A stretch of 64,000 bases of DNA from Flavobacteriales bacterium (lineage in GTDB: Bacteria > Bacteroidota > Bacteroidia > Flavobacteriales_F > PHOS-HE28): NCBI GenBank assembly GCA_026129465.1, contig JAHCIA010000001.1, forward strand, positions 939,964 to 1,003,963. The letters run 5' to 3'. The notes beneath the pieces are model-generated. The model was not told where the DNA came from. It ran no database searches and saw only the letters and a list, made by a program, of their open reading frames with translations. Below, piece after piece: positions 1 through 64,000 of this stretch (the stretch's first letter is position 1; every line of letters begins with the position of its first letter). The position numbers were made by a program, and so were the translations under genes.

Positions 1-1
1 C

Positions 2-1630
<1,629 letters not shown>

Positions 1631-1642
1631 GCGCGCTGCCCG

Positions 1643-1650
1643 TATCTTCG
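1643..1650 (+). promoter_or_regulatory. Putative -7 box TATCTTCG of the toxin-antitoxin pair
   Basis: TATCTTCG fits the Bacteroidota -7 consensus TAnnTTTG with one change. It lies 7 bases before the ATG of the antitoxin gene, so the transcript would start at or next to the start codon. Assigned by pattern only; no clear -33 element was identified. Confidence 0.45.
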
Positions 1651-1657
1651 TCATGTC

Positions 1658-1855
1658 ATGCACGCCTCAGAGCACAATCTACCGATCTCCATCAGCCAGG
1701 TGCTGGCGTGGATCCGGCAATGCTCCACCCAGGAGAAGAAGGTGCTCCTGAGGGAACTTCTCGATGACACGGCAGCCCTGACCATTGCCAGCGAGCCGAG
1801 CCTGAGCAAGGATTGGGAGAGCGAGGAGGAGGACCAAGCGTGGGCCGGGCTATGA
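1658..1855 (+). CDS. Small antitoxin-like protein, partner of the MazF-type toxin
   Basis: A 65-residue acidic protein lying directly before and overlapping a MazF/PemK-type toxin gene. The C-terminal segment is rich in Glu, Asp and Trp (SKDWESEEEDQAWAGL), which resembles the toxin-wrapping tails of short antitoxins in other two-gene modules (family knowledge). The stop codon shares the ATGA at 1852-1855 with the toxin start, implying translational coupling, so that toxin is made only when the antitoxin is translated. No clear DNA-binding domain can be seen in its short N-terminus. Function is inferred from size, charge and position; the specific family is not certain. Confidence 0.75.
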   Translation: MHASEHNLPISISQVLAWIRQCSTQEKKVLLRELLDDTAALTIASEPSLSKDWESEEEDQAWAGL

Positions 1856-2169
1856 AAGGCGATGTCGTCGTCATTCCCTTTCCATTCTCGGACTTGACCG
1901 GCAGTAAGCGTCGTCCGGCACTCGTTATAGCCGATTGGGGTGGTGATGACGTGATGCTCTGCCAGATAACCAGCCAAGCCAAACGCGACGGGCTGGAAGT
2001 GCCGCTGACCGATTTGGACTTCGCATCCGGTCGGCTACCCATCGCCAGCCACATCAGGCCGAATAAAGTGTTCACAGCGGATAGGCGGATCATTCGGTAT
2101 GTGGCGGGGAAGGTCAACTCGGACAAGTATCGCGAAGTGGCAGCTCGCATCGTCGAGTTGGTTTCTTGA
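1852..2169 (+). CDS. MazF/PemK-family toxin, probable mRNA endoribonuclease
   Basis: A 105-residue protein starting at the ATG that overlaps the antitoxin stop; a longer frame from 1813 would overlap the antitoxin and is not needed. The N-terminus MKGDVVVIPFPFSDLTGSKR with RRPALVI is the standard MazF/PemK fold signature (G-D-V-V then P-F-x-F-S-D, and R-P-A-L-V). The later LPIASHIRPNKVFTADRR matches the S-x-x-R-P-x-K segment that carries active-site residues in this family. It would cleave RNA when freed from the antitoxin. The gene is visibly less GC-rich than clpB before it, which suggests lateral acquisition, as is common for such modules. Confidence 0.88.
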   Translation: MKGDVVVIPFPFSDLTGSKRRPALVIADWGGDDVMLCQITSQAKRDGLEVPLTDLDFASGRLPIASHIRPNKVFTADRRIIRYVAGKVNSDKYREVAARIVELVS

Positions 2170-2197
2170 TGTGAAGGACATCCACCTCATCCCCAGC

Positions 2198-2223
2198 GCG
2201 CCTGCCTGACGGCAGTCAGGCGC
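2198..2223. repeat. REP-like imperfect palindrome
   Basis: A 26-base palindrome with outer arms GCGCCTG and CAGGCGC and an inner CTGAC/GTCAG pair around GGCA. It belongs to a family of CCTGCC/GGCAGG-type palindromes seen at several intergenic places in this window. It lies after the toxin gene and could form a stem-loop in the mRNA. Confidence 0.6.
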
Positions 2224-2304
2224 CCCATAGCGCATGATCCAGATGGAACTGCTCAACGAGCTGAGCAGCGCCGATCATCGCGGGCACGCGGGAAACTGGA
2301 AAAA

Positions 2305-2327
2305 CCTGCCTCTCCGGTAGGCGCAGG
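2305..2327. repeat. Degenerate REP-like palindrome
   Basis: CCTGCC, a loop containing TCTCCGG, then TAGGCGCAGG. This is a degenerate member of the same CCTGCC/GGCAGG palindrome family as 2198-2223. The 264 bases from 2170 to 2433 otherwise hold a short perfect 7-bp hairpin (CTGCTCA/TGAGCAG at about 2250-2269) and no convincing gene. Confidence 0.45.
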
Positions 2328-2433
2328 GTCGGCACCCCTTACAACCCTTTCCATGCCGTGTGGCCCAGTATCGCGGAAGCGCTCAGGCACCGATCCCTCC
2401 GAGCAACCCGACCTACCTTCAGGCTCGTCCCCA

Positions 2434-3915
2434 ATGCAACGGCCCCTTCTCATGCGCAACGCCCTACTCCTTTCCTGCTGCCTCCTCGCGTCGTTGATGC
2501 ACGCCCAAGTGCCCATCATCGACTACGACTTCCTGGCCGTGCCACCCAGTGTGCAGGTGAACAAGGTGGTGCCGCTGCCCGATGGCCGGATCCTCGTGGG
2601 CGGCTTCTTCATGAACTACGCGGGCAGCGGCAAGAACCATCTGGTGCGGCTGAACAACGATGGCACGGTGGACGCCTCCTGGAACACCAGTGGCGCGGGA
2701 CCCTCCAACCAGGTGATGGACATCGCCGTGATGAGCGACGGCCGCATCGTGATCGCGGGCAATTTCGTCACCTACAACGGGGTGAACAGCTACTTCATCA
2801 CGCGCCTGCTGCCCAACGGCGACCGGGATCCCACCTTCAACATACCGCCCAACGCCATCAACGGCGCGGTGCTGGCCATCGATGTCCAGAGCCACAACAA
2901 GGTGGTGGCCGTGGGCGAGTTCTTCGTGTGCTACGGGCACAGCATGCCATATATCGCCCGCTTCCTCGTCGATGGGGCGGTGGATCTGGCCTTCGACATC
3001 GGCTCAGGCTTCAATGCGGTGACACGCGATGTGCTGGTGCTGCCCGATGACCGCATCCTGGTGGGCGGCGACTTCGGCAGTTACAACGGCAACAGCAGCT
3101 GGGGGCTGGCCTTGCTCACGGCTGAGGGGCCCTACGACACCGGCATGGTGATGGACCCCGGCTTCACCGGAGGCTTCGGCACGGTGCGCAAGGTGATGCG
3201 CCAGCCCAACGGGAAGATCATCGTGGGAGGCTCCTTCGCCTTCCACAATGGGCAGCCCTCGCATGCCCTGGCACGCATCCACCTGGACGGATCGCGCGAT
3301 CCCGCGTTCACCTCGCCGTTCTATCCCTTTGCGGGCATCCTCGCACTGGCGGTGGATGATGCGGGCCACGTCTTCGCCGGCGGCGAGTTCACCGACGGGA
3401 TGTACGACCCCAACGTGCCCGGACCAGGCCGTTTCATCCGTCTGCAGCCCAATGGAACGCGCGACGATGTTGCTTACGACGTGGGTGAAGGACCCGGCCC
3501 CGGCCAGGAGCCCACCTCGTTCGTGCGCGACATCGCCATCCAAACTGATGGAAAGGTCCTGTTGGGCGGCTTCTTCGGCAGCTTTCACAACCCAGCCGAG
3601 ACGCAATACCGCAACCTGATCCGCCTGCACCCGGAGGCCGCCACCGGCATCGACGAAAGCGGCGCGGCGCTCAATCTGCATGTACTGGTGGATACCAACA
3701 CCGGTGAACTCCTCGTCACCGACCCCTTCGGCACACCCGGCAGCACCCTTCGCCTGCACGATGCCGTTGGACGGCTACTGCTTGAGCGCAGCCTGCCTCC
3801 TACTGACGGCGCACCGGTACGCGTCGGCCACGGGCTGCCCGCAGGCACTTACGTGGTGGGTATCACCAACGGAGGGCGACTGGCCCACGCCAGGGTGGTG
3901 ACGGGTACTTGGTGA
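2434..3915 (+). CDS. Secreted delta-60-repeat protein with T9SS-type C-terminus
   Basis: A 493-residue exported protein. A signal peptide (MRNALLLSCCLLASLMHAQ) follows the start; ATG 2434 or ATG 2452 are both possible. The putative promoter octamer TACCTTCA at 2414-2421 excludes the longer frame beginning at 2353. The body consists of repeated blocks of about 50-60 residues with the delta-60 pattern (DGRILVGGFF, NGxxDPTF, DDRILVGGDFGSYNG, NGKIIVGGSF), which fold into a beta-propeller-like structure. The last 90 residues (from about TGIDESG) look like a T9SS type A sorting domain, with a beta-rich fold ending GLPAGTYVVGIT. It is probably surface-attached or released; ligand unknown. A stand-alone gene. 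Confidence 0.82.
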   Translation: MQRPLLMRNALLLSCCLLASLMHAQVPIIDYDFLAVPPSVQVNKVVPLPDGRILVGGFFMNYAGSGKNHLVRLNNDGTVDASWNTSGAGPSNQVMDIAVMSDGRIVIAGNFVTYNGVNSYFITRLLPNGDRDPTFNIPPNAINGAVLAIDVQSHNKVVAVGEFFVCYGHSMPYIARFLVDGAVDLAFDIGSGFNAVTRDVLVLPDDRILVGGDFGSYNGNSSWGLALLTAEGPYDTGMVMDPGFTGGFGTVRKVMRQPNGKIIVGGSFAFHNGQPSHALARIHLDGSRDPAFTSPFYPFAGILALAVDDAGHVFAGGEFTDGMYDPNVPGPGRFIRLQPNGTRDDVAYDVGEGPGPGQEPTSFVRDIAIQTDGKVLLGGFFGSFHNPAETQYRNLIRLHPEAATGIDESGAALNLHVLVDTNTGELLVTDPFGTPGSTLRLHDAVGRLLLERSLPPTDGAPVRVGHGLPAGTYVVGITNGGRLAHARVVTGTW

Positions 3916-4364
3916 GTGTACAGGCTCCCTTCTTCCAGCCTTGGATGCGGTGCATGGAGGTGGTTCATGCGCTGCCACCGACAAGGCAGCAAGCTCATCC
4001 GAACGGAACCAGCCGTCGACGTGTTCCAAGCAGCCCACCTATGCGCTTGCTGCCACGAAGTGCATCTCCATCTCCCCCTTGCCCTTCGCCTGCACTTATC
4101 CGCGGGGGTGAAGGTGAATGCCTTGGTTGTCGGTTGTCCGTTGCCGGTTGTCAGGCAGCCTGACAACTGGGAACGGACAACTGACAACTCGCTCTTGCGT
4201 ACATCCTTCAGGAGCCGGTGTGGCCGGTGCGGGTCAGGAAGAAGGGTGGACCTGCGGCGAGAGCCTGCTGGACGGGTAGGCGGGGCAGGTGCGCCTCAAG
4301 GTCCTTTCCCGAGAGGGGGGCCGTGGTGCAAGCCAGCAAGAGCCGAAACTTGCTGGATCACCCT
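3916..4364. other. Intergenic stretch of 449 bases without a recognisable gene
   Basis: Open frames here do not resemble any known protein and overlap in several frames. The only structure seen is the long inverted repeat at 4126-4188. It separates the delta-60-repeat gene (plus) from the 3' end of the haem-binding-domain gene (minus), so it is a convergent intergenic region. Confidence 0.6.
4126..4188. repeat. Long inverted repeat with one-base loop, built of GTTGTC units
   Basis: Two arms of 31 bases (4126-4156 and 4158-4188) are complementary at 28 of 31 positions with a single A between them. Each arm contains the hexamer GTTGTC (or its complement) three times. It would form an almost perfect hairpin in RNA from either strand and lies between convergent genes. 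It may serve as a bidirectional terminator or be a repeat-derived element. Confidence 0.8.
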
Positions 4365-4895
4365 TCAGTCCTCGTCCTCCTCCTCGTGGTCCTCTTGCTG
4401 ATCATACGATCCAGGCGGGACGTCCTTGGCGGGCTCCTCCTGCTCCTGCTCCTCTTCTCCACCTGCCGCTTGCAGCCCATTGAACCAGTCCATCACGGCC
4501 TGGTGTTGCGCCGGTGTGAGCCGCGCATGGTCATGCATCCAGGTGTAGTTCTTCGGCGGCATCTCGTCTTCGGCCATCTCCTCCCCGCTTTCCGCGGCCG
4601 CCTCGCTGCCCCGGTACTGGTCCCAGCGTGAGAAGTTGAGCACCTCCCGCCCCTCGTCGATGTGGCGCTGCAGCCACCAGTTCACCGGTGTGATGCCCGC
4701 GTACCACGGGTATTCCGTCGCGTAGCTGTGGCAGTCGTAGCAGGCGCCCTTCACCCACGCCTGTATATCGGGTGGCGCCTGTTCCATGGCGAAGAGGTCC
4801 GCGGCCGGATCCACAGCGGGCACACTGCGGTCGGGGCGGATGAACTGTGCGACGAGCAGCACACCGAGGAGGATCGATAGCAGGCGCTTCAGCAT
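4365..4895 (-). CDS. Haem-binding domain protein (CxxCH) with acidic C-terminal tail
   Basis: A 176-residue protein; start chosen at MLKRLLSILLG, which gives an N-terminal membrane anchor or signal sequence directly. The core has one c-type haem motif CYDCH, followed by SYATEYPWYAGITPVNWWL and HIDEGREVLNFSRW. This is the standard pattern of the small Bacteroidota haem_bd domain (PF14376 family by recollection). The conserved PPKNYTWMHDHARLT follows, which may supply a distal haem ligand. The last 35 residues are almost all Glu, Asp and Gln (EEEQEQEEPAKD onward), an unusual acidic tail. It probably sits in the periplasm and carries electrons or senses redox state; no partner gene is nearby. 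Confidence 0.85.
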   Translation of the reverse strand: MLKRLLSILLGVLLVAQFIRPDRSVPAVDPAADLFAMEQAPPDIQAWVKGACYDCHSYATEYPWYAGITPVNWWLQRHIDEGREVLNFSRWDQYRGSEAAAESGEEMAEDEMPPKNYTWMHDHARLTPAQHQAVMDWFNGLQAAGGEEEQEQEEPAKDVPPGSYDQQEDHEEEDED

Positions 4896-5043
4896 GATCA
4901 AGGGTATTGTTGACCAAAGCTCGACCGTCCGGACCGCCGCCATGTATGACAACCGTCAGGCAGGTACACGACCAACCTCTCACGTGTACACCATTGATAC
5001 GGTCAGGATCGCACCGTACACTTGATGCCCCTTCCCACCGCCC

Positions 5044-6342
5044 ATGCAACCTGTACCGGTCGCCACCGCGGAGCGCATCGGCTCCCTCGATGCCCTGCGT
5101 GGCTTCGCGCTGCTGGGCATCCTGTTGATGAACATCCCCTTCTTCGGGCTGCCGCACCAGACCGTGGAGGACCTGACGATCCGCGATGAGTTCAGCGGGC
5201 CGGACCACTGGACCTGGTGGATCGTGAACCTCTTCTTCGAGGGCTCCATGCGCGGGCTGTTCTCGCTGCTCTTCGGCGCCAGCATGGTGCTGCTGATCTC
5301 GCGCCTGGTGCCGAGAAGCGATACCGTCAGCGCGGCCGACATCTACTACCGCCGCATCATCTGGCTGCTGCTCTTCGGGCTGTTCGACGCCTACATTCTG
5401 ATGTGGCCGGGCGACATCCTCTTCCGCTATGCCATCGCGGGCCTCTTCCTCTTTCCGCTGCGGAACCTGAAGCCTGTGCACTTGTTCGGCATCGCGGGCA
5501 CTTTGCTGGTGCTGATGAGCGCCAAGTACAGCTACGACCGCGCCGAGCCTCTGCGCCTGCGCGATAAGGCCGAAACCGTGTCCGCCATCGATACCACCGT
5601 GACGCCCTTGACCGAGGACCAGCAAGGCGCCTTGCAGGCCTGGCAAGCCTTCCAGGACAAACAAAGAGTGGAAGCCAAACGTGCCGAAGCCGCCGCTACC
5701 GCGCGTCTCACGAAAGGCCCGCTGCCGGTGGTGTTCGCACACCATGCCGGCATCACTTCCTGGCTGCAAAGCACCGAATACTACCGCCATGGCTTCCTCG
5801 ATGCTTTCGTCTTCATGGTCATCGGCATCGGGCTGTACCACTTGGGCATTTTGCAGGGGCGCAGGCGGAAGCGTTTCTACCTGCTGCTGGCGCTTGCGGG
5901 TTATGCGCTGTCGCTTCCGGTCGCCTACTGGATGATGCGCACACAGGTGGAGACGCGTTTCGATCCGGTCGCCTTCGCCGAGCGATTCCCCATCCAGCTA
6001 TATGACCTCCGGCGGCTGGCCCTCACCTTCGGCCACCTCGGGTTGTTCATGCTGGTGTTCAAGCTGGGCTGGTTCGGCTGGATACAGTCCCTTTTCGCCA
6101 AGGTGGGCCGTATGGCCTTCAGCAACTACATGCTGCAGAACTTGCTGGGCAGCGTGCTCTTCTTCGGATACGGCTTCAACCTGTTCGACGAGCTGCCGCG
6201 CCACCAGCTCTACTATGTGCTGGCCGGCATCTGGCTGGTGAACATCGTCTTCAGCGTGCTGTGGCTTCGCTGGTATGGTATGGGGCCGCTGGAATGGGTC
6301 TGGCGAAGTCTGACGTACTGGAAACGTTTGCCCTTGCGGTAG
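5044..6342 (+). CDS. DUF418 family membrane protein (YeiB-like)
   Basis: 432 residues with about nine to ten hydrophobic segments. The start ERIGSLDALRGFALLGILLMNI is the hallmark of the YeiB/acyltransferase-like family (conserved R-G-F-A-L-x-G-I-L). The C-terminal DUF418 part contains VGRMAFSNYMLQNLLGSVLFFGYG, also diagnostic. The central loop (about 170-240) is hydrophilic. An octamer TACACTTG lies 19 bases upstream of the ATG. The biochemical role of the family is not known; a transport or acyl-transfer role at the inner membrane has been suggested. The gene is followed after 29 bases by a beta-barrel-like gene. Confidence 0.88.
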   Translation: MQPVPVATAERIGSLDALRGFALLGILLMNIPFFGLPHQTVEDLTIRDEFSGPDHWTWWIVNLFFEGSMRGLFSLLFGASMVLLISRLVPRSDTVSAADIYYRRIIWLLLFGLFDAYILMWPGDILFRYAIAGLFLFPLRNLKPVHLFGIAGTLLVLMSAKYSYDRAEPLRLRDKAETVSAIDTTVTPLTEDQQGALQAWQAFQDKQRVEAKRAEAAATARLTKGPLPVVFAHHAGITSWLQSTEYYRHGFLDAFVFMVIGIGLYHLGILQGRRRKRFYLLLALAGYALSLPVAYWMMRTQVETRFDPVAFAERFPIQLYDLRRLALTFGHLGLFMLVFKLGWFGWIQSLFAKVGRMAFSNYMLQNLLGSVLFFGYGFNLFDELPRHQLYYVLAGIWLVNIVFSVLWLRWYGMGPLEWVWRSLTYWKRLPLR

Positions 6343-6371
6343 GACCTTTGTCCGGCATGCCGGTCACCTCC

Positions 6372-7211
6372 ATGATCCGTGCGTCCTGCATCCTTGCGAT
6401 TCTCGGCCTATGCGTCGCTGCCCTGCACGCACAGGAACCGGAGCGTAAGGGACGATTGGAATTGTGCTGGGGCTGGAACCGCAGCGCCTACACCCGCAGC
6501 GACATCCGCTTCCATGGACGCGACCACGACTTCACGCTGCGGCGGGTGCTGGCGCGCGACAGCCCGGAGCCGCTCGGCCTGGACCCCTACCTGAACCCGG
6601 TGAAGCTCACCATCCCCCAGACCAACGCCAGCATCGCGTGGTTCTTCCACGATCGCTGGTCGGTGGCCTGGCGCTTCGACCACATGAAGTATGTGCTGGT
6701 GCAGGACCAGGAGGTCGCCATCGATGGTGTGATCCACACCGATGTCACCGGCCACGCGGGCACGTATGCGGGCGAGCGCGTCGCCATCACCGAGGACCTG
6801 CTGACCTACGAGAACTCCGACGGGCTCAACTACATCAACCTGGAAATCGCCCGCCATGGACGTCTGGCGGAAAGCAGGCGGCACGCTTTGGCCTTGGATG
6901 GCACTGCAGCTTTGGCGGTTGGTGCGCTTGTACCCCGCACCGCCGCACGCCTGCTGGGCCGCCCGCTGAACGACCGCTACCACCTGAGCGGCGCCGGTGC
7001 CAGCTTGAAACTGGGTGCGGCGGTGGTATACCGCCGCACCTGGACCCTGCGCACCGAAATGCTCGGCGGCTTCATCGCCCTGCCGGACATCCGCCCATCG
7101 CGCGACCGCAACGACCGGGCGTCGCACAAATTCTGGTTCACCCAGGCCAACGTGCAGTTCGGCGCCCGGATACGGCTGGTGAAGGCGCGCGTGGTGCCGG
7201 TCACCAATTGA
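6372..7211 (+). CDS. Hypothetical exported protein, possible outer-membrane beta-barrel
   Basis: 279 residues from the ATG that begins a signal peptide (MIRASCILAILGLCVAALHAQ); the open frame extends further upstream but runs into the previous gene. The mature part is rich in alternating polar/hydrophobic strands with aromatic residues (SIAWFFHDRWSVAWRFDHMKYV; LKLGAAVVYRRTWTLRTEMLGGF; FTQANVQFGARIRL). This is the look of small outer-membrane barrels in Bacteroidota. No specific family recognised. Lies 29 bases after the DUF418 gene and convergent with hsp20, with only 18 bases between them; those bases include a perfect 12-bp palindrome CGGCGGCCGCCG at 7215-7226. Confidence 0.6.
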   Translation: MIRASCILAILGLCVAALHAQEPERKGRLELCWGWNRSAYTRSDIRFHGRDHDFTLRRVLARDSPEPLGLDPYLNPVKLTIPQTNASIAWFFHDRWSVAWRFDHMKYVLVQDQEVAIDGVIHTDVTGHAGTYAGERVAITEDLLTYENSDGLNYINLEIARHGRLAESRRHALALDGTAALAVGALVPRTAARLLGRPLNDRYHLSGAGASLKLGAAVVYRRTWTLRTEMLGGFIALPDIRPSRDRNDRASHKFWFTQANVQFGARIRLVKARVVPVTN

Positions 7212-7229
7212 GTCCGGCGGCCGCCGCGA

Positions 7230-7700
7230 TCAACCGATCTTGATCTCCTTCGCCTTGCTCTCAGTGGCGGCCTTGGTCTTCTTCAGCGTGAGCTTCAGCA
7301 CGCCGTCATCGTACTTGGCCTTCAGGCTGTCGGCATCGGTGTTCTCCGGCAGGACGAAGGCCCGGCTGAAGGAGGCGAAGCTCCACTCCTTCCGGGTGTA
7401 GCCCTTCTTCTCCTCCTCGTGCTCGGCCTTCCTTTCGCTGCTGATGGTGAGCACACCGTCCTTCAACTGCACCTTCAGGTCGTCCTTCTTGAAGCCCGGC
7501 ACGGCCAGGTCGATGGCGAAGTGGTCCGTGTTGTCCTGGATGTTCACGGCGGGCATCTTCATCTCCTTGAAGAAGGGACGCTCGAAGAGGCGGGCCGGCA
7601 TGAAACGGTCATCGTCGAGGAATCCCTCGGGGAAGCCGAAGGCATCATCGTCGAAGAAGCGTGAAAGCAGCGACTTGCGGGTGGGGATCAGGGTTGACAT
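7230..7700 (-). CDS. Hsp20/alpha-crystallin family small heat-shock protein
   Basis: 156-residue ATP-independent holdase chaperone of the cytoplasm. The N-terminal arm (MSTLIPTRKSLLSRFFDDDAF) is typical for the Bacteroidota members. The alpha-crystallin domain runs from about residue 47 (MPAVNIQDNTDHFAIDLAVPG) to 145 (YDDGVLKLTLKK), with the signature FKKDDLKVQL and the A/G-x-L motif at GVLKLTL. The Lys-rich tail lacks an obvious I-x-I motif, but ends EIKIG, which could serve as one. Single gene, convergent with the preceding barrel gene. Confidence 0.95.
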   Translation of the reverse strand: MSTLIPTRKSLLSRFFDDDAFGFPEGFLDDDRFMPARLFERPFFKEMKMPAVNIQDNTDHFAIDLAVPGFKKDDLKVQLKDGVLTISSERKAEHEEEKKGYTRKEWSFASFSRAFVLPENTDADSLKAKYDDGVLKLTLKKTKAATESKAKEIKIG

Positions 7701-7806
7701 GGCATCAGGTATTGGGGGGTTACTTGACGCGAAATGAGCACGATCGGAAGCCGTTTGGAATGATGCGCGTCAGTCTTCCGCAAGACAGCCGTCAAGGATG
7801 CGGGGT

Positions 7807-7814
7807 TAGCTTCG
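7807..7814 (+). promoter_or_regulatory. Putative -7 box TAGCTTCG of the methyltransferase gene
   Basis: TAGCTTCG ends only 4 bases before the ATG at 7819, so the transcript would start inside or at the start codon (leaderless). Pattern-based. Confidence 0.4.
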
Positions 7815-7818
7815 CCAC

Positions 7819-8625
7819 ATGGCCGATCACCGGGATGCGATGGACGCGAACCGCCAGTTGTGGAACGCCCGCGTGGCGCCGCACCTGGCCTCTGCGCTGT
7901 ACGATGTGGACGGCTTCGTCGCCGGGCGCGGCAGCCTCACCGCCTTGGAATTGGAGTTGCTGGGCGAGGTGCGCGGCAGGCGTGTGCTCCACCTCCAATG
8001 CCACTTCGGGCAGGACACGCTGGACCTCGCCCGCCGGGGCGCTGAAATGACCGGGCTGGACATCAGCGACACCGCGATCGACGAGGCCCGGATACTGGCG
8101 GACCGCATGGGCCTGCAAGCGAAATGGATCCGCGCCGATGTGCAGGAACGGCAACCGAGCTTGGAGGGCCGCTTCGACATGGTCTTCACCAGCTATGGTG
8201 TGCTGGGCTGGCTGCCCGAGCTGGAGGGTTGGGCGGCCAACATCCGCGACTATCTCAAGCCCGGTGGCAAGCTCGTCCTGGTGGAATTCCACCCCATCGT
8301 GTGGATGTTCAACGACGACTTCACGCGCATCACCTTTCCCTGGTCGAGCCGCGCACCGATCGTGGAGGAACGCAAGGGCAGCTACGCCGACGTGGAGCGG
8401 CCGGGCAACTTCACCTCGCATTGGTGGGACCATGGCCTGGGCGACATCCTGGGTGCCTTGCTCGGGGCGGGCCTGCGCATCGACCGCTATGTGGAACTGG
8501 ACGGTTCACCACATGACATTTTTCCGCGCAGCGTGAAGGGCGAGGATGGCCTGTACCGCATCGGCGGGCTGGCCGGGACGATCCCCATGGTCTTCGGACT
8601 GACGGCCACCGCACCGGAAGCCTGA
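7819..8625 (+). CDS. Class I SAM-dependent methyltransferase
   Basis: 268 residues. SAM-binding motif I is present as VLHLQCHFGQDTLDLARRGAEMTGLDIS (residues about 57-84), with the acidic end of strand beta2 in GLDIS. Motif IV is FDMVFTSYGVLGWLPEL, and motif VI lies around LKPGGKLVLVEFHP. The C-terminal half contains a Trp-rich insert (ITFPWSSRAPIVEE and FTSHWWDHGLGDILGALLGAGL). The pattern HLQCHFGQDTLDLARRGA is typical of a Bacteroidota family of unknown substrate. Precedes the SET-domain gene by 21 bases; the two could be co-transcribed, but the SET gene has its own promoter-like octamer. Confidence 0.85.
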   Translation: MADHRDAMDANRQLWNARVAPHLASALYDVDGFVAGRGSLTALELELLGEVRGRRVLHLQCHFGQDTLDLARRGAEMTGLDISDTAIDEARILADRMGLQAKWIRADVQERQPSLEGRFDMVFTSYGVLGWLPELEGWAANIRDYLKPGGKLVLVEFHPIVWMFNDDFTRITFPWSSRAPIVEERKGSYADVERPGNFTSHWWDHGLGDILGALLGAGLRIDRYVELDGSPHDIFPRSVKGEDGLYRIGGLAGTIPMVFGLTATAPEA

Positions 8626-8646
8626 TCGCCGTTTCTTTGCCGCCCC

Positions 8647-9132
8647 ATGGGCAAAAAGAAAAAGATCGAGCACCGCGATTCGAAGATCCACGGCCGCGGC
8701 GTGTTCGCCGTCAAGCGCATCAAGAAGGGCGAACCGATCGTGGAGTACAAGGGCCAGCTCATCCGGCACGAAGAGGCCGACGAGCGCTACTACAGCGATG
8801 TGGAGACCGGCCACACCTTCCTCTTCACGCTGAACGACAAGTGGATCGTGGACGCCAACGTGGACGGCAACATCGCCAAGTGGATCAACCACAGTTGCGC
8901 GCCCAACGCGGTGGCCTTCATACACGGCCACAAGAGCGGCAAGCCGAAGAAGGACCGCGTGATCATCGAGGCCCGCCGCAAGATCGAACCCGGCGAGGAG
9001 ATCACTTACGACTATGGCTTCGAGTTCGAGGTGCCCTACACGAAGAAGCTGTTGAAGACCTGGGCCTGCCGCTGCGGGGCGCCCAACTGCATCGGCACCA
9101 TGCTGAAGCCGAAGAAGAAGGCGCGGAAGTAG
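8647..9132 (+). CDS. SET domain-containing protein, putative lysine methyltransferase
   Basis: 161 residues. It holds a compact SET domain: KIHGRGVFAVKRIKKGEPIVEY at the start, the substrate/SAM pocket WINHSCAPNA (the N-H-S-C motif), and the catalytic-tyrosine region GEEITYDYGFEF. A cysteine-containing post-SET segment follows (CRCGAPNCIGT), which in eukaryotic enzymes binds zinc. Both termini are Lys-rich (MGKKKKIEH; KPKKKARK), suggesting nucleic-acid or ribosome association. Such genes occur in scattered bacteria; the substrate is usually unknown. An octamer TTTCTTTG at 8632-8639 stands 7 bases before the ATG. Confidence 0.92.
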   Translation: MGKKKKIEHRDSKIHGRGVFAVKRIKKGEPIVEYKGQLIRHEEADERYYSDVETGHTFLFTLNDKWIVDANVDGNIAKWINHSCAPNAVAFIHGHKSGKPKKDRVIIEARRKIEPGEEITYDYGFEFEVPYTKKLLKTWACRCGAPNCIGTMLKPKKKARK

Positions 9133-9212
9133 GCTTACCGGTCGCATGGTCCGCCGGCCAACGGCATGCTCCACCCCGGGCTGGCACAGCCTTTGACAAC
9201 CGGTGCGCCAAG

Positions 9213-9220
9213 TACCTTCG
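9213..9220 (+). promoter_or_regulatory. Putative -7 box TACCTTCG of the lolA-like gene
   Basis: Exact TACCTTCG, the commonest form of the octamer in this window, 7 bases before the ATG at 9228. It supports that start over the longer open frame in which the gene lies. Confidence 0.5.
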
Positions 9221-9227
9221 CACCATC

Positions 9228-9887
9228 ATGCTTCGCACCCTGGTCCTTCCCCTCCTCCTGCTGTCCTGCACGGCCTTCGCACAATCGGGTCCACCGGCCG
9301 ACGACGACCCCCGGGCCCGCGCCATCGTGGACAAACTGATGGCCAAGGCCAAGGCCTGGAAGTCCTTCGAGGGCGATTTCACCAGCCGACTGGAAAGCAC
9401 GCGTGACAAGCTGGACGTGAAACAGAGCGGCACCATGAAGGTGAAGGACAAGCGCTTCCACCTGACCCTGGACAAGAACACGGTGATCAGCGATGGCAAG
9501 ACCATCTGGACCTACAACCGCGACAACAACGAGGTGACGCTGTCCGACCCCGCCGAAATGGACCAGGAGCTCGACCCGAGCAAGATCTTCACCCAGTACG
9601 AGAAGGGGTTCAAGACCCAATTCGTGGAAGAGAAGACCGAGGGCGGCACAGCGATGCAGGTGGTGAAACTTTTCCCCCTGGAGCCGGTGAAGAAGCCCTA
9701 CCACACGGTGGTGCTGACCGTGGACAAGGCGAAGAACGAGCCGCGCGGTGTGCAGATCCTGTACAAGGACGGCAACAAGGTCACCTACACGCTATCGCGC
9801 TTCGTGGCCGACCCGCCACTGCCTGACGCGCTCTTCAACTTCGACAAGAGCAAGTATCCGGGCGTGGAGGTGAACGACATGCGCTGA
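9228..9887 (+). CDS. LolA-like outer-membrane lipoprotein carrier protein
   Basis: 219 residues with a signal peptide (MLRTLVLPLLLLSCTAFAQ). The start is fixed by that peptide and by the promoter octamer at 9213-9220; the open frame itself reaches back to 8637 inside the SET gene. The mature part follows the LolA half-barrel layout: an N-terminal helix (ARAIVDKLMAKAKAWKSFEGDF), then KQSGTMKVKDKRFHL, TVISDGKTIWTYNRDNNEVTLSD, and the C-terminal GVQILYKDGNKVTYTLSRF. It would carry lipoproteins across the periplasm from LolCDE to the outer membrane. No other lol gene is nearby. Confidence 0.85.
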   Translation: MLRTLVLPLLLLSCTAFAQSGPPADDDPRARAIVDKLMAKAKAWKSFEGDFTSRLESTRDKLDVKQSGTMKVKDKRFHLTLDKNTVISDGKTIWTYNRDNNEVTLSDPAEMDQELDPSKIFTQYEKGFKTQFVEEKTEGGTAMQVVKLFPLEPVKKPYHTVVLTVDKAKNEPRGVQILYKDGNKVTYTLSRFVADPPLPDALFNFDKSKYPGVEVNDMR

Positions 9888-9907
9888 GCGCCGGGTAATT
9901 TGGTGGC

Positions 9908-10480
9908 ATGATCGCCCTGGCCGCCGCCACGCTCCTATTCCTCGTCACCCACAGCCTTTTCGCCTCGGACAAGGCCAAGGCCATCGCGGCTGAGCGACTG
10001 CGCCTGGCACGCTGGTACCGGCTGGCCTATTCGCTTTGGTCCTCGCTCACCCTGGCCCTCGTCCTTCTCCTGTGGTGGCCATCGGCACAAGAGCTCCTCT
10101 TCGAGGTCTCCATGGCCGTTCGATCCCTGGCCTGGGTCCTGATCCTGCTGGGCGCATCGATCGCCTTGCTGGCCATCACGCGTTTCGGCGCGGCGGGCTT
10201 CATCGGTCTGGCGCCCGAACGTGAGGGCGGTCTGGTCCGCACCGGGCTCCACGCGCGGGTGCGGCACCCGATCTACACCGGCATCATCGTCATGCTGTTG
10301 GGCTGGTGCCTGGCCTGGCCCGCGATGGGCACCCTGCTCGTGGCCGCGATGATGCTCGCCTATCTTCCCATCGGCATGCGGCTGGAGGAAAGGAAGCTCA
10401 TCGCGCTGTTCGGTGGGGAATACGAACGCTACCGCCGCGAGGTCCCTGCCCTGTGGCCACGCCTGCTTGCGGGTCGCTGA
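9908..10480 (+). CDS. Isoprenylcysteine/phospholipid methyltransferase-like membrane protein
   Basis: 190 residues with about five hydrophobic segments. The C-terminal half carries the ICMT/PEMT-type SAM-binding pattern: GLVRTGLHARVRHPIYTG (R-H-P-x-Y-x-G) and, after two helices, EERKLIALFGGEYERYRREVPALWP (E-E-x-x-L…F-x-x-E-Y-x-x-Y). It likely methylates a membrane or small lipid-like substrate; the target cannot be told from sequence. Starts 20 bases after the lolA-like gene, with TAATTTGG 4 bases before its ATG. Its stop codon TGA directly abuts the reverse-strand stop of the RDD gene, giving TGATCA with no spacer. Confidence 0.8.
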   Translation: MIALAAATLLFLVTHSLFASDKAKAIAAERLRLARWYRLAYSLWSSLTLALVLLLWWPSAQELLFEVSMAVRSLAWVLILLGASIALLAITRFGAAGFIGLAPEREGGLVRTGLHARVRHPIYTGIIVMLLGWCLAWPAMGTLLVAAMMLAYLPIGMRLEERKLIALFGGEYERYRREVPALWPRLLAGR

Positions 10481-11221
10481 TCATTTCCTTTCCCATGGAC
10501 CACCCGCCGCGCCCTGCATGCCGGTGAGGTACACATGGTCCGCCAACACGGCCTGCAGGAACTCCATCGCCTTGAGTCCACTTCCCTCGTCGCCCACGAT
10601 GCGGCGCACCTTGCTGGCGAGTTCCTCCATCAAGGCCCAGCGATCGCCTTGCGTGTTGTGGAGCACATCGCGGACCATCCGGGCCTGCGCATCGCTGAGG
10701 CGGATGGCGCCGGGGAAGCGCACCCGGTGTTCGGGCTCCACCTCCGCCATGAGCGTGTCGCGCAGCCGCAACCGCGGCTTGAGGCTCACCACCGTGGTGC
10801 CTGCGGCGATGTCGCCCAGCCGCTGTCCCTTGCCGTTGACCAGGATCACCACGAAGCCCAGCAGGTAGAAGCCGTCGATCAGCCGCAGCACCCAGCGCAA
10901 CAGGTACTGGCCCAGCCGGGGTTTGCCGCCGTCCATGCGCGCCACGCGGATCTTGCGGTGGATCTTGCCGATGCTCTTGCCATCGAGCACCAGTTCGCAG
11001 ATGAGGTGATAGAAGAAGTATGGCAGGAGGACCAGCAGGAAGAAGACCACCGCCCAGACACCCTCAGGAGCGCCCGAGATGCCCAGGATGAAGATCCAGG
11101 TGATGGACCAGGCGAAGATCACCAGCTTGTCGATGACCCACGCCCAGATGCGGTCGCCCAAGGGGGCCACCTCATGGCTGAGCACCACGTTCTGCGCTGA
11201 TTCGATGCCGACCTCGTCCAT
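10481..11221 (-). CDS. RDD family membrane protein
   Basis: 246 residues from MDEVGIESAQNVVLSHEVAPLGDR; a longer frame to 11263 adds a non-conserved, Arg/Pro-rich start. The RDD pattern is clear: the R and D of LGDRIWAWVIDKL in the first helix, KSIGKIHRKIRVARMDGGKPRLGQYLLRWVLRLID, and GKGQRLGDIAAGTTVV. The C-terminal 90 residues are soluble and helical (IRLSDAQARMVRDVLHNTQG…), an extension found in members linked to SpoIIM genes. Divergent from the SpoIIM-MoxR-DUF58 operon, with only 75 bases between starts, so the two probably share control. Confidence 0.92.
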   Translation of the reverse strand: MDEVGIESAQNVVLSHEVAPLGDRIWAWVIDKLVIFAWSITWIFILGISGAPEGVWAVVFFLLVLLPYFFYHLICELVLDGKSIGKIHRKIRVARMDGGKPRLGQYLLRWVLRLIDGFYLLGFVVILVNGKGQRLGDIAAGTTVVSLKPRLRLRDTLMAEVEPEHRVRFPGAIRLSDAQARMVRDVLHNTQGDRWALMEELASKVRRIVGDEGSGLKAMEFLQAVLADHVYLTGMQGAAGGPWERK

Positions 11222-11267
11222 ATATGACCGTTGCGGGGACGCTCCCGGGGCGAAGATGCGCAATGGC

Positions 11268-11275
11268 TATGTTTG
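11268..11275 (+). promoter_or_regulatory. Putative -7 box TATGTTTG of the SpoIIM-MoxR-DUF58 operon
   Basis: TATGTTTG is an exact match to TAnnTTTG and lies 21 bases before the ATG of the first operon gene, inside the 75-base divergent gap. Confidence 0.55.
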
Positions 11276-11296
11276 GCCGTTGCCCCGACCGTACGC

Positions 11297-12274
11297 ATGC
11301 GCGAAGCCGCCTTCATCCATCGCAACAAGGCCCGGTGGCAGCGGCTGGAGGAGATGCTCACGGGCCTGCACCGGCTCAGCGGCGATGAAGCGGCCGAGCT
11401 CTACATCGCGCTGAACGACGACCTGGGCTACGCGCGCACCTTCTACCCCGCCAGCGACCTGCCTGCCTACCTCAACGGCCTGGCGGTGCGGCTGCACCAG
11501 CACATCCACCGCAACGAGCGCACCCCGCGTGGGCGCTTCATCACCTTCTGGCGCCGCGAGGTGCCACTGGCCATGGCCGCCACCCGCCGGGAACTGCTGA
11601 CAAGCTCCGCCATCTTCATCACCGCCGCGCTCATCGGCGCGCTCTCGGCCATGCACGATCCCACCTTCGTGCGCCTGATCCTGGGCGACCATTATGTGGA
11701 CATGACCCTGGAGAACATCCGCAACGGCGAACCCATGGCCGTGTATGGCCGCGAAAGCCAGGAGCTCATGTTCCTGGGGATCACGATCAACAACATCCGG
11801 GTGGCCATGCTGTGCTTCGCGGCCGGGCTACTGGCGGGCCTGGGCACGGCTTGCATCCTGGTCTTCAACGGCATCATGGTGGGCGCTTTCCAATGGTTCT
11901 TCCATGAACAGGGGGTGCTGCGCGAAAGCCTGCTGAGCATCTGGATGCACGGCACGCTGGAGATCGGGGCCATCGTCATCGCCGGTGCGGCCGGACTGGT
12001 CCTGGGCAATGGCATGCTCTTCCCCGGCACCTATACCCGCGCGGAGCGATTCCGCCACAACGCCAGGCTGGGCCTGAAGGTGGTGATGGGCCTGGTACCG
12101 ATCTTCATCATCGCCGGCTTCATCGAGAGTTTCCTCACGCGCCATGCGCTCGCCATGCCCAGCTGGGCGGCAGCGCTCATCATCGGTCTTTCCCTCGCCT
12201 TCCTCCTCTGGTACTTCATCCTCCTACCCCACCATGCAGCCCGCACAGCCCATCCTGCTGAGACAGGTCCGTGA
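11297..12274 (+). CDS. Stage II sporulation protein M-like membrane protein (SpoIIM/DUF95)
   Basis: 325 residues. The N-terminal cytoplasmic helical part starts MREAAFIHRNKARWQRLEEML and is typical for the non-sporulating SpoIIM family. About five transmembrane helices follow, with the conserved motifs FLGITINNIRVAMLCFAAGL, FNGIMVGAF and HGTLEIGAIVIAGAAGLVLG. Members always sit near MoxR/DUF58 genes, as here; in Bacteroidota they are thought to be part of a membrane complex, not sporulation. The start is chosen after the TATGTTTG octamer; the frame reaches to 11231 without conserved sequence. The 3' end overlaps the next gene by 41 bases. Confidence 0.93.
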   Translation: MREAAFIHRNKARWQRLEEMLTGLHRLSGDEAAELYIALNDDLGYARTFYPASDLPAYLNGLAVRLHQHIHRNERTPRGRFITFWRREVPLAMAATRRELLTSSAIFITAALIGALSAMHDPTFVRLILGDHYVDMTLENIRNGEPMAVYGRESQELMFLGITINNIRVAMLCFAAGLLAGLGTACILVFNGIMVGAFQWFFHEQGVLRESLLSIWMHGTLEIGAIVIAGAAGLVLGNGMLFPGTYTRAERFRHNARLGLKVVMGLVPIFIIAGFIESFLTRHALAMPSWAAALIIGLSLAFLLWYFILLPHHAARTAHPAETGP

Positions 12275-13103
12275 CTTCGGACAGATCGTGACCGACACCT
12301 TCCGCTTCCTGCGCCAGGAGGGGCGGCCGCTCTTCAGCGCCATCGCCGCCACCTGCCTGCCCCTGGCCCTGCTGGCGGGTTTCCTGGTGGGCAAGACCGT
12401 GGGCGACTTCCAGCGCATGATCATGGCGGGCGGCTTCGAAGACTTCGACAATTTCGGTCAACTGGGCCTGGCCTTGCTCGGCTATTTCGGGATCATCCTG
12501 GTGTATGTGCAGCTCATCGCCATGGTGAACGAATATCTACGTGCCTACCACCTGGGCGAGCACCACGGCATGCGGGCGGGCGACCTGTGGCGGCGCGGCG
12601 CATCGCAATGGGGCAGCTACTTCGGCATCACCTTCCTCATCGGTCTGCTGTCGGTGGTGGGCATCATCCTGTGCATCCTGCCCGGCATCTGGATCGGTGT
12701 CGCGCTGGTCCTCGCCAATGCCTCGCACGCCATCGAACGCACCGGGGCCACCGGTGGTCTCAAGCGCAGCTTTGCACTGATGAAGGACCGCTGGTGGGAG
12801 ACCTTCGGCCTGGTCATCGTCGTGACACTGATCCAGAGTGTCATCGCCATGGCGTTGATGCTGCCGTTGACGATCATCTCCTTCGCCGTGGGGATCAACA
12901 CGGCGATGGATGATGGCGGACCCGATGCGATGCTGGGCTGGTACGGCACCTACATGGCCGTCAGCACCATGGTGCAGACGGGACTGAACATGCTCACCTA
13001 TCCGATCGTGATCGTGGCGGTCGCCATGAAGTACTTCACCGTCGTGGAGGAGAAGGAAGGCCTGGGCCTGAAGCAGCGGATCGAAGGATTCGACCAGGCC
13101 TGA
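12234..13103 (+). CDS. Polytopic membrane protein of the MoxR-DUF58 operon
   Basis: 289 residues from MQPAQPILLRQVRDFGQIVTDTFRFLRQ; about six transmembrane segments. Features include LCILPGIWIGVALVLANASHAIERTGATGGLKRSFALMKDRWWETFGLVIVV spread over several helices. The pattern P-G-I-W…A…S…L-K-x-R-W-W-x-x-F-G resembles GDPDase-membrane-domain-like and YciC-type proteins (inference). It starts inside the end of the SpoIIM gene (41-base overlap), 4 bases before the DUF4129 gene. No enzymatic motif is visible; it may be a structural part of the membrane complex encoded here. Confidence 0.75.
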   Translation: MQPAQPILLRQVRDFGQIVTDTFRFLRQEGRPLFSAIAATCLPLALLAGFLVGKTVGDFQRMIMAGGFEDFDNFGQLGLALLGYFGIILVYVQLIAMVNEYLRAYHLGEHHGMRAGDLWRRGASQWGSYFGITFLIGLLSVVGIILCILPGIWIGVALVLANASHAIERTGATGGLKRSFALMKDRWWETFGLVIVVTLIQSVIAMALMLPLTIISFAVGINTAMDDGGPDAMLGWYGTYMAVSTMVQTGLNMLTYPIVIVAVAMKYFTVVEEKEGLGLKQRIEGFDQA

Positions 13104-13107
13104 GGCG

Positions 13108-13809
13108 ATGACCCGGTGGTGCCTCCTGTTGCTGGCCGTGGGCGCGTTCCTGACAGGACCCGTTCCGCTGCGCGCGCAAGCACCACCCGACGCGCCTGTG
13201 GAACTGCGGTCCTTCGATGGCGGCGAACTGGAGAAGCTGCGGAACGATCCGGCATACCAGTACGAACGCGATCTGCGCCGCGCACCCACACCCTGGGAGC
13301 GTTTCAAGGAATGGATGAGGGAATGGCTGCGGCGCATCCTCGGTTCGCGCGCCGGCGGCTGGGTGGCTGAGCACATCATCTACATCATCGTCATCGTGGT
13401 GATCGTCTTCGCCGTGGTGATGCTGAGCCGCAGTGGCCTGCAACGCGTGTTCCACGGCGCGCCGCGCGCCCAGGCCCGGGTGCAGGCCGTGGAGGAGGAC
13501 ATCCGTGAACTGGACCTGCGGGCCCTGCTGGGGGAAGCGGAACGATCGGGCGACCTGCGCCGTGCCATACGGTTGCACTATCTGCTGGTGCTGCGCGCGC
13601 TGGTGGACCGCGGCCTGCTGGAATGGAGTCCCGACCATACGGACCGCGAGTACGCCGCACAGCTGCAGGATGGTGCGCTGCGTGCGGCCTTCCAGCGCTC
13701 GGCACGCGTGTTCCAATGGGTGTGGTACGGTGAACTGCCGCTGGACCGCGCACGCTATGAGGTGCTGCGCGCATCCTTCCAAGGCCTGCACGAAAAGGAC
13801 GCCGCATGA
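13108..13809 (+). CDS. DUF4129 domain-containing membrane protein
   Basis: 233 residues. A signal-like N-terminus (MTRWCLLLLAVGAFLTGPVPLRAQ) is followed by an extracytoplasmic segment. A single strong transmembrane helix (IIYIIVIVVIVFAVVML) and a cytoplasmic tail come next. The tail holds the DUF4129 signature RRAIRLHYLLVLRALVDRGLLEWSPDHTDREYAAQL. In other bacteria DUF4129 proteins accompany MoxR and DUF58 proteins. Stop and next start share ATGA at 13806-13809, so translation is coupled. Confidence 0.88.
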   Translation: MTRWCLLLLAVGAFLTGPVPLRAQAPPDAPVELRSFDGGELEKLRNDPAYQYERDLRRAPTPWERFKEWMREWLRRILGSRAGGWVAEHIIYIIVIVVIVFAVVMLSRSGLQRVFHGAPRAQARVQAVEEDIRELDLRALLGEAERSGDLRRAIRLHYLLVLRALVDRGLLEWSPDHTDREYAAQLQDGALRAAFQRSARVFQWVWYGELPLDRARYEVLRASFQGLHEKDAA

Positions 13810-14996
13810 ACCGCACGGAGAAACGGCTGCTCATCGGCCTGGCCGGGCTCATCATCGCCCTGGCCGTATTCGAGGCGTCCATTCCGCGCCCGGTGGACTG
13901 GTCGCCCTCCTTCAGCCGCCACCACACCAGGCCCTACGGTGCGAAGCTGGTGTATGAACGCCTCACGGACCTGTTCCCCGCCGTGGTGCCCGTGACGGAC
14001 CCACCCTACCTGGCCACGCGGCAAAGGCTGCATGCGGGCGAGGCCGATCGTCACCCGGTGAACCACCTCTACATCAACAACGGCTTCCAGGTGGAGCGCG
14101 GCCCGGCCGAGAACCTGCTCGCGCTGGTGGAAGCCGGCGATCACCTGCTCATCGCCGCGGAATGGTTCGCGGGAGCGTTCGCCGATACGCTCCACCTGGA
14201 CACCGATCGCCTCCGCTGGGGCTGGACCGAGGACACCACGGAGATCCGCTTCGTGGGCGAGCCGCGCATCGCGCCCGGCGTGTTCCGCTTCTCCCGCGGC
14301 TTCCCCGGTGCGCACTTCACCCGCTACGACAGCAGCCGCACGCGTGTGCTGGCCGTGGATGGCGCATCCAACCCCGTGCTGCTGGAAATGGCGCATGGCG
14401 CAGGACGCATCGTGCTGTGCAGCGCGCCACTCGCCTTCACCAACCACAACCTGCTGAAGGACCGCAACGCCACCTTCCTGGCCGGGGCGCTCAGCGTATT
14501 GCCGGAGTACCCCGTGCATTGGGACGAGCACCTGAAGGTGGGCCGCATGGAGGCGAGCACGCCCCTGCGTTACATCCTCTCGCAACCCGCGCTGCGCTGG
14601 GCCTGGTACCTGGCGCTGGCACTGATCGCCCTGTACATGGTGCTGCACGCCCGCAGGCGCCAGCGCGCGATACCCGTGGTGAAGCCGCCGCGCAACGCCT
14701 CGCGCGAACTGCTCGGAAACATCGGACGCCTCTATTGGCACCAGGCCGACCACCAGGACATGGCGCGCCGCATGATCCTCCACTTCAAGGAGGAGGTGAA
14801 ACTGCGCACACACCTGCGCACCTTCGCCTACGACCAGGCCACCTTCCACCACCTGGCCGCCAAGACCGGTCTGCCGGAGGGCGAAGTGGAGCAACGCCTG
14901 CGCATGTTGGAGGGGATCGAAGCGGGGAACCGCATTAACGAGGAACAACTGCTCCGGCTGAGCAACGAACTGCACGACCTACGACAACAGCTATGA
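13806..14996 (+). CDS. DUF4350 domain-containing membrane protein
   Basis: 396 residues. There is an N-terminal helix (RLLIGLAGLIIALAVFEASI). The extracytoplasmic DUF4350 region begins SPSFSRHHTRPYGAKLVYERLTDLFP, the usual S…P-Y-G-x-x-L-x-x-x-L pattern, and contains VEAGDHLLIAAEWF. A second helix (WAWYLALALIALYMVLHARRR) precedes a helical C-terminal cytoplasmic part. It has the GATase-like fold often predicted for this family, but no catalytic residues can be named. Overlaps both neighbours by ATGA (13806 and 14993). Confidence 0.87.
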   Translation: MNRTEKRLLIGLAGLIIALAVFEASIPRPVDWSPSFSRHHTRPYGAKLVYERLTDLFPAVVPVTDPPYLATRQRLHAGEADRHPVNHLYINNGFQVERGPAENLLALVEAGDHLLIAAEWFAGAFADTLHLDTDRLRWGWTEDTTEIRFVGEPRIAPGVFRFSRGFPGAHFTRYDSSRTRVLAVDGASNPVLLEMAHGAGRIVLCSAPLAFTNHNLLKDRNATFLAGALSVLPEYPVHWDEHLKVGRMEASTPLRYILSQPALRWAWYLALALIALYMVLHARRRQRAIPVVKPPRNASRELLGNIGRLYWHQADHQDMARRMILHFKEEVKLRTHLRTFAYDQATFHHLAAKTGLPEGEVEQRLRMLEGIEAGNRINEEQLLRLSNELHDLRQQL

Positions 14997-16006
14997 CGAT
15001 GACCGAAGACACGAACACACCAGCGGGCAACGGCCCCGAGGAGTTCAAGCCCTCCCTCCCGCTTACCGAGCTGCAACAGGCCACACAACGCCTTCGCGCA
15101 GCGATCGCCACGGTGATCGTGGGCCAGGACCATGTGGTGGACCTCTTGCTCACCGCCTTGTTGAGCGACGGCCATGTGCTGATCGAGGGCAATCCGGGGC
15201 TGGCCAAGACGCTTACGGCGAAGCTTCTGGCCCGATGCGTGGACACCGGCTTCGCGCGAATCCAGTTCACGCCCGACCTGATGCCCAGCGACCTGATCGG
15301 CACCAGCGTCTTCGACCCGCGCACCACCGAGTTCACCTTCCGCCCCGGTCCCATCTTCAGCAACATCGTGCTGGTGGACGAGATCAACCGGGCGCCCGCG
15401 AAAACGCAGAGCGCGCTGTTCGAGGCCATGGAGGAACGGCAGATCACCGTGGATGGCCGCACCTGGCCACTGCCTCCACCTTTCATGATCGTGGCCACGC
15501 AGAACCCCATCGAACAGGAGGGCACCTACCGCCTGCCGGAGGCGCAACTGGACCGCTTCTTCTTCAAGATCACCGTGGACTACCCTTCGCTGGCCGAGGA
15601 GCTACTCATTCTGGAACGCGCCGCGGCACCGGGCGACCTGCTGAAGGTGGACCCCGTGAAGCCGGTGATCACCACCGCGGAACTGGCCCATGCACGAGCG
15701 CTCGCCCGCCAGGTGCACGTGGAACCCGCGCTGCTGAAGTACATCGCCACCATCGTGGACCGCACCCGGCACGACGGTGCCTTGATGCTGGGCGCTTCGC
15801 CCCGCGCCTCACTCGCGATACTCGCCGCCGCACGCGCCACGGCGGCCATGGACGGACGTGATTTCGTCACCCCCGAGGATGTCCGCTTCGTGGCCGTGCA
15901 TGTGCTGCGCCACCGTGTGCAACTCACGCCCGAACGCGAGATGGAAGGCCTCACACCGGACCAGGTGATCGACCTGCTGGTGAAAGGCATCGAAGTGCCA
16001 CGATGA
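14993..16006 (+). CDS. MoxR family AAA+ ATPase
   Basis: 337 residues. Motifs: Walker A EGNPGLAKT (MoxR proteins use GxPGxAKT), the insertion FTPDLMPSDLIG and TFRPGPIF, Walker B NIVLVDEINRAPAKTQSALFEAMEE, sensor 1 VATQNPIEQEGTYRLPEAQLDRF. The C-terminal lid contains LGASPRASLAILAAARATAA. MoxR ATPases act as chaperones that mature or remodel partner VWA/DUF58 proteins; the DUF58 gene follows with an ATGA overlap at 16003. ATG 14993 overlaps the previous stop; ATG 14999 is an alternative. Confidence 0.96.
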   Translation: MTMTEDTNTPAGNGPEEFKPSLPLTELQQATQRLRAAIATVIVGQDHVVDLLLTALLSDGHVLIEGNPGLAKTLTAKLLARCVDTGFARIQFTPDLMPSDLIGTSVFDPRTTEFTFRPGPIFSNIVLVDEINRAPAKTQSALFEAMEERQITVDGRTWPLPPPFMIVATQNPIEQEGTYRLPEAQLDRFFFKITVDYPSLAEELLILERAAAPGDLLKVDPVKPVITTAELAHARALARQVHVEPALLKYIATIVDRTRHDGALMLGASPRASLAILAAARATAAMDGRDFVTPEDVRFVAVHVLRHRVQLTPEREMEGLTPDQVIDLLVKGIEVPR

Positions 16007-17337
16007 TCCCCTTCCTCCGATCGCTCTTCCTCACCCGCCGTGCCTTCCTGGCCGGATGGGCCTGCGTCTTGCTGGCCCTGGTGGGTTGGGTGTGGGCGCC
16101 CGCGTTCGTCATCGCCAAGCTGGCACTGCTGCTGCTGGTGCTCGCGTTCGGCGCCGATCTGTTCATGCTCTTCGGACGTCGCACGGGCCTGTCCGCGAAA
16201 CGACGTACGCTGGAGCGCTGGAGCAATGGCGACCCCAACCCGGTGGACCTGCTCCTGGAAAGCGGCTACGGCACGGACATGCGGGTGCGCATCCTGGACG
16301 AACTGCCGATCCAATTGCAGAAGCGCGACCTGGTGCTGGGCGGTCCGCTGCCAGCCTGGGGCCGTGCCACCTACAGCTATACGGTACGCCCCGTGCGGCG
16401 CGGCGTATACCGGTACGGTGCCATCCGTGCTTTCGTCACCGGCCCTGTCGGTCTGGCGGAGCGGCGCTTCAGCCTGGCGCAGGACCAGGAGGTGGCGGTC
16501 TATCCCAGCTACCTGCAACTGAGGCGCTACGAGCTGCTCGCCATCCACGACCGGCTGGTGATGGCCGGTGTGAAGCGCATCCGCCGTATCGCGCAGCACG
16601 CCGAGTTCGAGCGCATCAAGGATTATGTGCCCGGCGATGACCGCCGCACGGTGAACTGGAAGGCGAGCGCGCGCCGCGGCCGCCTGATGGTGAACCAGTA
16701 CCAGGACGAAAAAGCGCAACAGGTCTTCGCACTGGTGGACGGCGGCCGCGTGATGAAGATGCCCTTCGGCGGCATGAGCCTGCAGGACCACGCGATCAAC
16801 GCGGCGCTCACCATCAGCAGCATCGCCATGCGCAAGGAGGACAAGGCGGGGCTGATCACTTTCAGCGACAAGGTGCACGACGTGGTGCAGGCTTCCCGCC
16901 AGCGCGGACACATGCGCCGCATCATGGAAGTGCTCTACCGTCAGGAGACCGACCACCGCGAGACCGATGTGGAGGCCCTCTTCGCCACCGTGCGCCGCTG
17001 GATACACCAACGCAGTCTGCTGCTGCTCTTCACCAATTTCGAGAGCACCATCGCCCTCCACCGCCAACTGCCCTACCTGCAACGTCTCGCACGCCAGCAC
17101 CTGGTGGTGCCGATCTTCTTCCTCAACACCGAACTGGACGCCGATCTGCGCAGCAAGCCCCTGGACACCGAGGAGGTCTATGTGCGCACCATCATTGAAC
17201 AAGCGGTGCATGAAAAGCGCCTCATCGCGCGCGAGCTGGAGCGCCATGGCATGCCAGCCATCCTCTGCCGCCCGGAGGACCTCACCGTGAGTGTGATCAA
17301 CCGCTATCTGGAGATCAAGGCCAGGGGGGTGCTGTAG
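16003..17337 (+). CDS. DUF58 domain-containing protein, MoxR partner
   Basis: 444 residues. Two N-terminal transmembrane helices (RAFLAGWACVLLALVGWVWAPAFVIAKLALLLLVLAFG) are followed by a beta-rich segment. The DUF58 core comes next: HAEFERIKDYVPGDDRRTVNWKASARRGRLMVNQYQDEK, then QQVFALVDGGRVMKMPF. In canonical members the last segment reads D-x-S-x-S-M; here it is DGGRVM, so the VWA metal site is degenerate. The C-terminus has the VWA-like LLLFTNFE and a final helix. It is the last gene of the operon, overlapping the MoxR stop by ATGA. Convergent with the TonB receptor gene. Confidence 0.93.
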   Translation: MIPFLRSLFLTRRAFLAGWACVLLALVGWVWAPAFVIAKLALLLLVLAFGADLFMLFGRRTGLSAKRRTLERWSNGDPNPVDLLLESGYGTDMRVRILDELPIQLQKRDLVLGGPLPAWGRATYSYTVRPVRRGVYRYGAIRAFVTGPVGLAERRFSLAQDQEVAVYPSYLQLRRYELLAIHDRLVMAGVKRIRRIAQHAEFERIKDYVPGDDRRTVNWKASARRGRLMVNQYQDEKAQQVFALVDGGRVMKMPFGGMSLQDHAINAALTISSIAMRKEDKAGLITFSDKVHDVVQASRQRGHMRRIMEVLYRQETDHRETDVEALFATVRRWIHQRSLLLLFTNFESTIALHRQLPYLQRLARQHLVVPIFFLNTELDADLRSKPLDTEEVYVRTIIEQAVHEKRLIARELERHGMPAILCRPEDLTVSVINRYLEIKARGVL

Positions 17338-17456
17338 CAGGCCCATCCCCGATGCCCCTCGTCGCCTTCCAGGACGACCTGTGACATGCGTGAAAAGTCG
17401 CTCCGAAGGCGGAAAGCAGAGGGTGGAATGATGATTATGAAAGGTCGAAGGACCGG

Positions 17457-19877
17457 TCAGAAGGCGTAGCGCAAGGCCACGACCACGTTCCTGCCCGGCG
17501 CGCTGATGCCGGAGGAATAAGGCCGGTAGCGCTGGTCGGTGATATTCTCCACTCCGGCGGTGATCTCGAACCCGCGCGTGATGAGATAGCGGCCCCGCAG
17601 GTCCACCGCATACCAGGCGGGTGCGTGCGGACGGCCTTGTTCGTCCCGCGCATAGATGGGGAACTTGGCCTGTTCGGTGGGTGGCAGATCATCGAAGGTG
17701 AAGCCCCCGCTGAAACGCAGCAGGCCTTGCACCCGCCAACGCCCGCGCTCCCGATCCAGTCCCACGCGGCCGAAGGACGGTGGTGCGTGGCGCAGCGGTA
17801 CGTCGTCCGGTCCGGCATCGTCCTGTTCCACGCCATCCTGCCAGTTGTAGCGCAAGGTGAAAAGCCAGTCCCGCGCGATGCGGACATCCGCACCGATGAA
17901 CACGCCGAACACCTTTGCCCGCGCGGCGTTCACGATGGCTTCCACGCGGCTCGGCTCGCCGTCGAAGAGGATGCTGTCGGCGCCATCGAGCGTGAAGGGC
18001 CTGCGCACCATGGCATCCTCCAACAACACCGCGTAGCCGCCCACACGCACCCTGGCACGGCTGGCGAAGGTGCGTTCCACGGCGACCTCACCGCTGTACG
18101 CGTACTCGGGACGCAGGTCCGGGTCGGGCACCACCACCATGCCCGGCGCACTGTCGAACACCTTTCCCATGTCGTCGATGTTGGGCGCGCGGAAGCCGGT
18201 GGAGAGATCGGCGGAGAGCTTCCAGCCTTCACCCGGCCGGTAGGCCGCGCCCAGGTTGCCGGTGAGGGCGCCGGTGCCCAAGGTTGCACTTCTGACGGGA
18301 TACGGGAACAGGGTGGTGTCGAAGGTGAGATCCAGACCGGCGATGTTGTAGCGCAGGCCGGCGGAAAGGTTGAGCGCTTCCGTCAGATCATGCAGCACGC
18401 CCGCGTAGGCTGATGCGGTGTACCAGGTGGAGCCATCCGGGTAGCGGCTGTTGACCGGCAGTTCCGCACCGGTGACGATGCCGTCGTAGAAACCTGTGCT
18501 CCCGACCATGTTGTGGACCGTCTCTGCACCATACAGTAGCACGGTGCGCGTGCCGAAGCTCTTCTCCGCATCCAGGTTGGTCCAGAGTCCCTGGACATTC
18601 TCCTGCTGGACACGAAGACGGTCGATGCCGAAGTTGCGGTCGTGGCGGCTTTCGGTGTGGTCCTGCCAGGCGATGCGCAATCGGGCCTCGTCGTAAGCGG
18701 CACCCCCGGCCTTGTGGCGCACATCCAAGGCGGCCATCATCCAGGTCTGCGGGCCGTAGTACCATTCCGCGCTGCGGGGAAGTCCGTTGGGCCGTAATTC
18801 GATCAGACGGTCGTAGCGCGGAATGTCGCTGGTGGTGCTGTAGTAGCCGTTGAGACCGATCTCCCATGCGCTTGCTGGCCGCCATGCCAGCTTGGCCATC
18901 GCCATGGCATTGGTATACGCGCTGCCCACCTGGACCCTGGGATCGCTGTTGACGACCATGCTGTCACGGCCATCCACGCGTTCCACATACCACGGGCGCA
19001 GGTAGTCGTCCGGGCCATGGCTGCCCGTGCGCAGGTCGCCGAATCCGCTCAGCGAGCCGCTGGCCACGAAAGCGATACGCCGGCCACCGAGGCCATAGTG
19101 CAGGTGGGCCGACCTTTCATGGGCCGCACTGCCGTAGCGCATCATGGCGCCGCCCCGTGCCAACTTGGTGGTATCCTGGGAGAACCGCGGTCGCAGCAGG
19201 TGGAAGTCCATCACACCCCCGATGGCATCGCTGCCGTAGGTCATGGCGCCGGGGCCGTGCAGCACCTCGGCGCGTTCCAGTGCACTGGCGTCCACGCCGA
19301 TCACGTTCTGCAGGTTGCCGCCTCGGTATATGGCGTTGTTCATGCGCACGCCGTCCACCACGATCAGCACGCGGTTGGCCGCGAAGCCCCGCAGCATGGG
19401 GCTTCCGCCACCCAGTTGGCTGCGTTGCATGAAGACCTCGCCACTGCTTTCGAGCAGGTCGGCCGCTGTACCGGGGTTGTTGAAGGCCACATCGCGCGGC
19501 CGCATCACACTCACCTGGCGTGGAACGCGCGTGGCGTCCTGCTCCCAGCGGTGGGCGCTCACCACGAACTCCTCCAGTGCGAAGGGCTGCCGCTCCAGAG
19601 CCACGCGGTACGCGGCGGCGATCACCTGTGCGGGAGCAAGCACCTGGGGGCGATAGCCGATCATGCGGAAATGGATGCTGTCCGCCGAGGCGAAGGGTGC
19701 GAAAGCTGTGCGCCCCTTGGCGTCCGTGATGGCCGAAACACCGCCGGTGGGATGGTGAAGCGTGGCGGCCTCCAACGGAGCGCGGGTGACCGCATCCACC
19801 ACGGTGATGGTCTGCGCCACGGCCTGGGGAACCCATAGAGCGAGTACCGCGATGCAGGACGATCGGAGGGAGCGCAT
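17457..19877 (-). CDS. TonB-dependent outer-membrane receptor
   Basis: 806 residues. Signal peptide MRSLRSSCIAVLALWVPQAVAQ; the start at 19877 lies 9 bases after TTCCTTCG (19887-19894, minus strand), so the longer frame to 19928 is not used. The N-terminal carboxypeptidase-regulatory-like domain (TITVVDAVTRAPLEAATLHH…) precedes the plug (about 110-230), with LGGGSPMLRGFAANRVLIVVDG and GPGAMTYGSDAIGGVMDF. A beta-barrel follows, ending YRPYSSGISAPGRNVVVALRYAF with the terminal Phe. The plug pattern resembles haem/haemoglobin or siderophore-type receptors, but the ligand cannot be named. Takes up a ligand with TonB-ExbBD energy; no TonB genes nearby. Confidence 0.92.
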   Translation of the reverse strand: MRSLRSSCIAVLALWVPQAVAQTITVVDAVTRAPLEAATLHHPTGGVSAITDAKGRTAFAPFASADSIHFRMIGYRPQVLAPAQVIAAAYRVALERQPFALEEFVVSAHRWEQDATRVPRQVSVMRPRDVAFNNPGTAADLLESSGEVFMQRSQLGGGSPMLRGFAANRVLIVVDGVRMNNAIYRGGNLQNVIGVDASALERAEVLHGPGAMTYGSDAIGGVMDFHLLRPRFSQDTTKLARGGAMMRYGSAAHERSAHLHYGLGGRRIAFVASGSLSGFGDLRTGSHGPDDYLRPWYVERVDGRDSMVVNSDPRVQVGSAYTNAMAMAKLAWRPASAWEIGLNGYYSTTSDIPRYDRLIELRPNGLPRSAEWYYGPQTWMMAALDVRHKAGGAAYDEARLRIAWQDHTESRHDRNFGIDRLRVQQENVQGLWTNLDAEKSFGTRTVLLYGAETVHNMVGSTGFYDGIVTGAELPVNSRYPDGSTWYTASAYAGVLHDLTEALNLSAGLRYNIAGLDLTFDTTLFPYPVRSATLGTGALTGNLGAAYRPGEGWKLSADLSTGFRAPNIDDMGKVFDSAPGMVVVPDPDLRPEYAYSGEVAVERTFASRARVRVGGYAVLLEDAMVRRPFTLDGADSILFDGEPSRVEAIVNAARAKVFGVFIGADVRIARDWLFTLRYNWQDGVEQDDAGPDDVPLRHAPPSFGRVGLDRERGRWRVQGLLRFSGGFTFDDLPPTEQAKFPIYARDEQGRPHAPAWYAVDLRGRYLITRGFEITAGVENITDQRYRPYSSGISAPGRNVVVALRYAF

Positions 19878-19955
19878 GGCCGATCGCGAAGGAACGGCGA
19901 TCGCGCAGCACCGCCATTCCATGACCAATGTTGCCCCCGGCGATGCCCGGTCCGC

Positions 19956-19963
19956 TAACTTTG
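19956..19963 (+). promoter_or_regulatory. Putative -7 box TAACTTTG of the conserved 490-residue protein
   Basis: Exact TAnnTTTG octamer, 18 bases before ATG 19982; it lies downstream of the first in-frame ATG (19928), which argues for the shorter start. Confidence 0.6.
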
Positions 19964-19981
19964 CGGTCCCCGCTGCTCACG

Positions 19982-21454
19982 ATGATCGTCCAGGACCCCG
20001 AACGCATCCAGCTGAGCCCGGCCCACAAGGCCCGGCGCATCAACCGCGACCCGCACCTCTATGGCACCTTCGCCGAGATCGGCGCCGGGCAGGAGACCGT
20101 GCGCCACTTCTTCCGCTCGGGCTGGGCGTCGCAGACCATCGCCAAGGCGATGAGCGCCTACGACAAGGACTTCAGCAATGCCATCTACGGCCCCGAGCCG
20201 GGCAACCGCTTTGTTTGCGAAAGCCGCCTGCAGAACATGCTGCGGCACGAGTACGGCCTCATCGTGGAACGCCTCAGCCGCGCCGACCACCCCGAGAAGA
20301 AGTTCTTCTCCTTCGCCAACACGGTGGCCACCAGCACCTTCGAGCGAAAGCACAGCGGCCATGGCTGGCTGGGGGTGCGCTTCCAGACGGCGCCGGACAA
20401 GCCCACCAACGACGTCATCATCCACATCCGCCTGCACGATCCCGACATCTCCCTGCAACAGGAGAACATCGGCATCATGGGCGTGAACCTGCTCTACGGC
20501 TGCCTGATGCACCACGACAACCCGGACGAGATCATGACCGGGCTGTACGACAACGTGAGCCGACACGTGGTGGAGGTGGACATGATCCAGATGAACGGGC
20601 CGGACTTCGAGCAGGTGGACAACCGCCTGCTGAGCCTGCAACTGGTGAAACGCGGCTATACCGACGCGGTGATCTTCGGCCCCGACGGCCAGAACCTGCA
20701 GGCCAGCGAAGCCCTCTACCGCAAGAACATCCTCGCCATCCGCGGCAGCTTCAGGCCCGTGACGAAGGTGAACATCGACATGATCATGAACGGCTACAAC
20801 ATGTTCATCAAGGAACATCGCGTGGACCGCCAGAACATGCAGGTGCTCTTCGAGATCACGTTGAACAACCTGCGCTCCGACACCGGCGACGTGGACGAGA
20901 AGGACTTCATCGACCGCGCCGACATACTCTGTTCGCTGGGGCAGACCGTGCTCATCAGCAACTACCAGGAGTACTACAAGCTGGTGGAGTACTTCAGCCG
21001 CTACACCAAGGCGCGCATGGGCCTGATAATGGGCGTGAACAACCTGATCGACGTGTTCGACGAGCGCTACTACCGCCACCTGAACGGCGGCATGCTGGAG
21101 GCCTTCGGCATCCTCTTCACTCGCGACCTGAAGATCTACGTCTACCCCAGCCTTGCGGAGGAACACGGCGAGATCATGACCACGGCGAGCATGCCGGTGC
21201 ATCCGCGCCTGAAGCCGCTGTACGACTACCTGCTCTTCAACAAGCGCATCACCGACATCGACAGCTACGACCCCCAGGTGCTGCACATCTTCAGCAAGCA
21301 GGTGCTGACCATGATCCGCAACGGCGAGGCCGGCTGGGAGGACATGGTGCCGCCCTATGTGGACAACATGATCAAGGACAACCGCCTCTTCGGCTACCAG
21401 CCCACGCAGCAGGACAAGCTGGCGCGCCAGGAGAAGGAGGCGGCGAAGGCCTGA
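19982..21454 (+). CDS. Conserved protein of unknown function (about 490 residues)
   Basis: 490 residues from MIVQDPERIQLSPAHKARRINRD; this start sits just after an exact promoter octamer. No signal peptide and no membrane helix, so it is cytoplasmic. From memory, close relatives with the same opening (…YGTFAEIGAGQETVRHFFR… and SAYDKDFSNAIYG) are widespread in Bacteroidota and other bacteria. They carry inconsistent automatic names such as nicotinate-nucleotide adenylyltransferase or TonB-dependent receptor. I see no nucleotide-binding or transferase motif that would justify either. Many conserved Asn, His and Asp residues (HIRLHDPDISLQQEN; MNGYNMFIKEHR; MGVNNLIDVFDERYYRHLNGGM) suggest an enzyme or nucleotide/metal-binding scaffold. 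The C-terminus is Lys/Glu-rich. Confidence 0.85.
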   Translation: MIVQDPERIQLSPAHKARRINRDPHLYGTFAEIGAGQETVRHFFRSGWASQTIAKAMSAYDKDFSNAIYGPEPGNRFVCESRLQNMLRHEYGLIVERLSRADHPEKKFFSFANTVATSTFERKHSGHGWLGVRFQTAPDKPTNDVIIHIRLHDPDISLQQENIGIMGVNLLYGCLMHHDNPDEIMTGLYDNVSRHVVEVDMIQMNGPDFEQVDNRLLSLQLVKRGYTDAVIFGPDGQNLQASEALYRKNILAIRGSFRPVTKVNIDMIMNGYNMFIKEHRVDRQNMQVLFEITLNNLRSDTGDVDEKDFIDRADILCSLGQTVLISNYQEYYKLVEYFSRYTKARMGLIMGVNNLIDVFDERYYRHLNGGMLEAFGILFTRDLKIYVYPSLAEEHGEIMTTASMPVHPRLKPLYDYLLFNKRITDIDSYDPQVLHIFSKQVLTMIRNGEAGWEDMVPPYVDNMIKDNRLFGYQPTQQDKLARQEKEAAKA

Positions 21455-21523
21455 CAACGGCCATCGCGCACCATCGGCGCGTTCCCCCACGTTACTTCCA
21501 GCGGACCCCGCATTCCTTGTCCG

Positions 21524-22312
21524 ATGCGCATCCGCAGCCTGCTGCCCGCACTTCTGATCGGCACCGGATCCCTGGCGGCCCAAGGGCTGGCCGATCGCTT
21601 TCCGCCACCACAGGGCTTTGTGCGCGCCGCCGCCGATCAGGCTTCCTTCGCCAACTACCTGCGCCAGCTTCCGCTACGCCCGCAGGGCACGCCCGTGCTG
21701 CTGCACAATGGCCGGCCCAAGGCGCGGCAGGACGTGCACGTCGCCGTGGTGGACCTGAGCGTGGGCACCAAGGACCTGCAGCAATGCGCCGACGCCGTCA
21801 TCCGCCTTCGGGCCGAATACCTCTTCGCCAACGGGCGTGAGCAGGACATCGCCTTTGATCTCACCAACGGCTTCCGGGTACCCTGGCCGCGCTGGAAGCA
21901 AGGGGATCGCGTGCGGGTGCAAGGGAACCAATGCACCTGGGTCGCGGGCGGTACCGCGGACGCTTCGCACACCCAACTGCTGCGCTACCTCGACTTCGTG
22001 TTCACCTATGCCGGCACGCTGAGCCTGCACCGCGAACTGAAGGCCGCCGCCCACGTGCCCTTGGAAGCGGGCGATGTCTTCATCCAGGGCGGCAGCCCCG
22101 GCCATGCGGTGCTGGTGCTGGATGTGGCCCGCCATGCGGATGGCCGCACCGCTTTCCTCCTCGGCCAGAGCTACATGCCCGCACAGGACTTCCATGTGCT
22201 GCGCGACCCGCGCGGAACCGGCGCCTGGTATATGCTGGACGAAGGCGAGCGACTCGTCACGCCGGAATGGACTTTCCTTTGGAGCGACCGGCGGCGTTGG
22301 GCAGCGCCTTGA
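21524..22312 (+). CDS. DUF4846 domain-containing secreted protein
   Basis: 262 residues with a signal peptide (MRIRSLLPALLIGTGSLAAQ). The DUF4846 pattern is clear: RFPPPQGFVRAAADQASFANYLRQLPL near the start, CADAVIRLRAEYLFANG, and QGNQCTWVAGG in the middle. EAGDVFIQGGSPGHAVLVLDVA with FLLGQSYMPAQDFHVL follows near the end. The G-S-P-G-H-A-V segment looks like part of a catalytic or binding site, but the family has no proven function. It acts outside the cytoplasm. The WD40 gene follows after 28 bases. Confidence 0.92.
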   Translation: MRIRSLLPALLIGTGSLAAQGLADRFPPPQGFVRAAADQASFANYLRQLPLRPQGTPVLLHNGRPKARQDVHVAVVDLSVGTKDLQQCADAVIRLRAEYLFANGREQDIAFDLTNGFRVPWPRWKQGDRVRVQGNQCTWVAGGTADASHTQLLRYLDFVFTYAGTLSLHRELKAAAHVPLEAGDVFIQGGSPGHAVLVLDVARHADGRTAFLLGQSYMPAQDFHVLRDPRGTGAWYMLDEGERLVTPEWTFLWSDRRRWAAP

Positions 22313-22340
22313 TCGCTCGCATGGCGATCTTCGCCACGCC

Positions 22341-23255
22341 ATGCGAGCGATCCACATCCATGATGGTCACCGGGGGCCGGTGTATGCTTTGGCCACCGGT
22401 GCGGAGGCGGCCACCTTCCTCAGTGGCAGCGGCGATGGATTGGTGGTGCGATGGCGCGTCGGCGAACCCGATGCGGGCGAGGTGCTGGCCAACGTGACCC
22501 ACGCCGTGTTCAGCCTGCTGCTGCTCCAACATGAAGGACTTCTGCTGATCGGCACGGAAGGCGGCGCGCTGCATGTGACGGACCTGTCCCAGGTGCGTGA
22601 GATCCGGCTTTTCGAAGCGCATCGCCGTGGCATCTTCCGCATGCTGCGTTTGCCAGGTGACCGGCTGGCCTGCGCGGGCGGCGATGGGAACCTGAGCGTC
22701 TGGACCTTGGGCGGGCCGGGACGCTTGGAGCACCTGCGCACCATCCCCGTGGTGGAGCAGAAACTCCGCGACCTGGCGCTTTCACCCGACGGCGCTTCAT
22801 TGGCCGTGGCCTGCGGCGATGGCAGCGTGCGCCTGTTCGATACCACGCTGTTCAATGAGGTGCATACCATCGTCGCCCATCCCGCACCCGTTGGAAGCGA
22901 CCTCCAGGCCGGTGCCACCAGCTTGTGCTTCCACCCGGCCAAACCTGTGCTGCTGAGCGGTGGCAAGGATGGCCACCTGCGGCTGTGGCGATCCGATGCG
23001 GGCTTCACGGCCCTGCATGCTTTCCCGGCTCACCAGGGCGGCATCTACCGCATCGCCTTCGCCCCCGCCGGCGAACGCATCGCCACGGCCAGCCGCGACA
23101 AGACCGCCAAGGTGTGGGACGCCCGCACACTGGATCCCATCGCCCGGCTGGACCGGCAAGCGGGCGGACATACCCACAGCGTGAACGATGTGCGCTGGGC
23201 CGATGGCTTGCTGCTGACCGCCAGTGACGATCGCCGCATCATCGCATGGGCGTAA
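22341..23255 (+). CDS. WD40 repeat protein
   Basis: 304 residues, no signal peptide. Start MRAIHIHDGHRGPVYALATG, preceded by the octamer GATCTTCG (22326-22333) at 7 bases. The open frame reaches far upstream into the DUF4846 gene in another frame and is not used. About six or seven WD-type blades are visible: FLSGSGDGLVVRW, LACAGGDGNLSVW, LAVACGDGSVRLFD, LLSGGKDGHLRLW, IATASRDKTAKVWD, LLTASDDRRIIAW. It forms a cytoplasmic beta-propeller for protein interactions. Bacteroidota have many such single-domain propellers; partner unknown. Confidence 0.9.
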   Translation: MRAIHIHDGHRGPVYALATGAEAATFLSGSGDGLVVRWRVGEPDAGEVLANVTHAVFSLLLLQHEGLLLIGTEGGALHVTDLSQVREIRLFEAHRRGIFRMLRLPGDRLACAGGDGNLSVWTLGGPGRLEHLRTIPVVEQKLRDLALSPDGASLAVACGDGSVRLFDTTLFNEVHTIVAHPAPVGSDLQAGATSLCFHPAKPVLLSGGKDGHLRLWRSDAGFTALHAFPAHQGGIYRIAFAPAGERIATASRDKTAKVWDARTLDPIARLDRQAGGHTHSVNDVRWADGLLLTASDDRRIIAWA

Positions 23256-23474
23256 TGGTGTAACAGGGCCAAGGGATGGACGTTGGAATGATCGGAGCTC
23301 CTGACCGGAAATGGACGGTGATGAACGTGGATGCACTTCCAATAGATGACGGAGAACGCAGGACATCGCCGTTCATTTCCGTCCATCCATGGTGAAATGG
23401 CTTCAGGCGCAAAGTCCGTGTGGGGCTGAGAACCGCTGGACCCGCACACCTCCACCCTGTACCTTCGGCGGCCC
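23256..23474. other. Intergenic region with degenerate ATGGACGG repeats
   Basis: 219 bases between the WD40 and methyltransferase genes. They contain several copies of GATGGACG/GAAATGGACGG (about 23273-23320) and the reverse complement CGTTCATTTCCGTCCATCC (about 23371-23390), so an imperfect inverted repeat can form. The sequence is of the kind scattered between genes in many environmental Bacteroidota genomes. No gene is seen. Confidence 0.5.
23460..23467 (+). promoter_or_regulatory. Putative -7 box TACCTTCG of the methyltransferase gene
   Basis: Exact TACCTTCG, 7 bases before ATG 23475. Confidence 0.5.
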
Positions 23475-24197
23475 ATGAAGCAGCGCCTGATAGCACTTTA
23501 CGCCCAGGAACTCTTCCGGCCGGGCCTGCTCGGGTTCTTCATCAATCCCTTCTTCATCATCCGCCGCGGTCTTTTCCGCGGCATCAGGCACCACGCGCCC
23601 GCGCTGAAGGGCCGCATGTTGGATTTCGGCTGTGGCGAAAAGCCCTACCGCGATCTCTTCCAGGTGGACGAGTACATCGGCGTGGACCTGGCCGTGAGCG
23701 GGCACGGCACCGAAGGCAGCGAGGTGGACGTGTACTACGACGGCCGCCACATCCCCTTCCCCGATGCGCATTTCGATGCCGTGCTCGCTTCGGAAGTCTT
23801 CGAGCACGTCTTCAACCTCGACGAGATCATGGCCGAATTGCACCGGGTGATGAAGCCCGGCGCGCGCATGCTCATCACCGCACCCTTCGGATGGGACGAA
23901 CACGAGAAGCCATATGACTTCGCCCGCTACACCTGCTTCGCGTGGGACGCCATCCTGCAGCGCCACGGCTTCCGCGTGATCGAGGCCGGCAAGAACGGCC
24001 ATTATGTGTCCACGGTGACCCAGCTGTGGATCGCCTACCTCTTCCAGCACATCCTGCCCAAGCGCCCCTTCCTGCGCATCCTGCTGAACCCGCTGCTGAT
24101 CACGCCATGGACGCTGCTGGGGCTGATGACCGGCGCAGTTCTGCCGAAGAACCGGGACTACTACCTGAACAACGTGCTGCTGGTGGAGCGTGTGTAA
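23475..24197 (+). CDS. Class I SAM-dependent methyltransferase
   Basis: 240 residues. SAM site: RMLDFGCGEKPYRDLF (motif I, D-F-G-C-G), the acidic residue at YIGVDLAVSGH, then IPFPDAHFDAVLASEVFEHVFN (motif IV) and VMKPGARMLITAPFGWDEHEKPYDFARYT. The D-F-G-C-G-x-K-P-Y pattern together with P-x-D-F-x-R-Y-T is typical of glycan- or lipid-related methyltransferases in polysaccharide clusters, but no such cluster is here. The C-terminus holds a hydrophobic segment (LLITPWTLLGLMTGAVL) that may attach it to the membrane. Lies 39 bases before uvrB. Confidence 0.87.
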   Translation: MKQRLIALYAQELFRPGLLGFFINPFFIIRRGLFRGIRHHAPALKGRMLDFGCGEKPYRDLFQVDEYIGVDLAVSGHGTEGSEVDVYYDGRHIPFPDAHFDAVLASEVFEHVFNLDEIMAELHRVMKPGARMLITAPFGWDEHEKPYDFARYTCFAWDAILQRHGFRVIEAGKNGHYVSTVTQLWIAYLFQHILPKRPFLRILLNPLLITPWTLLGLMTGAVLPKNRDYYLNNVLLVERV

Positions 24198-24216
24198 GCG
24201 CGGGCGGCACCCACGG

Positions 24217-24224
24217 TACTTTCG
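24217..24224 (+). promoter_or_regulatory. Putative -7 box TACTTTCG of uvrB
   Basis: TACTTTCG, 12 bases before ATG 24237; one change from TAnnTTTG. Confidence 0.5.
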
Positions 24225-24236
24225 CACTCCTTTCCC

Positions 24237-26288
24237 ATGCCTTTCCAGCTCGTTTCCGAATTCACCCCCACGGGCGACCAGCCCGAGGCCATCCGCCAGT
24301 TGGTGGAGGGGCTCAACGAAGGGGTGCCCGCGCAGACCCTGCTGGGCGTCACCGGCAGCGGCAAGACCTTCACGGTGGCCAACGTCATCGCCCAGGTGGA
24401 CAGACCCACGCTGGTGCTGAGCCACAACAAGACCCTGGCGGCGCAGCTCTACGGGGAGTTCAAGCACTTCTTCCCGCACGACCGGGTGGAGTACTTCGTG
24501 AGCTACTACGACTACTACCAGCCGGAGGCCTACCTGCCCACGACGAACACCTACATCGAGAAGGACCTCTCGATCAACGACGAGATCGAGAAGCTGCGAT
24601 TGAGCGCCACCGGTGCCTTGCTCAGCGGTCGCCGCAACGTGATCGTGGTGGCCAGTGTGAGTTGCATCTACGGCATCGGCAACCCGGTGGAGTTCCACAA
24701 GACCATGGTGGAACTGCGGGTGGGCCAGCGGATCACGCGCAACATGCTGTTGCACCAGTTGGTCACCGCGCTGTACAGCCGCCGCGACCAGGACCCGGCG
24801 CGCGGCCACTTCCGCGTGCGCGGCGATGTGGTGGAGGTGTATCTGGCCAATGCCGACGAGGGCATCCGCATCCATTTCTGGGGCGACGAGATCGAACGCA
24901 TGGAACGCTTCGGGATCCCCGACACGCGCACCATCGAGGTGGAGGAGCAGGTGACGATCTACCCGGCGAACATCTTCGTGACCAGCAAGGACACGATGAA
25001 CGCCGCGCTGGATGCCATCCGGGAGGACATGGAGAAGCAGGTGGCCTTCTTCAAGGAGATCGGCAAGCACCTGGAAGCGAAACGGCTGGAGGAGCGCGTG
25101 CTGTACGATCTGGAGATGATGCGCGAACTGGGCTACTGCAGCGGCATCGAGAACTACAGCCGCTATTTCGACCAGCGCCAGACCGGACAGCGCCCCTTTT
25201 GTTTGCTGGACTACTTCCCGGACGACTACCTGATGGTGATCGACGAGAGCCACGTGACGGTGAGCCAGGTGAACGCCATGTACGGCGGGGACAGGAGTCG
25301 CAAGCGGAACCTGGTGGAGTATGGCTTCCGCCTGCCCAGCGCCATGGACAACCGGCCGCTGAAATTCGAGGAATTCGAGGGCATGTTCGGCCAGGTGATC
25401 TTCGTGAGCGCCACCCCGGCCGACTATGAGCTGGAGCGCAGCGAGGGCGTGGTGGTGGAACAGGTGGTGCGCCCCACCGGCCTGTTGGACCCACCGATCG
25501 AAGTGCGCCCCAGCCACGACCAGATCGACGACCTGCTGGACGAGATCCGCCACCGGGCCAAGCGCGACGAACGCGTGCTGGTGACCACCCTCACCAAGCG
25601 CATGGCCGAGGAGCTCGACGAGTTCCTGAAGAAGAACGGCGTGAAGTGCAAGTACATCCACAGCGACGTGGAGACCCTGGAGCGCATCGAGATCCTTCGC
25701 CAGTTGCGGCTGGGCATGATCGACGTGCTGGTGGGCGTGAACCTGCTGCGCGAAGGGCTGGACCTGCCCGAGGTGAGCCTGGTGGCCGTGCTGGACGCCG
25801 ACAAGGAGGGCTTTTTGCGCAGCGGCCGGTCATTGACCCAGACCGCCGGCCGCGCGGCCCGCAACGTGAACGGCCTGGTGATCTTCTACGCCGACAAGGT
25901 CACCGAAAGCATGCGGCAGACCATCGACGAGACCGAGCGGCGCCGCGCCAAGCAACTGGCCTACAACGCCGAGCATGGCATCACCCCCACGCAGATACGC
26001 CGCGACCGGGGCGATGTGATGAAGCAGACCGCCGTGATCGACATCCACGACACGGAGAAGAAGCGCGCCTATTATGTGGAGCCCGAGGAACTGAGCCTGG
26101 CGGCCGATCCGGTGATGGCCTACATGACCGCCGACCAGTTGGAGAAGAATGTGCAGTTGTTGGAGAGCCAGATGCGCAAGGCCGCCAGGGAACTGGACTT
26201 CATCGCCGCGGCGCAATTGCGAGACGAGCTCTTCGCCATGCGCAAGCTGCTGGAGGAAAGACAGAAGGTCTCCAAGGAACAGCCCTGA
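24237..26288 (+). CDS. uvrB: Excinuclease ABC subunit B (UvrB)
   Basis: 683 residues, the normal length. UvrB verifies DNA damage handed over by UvrA and recruits UvrC. Visible: Walker A GVTGSGKTFTVAN (about residue 40), the damage-probing beta-hairpin YYDYYQPEAYLPTTNTYIEK, the DEAD-like box VIDESHV, and helicase motifs V-VI (VGVNLLREGLDLPEVSLV; SLTQTAGRAARN). The C-terminal UVR domain (LEKNVQLLESQMRKAARELDFIAAAQLRDEL) binds UvrC. Stands alone; uvrA and uvrC are not in the window, as usual in Bacteroidota. Confidence 0.98.
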   Translation: MPFQLVSEFTPTGDQPEAIRQLVEGLNEGVPAQTLLGVTGSGKTFTVANVIAQVDRPTLVLSHNKTLAAQLYGEFKHFFPHDRVEYFVSYYDYYQPEAYLPTTNTYIEKDLSINDEIEKLRLSATGALLSGRRNVIVVASVSCIYGIGNPVEFHKTMVELRVGQRITRNMLLHQLVTALYSRRDQDPARGHFRVRGDVVEVYLANADEGIRIHFWGDEIERMERFGIPDTRTIEVEEQVTIYPANIFVTSKDTMNAALDAIREDMEKQVAFFKEIGKHLEAKRLEERVLYDLEMMRELGYCSGIENYSRYFDQRQTGQRPFCLLDYFPDDYLMVIDESHVTVSQVNAMYGGDRSRKRNLVEYGFRLPSAMDNRPLKFEEFEGMFGQVIFVSATPADYELERSEGVVVEQVVRPTGLLDPPIEVRPSHDQIDDLLDEIRHRAKRDERVLVTTLTKRMAEELDEFLKKNGVKCKYIHSDVETLERIEILRQLRLGMIDVLVGVNLLREGLDLPEVSLVAVLDADKEGFLRSGRSLTQTAGRAARNVNGLVIFYADKVTESMRQTIDETERRRAKQLAYNAEHGITPTQIRRDRGDVMKQTAVIDIHDTEKKRAYYVEPEELSLAADPVMAYMTADQLEKNVQLLESQMRKAARELDFIAAAQLRDELFAMRKLLEERQKVSKEQP

Positions 26289-26382
26289 TCGCGGCGCGGC
26301 CCCTGTTCCCACAGGATCTATCTTGGCTCCGTGCCCGGGCCACCTGCAAGGCCGGCGACCTGAACCTTCAAGACCCAGAACG

Positions 26383-27960
26383 ATGATGAAAACCCTACCC
26401 TTTTCCCGCCTCCTGGCCCTCGGGCTCGTGCTTCCCTTCACCCTGCATGCCTTCGCGCAGGAATCTTTCGGTGGCATTCCCGCAGTGGAGCGCGTCGGCG
26501 CCCAACTCCCGGATGCCCCCCTGGCGGTGATGCCCGCCGTGGATGTGGACGCGTTGCTGGCCGAGGACGAGGCCCGCATCGCCCAAGGCATCAAGGGTCC
26601 TTACCGCTTCGGATTCGACCATCAAGTGGAGCTTTCCGTGGAGAACAGCGGCGCCTGGCACACGATGCCCAATGGCGACCGGGTGTGGCGGCTGGCGATC
26701 CAGTGCCCGGGTGCCTTGAGCGTGAACTTCGAGTTCCACGATTACTTCCTGCCCGAAGGTGCGGAGGTGTTCGTGTACAACGAATACGAGACGCTCGGCG
26801 CCTTCACCATGGCCAGTTCCGGCGGCCAGGAAAGCATGGGCGTGACGCCGATCCCGGGGGAGACCATCACCATCGAGTACATCGAGCCCGCTGCTGTATC
26901 GGGCCAGGGCCGTTTGATGATCGGCCAGGTGACGCACGCCTACCGCGACGTCTTCGGCCTCTCCAAGGGCTTCGGCGACAGCGGTGCCTGCAACAACAAC
27001 GTGAAGTGCCCGATGGGCGATCCCTGGCGCGACCAGATCCGCTCGGTGGCCATCATCGTGGCCGGTGGTGGCATCTGCACGGGACAGATGGTGAACAATT
27101 GCGCGCAGGACGCCACGCCCTACTTCCTCACCGCGCGCCACTGCCTGCCCAGCAACCAGAACGTGAACAACTGGGTGTACCGCTTCAACTGGGAAAGCCC
27201 CGCCTGCACCCCCTCGCAGAACGGCCCCACCAACCAGACGGTGAGCGGTTCCCAACTGCTGGCCCAGGTGGCCAATGCCGATGCGGCACTGATCCGCTTC
27301 AACAACCCGGTACCCGTCGGTTACAATGTGTTCTACAGCGGTTGGGACAAGAGTGGCACGGCGCCCACCAACTCCATCGCCATCCACCACCCCAGCGGCG
27401 ACGTGAAGAAGATCAGCTTCGACAACAACGCCGCGGTCACGGCCACCTTCGGCGGTGCGCAGTGCTGGCGCATCCTCAACTGGGAGAGCGGCACCACAGA
27501 GCCCGGCTCCAGTGGCAGCGGACTTTGGAACCAAGCGGGTCTGTTGGTAGGCCAACTCTACGGCGGCCAGGCCAGCTGCGCCAACAACGTGAACGACTAC
27601 TACGGCAAGCTGAGCGTGAGCTACCCCTCCTTCCAGCAGTGGCTGGGCAATTGCGGCAACACCCTGTTGGGCTACCCGATCAACGTGGGCATCGATGACC
27701 TGGCCGGGACGGACGGCGGCCCGGTGCTGGCACCCAACCCCACGGACGGCTTGGTCACTCTCGCCTGGGACGAACCGCTGAACTCCGCGGGCGTGCTGCT
27801 GGTGCGCGATGCCACGGGCCGCGTGCTGCAGGAGCGCAACCTGCCCGGTGGGCTGGACCGCCTGGCGCTGGACCTGCGCAGCTACGCGCCGGGCTTGTAC
27901 CTGTTGGAGACCCGGCAGGGTGGCCTCAGCGTCACGCAGCGCCTGGTGATCGAGCGCTGA
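26383..27960 (+). CDS. Secreted trypsin-like serine protease with T9SS sorting domain
   Basis: 525 residues; ATG 26383 (or 26386) opens a signal peptide (MKTLPFSRLLALGLVLPFTLHAFAQ). Residues about 85-190 form an N-terminal domain (HTMPNGDRVWRLAIQCPGA… to GRLMIGQVTHAYRD) that probably acts as propeptide. The protease domain follows with catalytic His253 (FLTARHC), Asp300 (NADAALIRF) and Ser377 (GSSGSGLW), in the manner of lysyl endopeptidase-like enzymes. Several Cys pairs would form disulfides. The last 80 residues (VLAPNPTDGLVTL… SVTQRLVIER) are a T9SS type A sorting domain. The next gene shares the N-terminal domain. Function: extracellular protein digestion. Confidence 0.9.
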   Translation: MMKTLPFSRLLALGLVLPFTLHAFAQESFGGIPAVERVGAQLPDAPLAVMPAVDVDALLAEDEARIAQGIKGPYRFGFDHQVELSVENSGAWHTMPNGDRVWRLAIQCPGALSVNFEFHDYFLPEGAEVFVYNEYETLGAFTMASSGGQESMGVTPIPGETITIEYIEPAAVSGQGRLMIGQVTHAYRDVFGLSKGFGDSGACNNNVKCPMGDPWRDQIRSVAIIVAGGGICTGQMVNNCAQDATPYFLTARHCLPSNQNVNNWVYRFNWESPACTPSQNGPTNQTVSGSQLLAQVANADAALIRFNNPVPVGYNVFYSGWDKSGTAPTNSIAIHHPSGDVKKISFDNNAAVTATFGGAQCWRILNWESGTTEPGSSGSGLWNQAGLLVGQLYGGQASCANNVNDYYGKLSVSYPSFQQWLGNCGNTLLGYPINVGIDDLAGTDGGPVLAPNPTDGLVTLAWDEPLNSAGVLLVRDATGRVLQERNLPGGLDRLALDLRSYAPGLYLLETRQGGLSVTQRLVIER

Positions 27961-27981
27961 GCGAGCAAAGAATGATGTGAA

Positions 27982-28020
27982 CGGCACCTGTCCAGGGCAA
28001 CGAAGCCCGGGCAGGTGCCG
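27982..28020 (+). terminator. Stem-loop between the two T9SS genes
   Basis: CGGCACCTGTCC (27982-27993) pairs with GGGCAGGTGCCG (28009-28020) at 11 of 12 positions around a 15-base loop, starting 21 bases after the protease stop. No T-run follows, so termination is probable but not certain. Confidence 0.55.
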
Positions 28021-28078
28021 TCCCACTTCCGGCCCGGGCCGAGGTGCCCGCCTATCTTCACGCCACAAACCGAACCCC

Positions 28079-29977
28079 ATGCACCGCACGTTGCGCAACC
28101 TGGCGATCGCGGCCTTCGCGCTTCCCTGCACCACCACCATGGCCCAGCAGGCCTTTGGCGGCCAGCCCTTCGGCCTGATGCCCCATTTGACCGGCCTGCC
28201 CGCGCCACCCGTGGTGACCGTGGACCAGCCCACCAGCGGCCACACGCGCGCCCTGTCACTGGACCTTTTGACCGAGGCGATCGAGCATACCATGCCCAAC
28301 GGCGATCGGCTTTGGCGGCTCTCGCTGCATGCACCAGGTGCCGTGGCGCTGGGCATCTCCTTCGATGCCTTCGAGGTGCCCTATGGCGGTCTTGTCTTCC
28401 TCTACAATGAAGCCGGCCAACAACTTGGCGCCTACATGACGGCCAGCTTGGATGGTGCTCCCATCTTGCGCACACCGCGGCTGCCGGGTAACCGCATCAC
28501 CGTGGAGTACTATGAGCCCCTGGAGGTGCAGGGCGAAGGAGCGATCCGCATCGGAGCGGTGCACCTGCTGGACGCCAACAACGGCCCCGGACGTGCGATG
28601 ACGGAACAGGAGGACGGCGCGCCCAAGGGTGCCGGTTGCACCGTGACCCCTCCACCCGAAGTGGACATCCTGAGCATCGAATACCAGATCGTCATCGCGC
28701 AGGACCCCTTCTGCTGTTTCGACGATTGGGATGACATGTGCCAGGAAGCCTACGATCTGCTCACAGGCGGATGCCCCGCCGTGCCACCTTCCACGGTGGA
28801 CACCAACAGCCAGGCCTACCTGCTCACCATCCTGGAAGACCCCTACTGCTGCGAGGTGGAGTGGGACGCCATCTGCCAGACCGCCTACGAAGGTTTCGGC
28901 GGCACCACGCCTGTGGAATGCGCGGTGGTCCCACCGGCCGAAGTGGATGTGGCGAGCGCGGAATACCTGCTGGTGATCGCGGCCTATCCGGGATGTTGCA
29001 CCACGGCCTGGACCAGCGAATGCACGGACGCCTACAACGATCTGGTGACGCCGCCCGTGCCCGACCTGGATGCGGCCATCACCTCCATCGTGGACCTTCC
29101 CGATCTGGTCTGCGGTGAGGACCATATCGCGCCCCGTGTCACCATCAAGAACAACGGCACCACGGTGATCACCTCCGTGATCGTGATCTATGGCATTGGC
29201 GGCCAGGCACCGGCCCTGGATGTCTGGAACGGCTCACTCCTGCCGGGCCAGACCTACAACCACGACCTGCCACCCTACACGGTGCCATCCGCCGAGAATC
29301 TACTCACCGTCTCCAGCAATTCCCCCAACGGTCTCCCCGACCAGGTGCCGGACAATGACACGTGGAGCAAGGAGTTCTTCATGAGCTTCCCTTCGGAGAA
29401 CATGGACCTGCTGCTCACTCCCGACAATTGGGGATCGGATATCACGTGGACGCTGCATTCGGAGGCCGGCACCCTGCTATACAGCGGCGGGCCCTACGCC
29501 AACAACCAGAGCGGGCAGACCATGACGATCCCCTTCTGCCTGACGAACGGTTGCTTCACCTTCACCATCAACGACCTTTTCGGCGATGGCATCTGCTGCA
29601 GCAGTGGCCAGGGCGAATATGTGATCGTGAACGAGGAGGGCCACGTCTATGCGCAGAGCGACGGCCAGTATGGCTTGCAGAACATCGATGAGATCTGCCT
29701 CAGCGCGGTCTCGGTACCGGAAGTGGCGGGCATGGGCGCGCTGGGCGTGTACCCCAATCCCACCGATGGCCTGGTGACGGTGACGCTGGCCGGGCTGGAG
29801 GGTCCGGTGGCGCTGCAACTGACCGATGGCACGGGCCGTCTGGTCCGCGAAACGATGCTGCCACAAGCCGCTCCATGGACCACGGTGGATCTGCGCGGAC
29901 TGGCGCGTGGGGTCTACCTCCTCACCGCGATGCATGCGCAGGGCCGCGTGGCGCAACGCGTGGTGCTGGACCGGTGA
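28079..29977 (+). CDS. Secreted T9SS protein with protease-type N-domain and CC-W-C repeats
   Basis: 632 residues, signal peptide MHRTLRNLAIAAFALPCTTTMAQQ; start follows TATCTTCA (28053-28060). Residues about 62-165 (EHTMPNGDRLWRLSLHAPGA… EGAIRIGAVHLL) match the N-terminal domain of the upstream protease in order and motif. There is no protease domain after it. Instead come three repeats at about 209, 254 and 303 (DPFCCFDDWDDMC, DPYCCEVEWDAIC, YPGCCTTAWTSEC). A CARDB-like domain (ITSIVDLPDLVCGEDHIAPRVTIKNNG) follows, then a beta domain with GDGICCSSGQGEYVIV, and a T9SS sorting domain (VYPNPTDGLVTVTL… RVVLDR). A surface or released protein, function unknown; possibly substrate-binding. Confidence 0.87.
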   Translation: MHRTLRNLAIAAFALPCTTTMAQQAFGGQPFGLMPHLTGLPAPPVVTVDQPTSGHTRALSLDLLTEAIEHTMPNGDRLWRLSLHAPGAVALGISFDAFEVPYGGLVFLYNEAGQQLGAYMTASLDGAPILRTPRLPGNRITVEYYEPLEVQGEGAIRIGAVHLLDANNGPGRAMTEQEDGAPKGAGCTVTPPPEVDILSIEYQIVIAQDPFCCFDDWDDMCQEAYDLLTGGCPAVPPSTVDTNSQAYLLTILEDPYCCEVEWDAICQTAYEGFGGTTPVECAVVPPAEVDVASAEYLLVIAAYPGCCTTAWTSECTDAYNDLVTPPVPDLDAAITSIVDLPDLVCGEDHIAPRVTIKNNGTTVITSVIVIYGIGGQAPALDVWNGSLLPGQTYNHDLPPYTVPSAENLLTVSSNSPNGLPDQVPDNDTWSKEFFMSFPSENMDLLLTPDNWGSDITWTLHSEAGTLLYSGGPYANNQSGQTMTIPFCLTNGCFTFTINDLFGDGICCSSGQGEYVIVNEEGHVYAQSDGQYGLQNIDEICLSAVSVPEVAGMGALGVYPNPTDGLVTVTLAGLEGPVALQLTDGTGRLVRETMLPQAAPWTTVDLRGLARGVYLLTAMHAQGRVAQRVVLDR

Positions 29978-29984
29978 CGGACGT

Positions 29985-30647
29985 TCAGTAGCGAAGCAGG
30001 TAGTACACCAGCTTCACGTACTCGTTGTTCACCATCAGGAGGCCCTCCTCACTACGCCACCATTGGCGGTGATCGTAACGGTCGCTGGTGGCACCATGCA
30101 ACAGCACGGTCATGCCTTCCTTCGCGAAGCGCTTGCGGAAAACGCGCCGCACCCGCCTGAGGTGGAACTCCGTGGACACGACGGTGATGGTGTCGTGCCC
30201 CAGCATCCAGGCATGCAGGAATATCGCGTTGGATTCCTCCCAGGTGCTGGTGCCCCTTGGCAACAGCTGCACGCGGGCGCTGTCCGCCCCGGCCCGGAGG
30301 GCGGCCATGCGGCTGAGCTCCGCCTCGTTCCATGTGAAGCCCGCCGCCTCCAGCACGGTGGGGATGTTCGAGCCCGTGCAGTAGGCCACTGGCGCCAGGC
30401 CGCGATCCAGCAGGTGGGCCGCCGCAAGGCCACGCTCCAACGGCGATCCGCCCAGCACATAGATGGCGTCGCATCGCATCTGGGGGTCGGGCGTGATGAG
30501 GTGGTCGCCTACCGCGCGCAACAAAGGCCGCCGCACCAGCCAGCAGGTGGTCAGCAACAATAATAGGCCGATGACCGATAGCACCAAGCGGCCAGAGAAA
30601 CGCTCGCGCAGACCGCTGAGGCGGCCGGCAGGTCCATCATGTTTCAT
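29985..30647 (-). CDS. YdcF family protein (DUF218)
   Basis: 220 residues. Start at MKHDGPAG gives one N-terminal transmembrane helix (LVLSVIGLLLLLTTCWLV), with TACATTTC 4 bases before the ATG; the longer frame to 30740 lies within the neighbouring VWA-type gene. The DUF218 fold shows CDAIYVLGGSPLERGLAAAHLL, VAYCTGSNIPTV, STWEESNAIFLHAWMLG, ITVVSTEFHLRRVRRVF. Family members (YdcF, SanA, ElyC) act at the envelope in peptidoglycan or lipid-carrier metabolism, and YdcF binds SAM; the exact role here is open. Convergent with the preceding T9SS gene with 7 bases between. Confidence 0.88.
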   Translation of the reverse strand: MKHDGPAGRLSGLRERFSGRLVLSVIGLLLLLTTCWLVRRPLLRAVGDHLITPDPQMRCDAIYVLGGSPLERGLAAAHLLDRGLAPVAYCTGSNIPTVLEAAGFTWNEAELSRMAALRAGADSARVQLLPRGTSTWEESNAIFLHAWMLGHDTITVVSTEFHLRRVRRVFRKRFAKEGMTVLLHGATSDRYDHRQWWRSEEGLLMVNNEYVKLVYYLLRY

Positions 30648-30667
30648 ATGGGAAATGTAGTACGGCC

Positions 30668-32752
30668 TCAATAGGCGCCATGGCGGCGGCGAAGCACCCA
30701 CTCCAACGCGAGCAGTCCCAGCAGCACGAAGAACAACCACCGCAGGCCGATGAGGTCGCTGAAGCTGGCCTGCACGTAGGAACGCGCCACCAGCCCGGGA
30801 CGCTCCCTGATCGCCGCTTCCAGCGCTTCCATCGCCTCGGGCGCGAACATCATTCCTCCGGTGCGCACCGCCAGGTCCTCCAACAGACCATGGTCGGCCG
30901 CTGTATTGAGTCGCTCCGCCACCAGGCCCTTCACAAGCAGTTCGCCCTTCGCGGTGAAGCGTTGTCCGTCGAATGGGGCGGACGCCTGCCAGGCATAGCG
31001 GCCAGGAGGAAGGCGGCCGGCATCCAGGCGATAGGCATTGCCTGCGCGGAGGAAGGCGTAGGGGTAGTCGCGCCCGTCCTCATCGGTGAGCGTGATCGCG
31101 GCCTCCGGCGTGTTCACCAGCTCATAGGTGGCATCATAGAGTTCGGCCCGCATGAGGATCCGCTCATTCTCCAGGAATACCGGCGCATGGTCCACGCGGA
31201 AGCGGCTCCGATCGGCCTTCAGCGCCAGGTATTGTGCGAGTTTGTGCACGAGCCGGTCGAAGCGTACATGCGAGCCGTTCTGCTGCAGGTCCGCCGAGCG
31301 CCAACGCCAAAGACCTTCCCCGGCGAAGACCGCCGTGCGCCTTTCGCCCTGCTGCTGCACCACGAGCAGGGGCTGCTCCGTGCGTACCGCGCCGATCCGT
31401 TGGCGCATCATGGCCGTGGCGGAGCGTCCCAGTTCGTACTGGCCAAAAGGCGCCTGCAACGGCGGGAAACGTTCGAAGGCCCGCACCTGGTCCTCGTCCA
31501 GCGCGAAGGCCGTGGCGCCGCGGTCCACCAGCGCATGCACATCGCTGTGCGCGGCGCGGCCGCCCATGACGCGCATGCCGGCGCCCTGCGCATTGAAAGC
31601 GTTGAGGTCCATGCCCGGCCCCAGGATGAACAGCACCGGAATGCCCTTCTCGCGCGCCCGGGCGAGCAGCCCTTCGACAGGGTGCTTCGGCGATGGCAAC
31701 CGGTGCAGCACGATGAGATCGAAGGCCTCGGCGCTGCCGGTGAAGTCCGCCGCGAAACGCAGCTCCGAACCGTAACCCTCCATACCACCGAGCGCCAGCC
31801 GCAAGGCGCCCAGGTCGGGATGTGGCGCATCGCCAAGCAACAGGATCTTCTGCCGGTCGTCCAGCACGTCGATGTACACGTCCATGCTGTTGTTCAGGTC
31901 GGTGTCCTCCCGGTCCAGCGGGCGCACCGTCACCGTGTAGCGCTGCAGGCCGGGTTTCTCCGTGCGGATGGTGAAGGGCAGCTCGGCGATGAAGGGATCA
32001 CCGGTGATGCGTACCTCCTGCGAGGCGATCTCGCGGCCACTGCTGCTGACCGTCACGCGCGTGGAAGCACCCACCAACCGCCGCGCCTCGATGCGGGCCA
32101 GCAGGGGGAAGTCATTGCCGAGATAGCTGATGCGGTTGTGCTCCACGTCCTTCAGCAGCAGGTCCGGCCGCACGGTGGTATCGCCCAGCGCGATGGTGAA
32201 AACGGGCACACCAAGGCGCGCTGCCTCCAGGCGCGGATCACGTCCCCGGTTGTGGATGCCATCGCCGGTCAGCACCACGGCGCCCAGATCGGGTCCGCTG
32301 AAACGATCGTAGGCTTCGCGCAGCAATTGGCTGATGTCGGTGAGCGCGTCCCCCTGTTCAAAGGACAGACCCTCGCGCACGTGGTCGCCATAGGTGAAGG
32401 TGCGCACGAGGAAACGGTCGGAAAGGCGCTCGGCCAGGTCTTCCAAAGCACTGCGGTAGGTGGTGCGCAAACGGGTCGTATCCCCGGCGAAGCGAAGTGA
32501 GGAAGAACCGTCGTGCGCGATCACCAGCACCGGCTTGCGCACATCGCGAAGCATGGTACGCACCATGGGTTCCAACAGGAAGAAGGCGATGAGCGCGATG
32601 GCCAACGCGCGCACCACCGCCAACCCGCGGGCCAGCCCCGGAGAAAAACCATCCCTGGCTCCCGCGCGCCGATACAGCCACCATGCCAGGGCCACGCCCA
32701 GCGCCAGACAAAGCGGCGCCAGCCAGAGGCTGTGGGCGGTGGTGAGGTCCAT
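30668..32752 (-). CDS. Large VWA-type membrane protein
   Basis: 694 residues. Two helices at the N-terminus (SLWLAPLCLALGVALAWWLY; VVRALAIALIAFFLLEPMV) and one at the C-terminus (DLIGLRWLFFVLLGLLALEWVL) enclose a periplasmic body. The body starts with a VWA-like domain: VLVIAHDGSSSL carries D-x-S-x-S, and VVLTGDGIHNRG a possible second metal-site loop. A middle part (about 330-450) resembles a class I glutamine-amidotransferase-like fold (FDLIVLHRLPSP; VLFILGPGMDLNAFN). The arrangement is typical for Bacteroidota BatA-like proteins of unknown role. The MoxR/DUF58 operon is 13 kb away. Follows YdcF on the same strand. Confidence 0.82.
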   Translation of the reverse strand: MDLTTAHSLWLAPLCLALGVALAWWLYRRAGARDGFSPGLARGLAVVRALAIALIAFFLLEPMVRTMLRDVRKPVLVIAHDGSSSLRFAGDTTRLRTTYRSALEDLAERLSDRFLVRTFTYGDHVREGLSFEQGDALTDISQLLREAYDRFSGPDLGAVVLTGDGIHNRGRDPRLEAARLGVPVFTIALGDTTVRPDLLLKDVEHNRISYLGNDFPLLARIEARRLVGASTRVTVSSSGREIASQEVRITGDPFIAELPFTIRTEKPGLQRYTVTVRPLDREDTDLNNSMDVYIDVLDDRQKILLLGDAPHPDLGALRLALGGMEGYGSELRFAADFTGSAEAFDLIVLHRLPSPKHPVEGLLARAREKGIPVLFILGPGMDLNAFNAQGAGMRVMGGRAAHSDVHALVDRGATAFALDEDQVRAFERFPPLQAPFGQYELGRSATAMMRQRIGAVRTEQPLLVVQQQGERRTAVFAGEGLWRWRSADLQQNGSHVRFDRLVHKLAQYLALKADRSRFRVDHAPVFLENERILMRAELYDATYELVNTPEAAITLTDEDGRDYPYAFLRAGNAYRLDAGRLPPGRYAWQASAPFDGQRFTAKGELLVKGLVAERLNTAADHGLLEDLAVRTGGMMFAPEAMEALEAAIRERPGLVARSYVQASFSDLIGLRWLFFVLLGLLALEWVLRRRHGAY

Positions 32753-32762
32753 TGGTCTATTT

Positions 32763-32800
32763 GGTTGAAGGTTGAGGGCTTGGAGGCTGGAGGTTGAATG
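32763..32800. repeat. GGTTGAAGGTTGAGG-type degenerate repeat
   Basis: A G/T-rich run of short units (GGTTGAA, GGTTGAG, GGCTGGA, GGTTGAA) in the gap between the VWA-type gene start and the fabG end. The same kind of unit recurs at 36869-36932 upstream of sucD. The 158-base gap holds no other feature. Confidence 0.5.
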
Positions 32801-32910
32801 CGGGGGGCCGGAACGGGCGACAAAGGTCCGCTATCGACGTGGACAAGCGGCGCGGGATCGTTCACGGAACAACATCCGGCCCCTCAACTGCCCGGCATCC
32901 AATGGCAGCA

Positions 32911-33660
32911 TCAGGTCAACATGCCGCCACACACATGCAGTGTCTGGCCGGTGATGTAGGCGCTGAGGTCGCTGCCGAGGAAGACGCAGGCATTGGCCAC
33001 GTCCGTGGGTGTTCCGCCGCGTTTCAGGGGGATGCCTTCGCGCCATTGCTCCACCACTTTGGGGTCGAGTGCGCCGGTCATCTCCGTTTCGATGAAACCG
33101 GGCGCGATGGCGTTGCTGCGGATGTTGCGGCTGCCCAGTTCCAGCGCCACGCTCTTGGTGAAGCCGATGATGCCCGCCTTGCTGGCGGCGTAGTTGGCCT
33201 GGCCGGCGTTGCCCTTCACCCCCACCACGCTGCTCATGTTGATGATGCTGCCGCTGCGTTGTTTAAGCATGGTGCGCATCACCGCCTTGGTCATATTGAA
33301 GACGCTCTTCAGGTTGGTGGCCATCACGGCATCCCAATCCGCCTCGCTCATGCGCATGAGCAGTTGGTCCTTGGTGATGCCGGCATTGTTCACCAGCACG
33401 TCCAGCCGCTCCCATGCGGCCACCACCTGGTCCACCGCGTTCTGGGCCTGGGCGAAGTCGCCCGCGTCGCTCTGGATGGCGAGCACCCTGCGACCATGCT
33501 TGGCCGCCAGTTCCGCGGCCAGCGCGCCGGCCTTGTCGGGGCTGCTCACATAGGTGAAGGCCACGTCGGCGCCCTCTTCGAGAAAACGTTCCACGATGCC
33601 GCGGCCGATGCCGCGCGAGCCGCCGGTGACGAGGGCGGTCTTGCCATTCAGTAGTGCCAT
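32911..33660 (-). CDS. fabG: 3-oxoacyl-[acyl-carrier-protein] reductase FabG
   Basis: 249 residues. NADPH-dependent reductase of the fatty-acid elongation cycle. Motifs of the short-chain dehydrogenase family: TGGSRGIGRGI (cofactor), NNAGITKDQLLMRM (the N-N-A-G loop continuing as T-x-D-x-L-x-x-R-M, typical of FabG proper), catalytic SSVVG and YAASK. The end ITGQTLHVCGGM is the FabG signature. The start at 33660 is fixed by the conserved MALLNGKTALVTGG and by TACCTTCG 4 bases upstream; the open frame continues to 33732 without conservation. Confidence 0.95.
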   Translation of the reverse strand: MALLNGKTALVTGGSRGIGRGIVERFLEEGADVAFTYVSSPDKAGALAAELAAKHGRRVLAIQSDAGDFAQAQNAVDQVVAAWERLDVLVNNAGITKDQLLMRMSEADWDAVMATNLKSVFNMTKAVMRTMLKQRSGSIINMSSVVGVKGNAGQANYAASKAGIIGFTKSVALELGSRNIRSNAIAPGFIETEMTGALDPKVVEQWREGIPLKRGGTPTDVANACVFLGSDLSAYITGQTLHVCGGMLT

Positions 33661-33664
33661 GCGG

Positions 33665-33672
33665 CGAAGGTA
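33665..33672 (-). promoter_or_regulatory. Putative -7 box TACCTTCG of fabG
   Basis: Exact TACCTTCG on the minus strand, ending only 4 bases before the fabG ATG; a leaderless transcript is predicted. Confidence 0.5.
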
Positions 33673-33841
33673 GCGGCGATGGACGAGCCGCGCTTCACAC
33701 CGGCATCTCCAGCTCCTTCGCAGCGGGCGCATCCGGGAAATGGATCGAGTGGGGCATGCCTCGTGGCGGTGCGATCCACATGTTCATGGGGGTTCCTGAG
33801 CATCGGCAGGACAATAGGTTCGCCCGCATACCGTGACCGCC

Positions 33842-35749
33842 ATGACCCGACCGACACGACATACACGATCGCTGGCTTTCATCTGCCTCCTGGCCCTGTC
33901 AGGCCCCATGGATGCACAGCACATCATGCCATTGTTGCCAACGCCGGCCGGCGAAAGGCCATTTCCGACCGGCGATGCCGAACGATCGGCGATGCTGACG
34001 GCCGAACCGCTGGGTGTGGCCGGCGTGGGTGAACCCGCCATACGCTGGTCAGCGAAGGTCTCACGGGTCGGAGCATTCACCCATGGGCTGCCCGAAGTGG
34101 CGGAGATCAAGGCCGCGAAGCAGGCGGAAAGGTCGCGCAACGACCTGCCGGTACCCGAGGGGGAAGCCGGTGTACCGAAAAGCCTTCAGCCCTTGGTGGG
34201 GGCCAATTTCGAGGCGAACTGGTCCGTGGCACAGACACCTCCCGACAATTCCATGGCCATCTCGAATGGCGGATCCATCGTCACCGCCAACAACGACGAG
34301 GTGCTCTACATGAACACCTCGGGGACCGTGCTCCAGTACTACGCCTGGCACGACTTCTTCAATGATCCGCAGCTCAACGCGAACATCTACGACCCCAAGG
34401 TGGTCTACGACAGCCAGGCCGATCGTTTCATCATGACGGTCCTGCATGGAAGCACCGCGGCGAACTCCATCGTGCTGTTGTGCTTCTCCCAGAGCAACAA
34501 TCCGACCATTGGATGGTGGGTCTACAGTCTTCCGGGCAACGTGCTGCAGAACAATACCTGGTTCGACTACCCCGGGCTGGGTGTTTCCACACATGATGTC
34601 TTCATCACCGGCAACATGTTCACTAGCGGGAACAACCAGTTCAACCAGGCCCTGGTATTCCAAGTGGCCAAGGCGCAGGGCTACGTCGGCCAGTCGCTGA
34701 ACTATCTGTACTGGTCGAACCTGAGCGGCCAACCCTACGCGGCCTTCACCCTGCAGCCGGCCGGTTGGGGGCACCAGGGCAACTCCGGACCTGGCATGCT
34801 GTTCGTGAGCAGCAGCGCTGGGGGCGCCAGTACGATCCGCATCTGGCAGATCACCAATGCGGTGGGTTCCAACCCGCAAATGAACGCCTACACCAGCCCG
34901 GTACCCGCCTATGCGCCAGGGGCCAACGCCAACCAGATGGGGACCAACGACCTGCTGGACACCGGCGACTCACGCATCCTGGCCGCCTTCTTTCTCGGCG
35001 ACCGCATCCACTTCGTGCATCACGCGGATATCGGAGGTACGTGGAACGGCATCCGGTACGGGCGCACCAACGTGAACGACCTGCAGACGCAAACGGCCAA
35101 CTGGGGGAACCAAGGCACAAGCGACCTGGCCTACCCGGCCCTGGCGGCCTTCAGCAACGATGCGAGCGATCCGGGTGTGATGATGGCCTATGTCCGAAGT
35201 TCACCGTCGCTCTATCCTGAAGCCAGGGTGGTCTACTGCGATCAGAACCTCACCTTCAGCAACGGGGTCCTGGTGAAGCAGGGCGAAACCTTCGTGAACT
35301 TCCAACAAGGCAATATTGAACGCTGGGGGGACTATACCGGCATGGCACGAAGACACAATGCGCCTACACCGAAGGTCTGGATGGCGGCCTGCTACGGTGC
35401 CCACGCGCAGGGATCGCTCAACAACACGTGGAAGACCTGGGTGGCCGAGATCGGTTCCATCGGCAATGTCGGCATCGAAGAGACCGGTTCGGGGCCGGGG
35501 ATGCGTGTGTTCCCCAACCCGGTGACCGACCACTTCCAACTACGATTCATGCTGCAAGAGACCACCGCCTTGCGAGTGGAGATCATCGATGCCCGGGGAG
35601 CGATGGTGAAACTGTTGCACGAGGATACCCGCAAACCCGGGGAGTACCTGCTCACCTTCAACCGCGGCGCGCTCACCAGCGGCACCTATCAGCTTGTGGT
35701 CCGCGGCACCAACACCATCATCGGCCATGAAACGATCGTTGTGCAATAG
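33842..35749 (+). CDS. Large secreted T9SS protein, probable beta-propeller
   Basis: 635 residues; ATG 33842 with signal peptide (RSLAFICLLALSGPMDAQ). TAGGTTCG at 33815-33822 lies 19 bases upstream; GTG 33833 would be an alternative start. The body (about 120-540) has long beta-rich stretches with many Asn, Trp and Tyr (DPKVVYDSQADRFIMTVLHG; NNTWFDYPGLGVSTHDVFITGN; GDSRILAAFFLGDRIHFVHH; NIERWGDYTGMARR). These resemble propeller proteins in which each blade has a D-P-K-V-x-Y-D or G-D-Y-x-G motif. The T9SS domain begins MRVFPNPVTDHFQL. Function unknown; likely extracellular binding or adhesion. Confidence 0.82.
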   Translation: MTRPTRHTRSLAFICLLALSGPMDAQHIMPLLPTPAGERPFPTGDAERSAMLTAEPLGVAGVGEPAIRWSAKVSRVGAFTHGLPEVAEIKAAKQAERSRNDLPVPEGEAGVPKSLQPLVGANFEANWSVAQTPPDNSMAISNGGSIVTANNDEVLYMNTSGTVLQYYAWHDFFNDPQLNANIYDPKVVYDSQADRFIMTVLHGSTAANSIVLLCFSQSNNPTIGWWVYSLPGNVLQNNTWFDYPGLGVSTHDVFITGNMFTSGNNQFNQALVFQVAKAQGYVGQSLNYLYWSNLSGQPYAAFTLQPAGWGHQGNSGPGMLFVSSSAGGASTIRIWQITNAVGSNPQMNAYTSPVPAYAPGANANQMGTNDLLDTGDSRILAAFFLGDRIHFVHHADIGGTWNGIRYGRTNVNDLQTQTANWGNQGTSDLAYPALAAFSNDASDPGVMMAYVRSSPSLYPEARVVYCDQNLTFSNGVLVKQGETFVNFQQGNIERWGDYTGMARRHNAPTPKVWMAACYGAHAQGSLNNTWKTWVAEIGSIGNVGIEETGSGPGMRVFPNPVTDHFQLRFMLQETTALRVEIIDARGAMVKLLHEDTRKPGEYLLTFNRGALTSGTYQLVVRGTNTIIGHETIVVQ

Positions 35750-35954
35750 CCTGTTGTTGAGTGCCGGTCTTCTGCTGCTGACCTGCGGCCCGGGCAAGCG
35801 GGCGAAGCACGACGACGGCGGTGAGGTCCCGCGCGCTCGGGATGGGAGGGGCATCCGGCAGGAGGCCCCGCACCACCATGCGCCCGACCAGGACCGTATC
35901 GACAGCCTTAAGGAGGAGAAGCAGCGGGAACGCGATCGGCCCCGCGAACCATAG
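35727..35954 (+). CDS. Small putative lipoprotein
   Basis: 75 residues starting inside the end of the preceding T9SS gene (23-base overlap, different frame). The N-terminus MKRSLCNSLLLSAGLLLLTCGPGKR shows a lipobox-like L-L-T-C, giving a lipid-anchored mature peptide. The mature peptide is very rich in charged residues and His (HHHAPDQDRIDSLKEEKQRERDR). No homologue recognised. Evidence is the signal/lipobox, the coupling by overlap and the gene-size gap; it could still be a chance frame. Confidence 0.5.
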   Translation: MKRSLCNSLLLSAGLLLLTCGPGKRAKHDDGGEVPRARDGRGIRQEAPHHHAPDQDRIDSLKEEKQRERDRPREP

Positions 35955-35989
35955 CGCCAAGCGACCCTGGCGCGGCAGAAGACCTGGCC

Positions 35990-36859
<870 letters not shown>

Positions 36860-36868
36860 GCTGGATGA

Positions 36869-36932
36869 AGTTGGGAAGTTGAGCCGTTGGAGCCTGCCTG
36901 CCGAAGGTCAGGGTTGAAGGTTGGTGGTGCGA
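36869..36932. repeat. GTTGGGAAGTTGAG/GGTTGAAGG repeat with REP palindrome
   Basis: G/T-rich units of the same kind as at 32763-32800, surrounding a CCTGCCTGCCGAAGGTCAGG palindrome-type element (36893-36912). They lie between the sucD start and the putative promoter at 36955-36962, i.e. in the predicted 5' leader. Confidence 0.55.
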
Positions 36933-36954
36933 CAATTGACCCGTTGGCGGGCGG

Positions 36955-36962
36955 CGAAAATA
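36955..36962 (-). promoter_or_regulatory. Putative -7 box TATTTTCG of sucD
   Basis: TATTTTCG on the minus strand, 95 bases from the sucD start; one change from TAnnTTTG. The distance is longer than for other genes here, apparently because repeats lie between. Confidence 0.4.
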
Positions 36963-37006
36963 GCCCATGCGCGGAAAGCGCCTGCCAAGGGTCCGTGCGA
37001 AGCGGA

Positions 37007-38188
37007 TCACAGGTCCCTGCGTAGCACCAATGACCGCCGGTAGGCCAGCACAAAGGCCAGCGCACCGCCCATGAGCACCGCGCCCACCACGTAGGGCCCG
37101 CGGAAGTGCCAGCCATAGAGCAAGCCACCCAGGGTGGGACCGGCGATGCGCGCCAGCGACATGAAGCTCTGGTTCATGCCCAGCACCTGGCCCTGCTCCT
37201 TCTCGGTGGCATGGCGGCTCAGCTGCGAAGTGAGGCTGGGCATGAGGCAGCCGTTGGCCAGGGCCAGCAGCGCCATGGGCAGCAGGGCCCAGGGCAGGAA
37301 GGGGTCGATGGGCATGAAGGGGATGATGGCCAGACCCAGCGCGGCCAGCACACAGCCGTACACCATGAGCCGCTCCTCGCCGAAGGTGCGCGCCAGCCAG
37401 CCCACCATGGTGCCCTGCACCAGCGCGGAGGAGAAACCGATGAAGGCGAACATGTATCCGATGTGCGCCTCGGAGAGACCGTATCGCTGCTCCCACAGCA
37501 GGGCCACGGTCACCTGCATCATGCTGAACGCGCTGATGTAGATGAAGCTCGTGAGGAAGAGGTCGCGGAAGCGGGCATTGCGCAGGGCCTGCAGCGTCTG
37601 GGTCACGGGCTTCATGCGCACCTTGGCGGCGGTATCCCGCTCGCGCAACGATTCAGGCAGGAAGAGCAGCACCAGCATCAGGTTCAGCGCGCTGAGGGCC
37701 ATGGCGCTGTAGCCCACGGCGTCCATGCCGAAGTGCTCCTTGATGAGCCCCCCGGCGGGTGGACCGAAGATGAAGCCCAGCCCGAAGGCCGCGCCGATCA
37801 GTCCCAGGGTCTTGGCGCGGCGTTCCACGGGCGTCACGTCCGTGATGTAGGCCTGCGAGGCGGCGATGTTGGCCGAGCCGATCCCCGCGAGCATGCGCGC
37901 CGCGAAGAGCAGCGCCAGGCTGTGCGCGTTGGCCAGCAGCAGGAAGGCCAGCATGGTGATGGCCACCGTGAAGGCGATCACCGGGCGGCGGCCGTAGCGA
38001 TCGCTCAACGAGCCCCAGAAGGGCGAGAAGATGAAATTCATCAGCGCATAGAGCGCCATCACCAGGCCCACCTCGAAGGAGGAGGCGCCCAGTTCCACCG
38101 CATAGGTGGGCAGGATGGGGATCACCAGCCCGAAGCCGAGCAGGTCGATGAAGACCGTGAGAAAGAGGATGGCCAGACGGGAACCCAT
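37007..38188 (-). CDS. MFS transporter, TetA/multidrug-like
   Basis: 393 residues, 12 predicted transmembrane helices. Start MGSRLAILFLTVFIDLLGFGLVIPILPTYA matches drug-efflux members; it has TACTTTCG 26 bases upstream (38215-38222). The motif between helices 2 and 3, GSLSDRYGRRPVI, is the MFS motif A, and GIGSANIAASQAYITDVTP is typical of the TetA/tetracycline-type branch. LGFIFGPPAGG is the antiporter motif C. A proton-driven exporter is likely; substrate unknown. The open frame runs on to 38275 without conservation. Confidence 0.9.
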   Translation of the reverse strand: MGSRLAILFLTVFIDLLGFGLVIPILPTYAVELGASSFEVGLVMALYALMNFIFSPFWGSLSDRYGRRPVIAFTVAITMLAFLLLANAHSLALLFAARMLAGIGSANIAASQAYITDVTPVERRAKTLGLIGAAFGLGFIFGPPAGGLIKEHFGMDAVGYSAMALSALNLMLVLLFLPESLRERDTAAKVRMKPVTQTLQALRNARFRDLFLTSFIYISAFSMMQVTVALLWEQRYGLSEAHIGYMFAFIGFSSALVQGTMVGWLARTFGEERLMVYGCVLAALGLAIIPFMPIDPFLPWALLPMALLALANGCLMPSLTSQLSRHATEKEQGQVLGMNQSFMSLARIAGPTLGGLLYGWHFRGPYVVGAVLMGGALAFVLAYRRSLVLRRDL

Positions 38189-38214
38189 GGGGGCCTGAGC
38201 AACGGCAGGCGGCG

Positions 38215-38222
38215 CGAAAGTA
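38215..38222 (-). promoter_or_regulatory. Putative -7 box TACTTTCG of the MFS transporter gene
   Basis: TACTTTCG on the minus strand, 26 bases before the start at 38188; located between the NADH dehydrogenase gene end and the transporter. Confidence 0.45.
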
Positions 38223-38231
38223 GCCGGAGGC

Positions 38232-39569
38232 TCAGACGGCGCGCTCTTCAGCGGCGACCATGGGCCGGGATACATGTGTGCCCTGGCGCACGTAGGGCCG
38301 GATGATCAGGCGGATGGTGTTCTTCCAACTGAGGTACTTCCACGCCCAGTTCACCAGCACCATGATGCGGTTGCGGAAGTGGACCAGCTGCACCACGTGC
38401 ACGAACATCCACAAGGCCCAGGCGAACCAGCCGCCGAAGCTTCGGCCACCCATCTCCACCACCGCTTTGGCCCGGCCGATGACGGCCATGCTGCCCTTGT
38501 TGCGGTAGGTGAATGGCAGCGGTTCCCGGCCTTCCGCACGGCGCAACAGATTCCGCAGGAGATGCCGCCCCTGCTGGATCGCCACCGTGGCCACCTGCGG
38601 ATGTCCCTTGGGCCAGTCCGGCGGCTCCTCCATCAGCGCGATGTCGCCCAAGGCATAGATGTCCGGATGGCCCGCCAGCTGGTTGGTGCGGTCCACCATG
38701 AAACGGTTGGCGCGTTCGTTCACCGCGCGCTCCAGCCCGGGGATGAGCACCCCTTTCACCCCGGCGGCCCAGATCACCGTGTTCGTTTCCAGCACGCCGC
38801 CGTCATCGAGCGCGATGTGGTCGTCGTCGCCACCGGTGACACGCTTGTTGAGCATCACCTCCACGCCCAGTTCGTCCAGGTACTTCAGGGCATTGGCGCT
38901 GCTCTTCTCGCTGAAGTTCTTCAGCACGCGATCGTTGCTGTCGATGAGCACGATGCGCATGAGCGTGCTGTCCATCTCGCGGTACTCGCGTTTCAACACC
39001 GTACGCCGGATCTCCGCCAGGGCACCGGCCAATTCAACGCCCGTGGGTCCGGCCCCCACGATCACGAAGTTGAGGCAGCGACGCAGGTCCTGCTCCTCCC
39101 GCAAGGTGATGGCGCGCTCGAACTCCTGCAGGAAATCACTGCGGATGTCCAGGGCCTGGCTGATGGTCTTCAACTGCATGGCCACCTCGGCCATCTGTGC
39201 GTTGCCGAAGAAGTTGGTGGTGCTGCCCGTGGCGAGCACGAGGATGTCGTACTGGAAGGACCCCACGTTCGTTTCCACGCGCTTCTCCTCCGCCACCACG
39301 CGCCGCACTTCGGCCATGCGGAAGGCCACGTTGGGCATGGGTCCCACCGAGCGGCGGAAGGGATGCGCTATGCTGTCCGCACCCAGGCTGGCGGTGGCCA
39401 CCTGGTAGAGCAGCGGCTGGAAACAGTGGTGGTTCTGCCGGTCCAGCAGCAGCACCTTGTAGGGCTTGTTGGCCAGACCCTGGACCAGCTCCAGGCCGGC
39501 GAAACCGCCCCCCACCACCACCACCGTGGGATAGGGCAGACCGTCGTAGCGGGCTTTGTCGTTGCTCAT
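38232..39569 (-). CDS. Type II NADH dehydrogenase (NDH-2), FAD-dependent
   Basis: 445 residues. Single-subunit, non-proton-pumping NADH:quinone oxidoreductase at the inner membrane. FAD-binding site TVVVVGGGFAGLELVQGL at the N-terminus; quinone-site region NHHCFQPLLYQVAT; second dinucleotide (NADH) site LNFVIVGAGPTGVELAGALAE; the FAD-stabilising TNQLAGHPDIYALGDIAL. The C-terminus holds amphipathic and hydrophobic stretches (FGGWFAWALWMFVHVVQLVHFRNRIMVLVNW) that anchor it to the membrane. Divergent from mnmE with overlapping promoter region. Confidence 0.93.
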   Translation of the reverse strand: MSNDKARYDGLPYPTVVVVGGGFAGLELVQGLANKPYKVLLLDRQNHHCFQPLLYQVATASLGADSIAHPFRRSVGPMPNVAFRMAEVRRVVAEEKRVETNVGSFQYDILVLATGSTTNFFGNAQMAEVAMQLKTISQALDIRSDFLQEFERAITLREEQDLRRCLNFVIVGAGPTGVELAGALAEIRRTVLKREYREMDSTLMRIVLIDSNDRVLKNFSEKSSANALKYLDELGVEVMLNKRVTGGDDDHIALDDGGVLETNTVIWAAGVKGVLIPGLERAVNERANRFMVDRTNQLAGHPDIYALGDIALMEEPPDWPKGHPQVATVAIQQGRHLLRNLLRRAEGREPLPFTYRNKGSMAVIGRAKAVVEMGGRSFGGWFAWALWMFVHVVQLVHFRNRIMVLVNWAWKYLSWKNTIRLIIRPYVRQGTHVSRPMVAAEERAV

Positions 39570-39592
39570 CGTCGCGATGTCGCTCGGGGGTG

Positions 39593-39610
39593 CAAAGATC
39601 CGGAACTTCG
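39593..39610. promoter_or_regulatory. Back-to-back -7 boxes for ndh-2 (minus) and mnmE (plus)
   Basis: GATCTTTG on the minus strand (39593-39600), 23 bases before the NADH dehydrogenase start, and GAACTTCG on the plus strand (39603-39610), 6 bases before the mnmE GTG. The two are separated by 2 bases, so the polymerases would overlap and only one gene could fire at a time. Confidence 0.45.
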
Positions 39611-39616
39611 CGCGCC

Positions 39617-40990
39617 GTGGACCATCGACACAACGACACCATCGCCGCCATCGCCACGCCGCCGGGCATGGGCGCCATCGCCGTGTTGCGCCTCTCCGGG
39701 CCGGAAGCCTTCGTGGTGCTGGGGAAGGTGGCTCCCGGCCTGTCCGGGTCCGTGGAAGAGCGAAAGGCCCACTTCGCGCATTTCCAGGATGAGGAGGGCC
39801 GCATCGACGAGGGTCTGGTGACCTGCTTCCGCGGGCCGCGCAGCTATACCGGCGAGGACGTGGTGGAGGTGGGCGTGCATGGCTCGCCGTACGTGCAGCA
39901 GCGCATGCTGGAAGCCTTGCTCACGGCCGGTGCGCGGCTGGCGGAACCCGGCGAATTCACGCGGCGCGCCTTTCTGAACCGCAAGCTGGACCTGAGCCAG
40001 GCCGAGGCCGTGGCCGACCTGATCGCCAGCCAGAGTGCCGCCCAACACCGGCTGGCCATGCGGCAACTGCGTGGTGGCTTCGGACGTGGCATCGAAGCGC
40101 TTCGGCAGCGCCTGATCGACTTCTCCGCCCTGGTGGAACTGGAGCTCGACTTCTCGGAAGAGGACGTGGAGTTCGCCAAACGGCCGGAACTGATCGCCCT
40201 GATCGATGAGATAGCGCGCATGTGCACCGCGCTGATCGAGAGCTTCCGCTACGGCAATGCGGTGAAGCAGGGTGTGCCGGTGGCCATCGTGGGCCCGCCC
40301 AACAGCGGCAAGAGCACCCTGCTCAACGCGCTATTGCAGGAGGATCGTGCCATCGTGAGCGAGATACCCGGCACCACGCGCGACACCGTGGAGGAGACGA
40401 TCACCCTGGACGGGGTCCTGTTCCGATTCATCGATACCGCCGGCATCCGCCGCACGGAGGACACCGTGGAACGCCTGGGCATCGAGCGCAGCCACCGCAA
40501 GGCCCGCGAGGCCGAGGTCGTGCTGCTGCTGGGCGACTCGTCCGTGCTGTCCGAAGGCGCCCTGCGCACCGAGGCCGACCTGCTGCGGCAACGGATCAAG
40601 GCCGAGATCGGTGAAGGCTACATCCCCGAGGTGATCCCCGTGATGAACAAGGCCGACCTGCGCGCCGCCAGCGGCAACGGCACGATCGCCATCAGCGCGA
40701 AGACCGGCGCCGGCCTGGACATGCTGAGACAGCGCTTGGTGGAACATGTGAGCGCCATGCGCAGTGGCCCGGGCGACCTGGTGGTGACCAATGTGCGCCA
40801 TGTGGACGCGCTGACAAAGGCACGCGCGGCGCTGTTCGATGCCCACAAGGCGATCATGGCCGGTGCCAGCGGCGAACTACTGGCGGTAGATCTGCGCCGC
40901 GCCCAGCACCACCTGGGCGAGATCACCGGCCGGATCACCACGGACGATCTGCTCGGCAGCATCTTCGGGCGCTTCTGCATCGGGAAGTGA
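39617..40990 (+). CDS. mnmE: tRNA uridine-5-carboxymethylaminomethyl modification GTPase MnmE
   Basis: 457 residues from a GTG at 39617 (MDHRHNDTIAAIATPPGMGAIAVLR), which fits the family start; upstream open sequence belongs to the divergent ndh region. With MnmG it modifies U34 of certain tRNAs. N-terminal tetrahydrofolate domain (SYTGEDVVEVGVHGSPYV; EPGEFTRRAFLNRKLDLSQAEAVADLI). The G domain has GPPNSGKSTLLNAL (G1), IPGTTRDTVEE, DTAG and NKAD. The catalytic C-terminus ends FCIGK, with the invariant Cys. A GTG start with a promoter octamer 6 bases away is notable. Confidence 0.97.
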   Translation: MDHRHNDTIAAIATPPGMGAIAVLRLSGPEAFVVLGKVAPGLSGSVEERKAHFAHFQDEEGRIDEGLVTCFRGPRSYTGEDVVEVGVHGSPYVQQRMLEALLTAGARLAEPGEFTRRAFLNRKLDLSQAEAVADLIASQSAAQHRLAMRQLRGGFGRGIEALRQRLIDFSALVELELDFSEEDVEFAKRPELIALIDEIARMCTALIESFRYGNAVKQGVPVAIVGPPNSGKSTLLNALLQEDRAIVSEIPGTTRDTVEETITLDGVLFRFIDTAGIRRTEDTVERLGIERSHRKAREAEVVLLLGDSSVLSEGALRTEADLLRQRIKAEIGEGYIPEVIPVMNKADLRAASGNGTIAISAKTGAGLDMLRQRLVEHVSAMRSGPGDLVVTNVRHVDALTKARAALFDAHKAIMAGASGELLAVDLRRAQHHLGEITGRITTDDLLGSIFGRFCIGK

Positions 40991-41065
40991 GCGCCTCGCA
41001 GCGGGCATCGCGCCTCCTGCGTCCTCACCGCTCCCACCCTTTTACATGCGCCGCCACCCGCGAAT

Positions 41066-41101
41066 GCGGTGATCACCGTAGCGGATCACGGTGACTGCCG
41101 C
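41066..41101. repeat. Imperfect inverted repeat before the beta-propeller gene
   Basis: GCGGTGATCACCGT and ACGGTGACTGCCGC form arms complementary at 11 of 14 positions around AGCGGATC, just before the ATG at 41107. It could be an operator or stem-loop after mnmE; no function can be assigned. Confidence 0.4.
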
Positions 41102-41106
41102 ATGAC

Positions 41107-42342
41107 ATGGCCTCCGCCACCAGGCCTGCTTTGCGAAAACCTTCCCAAGTGCCCACCCACGCACCCCAGAAGGGACTCCGGGATCGCCTGTTGCCCCTTT
41201 TGATCGCGATTGCCCTCCTTGGCCTGATGGCGCTCGCTGCCACGGCCCAGGACGATGGCCAGGTGTTCCGCGTGATCGACATGCGCGACGAGGCCAACCG
41301 GACCGACCACATCAACGCATGGTTGGACCTGGCGCCGGACGGTCGCACGCTGGCGGTCGCGCCCGTGCAATCTTTCCCCTTCAGGCTCTGGGACACCCAG
41401 GAGGAGCGCATCACCCGCACGCTGGACGTGGGCAACTGGTACGCCGGTTCGCGCGCCGAATTCACCTCCACCGGCCGCTACCTGTTGCTGCAGCAGCTCT
41501 TCTACCTGGACTTCTCCGTGAACAAGGACCGTCCGGTGAAGCATGAACTGGTGGAAGTGGCCAGCGGCAAGGTGGTGCTCTCCTTCGATGAACTGCACGC
41601 CGCGGCCGTGACGCCCGACGAGACCGCCATGATCGTGATGATGCGCGATGGCGCCTACCGGGTGGACATCGCATCGGGCAGGCGCGACAAACTGCCCTTG
41701 GAACGCACGGGCTATGCCCTGGCCTTGAGCAACGATGGGAAGCGCCTCGCGGTATCGCACAAGCCGACCAAGGCCGAGCTGGAGGCGATGCCCTCGGTGC
41801 GCAACGACAAGGACGCCATCAAGCGCGGGCTGAAGGATGGCCGCATCGTGGTGGTGTACGACCTGGGCACACTGAAGCCCATGTACACCCTGGGCGAGTT
41901 GTTCGACAAGGTCTTCCGGCTGGAATACAGCCCGGATGGGAAGGACCTGTGGATCCATGCCAAGCCGAACAGCTACCGCACCAGCAGCAAGAATATCAAC
42001 CAGAGCTACCTGAGCGTGGCCGACGCGGTGAGCGGCGAGATGCGGCGCACCTCCTTCCCATCGCTCTCGCCCTACGAACCCGACTTCCGCGCGAGCCCGG
42101 ACGGCAAGCTCCTCGCCATCGCCAGCCAGGGCAACAAGTTCATGGAGGTGCATCTCTACGACCGCGCCACCGGGCGCATGGTGGACCGCTTCGTGGTGAG
42201 TTTCCGGCTTTTCGAAAAGAGCGCCAGCACCAACACGGTCACCTCCACGGATGCCCGAATGAGCTTCTGTTTCCTGCCGGACAGCCGCCGCATGCTGATC
42301 GTGGCCGGCAACCGCCTGATCGAATGGACCTACAAGCCATGA
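41107..42342 (+). CDS. Secreted beta-propeller-like protein
   Basis: 411 residues. A long basic N-region (KPSQVPTHAPQKGLRDR) is followed by the hydrophobic core LLPLLIAIALLGLMALAATAQ, i.e. a signal peptide or anchor. The rest has WD40/YVTN-type blades with the pattern L-x-x-S-x-D-G-K-x-L-A (LDLAPDGRTLAVAP; LALSNDGKRLAVSHKP; LEYSPDGKDLWIH; FRASPDGKLLAIAS; MSFCFLPDSRRMLIVAG). It is probably periplasmic or surface-exposed; binding partner unknown. First of three genes in the same direction; its stop overlaps the next start by ATGA (42339-42342). Confidence 0.78.
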   Translation: MASATRPALRKPSQVPTHAPQKGLRDRLLPLLIAIALLGLMALAATAQDDGQVFRVIDMRDEANRTDHINAWLDLAPDGRTLAVAPVQSFPFRLWDTQEERITRTLDVGNWYAGSRAEFTSTGRYLLLQQLFYLDFSVNKDRPVKHELVEVASGKVVLSFDELHAAAVTPDETAMIVMMRDGAYRVDIASGRRDKLPLERTGYALALSNDGKRLAVSHKPTKAELEAMPSVRNDKDAIKRGLKDGRIVVVYDLGTLKPMYTLGELFDKVFRLEYSPDGKDLWIHAKPNSYRTSSKNINQSYLSVADAVSGEMRRTSFPSLSPYEPDFRASPDGKLLAIASQGNKFMEVHLYDRATGRMVDRFVVSFRLFEKSASTNTVTSTDARMSFCFLPDSRRMLIVAGNRLIEWTYKP

Positions 42343-42719
42343 GGAAGCTGCTGCCCCTGATGATGCTCCTGCTGGCCGTGGACACCATGGCCCAGAAGCG
42401 CGAGTACATCGACGACAAGGACGAGATCCAGCGGCGCGCCATCGCCGAGTTGGATACCGCCATGCAAGGCCCCGAGGGCTTCCTCTACAAGGCCGTGATC
42501 AAGGAGGACCTCACCGGGCGGTTCAAACTGCAGGTGAGCCTGAGCGACAAGGGCGACATCCGCAGCGTGCAGGTGCTGGACCGCGAAGGCGGCGACATCC
42601 GCTCGCAGAACCGCTTCAAGGACCTGGTGCACCAGGCACGCTTCAGCACTTTCAAGACCCCCAAAGGCAAGCAGTACCGCATCGAGCACACGTTCGACCT
42701 CGATGCCCTGAGGAACTGA
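42339..42719 (+). CDS. Small secreted protein of unknown function
   Basis: 126 residues, signal peptide MRKLLPLMMLLLAVDTMAQ. The start overlaps the preceding stop (ATGA), so translation is coupled. The mature part resembles a TonB-C-like or AgmX-like fold: FKLQVSLSDKGDIRSVQVLDREGGDIRSQNRFKDLVHQARF…YRIEHTFDLDAL. This is the G-x-V-x-x-V…S-x-x…F pattern used by Bacteroidota envelope proteins to contact other proteins. Evidence for function is weak. It lies 31 bases before the PQQ-like propeller gene, so the three genes 41107-44406 probably form one operon. Confidence 0.75.
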   Translation: MRKLLPLMMLLLAVDTMAQKREYIDDKDEIQRRAIAELDTAMQGPEGFLYKAVIKEDLTGRFKLQVSLSDKGDIRSVQVLDREGGDIRSQNRFKDLVHQARFSTFKTPKGKQYRIEHTFDLDALRN

Positions 42720-42750
42720 GCCACGCATACCCACACCAAACCACCCACAC

Positions 42751-44406
42751 ATGAAGAAGCGAACGACCATCAGCATCGCCGTGCTGCTATGTATCACGGC
42801 CATTCATGCCCAGAAGGACATGTCCATCCTCTGGGAGACCAAACTCGGCCACCAGACCGAATTCACCGGCACCGGCACCGAGGAGCGCGGCTACAGCTAC
42901 GCCGCCACGGACAAGGAGATCACCGTGTTCGACAACAAGACGGGGCAGGCGCGCTGGAACAACAAGTTCAAGGAACTGGCGCCCAAGCTGAGCAAGATCG
43001 ACGAGCTCATCCCCTTCTGGGAAAGCGACTGCCTCTTCCTCTTCGACCGGAAGATGGGAAAGGACCAGATCGTGGTGGTGGACATGGCCACCGGCAAGGC
43101 GCTCTGGAACACGGACAAGTACCAGAACCTGGTGGAGGAAAGCATCGTGTACGTGCCCGAGAAGGACGGCTTCGCCATCGCCCTGAAGGACCGCCTGGTA
43201 TGGGTGATGGCCAAGACCGGCGAGGAGAAGTGGAGCACCGACAAGTTCAAGGGCTCGGTGGGCCGCTACGCCGTGACCAGGGATGGCAAGCTGGTGATGG
43301 TGAACTTCATGCCCACCGGCCTCGGCGCGCTGTTCACCGGTTTCAAGAACCAGATCGCCAAGGTCGACCTGGCCACCGGCAACATCCTCTGGGAGAACAC
43401 CTACATCGGCCGCCCGGAACGCAAGGTCATCAGCGGTGAGTTCCTCTATGCCCTGGACATCCAGGACGACAAGGTCTTCCTGCGCATGAACGGCATGCAG
43501 GTGTACGACCTGAACACGGGTGCCAACGTGTACAGCGCCGCCTTCGACTTCACGCCCGATGGGCTGGTCTCCGCCCCGGCCGGTGCGCGCAAGTTCGGCG
43601 TGTACCACGCCGTGGCCGAACCGGTGATCCTGGGCGACGACATGTACATCCTGGACATGAGCAACAAGAAGAGCCAGTATGTGAAGAAGTACGACCGCAA
43701 CAGCGGCAAGCTGCTGTGGACGAGCCCGGAGATCCGCGGCGGTGCACGGGCCATTCCCAACATGTACGTGGTGGGCGACAAGGTGCTGCTGCAGATCGGC
43801 GGCAACGTGGAGGTGCAGCACTACATCTACCAGCGCAAACCCGACGGCCAGGGCGGCTGGACGATCTACCAGGAATGGAAGATCTACCAGCGCAACGTGA
43901 AGCCCAACGGCATCCAGGCCTTCAACACGGGCGACGGCAGCTTCGCCTGGGAGAGCGAGCGCTTCAAGAAGGGCATCACCAACGCCATCCTGGTGGGCGA
44001 CAATTTCGTGGTGAGCAGCGGCAAGGAGATGTACAGCCTGGATCCCGTCAACGGCGCTGAGAAGTTCACCGTGCCCGTGGCCAAGGGCGGCGTGGGCCTG
44101 GCCCAGGAGATCCGCACCTACAAGGACAAGGTGGTGGTGATCGGCGACAAGGGTGTGAGCACCTTCAACATGGACACCGGCGAGCCCGTGGCCAGTGGCA
44201 AATACAAGAAGAGCGACATCGAGGACATGCATGAGGACCGCCTGATCCTGAAGACGGAGAAGAGCGACATCGCCTGTTTCGACCTCGACGACTGCACCTT
44301 CAAGGAGTTCAAGGCGCGCACCGGCGCCACCACCACCATGAGCACCGACGGCAACTTCGTGTACGTGTACGACAAGAAGAACGTCACCAAGGTGGGTACC
44401 CGGTAG
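42751..44406 (+). CDS. PQQ-binding-like beta-propeller repeat protein
   Basis: 551 residues, signal peptide MKKRTTISIAVLLCITAIHAQ. Repeats with the quinoprotein tryptophan-docking pattern: EITVFDNKTGQARWNNKF, VVVDMATGKALWNTDK, WVMAKTGEEKWSTDKF, KVDLATGNILWEN, KYDRNSGKLLWTSPE, FNTGDGSFAWESE, VNGAEKFTVPVA. These G-x-x-x-W blades form an eight-bladed propeller; a PQQ cofactor is not required in many relatives (BamB for instance). Probably periplasmic scaffold. Third gene of the 41.1-44.4 kb set. The gene at 50867 is a more distant member of the same fold. Confidence 0.88.
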   Translation: MKKRTTISIAVLLCITAIHAQKDMSILWETKLGHQTEFTGTGTEERGYSYAATDKEITVFDNKTGQARWNNKFKELAPKLSKIDELIPFWESDCLFLFDRKMGKDQIVVVDMATGKALWNTDKYQNLVEESIVYVPEKDGFAIALKDRLVWVMAKTGEEKWSTDKFKGSVGRYAVTRDGKLVMVNFMPTGLGALFTGFKNQIAKVDLATGNILWENTYIGRPERKVISGEFLYALDIQDDKVFLRMNGMQVYDLNTGANVYSAAFDFTPDGLVSAPAGARKFGVYHAVAEPVILGDDMYILDMSNKKSQYVKKYDRNSGKLLWTSPEIRGGARAIPNMYVVGDKVLLQIGGNVEVQHYIYQRKPDGQGGWTIYQEWKIYQRNVKPNGIQAFNTGDGSFAWESERFKKGITNAILVGDNFVVSSGKEMYSLDPVNGAEKFTVPVAKGGVGLAQEIRTYKDKVVVIGDKGVSTFNMDTGEPVASGKYKKSDIEDMHEDRLILKTEKSDIACFDLDDCTFKEFKARTGATTTMSTDGNFVYVYDKKNVTKVGTR

Positions 44407-44495
44407 GTTCACGCCCATCGGGGAAAGCGCGGGTCGTGCCTTCGGGTGCGGCCCGCGTCCGCTTTGGTGCCGGGCCATGGCGCACCTTTGCCGCC

Positions 44496-45128
44496 ATGCC
44501 ACCGGTACCGCTCCTCTCCGCCTGCTACTTCGGCAGCGTGGAGCACTACGCCCTGCTGGCCAGGCATCCCCGCGTGGTCATCGATACCGGCGAGCATTAC
44601 GTGCGCCAGAGCTACCGCACCCGCACCGGCATCGTGGGACCCAACGGACCGCAGGACCTGAGCCTGCAGGTCGAGCATGGCCAGGGGCGCAAGCTGCCCA
44701 TGCGCGAGGTGCGCCTGTCCACCGCGGAGACCTGGCCACAGCAGCATCTGCACGCCCTCCGCAGCGCGTACGGCAAGGCGCCGTGGTGCATCCACTACAT
44801 CGAGGACATCGAAGCTGTGCTGCTCGCGGGGTACGAAAGGCTGGTGGACCTTGACCTCGCGACCATGCGTTCAGGCCTGAAATGGCTGGGGCTTCGCACC
44901 GAACTGGTGATCTCGGACACCTATTGCGAAGTGGCCGATCCGCCGCTGGACCGGACCGACCTGCGCACCACGCTGCACCCCAAGAAGCCACTGCCACCGC
45001 AGGTTCCGGCCATCGGGCCCTACCCCCAGACCTTCGCCGACCGGCATGGCTTCATGCCCCGCCGCAGCATCATCGACCTGGTGATGAACACCGGCCCTGA
45101 GGCGTTGAAGTTCCTTGTCCAACCTTGA
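44496..45128 (+). CDS. WbqC family protein
   Basis: 210 residues from MPPVPLLSACYFGSVEHYALLARHP; CACCTTTG at 44483-44490 is 5 bases upstream. The WbqC-like pattern is visible: L-x-x-x-Y-F-x-x-x-x-x-Y near the start, EHYVRQSYRTRTGIVGPNGPQDLSLQVEHG (the N-R-T-x-I-x-x-x-N-G-x-x-x-L-x-x-P-V-type segment), WCIHYIEDIEAVLLAGYERLVDLDLATMRSGLKWLG, and the C-terminal YPQTFADRHGFMPRRSIIDLVMNTGPEAL. Originally described in O-antigen clusters, these proteins also occur as single genes in Bacteroidota; the function is not settled. It lies after the propeller genes but probably has its own promoter. Confidence 0.9.
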   Translation: MPPVPLLSACYFGSVEHYALLARHPRVVIDTGEHYVRQSYRTRTGIVGPNGPQDLSLQVEHGQGRKLPMREVRLSTAETWPQQHLHALRSAYGKAPWCIHYIEDIEAVLLAGYERLVDLDLATMRSGLKWLGLRTELVISDTYCEVADPPLDRTDLRTTLHPKKPLPPQVPAIGPYPQTFADRHGFMPRRSIIDLVMNTGPEALKFLVQP

Positions 45129-45195
45129 AGTCCTTGTGCCTGAACGGGAGGATGTCTTCCTTTGCGGCCACTTTTCACCATTACCAAACCGAACG

Positions 45196-45645
45196 ATGAA
45201 AACCCCATTCCTATTCGCGCTGTGCACCGCAGTGCTGTTGACCGCCTGCGGCGGTGGCGCTTCCACCCCATCTGATGTGGCCTCCAAATTCCTGGACCAC
45301 ACCAACAAGATGGAGTTCAAGGAGGCGAAGAAATACGCCACCAAGGCCACAGGCGAAGTACTGGACATGATCGGCGGCATGGCCGCCATGATGCCCAAGG
45401 AGGACCCCAAGAGCTTCAAGATCCTCAGCGAGAAGATCGACGGCGACAAGGCCACGGTGACCTACCGCACCGACGGCAAGGAGGAGGATGAGACGCTGAA
45501 CCTCGTGAAGGAGGACGGCAAGTGGCTCGTGAACATGAGCAAGGAGGACATGAACAAGGAGGAAAGTGGCGACATGGACTTCGGTGAGGAGGACGGCGGC
45601 GAATGGGAATACGAAGAGGAGACGGAAGAGGCCGCCGCCGAATAA
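45196..45645 (+). CDS. DUF4878-type lipoprotein
   Basis: 149 residues. Signal with lipobox MKTPFLFALCTAVLLTACGGG (L-T-A-C), so lipid-anchored; the longer frame from 45115 is not used. The mature part has the DUF4878 layout: STPSDVASKFLDHTNKMEFKEAKKYATKAT, then KIDGDKATVTYRTDGKEEDETLNLVKEDGKWLVNM, a small NTF2-like fold that might bind a ligand or peptide. It ends with a strongly acidic tail (EESGDMDFGEEDGGEWEYEEETEEAAAE). TTCCTTTG at 45157-45164 lies 31 bases before the ATG. Confidence 0.85.
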   Translation: MKTPFLFALCTAVLLTACGGGASTPSDVASKFLDHTNKMEFKEAKKYATKATGEVLDMIGGMAAMMPKEDPKSFKILSEKIDGDKATVTYRTDGKEEDETLNLVKEDGKWLVNMSKEDMNKEESGDMDFGEEDGGEWEYEEETEEAAAE

Positions 45646-45671
45646 GGACGGATCTTCACGATCGCATCAGG

Positions 45672-45701
45672 ACCCCGGGGCGGCTTTGGCCGGTCCGGGG
45701 T
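45672..45701. terminator. Bidirectional terminator hairpin
   Basis: ACCCCGG (45672-45678) pairs with CCGGGGT (45695-45701), with an inner CGGC/GCCG stem around TTTG. TTCTTCATT follows on the plus side. It lies between the ends of convergent genes (lipoprotein, plus; YiiX-like, minus). Confidence 0.75.
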
Positions 45702-45704
45702 TCT

Positions 45705-46346
45705 TCATTGCTGGTGGTTCAGCACCACATCGAACCAACGCGGATCCATCAGATGCGCGAACCGGAAGGGACTCAGCCGGTCCTCCACAACGCCATCGAG
45801 GATGTCCAGATCGTACTCGTCGCGCAGGATGCGCCACACCAGTTCGGAGCAATAGATGTGCGTGCTGTCCTGCCGGTCGAATTGGTGGTCGAAGGGCACT
45901 TGCTGGCGCAGGTAATGGCGCGCCTTGCGGGAGATGCCGGTCCTGTCGTGGTCGGTGCGCAGCCGGGAGACGATCACGCTGCCCGGCTTGCTCTGCCGCA
46001 CGAACACCGGCAACCGATGGGCCTGCATGCCATCGAAGTCGCTCACATTGTTGGAAACGGAGTGCACCACCCACAGTTCACCGTCGCGTTCGGCGATCAC
46101 CCCACAGTGCGAGATATCGAAAGGTTCGGCGAGGAGCCTGGCGATCATGTCGCTCACCAGTCCGTGCCCGCGCCGCAGGATGATGTCACCGTCCTGGAGC
46201 AGGGCCACCTCCTCCACGGAAAGTGCATAGCGCTCACCGTTGGGCCGCAAGCCTTCCGTGTCGCCGGTCCACCAAAGTGCACCGCCCCACCACACCAGCA
46301 CCAAGGCGGGCAGGGCGATGAACAGGGTGCGGGGGCGGCGGGACAT
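45705..46346 (-). CDS. YiiX/YebB-like NlpC/P60-type cysteine hydrolase
   Basis: 213 residues with an N-terminal membrane anchor (RTLFIALPALVLVWWGGALWW). Circularly permuted papain-like (YiiX) pattern: LQDGDIILRRGHGLVSDMIARLL, FDISHCGVIAERDGELWVVHSV (catalytic His of S-H-C-G), and DSTHIYCSELVWRIL with the catalytic Cys of Y-C-S-E-L. Family members cleave amide bonds in lipids or peptides at the envelope; the substrate is unknown. TAATTTCG (46354-46361, minus) stands 7 bases before the start. Confidence 0.9.
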   Translation of the reverse strand: MSRRPRTLFIALPALVLVWWGGALWWTGDTEGLRPNGERYALSVEEVALLQDGDIILRRGHGLVSDMIARLLAEPFDISHCGVIAERDGELWVVHSVSNNVSDFDGMQAHRLPVFVRQSKPGSVIVSRLRTDHDRTGISRKARHYLRQQVPFDHQFDRQDSTHIYCSELVWRILRDEYDLDILDGVVEDRLSPFRFAHLMDPRWFDVVLNHQQ

Positions 46347-46353
46347 GGCTTGG

Positions 46354-46361
46354 CGAAATTA
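46354..46361 (-). promoter_or_regulatory. Putative -7 box TAATTTCG of the YiiX-like gene
   Basis: TAATTTCG on the minus strand 7 bases before the start at 46346, just after the terminator of the OsmC gene (46372-46412); it indicates that the two genes are separate units. Confidence 0.5.
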
Positions 46362-46371
46362 CGGCCCCACC

Positions 46372-46412
46372 CCAAGCAGCGAAGGCCCCGGTGAGGGGGC
46401 CCTGCTGCTTGG
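46372..46412 (-). terminator. Terminator hairpin after the OsmC gene
   Basis: CCAAGCAGC (46372-46380) and GCTGCTTGG (46404-46412) form a perfect 9-bp stem, with a second inner stem GGCCCC/GGGGCC around a short GTGA-type loop. It lies 17 bases downstream of the OsmC stop on the minus strand, before the promoter of the YiiX-like gene. Confidence 0.75.
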
Positions 46413-46428
46413 TGTTCGCCGGTGTGGC

Positions 46429-46992
46429 TCAGACCAGGTCGAGGTCCACGCTCACGGGCACCGGGTTGCTCACGATGTCGAACACGGGCGACATGGTGGT
46501 GTAGCGCACCAGTTCCTTGCGCTGGTCCTCCGTGAGGTCGCCCGTGATGCGGAACTGCACGGTGATGTTCTGGTATCCGCTGCGGATGCCGGGGTCCATG
46601 CCCAGCATGCCGCGCACGTTCCAATCGCCCTTCAGGGTGGACTCCACCGAATCGATGGCGATGCCGTGGGCCGCGGCGTGCAGCACCATGGTGGTGGTCA
46701 TGCAGCCGGCCAGCGCGTGCAGCACGAATTCCACGGGGTTGGGGCCTTCGTTCCCGCCCAGCAGGATGGGGGGCTCACCGTTGTCCAGTTCCCAGGCCTT
46801 CGCGCGGGTGGTGTCCTCCTGCATGCCGCCGTAGAAGTCCTGGATCACGCTGCGGTTGTGGCCACCCTTCACCCACTTGTTGCGTACGCGCCACTCGAAC
46901 TCGGCGGTCTCCGGGCGGTTCTGGAAGCCTTCCACCGCTTTGGTGATATCCTCCATCCTGAACCCGTTCACTTCTTTCATCATCGTTTCCAT
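46429..46992 (-). CDS. OsmC family protein, single-cysteine type
   Basis: 187 residues, cytoplasmic. OsmC/Ohr fold: FEWRVRNKWVKGGHNRSVI, GGNEGPNPVEFVLHALAGCMTTTMVLHAAAHGI (with the first catalytic Cys in A-G-C), VRGMLGMDPGIRSGYQNITVQFRITGDL, and the C-terminal YTTMSPVFDIVSNPVPV. In canonical peroxidase members the last segment holds the second Cys (C-P-V); here it reads S-P-V, so the disulfide cannot form. This is the only Cys in the protein. It may still reduce hydroperoxides with one Cys or have another role. A candidate sigma-54 promoter lies upstream (47042-47057) beside the divergent activator gene. Confidence 0.92.
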   Translation of the reverse strand: METMMKEVNGFRMEDITKAVEGFQNRPETAEFEWRVRNKWVKGGHNRSVIQDFYGGMQEDTTRAKAWELDNGEPPILLGGNEGPNPVEFVLHALAGCMTTTMVLHAAAHGIAIDSVESTLKGDWNVRGMLGMDPGIRSGYQNITVQFRITGDLTEDQRKELVRYTTMSPVFDIVSNPVPVSVDLDLV

Positions 46993-47041
46993 GGTCTTGG
47001 TGTTCTGTTGTTTGGTTTGTTATTCAGAACGCCCCGCCACT

Positions 47042-47057
47042 TGCAGCGGCCATGCCA
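47042..47057 (-). promoter_or_regulatory. Candidate sigma-54 (-24/-12) promoter of the OsmC gene
   Basis: On the minus strand the sequence reads TGGCATGGCCGCTGCA. Compared with TGGCACG-N4-TTGCA it has 10 of 12 fixed bases, including the GG and GC pairs at exact spacing. The start of transcription would be near 47031, about 38 bases before the OsmC ATG. Supported by the adjacent, divergent sigma-54 activator gene; not proven. Confidence 0.5.
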
Positions 47058-47133
47058 TGGCCCGATCCCGCTGGGGATCAGTATCTTGCCAACAAGCGAG
47101 CACCTGCGGATCCCCGCGGATCCTCGCCGATCC

Positions 47134-47145
47134 ACGAGATCTCGT
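47134..47145. promoter_or_regulatory. 12-bp palindrome ACGAGATCTCGT, possible activator-binding site
   Basis: Perfect palindrome just before the sigma-54 activator start (47151) and about 100-115 bases upstream of the predicted OsmC transcription start, which is the usual distance for enhancer sites of such activators. GGATCC-type repeats (47108-47122) lie beside it. Only one copy was noticed. Confidence 0.4.
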
Positions 47146-47150
47146 CACGA

Positions 47151-49088
47151 ATGGCCGTGGATCACGCCCTGCCGATGGCCACCAAGAGCACCACCACCTC
47201 CGAACGGAAACTTCCCTCCCTGCTCATCGCGCTGAAGATGATCATGGAGGGTACCGCGCCGCACACGGGCAAGCCCTTCTTCCGCTCGCTGGTGCGCAAC
47301 CTGGCCGAAGTGCTCGATGTGCATGGTGTGTGGGTCACCAACTACATCGAAGCGGAACACAGCTTCGATTCGATCGCCTTCTGGTTGAACGGGAAGATGG
47401 TCGACCACTTCAAGTTCCACATTCCAGGAACACCGTGCGAGGGCGTGGTGGACCGGTCCGACATCGTGCACATTCCCGAGCGCCTGTTGGAATTGTACCC
47501 GAGCGACCGGGACCTTCCCCTACCCTCGGTGAGCTACATGGGCATCGCCCTGCGCGATGAGGACGGCAAGCTGCTGGGGCACCTGGCCATGCTGGACGAC
47601 CGGCCCATGGCGGAGATCCCCGAGGTCTTCGCCATCTTCCGGATCTTCGCATCGCGCGCCACCGCCGAATTGATCCGCGCCCGCAGCCAGAAGCGCCAGG
47701 AGGAAACGGCCGCGAAGCTCGAGCGGCTGGTGGACGGCAGCATGGACGCCATCCTGGAACTGGATGCCGGGCTGCGGATCGTGCACGCGAACCGGGCGGC
47801 GCAGCAGTTGTTCGAGGCCAGGGATGAAGCCGCCTTGCTGGGCAGCCCACTCACCCAATTGCTGGAGCCGGACTCCCTGCGCAAGGTGCAGCGTACCGCC
47901 GCCAACCTGGAGGCCGCCCCCGGCACCGTTTCAAACACCTTCATCCAGGGACACATCCGCGGGAAGTCCAGCAAGGGATCCGCTTTCACCGGCGAGGCCA
48001 CCATGTGCCGCTATGCACTGGATGGCCGACCCTTCCTGGCGATCTACATCCGCAACGTGAACGAGCGTCTGGCCCAGGAGGAGAAGTTGAAAGAGCTTGG
48101 TTTGGAGACCACGCTGCTGCGCGAGCGCATCGCCCTGCAGGACCTGGGCGGGATCATCGGTGAAAGCCCGGGGATCAAGCGCTGCCTCGAGCAGGTGATG
48201 CAGGTGGGTCCCACACAGGGCACGGTGTTGATCACCGGCGAGACCGGCACCGGCAAGGAACTGTTCGCCAAGGCGGTGCATCAGGCCAGTCCGCGGAGCG
48301 ACAAGGCGCTGGTGAACCTGAACTGCGCGGCCCTCCCCACCGAGCTGATCGAAAGCGAGCTCTTCGGCCACGTGAAGGGTGCCTTTACCGGAGCGCTCAC
48401 CGCGCGCGAAGGCCGCTTCAGCCTGGCCAACGGCGGCACCATCTTCCTGGACGAGATCGGCGAACTGCCGTTGGCGCTCCAGGCCAAACTGCTGCGTGTG
48501 TTGCAGGAGGGCGAGTTCGAGCCGCTGGGCAGTTCGCGCACCGTGAAGGTGGACGTGCGCGTGATCGCCGCCACCAACCGCGACCTGCCCACCGAGGTGG
48601 CCGCAGGACGTTTCCGCGAAGACCTCTACTACCGCCTCAACGTCTTCCCCATCGCGGTACCACCACTGCGCGACCGCGGCACTGATGTGCTGCTGATCGC
48701 CGAGGCCATGCTGGACAAACTCGCCAAACGGCACCACCGCGCGCGCCCGGTACTCGGCGAGATGGAACGCCAGCAACTGCTCAACTACCCCTGGCCCGGC
48801 AACGTGCGCGAACTGCAGAACGTGATCGAACGGGCCCTGATCACCAGCACCGAGGGCACTCTCGGCCTGGCACGTACGCTTGGCCCCACCCGGTCCGCGA
48901 ACGCATCGCCGGCAGAGGAACAACGCATCCTCACCGAACAGGAATTGGAAGCGTTGCAGGCCGACAACATCCGGCGGGCGCTGGCCGCATGCAAAGGCCG
49001 GGTGAGCGGCCGGGATGGCGCCGCCGCACTGCTGGGCATCCCGCCCACCACATTGGCCTCAAGGCTTCGGAAGATGGGCATCGCCTGA
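47151..49088 (+). CDS. Sigma-54-dependent transcriptional activator with GAF and PAS domains
   Basis: 645 residues from ATG 47151 (ATG 47175 is an alternative). Domains: GAF-like sensor (about 20-180, [24 protein letters not shown]… VEFIFRIFAS-type helix), PAS (about 190-305, [27 protein letters not shown]), then the AAA+ activator core. The core has Walker [17 protein letters not shown] near 360, the sigma-54-contacting GAFTGA loop near 410, Walker [15 protein letters not shown], and an arginine finger region ([14 protein letters not shown]). The C-terminal Fis-type helix-turn-helix ([23 protein letters not shown]) follows. It senses a signal through GAF/PAS and opens sigma-54 promoters; the divergent OsmC gene is the likely target. 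Confidence 0.95.
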
Positions 49089-49142
49089 GCTTCTTGACCT
49101 GGATCAAGTGCGTCACGCTGGTGGTCATGGCACCTTCGCGGC

Positions 49143-50087
49143 ATGGCCGCAGACCTCACCATACCCGTCTGGGTGGACCGCCAGGAATTCCCGTTCATGT
49201 CGCGCACGTTCCATCATCCTGAAGGACGCCTGAACTACGTGGACGAAGGCCGGGGACCCGTGATCCTCTTCGTCCATGGCACACCGGACTGGAGCTTCGG
49301 TTTCCGGCACCTGATCAAGGCCTTCTCCCCCACCCACCGTTGTGTGGCCATCGACCATCTGGGCTTCGGGCTGAGCGACAAACCCGCTGGTGCGGACTAC
49401 ACCGTGGCCGCTCACGCCCGGCGCCTGCAAGCCCTCATCGATCACCTGGGGTTGAAGGACATCACCCTCGTGGTCACCGACTTCGGCGGCGGCATCGGTC
49501 TGCAGCATGCGTTGGAACATCCGGAGAACGTGAAGGGCATCGTGTTGTACAACACCTGGATGTGGCCGCTGGGGGACGACAAGCGTTTCGCGCGACCCGC
49601 CCGAATGATGCGGGGCTGGCTGGGCCGCCTGCTTTACCTGCGCTTCGGCTTCAGCGTCAACGTGATGATGCCCGGCGCCTACGGCGACAGGAAGAAGCTC
49701 ACGCCCGCGCTGCACGCGCAGTACAAGCGGGTCTTTCCGGATGCCGTATCACGCCAGCCCTTGCATGTTCTGGTCAAGGAGTTGCCCGATGCCGGCCCCT
49801 ACTGGGCGCAGCAATGGGATCGCGTCCGCAGACTTCGCCCGATACCCACCCTGCTCTGCTGGGGCCTGAAGGACCGCTTCTTCCCGGCGGACCTGCTGGA
49901 GCGCTGGAGACAGGCGCTGCCACAAGCCGAGGTGGACGTCTTTCCGGAGGCCGGACACTTCGTGCATGAGGAAGCGCACGAGGAACTCGCCGATGCGATG
50001 CGTCGCTGGGCAGGTAGATCGGCGGCCACGGGTCCATTCGCGCACGGAGCGTACCTTGCACCCACGAACGCCGCACGGCACGCATGA
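49143..50087 (+). CDS. Alpha/beta hydrolase, haloalkane-dehalogenase-like
   Basis: 314 residues. CACCTTCG (49131-49138) 4 bases before ATG 49143 supports this start. Motifs: oxyanion loop LFVHGTPDWSFGFRHLI, nucleophile elbow VVTDFGGGIG with Asp in place of Ser as in haloalkane dehalogenases and their relatives, acid in WGLKDRFFP, and catalytic His in FPEAGHFVHEEAHEEL. The HGxPxW motif gives the first Trp of the halide site, while the position after the nucleophile is Phe instead of Trp, so activity may differ. Substrate unknown. Confidence 0.88.
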   Translation: MAADLTIPVWVDRQEFPFMSRTFHHPEGRLNYVDEGRGPVILFVHGTPDWSFGFRHLIKAFSPTHRCVAIDHLGFGLSDKPAGADYTVAAHARRLQALIDHLGLKDITLVVTDFGGGIGLQHALEHPENVKGIVLYNTWMWPLGDDKRFARPARMMRGWLGRLLYLRFGFSVNVMMPGAYGDRKKLTPALHAQYKRVFPDAVSRQPLHVLVKELPDAGPYWAQQWDRVRRLRPIPTLLCWGLKDRFFPADLLERWRQALPQAEVDVFPEAGHFVHEEAHEELADAMRRWAGRSAATGPFAHGAYLAPTNAARHA

Positions 50088-50166
50088 CCCGGATCCCCTG
50101 ACCGCTCCAAGCGGAGGATGTGACGACGGGGCGGCAGGCGCGGACCAACAACGTTCGTCACGGTAC

Positions 50167-50601
50167 ATGGCCACATTCGAGAAGCGCGAGAAGGAAAAGA
50201 AACGCCAGCAGAAGCAGGAGGAGAAGAAACGCAAGAAGGAGGAACGCAAGGCCAACAAGTCCGGCGGCGGGCTGGAGAACATGATGGCCTACGTGGACGA
50301 GTTCGGACGCATCACCGACACGCCACCCGACCCCACCAAGCGCGTGGAGATCGACGCCTCCCAGATCGAGCTCGGCGTTCCCAAGCGCCCCGAGGAAGAG
50401 GCCCCATCCGAGTACCATGGCAAGGTCGACTTCTTCGACACCTCGAAAGGCTTCGGATTCATCCGCGAGCAGGGCACCCAGGAGCGCTTCTTCGTCCACG
50501 TCACCGGATTGCTGGATGACATCCAGGAAGGCGACAAGGTCGTCTTCGAGGTGGAGCGCGGCCCCAAGGGGCTGAACGCCGTGCGCGTGAAGAAGGGCTG
50601 A
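50167..50601 (+). CDS. Cold-shock domain protein with Lys/Glu-rich N-terminal extension
   Basis: 144 residues from MATFEKREKEKKRQQKQEEK; longer upstream frame overlaps the hydrolase. The first 32 residues are almost all Lys, Glu, Arg and Gln, forming a charged helix. A linker (MMAYVDEFGRITDTPPDP) follows. The cold-shock domain at about 82-144 has YHGKVDFFDTSKGFGFIREQGTQERFFVHVTGL with RNP1 K-G-F-G-F-I and RNP2 F-F-V-H-V. Binds RNA or single-stranded DNA; the basic helix may increase affinity. This architecture is known in Bacteroidota and differs from the 70-residue Csp proteins. Confidence 0.92.
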   Translation: MATFEKREKEKKRQQKQEEKKRKKEERKANKSGGGLENMMAYVDEFGRITDTPPDPTKRVEIDASQIELGVPKRPEEEAPSEYHGKVDFFDTSKGFGFIREQGTQERFFVHVTGLLDDIQEGDKVVFEVERGPKGLNAVRVKKG

Positions 50602-50866
50602 TCCGCCAGGTCTCCTCCAATACCGGTCCTTCAAGCGTGACCCGTTCCGCGCTGCATGAATGATCGGCGGCCGTTGAGTCGTCCGTCCCAGAGAGATATA
50701 CCCAGGCTGGCCTAGGTGGATCGGGCCCATGAGGGTCAGGTCGGGCACCGTTGTTCGACCCATGGAAGGCCATTGCACAGTGGGCAGCCCCGCCTACCTT
50801 CGATAACCGGAGATGGCATAGGTCATCCCGGCACGTTTCTTGGCCCGATACAGCGATCATTCCATC

Positions 50867-52834
50867 ATGCGCCGACCACTGCTCCTCTGGATGCTCGGGA
50901 TCTGTTCCGCATCCTCCACACCACTCCAGACCCTTCAAGCACAGGCACCGTCCGCCTGGGAAGCCAATCCCGGCGGCACCATCGCGTGGATGCGCACCAC
51001 CAGCGCCGGCGACCTGCTGGTATGCACCAGTGAGGGACTGAAAGGCATCGACCCCGCCACCGGCGCCATCCAGTGGACGGTGAAGGAACTGGCGAACGCG
51101 CCCGAGAGCGGGTACGAGGAGATCGCCAACACACCCTTCGTGGCCGTGGCACCGGCTTCCGGCAGCGGTGAACTGATGATCATCGAGCCGTTCGGGGGGA
51201 GCATCCTCTTCAGCAGCACGGCCAGCGGGATCGGCCACATCGCCAGCAAGTACTTCCTCTACGCCAACAACGCCATCGTTCTTGTGGGCCAGAGCGCGGA
51301 CAAGAAGGCGGTGATGGCCTGTGTGGACATGGCCTCCGGCAAGGTGCGATGGACCAAGGACGATTCTTTCAGCAAACTCACGTCCTGCACCAGCGCCGGC
51401 AAGGATGCCATCCTGCTCAGCACCCTCTTCTTCGCCTACAAGCTGGACGCCAACACAGGCGCCGAGCTGTGGAAGCAAAGCCCCGATCCGAAGTTCGCCA
51501 GCATGTCCGGATTGATGGGTGCGCTCGATAAAGGCGGCGCCAACCTCGGCGGGCCCATGGCCCAGACGCAGGGCGCGTTCATCACCACTCCGCACGCACC
51601 GGAGCTCTGTTTCATGGCCCTGCAGCAGACCAAGCAGAGCCAGAAGACCGATGCAGCGGGCAAGACCACCACGACCATCACCTACACCACCTTCCTCAAC
51701 GCCTTCAAGATCACCGATGGCAGCTATGCGTGGGCCCAACCGCTGCAGTTCCAGCAGCCGATGGGCGCCCTCGTGCCGCTGAAGCAAGGCTTGCTCGTGG
51801 GCGCAGGCGACAACAACAAAGCGGAGCTGCTGGACTACCGCAGCGGTAAAGGACTCTGGGGCAAGAACGGCAAGGGCATCACCGTCACTGGGCCCTTGAG
51901 TGGCGCTGTGGAAGTGGGCGACAAGACCCTGCTCACCTCGGGCGGCAAGGACGGCGTGGCCATGCTGGTGGATGCCAACGGCACCGACCGCTGGGCGAAG
52001 AAGCTGAAGCTCGATGGCACCATCCAGCGGGTGAGCCTGCTGCCCAACGCCCTGCTGATCGCCAGCAGCGATGAGGCCGATGTCGTTGACATCGCCACTG
52101 GCGCTTCGCGGCTGGGCAAACCCTTCAAGGGCGGGGCCGGCACCGTGGCGGCCACCACCAACGACCTCTACCTATTCAACACCAAGGACCGTCTGCTCTA
52201 CCGCATGCCCCTGAGCGGCGGCAACGCCTCTGCCATCAGCAGCACCCCGCTGGAATTCGAGGGAAAAGAGAACGCGAATGCGGTTGAAGTGAACGACCAC
52301 GGCATCCTGGTGAGCAGCGAACAGAACATCGCACTCTTCGGCACGGACGGTGGCCTGAAGTACAAGAAGTACTTCCCCGCACCACGGGAGAGCGGCCTCA
52401 CCCGTGCACTGCTCTATGCCAACGCCGTGCGCGCAGCCTACTACACAGCGGCCTTCGGCTATACCAGCGCCGCCTTCGGTGCGGTCAGCAACAGCATCCA
52501 GGTCACCGATCCCTCCTCCGCCGCCGGCAAGGACATCACCGGCCAGGTCTCCAACATCTACGGCGATGCCTCAGTGATGGCATTGGACTACACCAAGCAG
52601 TTCATGCAACGGGCCAATGCGCGCTTCAAGGCCACGGCCAGCACCAGCGCCGTGCAGTACATCCTCAGCGATGCCGGCAAGCGCGAATTCGTGCTGATGC
52701 GCGTGAACAAGAAGGACGGCTCCTTGGGCGATACCATCATGCTGGGCAAGGACAAGACCCCGGTATACGAGGTGGATGGCTTCGACAATGCCGTCTACTT
52801 GGTGAGCGGTGCCAAGGTGGTGGGGTACCGTTGA
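50867..52834 (+). CDS. PQQ-like beta-propeller protein (secreted)
   Basis: 655 residues. Signal peptide MRRPLLLWMLGICSASSTPLQTLQAQ from ATG 50867; ATG 50840 is in frame, and TACCTTCG at 50795-50802 would leave a leader of 64 or 37 bases. Quinoprotein-like blades: EGLKGIDPATGAIQWTVKEL, ACVDMASGKVRWTKDD, YKLDANTGAELWKQS, LLDYRSGKGLWGKNG, MLVDANGTDRWAKKL, VDIATGASRLG. The middle has an inserted Thr-rich hairpin (AGKTTTTITYTTFLNAFKITDG). Probably a periplasmic or surface scaffold; function unknown. Single gene. Confidence 0.85.
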   Translation: MRRPLLLWMLGICSASSTPLQTLQAQAPSAWEANPGGTIAWMRTTSAGDLLVCTSEGLKGIDPATGAIQWTVKELANAPESGYEEIANTPFVAVAPASGSGELMIIEPFGGSILFSSTASGIGHIASKYFLYANNAIVLVGQSADKKAVMACVDMASGKVRWTKDDSFSKLTSCTSAGKDAILLSTLFFAYKLDANTGAELWKQSPDPKFASMSGLMGALDKGGANLGGPMAQTQGAFITTPHAPELCFMALQQTKQSQKTDAAGKTTTTITYTTFLNAFKITDGSYAWAQPLQFQQPMGALVPLKQGLLVGAGDNNKAELLDYRSGKGLWGKNGKGITVTGPLSGAVEVGDKTLLTSGGKDGVAMLVDANGTDRWAKKLKLDGTIQRVSLLPNALLIASSDEADVVDIATGASRLGKPFKGGAGTVAATTNDLYLFNTKDRLLYRMPLSGGNASAISSTPLEFEGKENANAVEVNDHGILVSSEQNIALFGTDGGLKYKKYFPAPRESGLTRALLYANAVRAAYYTAAFGYTSAAFGAVSNSIQVTDPSSAAGKDITGQVSNIYGDASVMALDYTKQFMQRANARFKATASTSAVQYILSDAGKREFVLMRVNKKDGSLGDTIMLGKDKTPVYEVDGFDNAVYLVSGAKVVGYR

Positions 52835-52922
52835 CCGGCGCTCCCCCCTGCCTTCATCCGCGCCGTCTGTGAACAACCTTAGGCGGGTGTGCCAGACATC
52901 AGCGGATAACATCCCTGCGGAC

Positions 52923-52930
52923 TACTTTCG
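52923..52930 (+). promoter_or_regulatory. Putative -7 box TACTTTCG of the carboxylase gene
   Basis: TACTTTCG, 6 bases before the ATG at 52937, predicting a nearly leaderless mRNA. Confidence 0.5.
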
Positions 52931-52936
52931 GCTCCG

Positions 52937-54577
52937 ATGGCAGAAAAGATCGACATCGAAGTATCCCGCAACGAGGACCACAACAAGCTCCTCGTCTCCG
53001 CCCTGCACGCCCGCTTGAAGAAGGTGCACCTCGGCGGCGGCGAGAAGCGCATCGCCGACCACAAAGCCAAGGGCAAGATGACCGCCCGCGAGCGCATCGA
53101 CGCCCTGCTCGACCCCAAGAGCCCGCGCATCGAGATCGGCGCCTTCGCGGCCGACGGCATGTACACCGAACACGGCGGTGCGCCGAGTGCAGGTGTGGTG
53201 GTGATGATCGGCTACGTGAGCAAGCGCCAGTGCATCGTGGTGGCCAACGACGCCACCGTGAAGGCCGGCGCCTGGTTCCCCATGACGGGCAAGAAGAACC
53301 TGCGCGCGCAGGAGATCGCCATCGAGAACCGCCTGCCCATCATCTACCTCGTGGATAGCGCCGGCGTGTACCTGCCCATGCAGGACGAGATCTTCCCCGA
53401 CAAGGAGCACTTCGGCAGGATCTTTCGCAACAACGCGGTGATGAGCTCCATGGGCATCACGCAGATCGCCGCCGTCATGGGCAGCTGCGTGGCGGGCGGC
53501 GCCTACCTGCCCATCATGAGCGACGAGGCCCTCATCGTGGAGAAGACCGGCAGCATCTTCCTCGCCGGCAGCTACCTGGTAAAAGCCGCCATCGGTGAGG
53601 ACATCGACAACGAGACCCTCGGCGGCGCCACCACGCACAGCGAGATCAGCGGCGTCACCGACTACAAGTGCAAGGACGATGCGGATTGCCTCAAGAAGAT
53701 CCGCGCCATCGTGGACAAGCTCGGCAAGCCGAAGGATGCGGGCTTCAGCCGGGAGAAAGCCGCGGCGCCCAAGAGCGACCCGAAGGAGATCTACGGCATC
53801 ATTCCCACCGAGCGCGCCAAGCCCTACGACATGCGCGAGGTCATCGCGCGACTGGTCGACGGCAGCGAGTACACCGAGTACAAGGAAGGCTACGGCCAGA
53901 GCATCCTCACCGCCTACGCCCGCATCGACGGCTGGGCCGTGGGCATCGTGGCCAACCAGCGCAAGGTGGTGAAGAGCAAAAAGGGCGAGATGCAGTTCGG
54001 CGGCGTCATCTACAGCGACAGCGCCGACAAGGCCACGCGCTTCATCGCCAACTGCAACCAGAAGAACATCCCGCTGGTCTTCCTGCAGGACGTCACCGGC
54101 TTCATGGTGGGCAGCCGCAGCGAGCACGGCGGCATCATCAAGGACGGCGCGAAACTGGTGAACGCCGTAAGCAACAGCGTGGTGCCCAAGTTCACCGTGA
54201 TCGTGGGCAACAGCTACGGCGCCGGCAACTACGCCATGTGCGGCAAAGCCTACGACCCGCGCCTCATCGTGGGCTGGCCCAGCGCGCAAGTAGCGGTGAT
54301 GGGCGGCGACCAGGCCAGCAAGGTGATGCTCCAGATCGAAGTGGCCGCGCTGAAAGGCAAGGGCGAGACCATCACCCCCGAGAAGGAAGCCGAACTGCTC
54401 AACCGCATCCGCAGCAAGTACGAGGAGACCATCAGCCCGTATTACGCGGCAAGCAGGCTGTGGCTGGATGCGGTGATCGATCCGCTGGAGACAAGGACGT
54501 GGATCTCGATGGGGATCGAGGCGGCGAGCCAGGCCCCGGCGACAAGGGAGTTCAATATGGGGGTCCTGCAAACCTGA
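52937..54577 (+). CDS. Acyl-CoA carboxylase beta subunit (carboxyltransferase)
   Basis: 546 residues. Transfers carboxyl from biotin to an acyl-CoA. The N-terminal carboxyltransferase half starts MTARERIDALLDPKSPRIEIGAFA, with the acyl-CoA-binding LPIIYLVDSAGVYLPMQDEIFP and GSCVAGGAYLPIMSDEALIV. The C-terminal half has VVANQRKVVKSKKGEM, VFLQDVTGFMVGSRSEHGGIIKDGAKL and YGAGNYAMCGKAYDPRLIVGWPSAQVAVMGG. The overall pattern, with the tail RLWLDAVIDPLETRTWI, is closest to methylcrotonyl-CoA carboxylase beta subunits, but propionyl-CoA cannot be excluded. The biotin-carrying alpha subunit is not in the window. A decayed copy of its last 27 codons follows at 54742-54825. Confidence 0.93.
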   Translation: MAEKIDIEVSRNEDHNKLLVSALHARLKKVHLGGGEKRIADHKAKGKMTARERIDALLDPKSPRIEIGAFAADGMYTEHGGAPSAGVVVMIGYVSKRQCIVVANDATVKAGAWFPMTGKKNLRAQEIAIENRLPIIYLVDSAGVYLPMQDEIFPDKEHFGRIFRNNAVMSSMGITQIAAVMGSCVAGGAYLPIMSDEALIVEKTGSIFLAGSYLVKAAIGEDIDNETLGGATTHSEISGVTDYKCKDDADCLKKIRAIVDKLGKPKDAGFSREKAAAPKSDPKEIYGIIPTERAKPYDMREVIARLVDGSEYTEYKEGYGQSILTAYARIDGWAVGIVANQRKVVKSKKGEMQFGGVIYSDSADKATRFIANCNQKNIPLVFLQDVTGFMVGSRSEHGGIIKDGAKLVNAVSNSVVPKFTVIVGNSYGAGNYAMCGKAYDPRLIVGWPSAQVAVMGGDQASKVMLQIEVAALKGKGETITPEKEAELLNRIRSKYEETISPYYAASRLWLDAVIDPLETRTWISMGIEAASQAPATREFNMGVLQT

Positions 54578-54595
54578 ATAACTGAACTCCAAGAA

Positions 54596-54718
54596 ATGGA
54601 CTGGTTCAAATACAGAAGGCCGAACAAAGAGGAGATAATCATGCTGATCGGCGGTTCGATCGTAGTCCTTGTCGTACGGTACATCTTCAGCTTGATGGCT
54701 AAGACAGGGCAGCCGTGA
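54596..54718 (+). CDS. Possible 40-residue single-helix membrane protein
   Basis: A short open frame, ATG 54596 to TGA 54718: a basic start (MDWFKYRRPNKEE), a hydrophobic helix (IIMLIGGSIVVLVVRYIFSL) and a short polar tail. It lies between the carboxylase gene and the decayed copy of its 3' end. Codons are unusually A/T-rich for the window (AAA, AGA, ATA, GTA), which marks it as different from its neighbours, either recently acquired or a genuine small-protein gene under other constraints. No homologue recognised, no promoter octamer clearly seen. Confidence 0.4.
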   Translation: MDWFKYRRPNKEEIIMLIGGSIVVLVVRYIFSLMAKTGQP

Positions 54719-54741
54719 TAAATCGGCAACCACTGCAAACG

Positions 54742-54825
54742 TGCACCTGGATCAGCATGGGCATCGAAGCGGCGAGCCAGGCACCGGCGACGCGGTAGTT
54801 CCATATGGGGGTTCTTCAAACCTGA
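54742..54825 (+). pseudogene. Decayed copy of the carboxylase gene 3' end
   Basis: 28 codons that repeat the last codons of the carboxylase gene: TWISMGIEAASQAPATR, then a stop where the intact gene has Glu (GAG to TAG), then F-H-M-G-V-L-Q-T and the normal stop. Compared with the intact tail (54496-54577) most codon differences are synonymous. The copy therefore diverged under protein-level selection before it lost function. Sequence upstream of it (54719-54741) does not match the carboxylase. Confidence 0.8.
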
Positions 54826-55124
54826 CGCGAGAGCACGCCTGCCGGAGGCAGGGCCGGGGTGGATACCACGCACGCGGCCACCTTGGACCTGCCTACCGGC
54901 AGACCGGATATGGAGGACTACGGCGGGCCCTACGCCGAATTGCTTTACGCGGAGTTCGACTCCGTGGGACGCTACCGCCCCACCGTATTGGAAGCACGAT
55001 CGGCCGGGCAGGCTGATCTGCTGTTGAAGGTGATGTGGAGCGATGAGCCCGGAATCGCCCCCCTCCACCGCGAAGTACCTGCGCCCCGGCCTTCGCGTAC
55101 CTTTAACGTTCCGACCACTGTACC
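54826..55124. other. Decayed or non-coding region with REP palindromes
   Basis: About 300 bases. CCTGCCGGAGGCAGG (54838-54852) and CCTGCCTACCGGCAG (54888-54902) are members of the CCTGCC/GGCAGG family. A GTG-start frame at 54859-55164 (DTTHAATLDLPTGRPDMEDYGGPYAELLYAEFD…) contains part of these repeats and runs across the next start in another frame. It has no recognisable homology, so it is not called as a gene. Confidence 0.5.
55098..55105 (+). promoter_or_regulatory. Putative -7 box TACCTTTA of the T9SS gene
   Basis: TACCTTTA, 19 bases before ATG 55125; one base from TAnnTTTG. Confidence 0.4.
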
Positions 55125-56288
55125 ATGGCCCACCACTACTCCACCTGCCTGGCGCTCGCACTGACCACCCTCACTGCGCATGCCCAGATCACCGTTACCA
55201 ACAGCGTGTTCCCGGTGATCGGTGATACCTTGTATTACGCATTCGGCAACCAGCCCAACGCCATCAACGCGGTGCTCACCCCGCCGGGTGGGGGCCAGGT
55301 CTGGGACCTTTCGGGCCTGCAAGCCGATAGCACCTGGCAGGCCATTTACCACGACCCGGCCACCGGCATGGGCGCTGCCGACTTTCCGGGTGCGGCCCTG
55401 ATGCTTGCCCCGGCGGACGCGATGCCCGGCCAGGAGGACTACCTGAGCGTTTCCGGTACGCAGGTGAGCCACATGGGCTCCCACGGCAGTGATCCGATCC
55501 AGCTCGGCTCTTCGTGGACCGTGCATTGGAACCCGCCGATACCGGAGAGCTGGGCACCGGTCAACTTCTTCGATATCCAACAGTCGAGCTGTTCGTCCAT
55601 CACCCACTTCCTGCCCGACGAAATGCCGCCCGGCTGGACCGACCAATATCCCACCGTTGATTCGATGCGGGTGCGCGGCATGGTCACCACCCTTAGTACA
55701 GTGGATGCCTGGGGTACCACGACCATACCGGGAGGCAGCTACGCGGTGCTGCGGGTCAAGCGCACCCGGTACACCACAAACTGGCTCGATGCGAAGGTCA
55801 ACCCCATCGGCTGGATCGATGTGACCGATATGGCCATTGCCCAATTCGGTATGGGCGCCGTGCTCACTACGGATACCAACCGTACCTTCCATTTCATCAA
55901 CGATCAATCCAAGGAGACGATCGCCATTGTCACGTATTATGAAGATGTCCTGGGGAATCCCCCCCCCTACGTCTTGAACGTGCAGTACAAGGTGGCGGAC
56001 TTCGCCACGGCAACAGGCAGCGCATCGGCAACGGCCGATCGGGTGCGCGTTTACCCGAACCCGGCTACCGATCGGATCCAGATCCAAGCCCCCTGCCTGG
56101 GGCACGGCATGGTCGAGCTGTTCGTTGTGGATGCACTGGGGCGGCAGGTCATGCATCGCCGGGGTGCAACCGGTGCCGATGGCTTCCCCCTCGAGCTGGA
56201 CATCACCAGCCTGGAGGCGGGCATGTATGGCGGTCTGATCAACCGCGATACCGGAGATCCGCTGCCGTTCCAGTTCGTGAAGCGGTGA
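55125..56288 (+). CDS. Secreted T9SS protein of unknown function
   Basis: 387 residues; signal peptide MAHHYSTCLALALTTLTAHAQ. The middle has beta-rich sequence without clear family (TPPGGGQVWDLSGLQADSTWQAIYHDPATG… TDTNRTFHFINDQSKETIAIVTYYED). The T9SS sorting domain begins VRVYPNPATDRIQIQ and ends LEAGMYGGLINRDTG…FVKR. A run of nine C at 55959-55967 lies inside the gene (coding N-P-P-P-Y), where slippage could shift the frame. TACCTTTA promoter-like octamer 19 bases before the ATG. Confidence 0.82.
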   Translation: MAHHYSTCLALALTTLTAHAQITVTNSVFPVIGDTLYYAFGNQPNAINAVLTPPGGGQVWDLSGLQADSTWQAIYHDPATGMGAADFPGAALMLAPADAMPGQEDYLSVSGTQVSHMGSHGSDPIQLGSSWTVHWNPPIPESWAPVNFFDIQQSSCSSITHFLPDEMPPGWTDQYPTVDSMRVRGMVTTLSTVDAWGTTTIPGGSYAVLRVKRTRYTTNWLDAKVNPIGWIDVTDMAIAQFGMGAVLTTDTNRTFHFINDQSKETIAIVTYYEDVLGNPPPYVLNVQYKVADFATATGSASATADRVRVYPNPATDRIQIQAPCLGHGMVELFVVDALGRQVMHRRGATGADGFPLELDITSLEAGMYGGLINRDTGDPLPFQFVKR

Positions 56289-56349
56289 GCACAGGGGGCG
56301 TGCCCCATGTCAGGCCGATCAACTCGGCAGGATCTCTCGCCGATGATCC

Positions 56350-56378
56350 TGCGGAGAATGCCGCCCATATTCTCCGCA
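56350..56378. terminator. Perfect 10-bp stem-loop between convergent genes
   Basis: TGCGGAGAAT (56350-56359) and ATTCTCCGCA (56369-56378) pair perfectly around a 9-base loop. It lies 62 bases after the T9SS gene stop and about 100 bases from the 3' end of the DinB-like gene on the other strand. It may terminate both; no clear T-run. Confidence 0.6.
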
Positions 56379-56475
56379 ACATCTGCGGCGATGGGCCGCA
56401 CCAGGCCCTGCTGGCGTAGTGGTGCATTCCATGTCGGCTTGCGCCATACCCTTCGCCAGGTCCACCAGGATCCCA

Positions 56476-56970
56476 CTACCGCGGTGATGGATCCTTCGGC
56501 CCCCTCGCCTTGGACGCGATCTGGCGGATGGCGCCGAGGTGATAGGCGGTGTGCGCCACGCTGCCGATCATGCCGCTGAGTTCCATGTTCCGCACATCGC
56601 GCGGTGTATGCAACGTTTTCTCCCAGCGCAGCACTTCGTGGCGCAGACCGTTCCGGATCTCCTGCCAGCGGTCCTCGTCAACCCTGCCGATCCGCCAAGC
56701 GTCCTGCCAGTGCGCGTCGGCGAATGGATCGCCGCTCTCGGTGGCCCAACGGTTCATCAGGGAGAGGCCGTAGCGGACGTGCATGGCATGCGCGGCGATG
56801 GTGGCGCCGCCCTGCGCGGCATCGGATGCTTCGGCGGCGGTGAGTCCGTCCAGTGAGGCCAGCAATCCGGGGTCGCTGGTGTTGAGGATGAAGGCGCCGC
56901 CCTGCGGGGCTCCCAAGGTGAGTTCAGCGAAGAGACCGGCGAGGATGCCTGCGATCGAGGTGGTGTCCAT
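56476..56970 (-). CDS. DinB-like four-helix protein
   Basis: 164 residues from MDTTSIAGILAGLFAELTLGA; longer frame to 57009 is not conserved. The four-helix DinB/YfiT fold is suggested by ATIAAHAMHVRYGLSLMNRWA (first metal-ligand-type His) and VAHTAYHLGAIRQIASKARG (H-T-A-Y-H-x-G-A-I-R-Q pair). These would bind a metal ion and a thiol cofactor. Specific substrate unknown. TAGCTTGG (56977-56984, minus) lies 6 bases before the start. Last gene of the minus-strand set 60301-56476. Confidence 0.75.
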   Translation of the reverse strand: MDTTSIAGILAGLFAELTLGAPQGGAFILNTSDPGLLASLDGLTAAEASDAAQGGATIAAHAMHVRYGLSLMNRWATESGDPFADAHWQDAWRIGRVDEDRWQEIRNGLRHEVLRWEKTLHTPRDVRNMELSGMIGSVAHTAYHLGAIRQIASKARGPKDPSPR

Positions 56971-57046
56971 AGCCGACCAAGCTATGGTGGTTCGGACCAA
57001 CAGGCGCAAGACTTGTGCCCTGCTGGTACAAGGAGTCCAACATCCA

Positions 57047-57634
57047 TCACGGGTTCTCCGCCAGCCACTCCTTGATCTTCAGGAGGTGTTGCTGCTTCAC
57101 CGGTTCGCGTTCCGCGCGGCTGGTGGAGGTGAAGTACTGATGGGCGGACAAGAAGCGCACCTGGAGTTCGTTCCATTCGCGTTCGTCCTTCACGATGCCG
57201 TAGTGCCTGAACTCCCAGAACAGGGTGGTGCCGATGCGGAAGAAGTCCGAGCGGCCCAGGTAGTCCAGGTCGGCATCGCAGAGGATCTCGGCCAGCAGGT
57301 CGTCCGGCCGCTGAGGGATCTTCGTGGCCATGATCATGCCGCACACCCGGTCGATGGCCCCGTGGTCGTATCCGAACATCGGCAAGGCCTCGCGGGCGAG
57401 CACGCATCCGGCCGCTTCATGGTCGTGGTCCTGCAGGAGGAAGCCGGAGTCGTGGTACAGCGCGGCCGTACGCAGCAGGTCCATGTCCTCCTCCCCGAGT
57501 CCGTGGTGCATGCCCAACTCCACGGCGGAACGGTACACGTCCAGCGTATGGCTGAAGTTGTGGTAGGTCCGCTCCTTCGGCAGACCATGGCGCAGTTTCG
57601 ACAGGATGAATATCTCCGCAGCGGGTTGATCCAC
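57047..57634 (-). CDS. HD-domain metal-dependent phosphohydrolase
   Basis: 195 residues. HD-type pattern: TYHNFSHTLDVYRSAVELG (H-N-x-x-H), LLRTAALYHDSGFLLQDHDHE with the H-D pair, and ILCDADLDYLGRSDFF with the last conserved Asp. Members hydrolyse nucleotides, cyclic nucleotides or related phosphates; no extra domain shows which. It follows the LytTR gene by 36 bases on the same strand and may act in the same pathway, for example in signal turnover, but this is only position-based. Confidence 0.88.
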   Translation of the reverse strand: MDQPAAEIFILSKLRHGLPKERTYHNFSHTLDVYRSAVELGMHHGLGEEDMDLLRTAALYHDSGFLLQDHDHEAAGCVLAREALPMFGYDHGAIDRVCGMIMATKIPQRPDDLLAEILCDADLDYLGRSDFFRIGTTLFWEFRHYGIVKDEREWNELQVRFLSAHQYFTSTSRAEREPVKQQHLLKIKEWLAENP

Positions 57635-57670
57635 AGGTTCAAGGTAGGCGATCGCACCGCCGCAGCGGTC

Positions 57671-58441
57671 TCAGAGCCTGGCCAGGCTGTCCATCAACTC
57701 CTGCTTCTTGCGGCGCGAAACGGCCACGTTGGCCCCGTCGCTCATGATCACCTCGCCGCCTTCGCCCCGGATGTACTTCTTCACATGCCGCACATTGATG
57801 AGGTGGGCGTGGTGCACGCGGATGAAGTCCTGCACGCCCAGCATGTCCTCGAATTCCTTCAAGGTCCTGGAGATCACCAGGCGCTTGCCGTCCTTCTGGT
57901 GCACCACGGTGTAGTTGCTGGCCGATTCGCAGTAGATGATATCGTCCGTGTCGATCATCTCCAGGCCTTCGGCCACGGGCAGCGCGATGCGTTTGTCGCT
58001 GTTCGCCGACAGCATGAGGTTCTTCATCAACACCATGAACTGATCGGGGTGTTGTGGCATCCGCATGGCCTGCCTCAGCTTGTCCAGCGCGGCCTGGAGC
58101 TCATCGGGGTCCACGGGCTTGAGCAGGAAATCGAGCGCGCTGAAACGGATGGCCTTCAGGGCGTACCCTTCGTGGGCGGTGGTGAAGATGACGTGCGGGC
58201 GGTCCGGGCCGATGGCCTGCAGCAGGTCGAATCCCGTGCGGTCGCCGAGTTCCACATCCAGGAAGAGGACCGTGGGACGCTCGCGGTTCAAGAGTTCCAC
58301 GCCTTCCATCACGTTGGTGGCCATGCCCAGCAGGGCGATCTCCGGGAACCGCCGCTGCAGCAGGCCGGAGAGCGCGTCGCGGCAATGCTGCTCATCGTCC
58401 ACGATCACCGCGGTGCTGTTCCGTGCCATCGTCGGGGCCAT
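57671..58441 (-). CDS. LytTR-family response regulator
   Basis: 256 residues. N-terminal receiver domain: VIVDDEQHC with the acidic pair, phospho-accepting Asp62 (VLFLDVELG), the Thr/Ala pair at FTTAHEGYALKAI, and Lys in FLLKPVDP. The C-terminal LytTR DNA-binding domain has RIALPVAEGLEMIDTDDIIYCESASNYTVVH and FIRVHHAHLINVRHVKKYIR. It binds direct-repeat sites when phosphorylated by the LytS-like kinase encoded just upstream (54-base gap). TACTTTGG (58445-58452, minus) is 3 bases before ATG 58441; the second ATG 58429 is possible. Confidence 0.94.
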   Translation of the reverse strand: MAPTMARNSTAVIVDDEQHCRDALSGLLQRRFPEIALLGMATNVMEGVELLNRERPTVLFLDVELGDRTGFDLLQAIGPDRPHVIFTTAHEGYALKAIRFSALDFLLKPVDPDELQAALDKLRQAMRMPQHPDQFMVLMKNLMLSANSDKRIALPVAEGLEMIDTDDIIYCESASNYTVVHQKDGKRLVISRTLKEFEDMLGVQDFIRVHHAHLINVRHVKKYIRGEGGEVIMSDGANVAVSRRKKQELMDSLARL

Positions 58442-58495
58442 GCACCAAAGTAGGCCGAAATCCCCACGTGGGGGGTGGCGCCATGCCGGCGGCCC

Positions 58496-60301
58496 TCAAG
58501 CCTTGATCAATGGCATGTCCACCACCACCCGGGTGCCCAGGGGCAGCTGCTCGTAGCGGAAGCCCGCCCGGCCACCGTACTGCTGGCGCAGCAGATCGAG
58601 GCGGCTGCGCGTGATGGCCGTGCCCAGGGAGGTCTTCTTCATGCCCTGCACCTGTGGAGCGGCGCTGGTCTTCCTCGCCGCGTGAAGCCCGACACCATCG
58701 TCCTCGATGGACCAGACCAACTGTTCGCCCTGCAGTTCCACCTGCACCGCGATGCGCCCCGGACCCTCCTTGTGGGCGATGCCATGCCAGATGGCGTTCT
58801 CCACCAGGGGCTGCACCACCAGCGGAGGCACCATCACCCGTTCCGGGTCGATGTCCTCATGCACCACGATGGTGAAGTCGAACTTGCCCTGCATGCGTCT
58901 GCGCTCCAGCTCCATGTAGCCGCGCAGGGTATCCAGGTCGTCCTGCAGGGGCACCTCGCTGTGGCGGCTGTTCTCCAGCACCCCGCGCATCACGCCGGCG
59001 AACTTGGCGAGGTAGTAGGAAGCGCCATCGGCGTCGTTGCTCTGCACGAAGGCGTTGATGGAGTTCAGGGCGTTGAAGATGAAATGCGGGTTCATCTGGG
59101 AGCGCAGGATGCTGGTCCGCAGTTCGGCGGCCTCCTTCTCGAAGCGCTCGCGGCGGCGCTTGCGATCGGTGCGGAACCAGATGCCACCACCGGAAAGCAG
59201 CAGCAGGGCGCCCGCCATGAAGCTGTTGCGCACCACCTTCTGCCGGCGGATCTCCTGTGCCGCGATCGCGTCCTTCTTCTCCTGTTCGGCTCGAAGCATG
59301 GCCTCCTTCAGGTCGAAGTCGTGCTGGATCTTCTGCTTCACCAGGGCGGTCTTGTTCTCATCGTTGAGGATCTCGTCGTGGATCTCCAGGTATTGCTCGA
59401 GCATCTCCAGGGCATCGGCCGGGCGCTTCAGCAACTTGAATACTTCGTACAGGTTCGAATAGCTGTTCATGGTGCGCGATCGATCACCGACCGCCAGGGC
59501 CATGTCGAGCGAACGCCTGCCGAGCGCTACGGCACGGACCGCATCGCCACGCTTGGCATGGGCGAGTGAAGCGCCCTTCAACGCCGACACGATCGCGGGT
59601 TCGTTCCGCGACTCCTCTCCCAGCGCCAGGGAACGCTCGTAGAGCGGGATGGCCTCCGCCACATGCCCCTGTGAGACGAGGTTGTCCGCCAGGATCCGGG
59701 CCGCATAGAGGATCTCCCGCTTGTCGCCGATGCGCTCGGCGACGAGCAGTGCACGGCGGACCTGCCCATCCGCTTCCTCGTACTCGCCCATCATGTTGTG
59801 CGCCAAGGCGATGGATGTCCGGATGTGCGCCTCCGCTCGATCTTCCGACGACCCCGAGATCTCCAGCGCCCGGTTGAAGAACTGCAGGGCATTGTAGGGT
59901 TCCTTCATCTGGAAATAGCTCCCCCCGATGTTGGCCAGCACGATGATCTCGCGCCGGACGTCCCCTGTCTCGCGGCTGAGCACCAGGGCATGCTGGTAGT
60001 GGTCAATGGCGCCGCTGTGGTCCCCCTGCCTGGCCTTCAGACGTGCCCGCGTGTTCTCCGCCGCGATCATGAACTCGTGCTGACCCCAGTGCGACGCCGA
60101 GTCGTACATCATCCTCCCCAGTGAGGCCACGCTGTCTTCTCCCAGCGCTCGCGGGTTCTCCCAGATGAACGCGTTGAGCGCGTTGAGGCGCACCGTGTCC
60201 GGGTGTGTCCCGTCCTGCCATGTCGACCAAAGCGAGTCCAGATGGTCCTGTCCATGCGCGGTGGTGGCGAAGACGATGAGGAGCAGGGTGGCCTTTCTCA
60301 T
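58496..60301 (-). CDS. LytS-like sensor histidine kinase with TPR sensor part
   Basis: 601 residues; start at MRKATLLLIVFATTAHG (signal peptide), not the longer frame to 60487. Periplasmic TPR repeats (about 100-340; SGAIDHYQHALVLSRETGD, PYNALQFFNRALEISG, AEAIPLYERSLALGEES) precede a helix (VRNSFMAGALLLLSGGGIWF) near 390. The HisKA_7TM-free LytS-type kinase core follows, with the phospho-acceptor His in MNPHFIFNALNSINAF, PPLVVQPLVENAIWHGI (N-box) and SIEDDGVGL (G-box). It phosphorylates the LytTR protein. This TPR-kinase architecture is typical of Bacteroidota; the signal is unknown. Confidence 0.94.
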   Translation of the reverse strand: MRKATLLLIVFATTAHGQDHLDSLWSTWQDGTHPDTVRLNALNAFIWENPRALGEDSVASLGRMMYDSASHWGQHEFMIAAENTRARLKARQGDHSGAIDHYQHALVLSRETGDVRREIIVLANIGGSYFQMKEPYNALQFFNRALEISGSSEDRAEAHIRTSIALAHNMMGEYEEADGQVRRALLVAERIGDKREILYAARILADNLVSQGHVAEAIPLYERSLALGEESRNEPAIVSALKGASLAHAKRGDAVRAVALGRRSLDMALAVGDRSRTMNSYSNLYEVFKLLKRPADALEMLEQYLEIHDEILNDENKTALVKQKIQHDFDLKEAMLRAEQEKKDAIAAQEIRRQKVVRNSFMAGALLLLSGGGIWFRTDRKRRRERFEKEAAELRTSILRSQMNPHFIFNALNSINAFVQSNDADGASYYLAKFAGVMRGVLENSRHSEVPLQDDLDTLRGYMELERRRMQGKFDFTIVVHEDIDPERVMVPPLVVQPLVENAIWHGIAHKEGPGRIAVQVELQGEQLVWSIEDDGVGLHAARKTSAAPQVQGMKKTSLGTAITRSRLDLLRQQYGGRAGFRYEQLPLGTRVVVDMPLIKA

Positions 60302-60561
60302 CCGAAGCAGCCAATGGATCCAAGAAGCGCTCACGCGATGGTGGTGCCAAAGATCAGCTGGGTGGTCGTACGAAGCTAAGCCCATCCGTTCCGTGCGAGG
60401 CCCATGGACCACCGATCGCGAAGCCCTGGATGCCTTGGGCGATCGACCAGGTGGTTCGGCCAGCCTCCCGCCAGTTGATCGGGGCATGCCGCCACTTGCT
60501 CATTGGTGCTGGCCCCGGCGTGGTGGTGCGGTGAGATTTGGTCAACTGAACCAGGACCGCC

Positions 60562-62643
60562 ATGATGATGAAGCTCCCCATCCGGATCCAGAGGCACATC
60601 CTGTGCGCTGGTGCGATCATTGCGAGCCATGGCATCCATGCCCAAGGGCCGGGAGCGACCTGCCTGTGGTCGCTGGATACCACGGCCACCGCGAACAGGC
60701 CGCTGAGCATCGCCCTGGCAGGCGACCTGGCCTGTGTGGCGAACTTCCTGGCCAACACCCTGCAGGTGTTCGACATCAGCACGCCGGGCGATCCGGTGCT
60801 GGTGGGGTCGGCGACCACGGCGAACGGCCCCGCCAGCGTGGAGGTCATTGGCCCACATGCCTACGTGGTGGCCCAGAACGCGAACAGGCTCCAGGTATTC
60901 GACCTCTCCGATCCGGCCAGCCCCGTGCTCATGGGCGAAGCCAACACGGACGCACAGCCCGTGGCCGTGGCGGTGGATGCCGGCATGGCGTACGTGATCA
61001 ACCAGGTGACCCGCACGCTCCAGGTCTTTGATGTGGGCGACCCTGCCGCGCCAGCGCTGACGGGGTCCATCACCACCGCGAGCGGTCCACGGACCATCGC
61101 GCGCGGCGCGCCCTTCCAGTTGGTGGTGGTCTGCACCGCGAGCGACACCCTGCAGGTCTTCGAGGTGAGCGACCCCGCCGTTCCCGTCCTGGAAGGAAGC
61201 ACCTCCACCGGCGACCAGCCCACTGGGCTCTCGGTCTCGGGCACACACGCCTTTGTGTCCTGCACCAGCGACAATTCCCTGGAGGTCTATGATCTCGCCG
61301 ACCCCACCACGCCCATCCTGGTGGGCAGCACGAACACCGGTGCGAACACGGGGCCTGGCGCATTGGTCGTTTCAGGCGGGAACTGCTTCGTCTGCTACCA
61401 GGTCACCTCCCAGATCCAGGTCTTCGATGCGGGTACTCCGGCCTCGCTGGTCGCCGGTGGATCGGCTGGCACAGGTACGTCGCCTTCCGCCGTGGCGGCC
61501 ACCATGGCGCATGTGTTCGTGCTGAACGCCAATGCCAACACGATGCAGGTCCTGGCGCTCGCGGGCGAGGGCGATAGCTGCGACGACGGGGATCCCGATA
61601 CGGGCGACGATGCGTTCGATGCGAACTGCGACTGTGTGGGCGTGGCCCTTGACTGCGAAGGTGTGCTGGGCGGGCCGGCGATGCCCGGCGCGGCCTGCGA
61701 CGACGGGAACCCCGCCACGGGGAACGATGTGTACGGATCCAACTGCATCTGCGCCGGACAGCTCATCGACTGCACGGGCGTGGCCGGTGGTGGTGCCCTG
61801 CCCGGAACGCCTTGCGACGATGGGGATCCCGACACCGGTGGTGACCACTACAACGCGAACTGCGAATGTGTGGGCTACCTGCAGGATTGCTCCGGGATCC
61901 CCGGCGGTGTGGCCCTGCCGGGAACGCCCTGCGATGATGGGAACCCGGCCACGCAGCTCGATGTCTATGGCCCGGACTGCATCTGTGCCGGGCTGCTGGT
62001 GGATTGTGCGGGCGTACCTGGTGGCACGGCCCTTCCTGGTTCGCCCTGCAACGATGGGAACATCTGCACGATCGCGGATGTCTGGACGACCTCCTGCACC
62101 TGTGCCGGACAACCCTTCACGGCCGGACCGATCACCGGCCCACCCACGGCGGAGACCTACAGCGAAGTGACCTTCACGGTCCCTGCGGTGTCAGGCGCCT
62201 CCAGCTATGCTTGGGTCCTTCCTCCTGGCTGGGCCACCAACGACTTCGATATGGACAACAGCTTCACCGCCACGACCGGCGCCGCTGCTGGTCCCACCGA
62301 GCTCTGTGCAACGGTACACCTGGGCACCTGCCCGGAGACGAGTTGCACAACGGTCAATGTCGTCGTCATCAGCGGTGTGGAGGAACAGGACATGGGGAAT
62401 TGGCTCTCGGTATGGCCCAACCCGTCCGATGGCATGTTCCAGTTGTCCATTTCCGGTGTGGACCAGCGACCGCTCGAGTTGAACGTGCTGGATGCCGTCG
62501 GACGATCGATCCGCTCGTCGGTCACGGAACCAGGCCAGTCCACCGCCACCATCGATCTGCAGGGTGCCGCGCCGGGCGCCTACTTCCTTGTCGCCACACG
62601 GCCCGGGGCACGGCAGGTGGTGAAGCTGTTCATCGCACGATGA
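60562..62643 (+). CDS. Secreted protein with LVIVD-like repeats, Cys-rich repeats and T9SS domain
   Basis: 693 residues; signal peptide MMMKLPIRIQRHILCAGAIIASHGIHAQ. Residues about 67-310 hold six repeats of some 43 residues with the pattern LQVFDISTPGDPVLVGSATT, L-Q-V-F-D-L-S-D-P-A-S-P-V-L-M-G and so on, an LVIVD-type propeller. Residues about 340-519 hold five Cys-rich units (CDDGNPATGNDVYGSNCICAG type). A PKD-like domain and a T9SS sorting domain (VWPNPSDGMFQLSI… VVKLFIAR) close the chain. The molecule is thus an extracellular, disulfide-rich repeat protein; binding function likely. Its stop overlaps an ATG at 62640. Confidence 0.88.
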   Translation: MMMKLPIRIQRHILCAGAIIASHGIHAQGPGATCLWSLDTTATANRPLSIALAGDLACVANFLANTLQVFDISTPGDPVLVGSATTANGPASVEVIGPHAYVVAQNANRLQVFDLSDPASPVLMGEANTDAQPVAVAVDAGMAYVINQVTRTLQVFDVGDPAAPALTGSITTASGPRTIARGAPFQLVVVCTASDTLQVFEVSDPAVPVLEGSTSTGDQPTGLSVSGTHAFVSCTSDNSLEVYDLADPTTPILVGSTNTGANTGPGALVVSGGNCFVCYQVTSQIQVFDAGTPASLVAGGSAGTGTSPSAVAATMAHVFVLNANANTMQVLALAGEGDSCDDGDPDTGDDAFDANCDCVGVALDCEGVLGGPAMPGAACDDGNPATGNDVYGSNCICAGQLIDCTGVAGGGALPGTPCDDGDPDTGGDHYNANCECVGYLQDCSGIPGGVALPGTPCDDGNPATQLDVYGPDCICAGLLVDCAGVPGGTALPGSPCNDGNICTIADVWTTSCTCAGQPFTAGPITGPPTAETYSEVTFTVPAVSGASSYAWVLPPGWATNDFDMDNSFTATTGAAAGPTELCATVHLGTCPETSCTTVNVVVISGVEEQDMGNWLSVWPNPSDGMFQLSISGVDQRPLELNVLDAVGRSIRSSVTEPGQSTATIDLQGAAPGAYFLVATRPGARQVVKLFIAR
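61579..62118 (+). repeat. Five Cys-rich tandem units within the secreted protein gene
   Basis: Each unit is about 39 codons: C-D-D-G-[DN]-P-x-T, a D-x-[FVY] stretch, N-C-x-C-x-G, a short linker with one more Cys (DC), then G-x-x-x-G-G-x-A-x-P-G. Unit 5 is shorter. Nucleotide similarity between units is moderate, so the duplications are old. Confidence 0.75.
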
Positions 62644-62687
62644 GTCCAAGCATCCCCAAGTCGCCATCACAAGCACCTGCACCCACC

Positions 62688-63218
62688 ATGTTCCGCGCCA
62701 CATACGAACGACCCCGGCTGCTCGCGCGCATGATCCAGACCATCGCACTGGCCGTGGCTTGTTCCGGGCTGCATGCCCAGAACCGCCCCCAGCGCTCCAA
62801 CCTGGGCGCGGCAGGAGGCTCCGTGATACACACGGCGAATGGCAGGAGCTTCTACCTGCAACAGTCCGTGGGGCAGGCCAGCGTGGCGGGTTCAAGGCTC
62901 GCTGACGGGCGCTACTACAACCAGGGATTCGTGCAGCCTTTCCACAAGGCGGTGCAGGGTCTGCCCTCCACGGACCTGGACGCATTGCTGTTCCCGAATC
63001 CGTTCACCGACCAGTTCACCATCGCCTTCGCCCAGGAACCGGCCCTCCCCGTGAACGTGCTGGTGTACAACATCACCGGGCAGGTGGTGTACGCGGCGGA
63101 ACATGCGCCACAGCGTTCGCTCCTGATCCAGCCCGGTCCCTTCGCCGCAGGGGCGTACGTGGTGCATGTCCTGGTCGGCCATCGGCGCTTCTCCGGCCAC
63201 CTCCAGCGCTTCCAGTGA
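62688..63218 (+). CDS. Secreted T9SS protein (AGGS/LQQSVGQ family)
   Basis: 176 residues from MFRATYERPRLLARMIQTIALAVACSGLHAQ; an earlier ATG at 62640 overlaps the previous stop and could give 16 extra residues. The mature part LGAAGGSVIHTANGRSFYLQQSVGQASVAG…YYNQGFVQPFH is a pattern common in small Flavobacteriales T9SS proteins. The sorting domain is ALLFPNPFTDQFTIAF… SGHLQRFQ. Presumably exported after the neighbouring large secreted protein; function unknown. Confidence 0.82.
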   Translation: MFRATYERPRLLARMIQTIALAVACSGLHAQNRPQRSNLGAAGGSVIHTANGRSFYLQQSVGQASVAGSRLADGRYYNQGFVQPFHKAVQGLPSTDLDALLFPNPFTDQFTIAFAQEPALPVNVLVYNITGQVVYAAEHAPQRSLLIQPGPFAAGAYVVHVLVGHRRFSGHLQRFQ

Positions 63219-63252
63219 ACCGGCCGGCACACATCAACAAACAACGGATGCC

Positions 63253-63954
63253 ATGATCACCCCACGCCACCTTCTGGTCTTCCTGCTGGCCACCGCCGCG
63301 TTGCACACCAGCGGCCAGCAGGCCTACCTGCTCACCGGCATGACCCGTTCGGAATTCCTGTACAAGGATTCGCAAGGCCGTTCCCTGGATGGCATGCATC
63401 CGCAGGTGGGCCTCTCACTCGCGGGTGGTCTGCGCCAGGCGTTCAGGCCGCTCAATCCCGCATGGTTCTTCAATGTCGGCGTGGTGTATGCGCATTATGG
63501 CATGCGTGGCACCAGCCCGGATATTCATCGCCGCTACTACGAATGGCGCACCACCTACCTGGGGATCAACCTGGGCGTGGAACGCGACCTGTTCACCGTG
63601 AAACTGCCGAACAGGGATGGCAAGGGCCTGACCTTCATGCTCGGCGCCGCGGCCGCCCCGGAGTTCCTCGTCAAGGGTGCGCAGACGATCGACCACGAGG
63701 TGTATGACCTGCACGGCGTGGAGCAGTTCGATGCCCCCTTCCTCTTCCTGCGCGGCATCGCCGGCTTCAACTTCTGCGTCACCAACCGCACGGCGATCGC
63801 GGCGCACTATGCCTTTGCCCACGGCCGCCGGTTCCCGGGTAGAGCACCGACGGACGATGAACGGCTGGCCTTCCGGACGCACAGCATCGCCTTCGGCGTG
63901 CAGATCAGCTTCCCCAGTTGCAAGTACTGCCTCTCCAAACTGGGCAAACACTAA
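63253..63954 (+). CDS. Hypothetical exported protein, possible outer-membrane barrel
   Basis: 233 residues with signal peptide MITPRHLLVFLLATAALHTSGQ. The mature part has alternating beta strands with aromatic girdles (PAWFFNVGVVYAHYGMRG; YEWRTTYLGINLGVERDL; FLFLRGIAGFNFCV; IAFGVQISFPSCKY). This is the shape of small outer-membrane proteins, with a C-terminal C-K-Y-C motif (SCKYCLSKLGKH). No family recognised. Lies 34 bases after the T9SS gene; the next gene starts 13 bases later, so these may form one unit. Confidence 0.65.
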   Translation: MITPRHLLVFLLATAALHTSGQQAYLLTGMTRSEFLYKDSQGRSLDGMHPQVGLSLAGGLRQAFRPLNPAWFFNVGVVYAHYGMRGTSPDIHRRYYEWRTTYLGINLGVERDLFTVKLPNRDGKGLTFMLGAAAAPEFLVKGAQTIDHEVYDLHGVEQFDAPFLFLRGIAGFNFCVTNRTAIAAHYAFAHGRRFPGRAPTDDERLAFRTHSIAFGVQISFPSCKYCLSKLGKH

Positions 63955-63967
63955 AGGAACCAGTACC

Positions 63968-64000
63968 ATGAGAACCACGATCCTCCTCGGCATCCTGTTG
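63968..64000 (+). CDS. Start of a further gene, cut by the window end
   Basis: ATG 63968 opens MRTTILLGILL, the beginning of a signal peptide or membrane anchor; the reading frame runs off the window. It stands 13 bases after the preceding stop. Only the first 11 codons are visible, so no function can be given. Confidence 0.5.
   Translation, partial: MRTTILLGILL

Follow-up and report, generated by a model that had tools for sequence, protein, structure and literature searches.

The closest described relatives of the proteins discussed here are Achromobacter protease I (API) and Lysobacter LysC, which are represented by the structures 1arb, 4nsv, and 4nsy, and a lysyl endopeptidase that has been solved together with its propeptide (9omd). 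For another lysyl endopeptidase, protease IV of P. aeruginosa, it has been reported that the propeptide binds and inhibits the mature enzyme in trans (PMC5493658, PMC8549743). A propeptide fold can also occur in proteins without a protease, as in the propeptide-like protease inhibitors of family I29, such as CTLA-2alpha, crammer, and BCPI (PMC4089206).

The window analyzed here, a stretch of 64,000 nucleotides from a Flavobacteriales bacterium, contains two adjacent genes whose products, P1 and P2, have a related N-terminal domain (N-domain). Like the Achromobacter and Lysobacter enzymes, P1 keeps the catalytic triad and six cysteines, but it differs from them by T9SS export with a tail of its own, while P2 is without any catalytic domain. 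As in the I29 inhibitors, the propeptide fold of P2 is not accompanied by a protease; however, these inhibitors belong to another protease class, and P2, a T9SS cargo, is large, has several domains, and has lost conserved edges of the prodomain. The long lysyl endopeptidases encoded in tandem pairs of the genus, for instance in G041 (locus L050), share with P2 the N-domain, a C-terminal part termed REST in the following, the T9SS tail, and the position of the gene. In contrast to these enzymes, P2 carries CCxxxWDxxC repeats (CC repeats) instead of the catalytic domain, and a 21-residue segment of the prodomain is gone. CC repeats and a T9SS tail are also found in a 1950-aa ORF of the same genome (G000) and in an 827-aa ORF of another genome of the genus (G030). 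Unlike P2, these proteins have no prodomain, and some of them bear the domains GBD_T9SS_assoc and GEVED.

The protease P1 and its neighbor P2

The sequence-only reading had described P1 as a trypsin-like protease with the triad H253/D300/S377. These residues are invariant among 56 aligned relatives, as are six Cys columns that correspond to the three disulfides of API in the alignment with 1arb. The catalytic domain matches API (1arb) with an E-value of 1.9e-34, the P1 profile matches Lysobacter LysC with an E-value of 1.5e-68, and a structural comparison with 4nsy_A by VIA-align gave a Z-score of 33.8 and an rmsd of 1.9 over 231 residues. In the 1arb alignment, Asp405 of P1 is aligned with Asp225 of API, the S1 aspartate setting Lys specificity. 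As judged from its sequence, P1 is a lysyl endopeptidase of the API type, for which Lys specificity is predicted. A Lys residue near the boundary of prodomain and protease is present in 72 of 103 relatives, which fits a self-processing of these relatives at this position.

The ORFs of P1 and P2 are both intact, lie on the + strand, and are separated by a spacer of 118 bp (Table 1). BLASTP aligned the two proteins with 30% identity over 284 aa (E 2e-23), the match being strongest in the N-domains, and the C-terminal tails matched separately (E 3e-11). In a search of the whole genome, the N-domain of P1 retrieved P2 with 42% identity and an E-value of 6e-22, so that the resemblance of the N-domains, which had been noticed from the letters alone, reflects homology and not chance. 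The tails of P1 and P2 reached 27.7 and 34.1 bits, respectively, with TIGR04183, which is above the curated cut-off of 23 bits and confirms the suggested T9SS sorting domains at both ends. The three CC repeats assigned to P2 are present as well, and comparisons with domains and with relatives found no protease match in this protein. The spacer has a fold z of -3.78, with none of 200 shuffles as stable, and contains a near-perfect hairpin. This hairpin may separate the expression of both genes.

Table 1. Positions of the features in the window
Feature	Position	Strand	Basis
uvrB, conserved upstream neighbor, synteny anchor	24237..26288	+	
P1, short paralog, predicted T9SS-secreted lysyl endopeptidase, N-protease-tail, 525 aa	26383..27960	+	intact ORF, protease and tail matches
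P1 N-domain (prodomain), residues 25-192, ~168 aa	26455..26958	+	protease-linked in nearly all relatives
P1 residues 51-76 (helix 55-67 and KGPYRFG stretch), segment without counterpart in P2	26533..26610	+	alignment, P1 model
P1 K195, predicted Lys-C autoprocessing site before GFGDSGAC	26965..26967	+	aligned with 1arb mature start GVSGSC
P1 catalytic domain (H253, D300, S377, Asp405, six invariant Cys)	26968..27657	+	alignment and VIA-align
P1 T9SS type A sorting domain	27730..27957	+	TIGR04183
GC-rich hairpin between P1 and P2, without T-run, possible terminator or attenuator	27981..28021	+	fold z
P2, 632 aa, orthologous to the long lysyl endopeptidase of the tandem but with other modules in place of the catalytic domain	28079..29977	+	alignment, synteny, trees
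P2 N-domain (residues 23-162) with retained core and lost edges	28145..28564	+	alignment, tree, AF2
P2 K183 in predicted flexible linker, candidate P1 processing site	28625..28627	+	residue scan, AF2
P2 three CCxxxWDxxC repeats replacing the catalytic domain, residues 187-322	28637..29044	+	alignment
P2 REST, C-terminal part common with the orthologous long protease, residues 323-545	29045..29713	+	alignment, tree
P2 T9SS type A sorting domain	29747..29965	+	TIGR04183
ydcF-like gene, conserved downstream neighbor, synteny anchor	29985..30740	-	

The N-domain as a protease prodomain

It had been considered beforehand that the N-domain may be the propeptide of the protease, and an N-domain occurring mainly with other neighbors and no protease had been named as the distribution that would contradict this. 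Such a distribution did not occur. Among relatives from the genus and the class, 104 ORFs with the N-domain were read, and all but P2 (103) have it fused to the protease; the same holds for 100 of 103 ORFs from the named genomes scanned and for 29 of 29 loci from a wider draw of the phylum, these three sets (104, 103, and 29) overlapping in part. The exceptions in the named-genome scan are one ORF that is cut by the end of a contig and two stand-alone copies of the N-domain in Neomarinimicrobiota. Besides P2, only two intact N-domain ORFs, both from one Neomarinimicrobiota genome, were read without a protease.

When the N-domain profile was searched against the PDB, the only match, a weak one with an E-value of 0.41, was chain 9omd_I, annotated as 'Lysyl endopeptidase propeptide'. 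The entry 9omd was absent among the structure matches listed by Foldseek and VIA-align for the zymogen model, and these lists were filled by the protease domain. None of the Pfam models matches the N-domain. Since almost every relative has it joined to the protease, the N-domain common to P1 and P2 is a protease prodomain. P2 would then, as the sequence-only reading had put it, carry a propeptide fold without a protease, which agrees with the absence of the catalytic stretch in the alignment.

In Candidatus Neomarinimicrobiota TS1B11 (SCKI01000001.1, locus L200), ORFs consisting only of the N-domain are located at positions 116-733 and 1253-1729, upstream of a complete N-protease ORF at 2191-4410. 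The second of these ORFs is truncated; in the first one, the conserved features of the prodomain are intact, and its product might be secreted as a propeptide on its own.

Replacement of the catalytic domain in P2

Many genomes of the genus have the gene order uvrB, short protease, long protease, ydcF, VWA, and SDR at this locus. The long protease of these relatives has the layout N-protease-REST-tail, and P2 occupies its slot between uvrB and ydcF/VWA/SDR. In a residue alignment with the long proteases, the N-domain, REST, and the tail of P2 align, and the catalytic stretch alone is swapped for CC repeats. REST of P2 is 61% identical to its best relative, the long protease of G041, and both are sisters in the REST tree with a support of 100/98 and branch lengths of 0.49 for P2 and 0.37 for the sister. 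Thus, the 'CARDB-like' and 'different beta domain', which the sequence-only reading had listed behind the N-domain and the repeats of P2, are not foreign but ancestral and already present as REST in the orthologous long protease. According to alignment, gene order, and trees, P2 is a former lysyl endopeptidase that exchanged nothing but its catalytic domain, in frame, for three CCxxxWDxxC repeats. Of the module exchange after tandem duplication that had been proposed, the exchange is supported by alignment and synteny, but a reshuffling of a fresh duplicate is not, since tandem pairs of this kind are old and widespread in the genus, and the second gene was already a full protease.

A replacement of the catalytic domain like that in P2 was found in none of the other orthologs read, and a contig scan revealed no relatives of full-length P2. 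The search for further fusions of the N-domain that had been suggested yielded the protease fusions described above and no combination with CC repeats elsewhere (none in 395 genomes of the class). A close sister genome of the source was not found, and the chimera rests on one genome. That a chimera seen once, in a public assembly, is an assembly artefact is nevertheless highly improbable, as both flanks derive from one gene, the reading frame continues across joints that coincide with domain borders, and the locus is situated in the middle of a 3.86-Mb contig. The CC stretch of P2 is, moreover, only about 40% identical to the other CC genes of the genome. The genome encodes only three lysyl endopeptidase domains, none of which is located in the long slot; since none of them is the lost domain, its relocation by an assembly error is disfavored.

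CC repeats are encoded elsewhere in the genome by the 1950-aa ORF, which has 23 units, and by ORFs of 1025 aa and 924 aa. The closest repeats found are those of G030, where the first unit is 60% identical to that of P2; the long gene of G030 itself still has the protease domain. Outside the genus, CC repeats are rare, and two further genomes of the 395 from the class match in the repeats. AF2 predicts three short helices for a CC unit of P2 with a pLDDT of about 80-88, and the paired Cys and Trp positions are retained across its repeats. No Pfam model matches the repeats, no fold was matched to them in a structure search with P2, which was filled by the N-domain, and nothing relevant on the CC-W-C motif was found in the literature.

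The 1950-aa T9SS ORF (L148 1590-7439, G000:C1:3167089-3172938) has several of its 23 CCxxxWDxxC repeats in near-identical blocks, and the 827-aa protein of G030 (L147 1209-3689, G030:C376) combines its repeats with GBD_T9SS_assoc and GEVED. The Lys content of CC-repeat T9SS proteins (window 28079-29974; L148, L149, L150) is 0.1-0.6%, compared to 4.4% in UvrB and SDR, with few proteins compared. These Lys-poor proteins share the genome with secreted Lys-specific proteases.

Changes in the prodomain and possible role of P2

Positions of the prodomain were counted as conserved when 80% or more of 100 copies linked to a protease retained them; the core comprises positions 94-183, and the edges comprise positions 50-92 and 184-188. 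The N-domain of P2 keeps 16 of 17 conserved positions in the core vs. 2 of 8 in the edges (Fisher p 0.001), and the lowest other sequence keeps 4 of the 8 edge positions. The losses include the helix segment 51-76, where a stretch of 21 residues that contains a helix in the P1 model is gone, as well as the motifs SGxW and HxYR. The branch of the P2 N-domain has a length of 1.19 changes per column compared to a median end branch of 0.18, and its exact place in the tree is therefore uncertain. The remaining core is predicted by AF2 with a pLDDT of 83-96. VIA-align found a similarity to CUB domains (Z up to 9.9, rmsd 3.3, 113 aligned residues), which indicates a shared fold and not a shared function; a CUB sequence match was not found with Pfam.

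It was proposed earlier that P2 binds or inhibits P1. According to this explanation, P2 would act in trans as an inhibitor or chaperone, with the freed prodomain fold docking onto the catalytic domain of P1 and regulating it outside the cell. The lysyl endopeptidase prodomain in P2, the adjacency of both genes, and the precedents of protease IV and of propeptide-like inhibitor families such as I29 (PMC4089206) are in line with such a role. In addition, the N-domain of P2 contains no Lys and hence could not be cut by a Lys-specific protease. However, P2 has lost conserved prodomain features that occur in the protease-linked copies, its N-domain branch far exceeds those of its relatives, which a conserved binding to P1 would not predict, and P1 has a complete prodomain of its own. 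A role of P2 as inhibitor or chaperone is thus considered unlikely. With the core kept, the 21-residue segment and 6 of 8 edge positions lost, and a long branch, the balance favors a repurposed surface protein that is probably processed by P1.

P2 might also be a decaying or recently formed fusion without any role. The long branch of the N-domain, the restriction to a single genome, and the missing orthologous chimera would agree with this, and P2 may be a young gene that is heading for decay. Still, its 632 codons are open without a stop, REST has evolved with an ordinary branch length, GC3 is 0.79-0.85 across all parts of P2, and the repeats keep their paired Cys and Trp positions. A non-functional fusion is therefore regarded as improbable.

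The only Lys within residues 1-356 of P2 is K183, which is situated in a linker stretch with a pLDDT below 50 in the AF2 model. The chance that a lone Lys falls within this 24-residue linker is about 8%, and K183 as a processing site of P1 is weakly supported and serves as a lead only.

The preferred explanation, which is held to be fairly probable, is that P2 is a former T9SS lysyl endopeptidase that became a non-enzymatic surface protein, while P1 keeps the proteolytic function. The ancestor of P2 was the long gene, in second place, of the old tandem and encoded prodomain, Lys-specific serine protease, REST, and sorting domain. In the in-frame exchange of the catalytic domain for three helical CC-W-C repeats, N-domain, REST, and tail were kept, and P2 would presumably be exported via T9SS as its ancestor was. 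With no active site left to guard, the N-domain could have become a CUB-like front module, which either still serves in binding or is cut off at K183 by P1 acting in trans. The disulfide-rich repeats and REST might then form a non-enzymatic protein with a binding or adhesive function at the cell surface, and P1 would represent the remaining proteolytic activity of the pair. A closer link between both proteins appears rather doubtful. In this case, P2 would be a T9SS-delivered partner with a prodomain that P1 cuts or that docks to P1, and P1 would thereby govern how P2 matures or is displayed.

P2 represents a clear case of a zymogen that has lost exactly its enzyme, while the prodomain, the accessory domain, and the secretion tail have stayed. 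From the kept and lost positions of its prodomain, a direct and testable guess can be made about the residues that point toward the protease in lysyl endopeptidases. As the example of P2 indicates, T9SS cargo proteins can swap single modules in frame.
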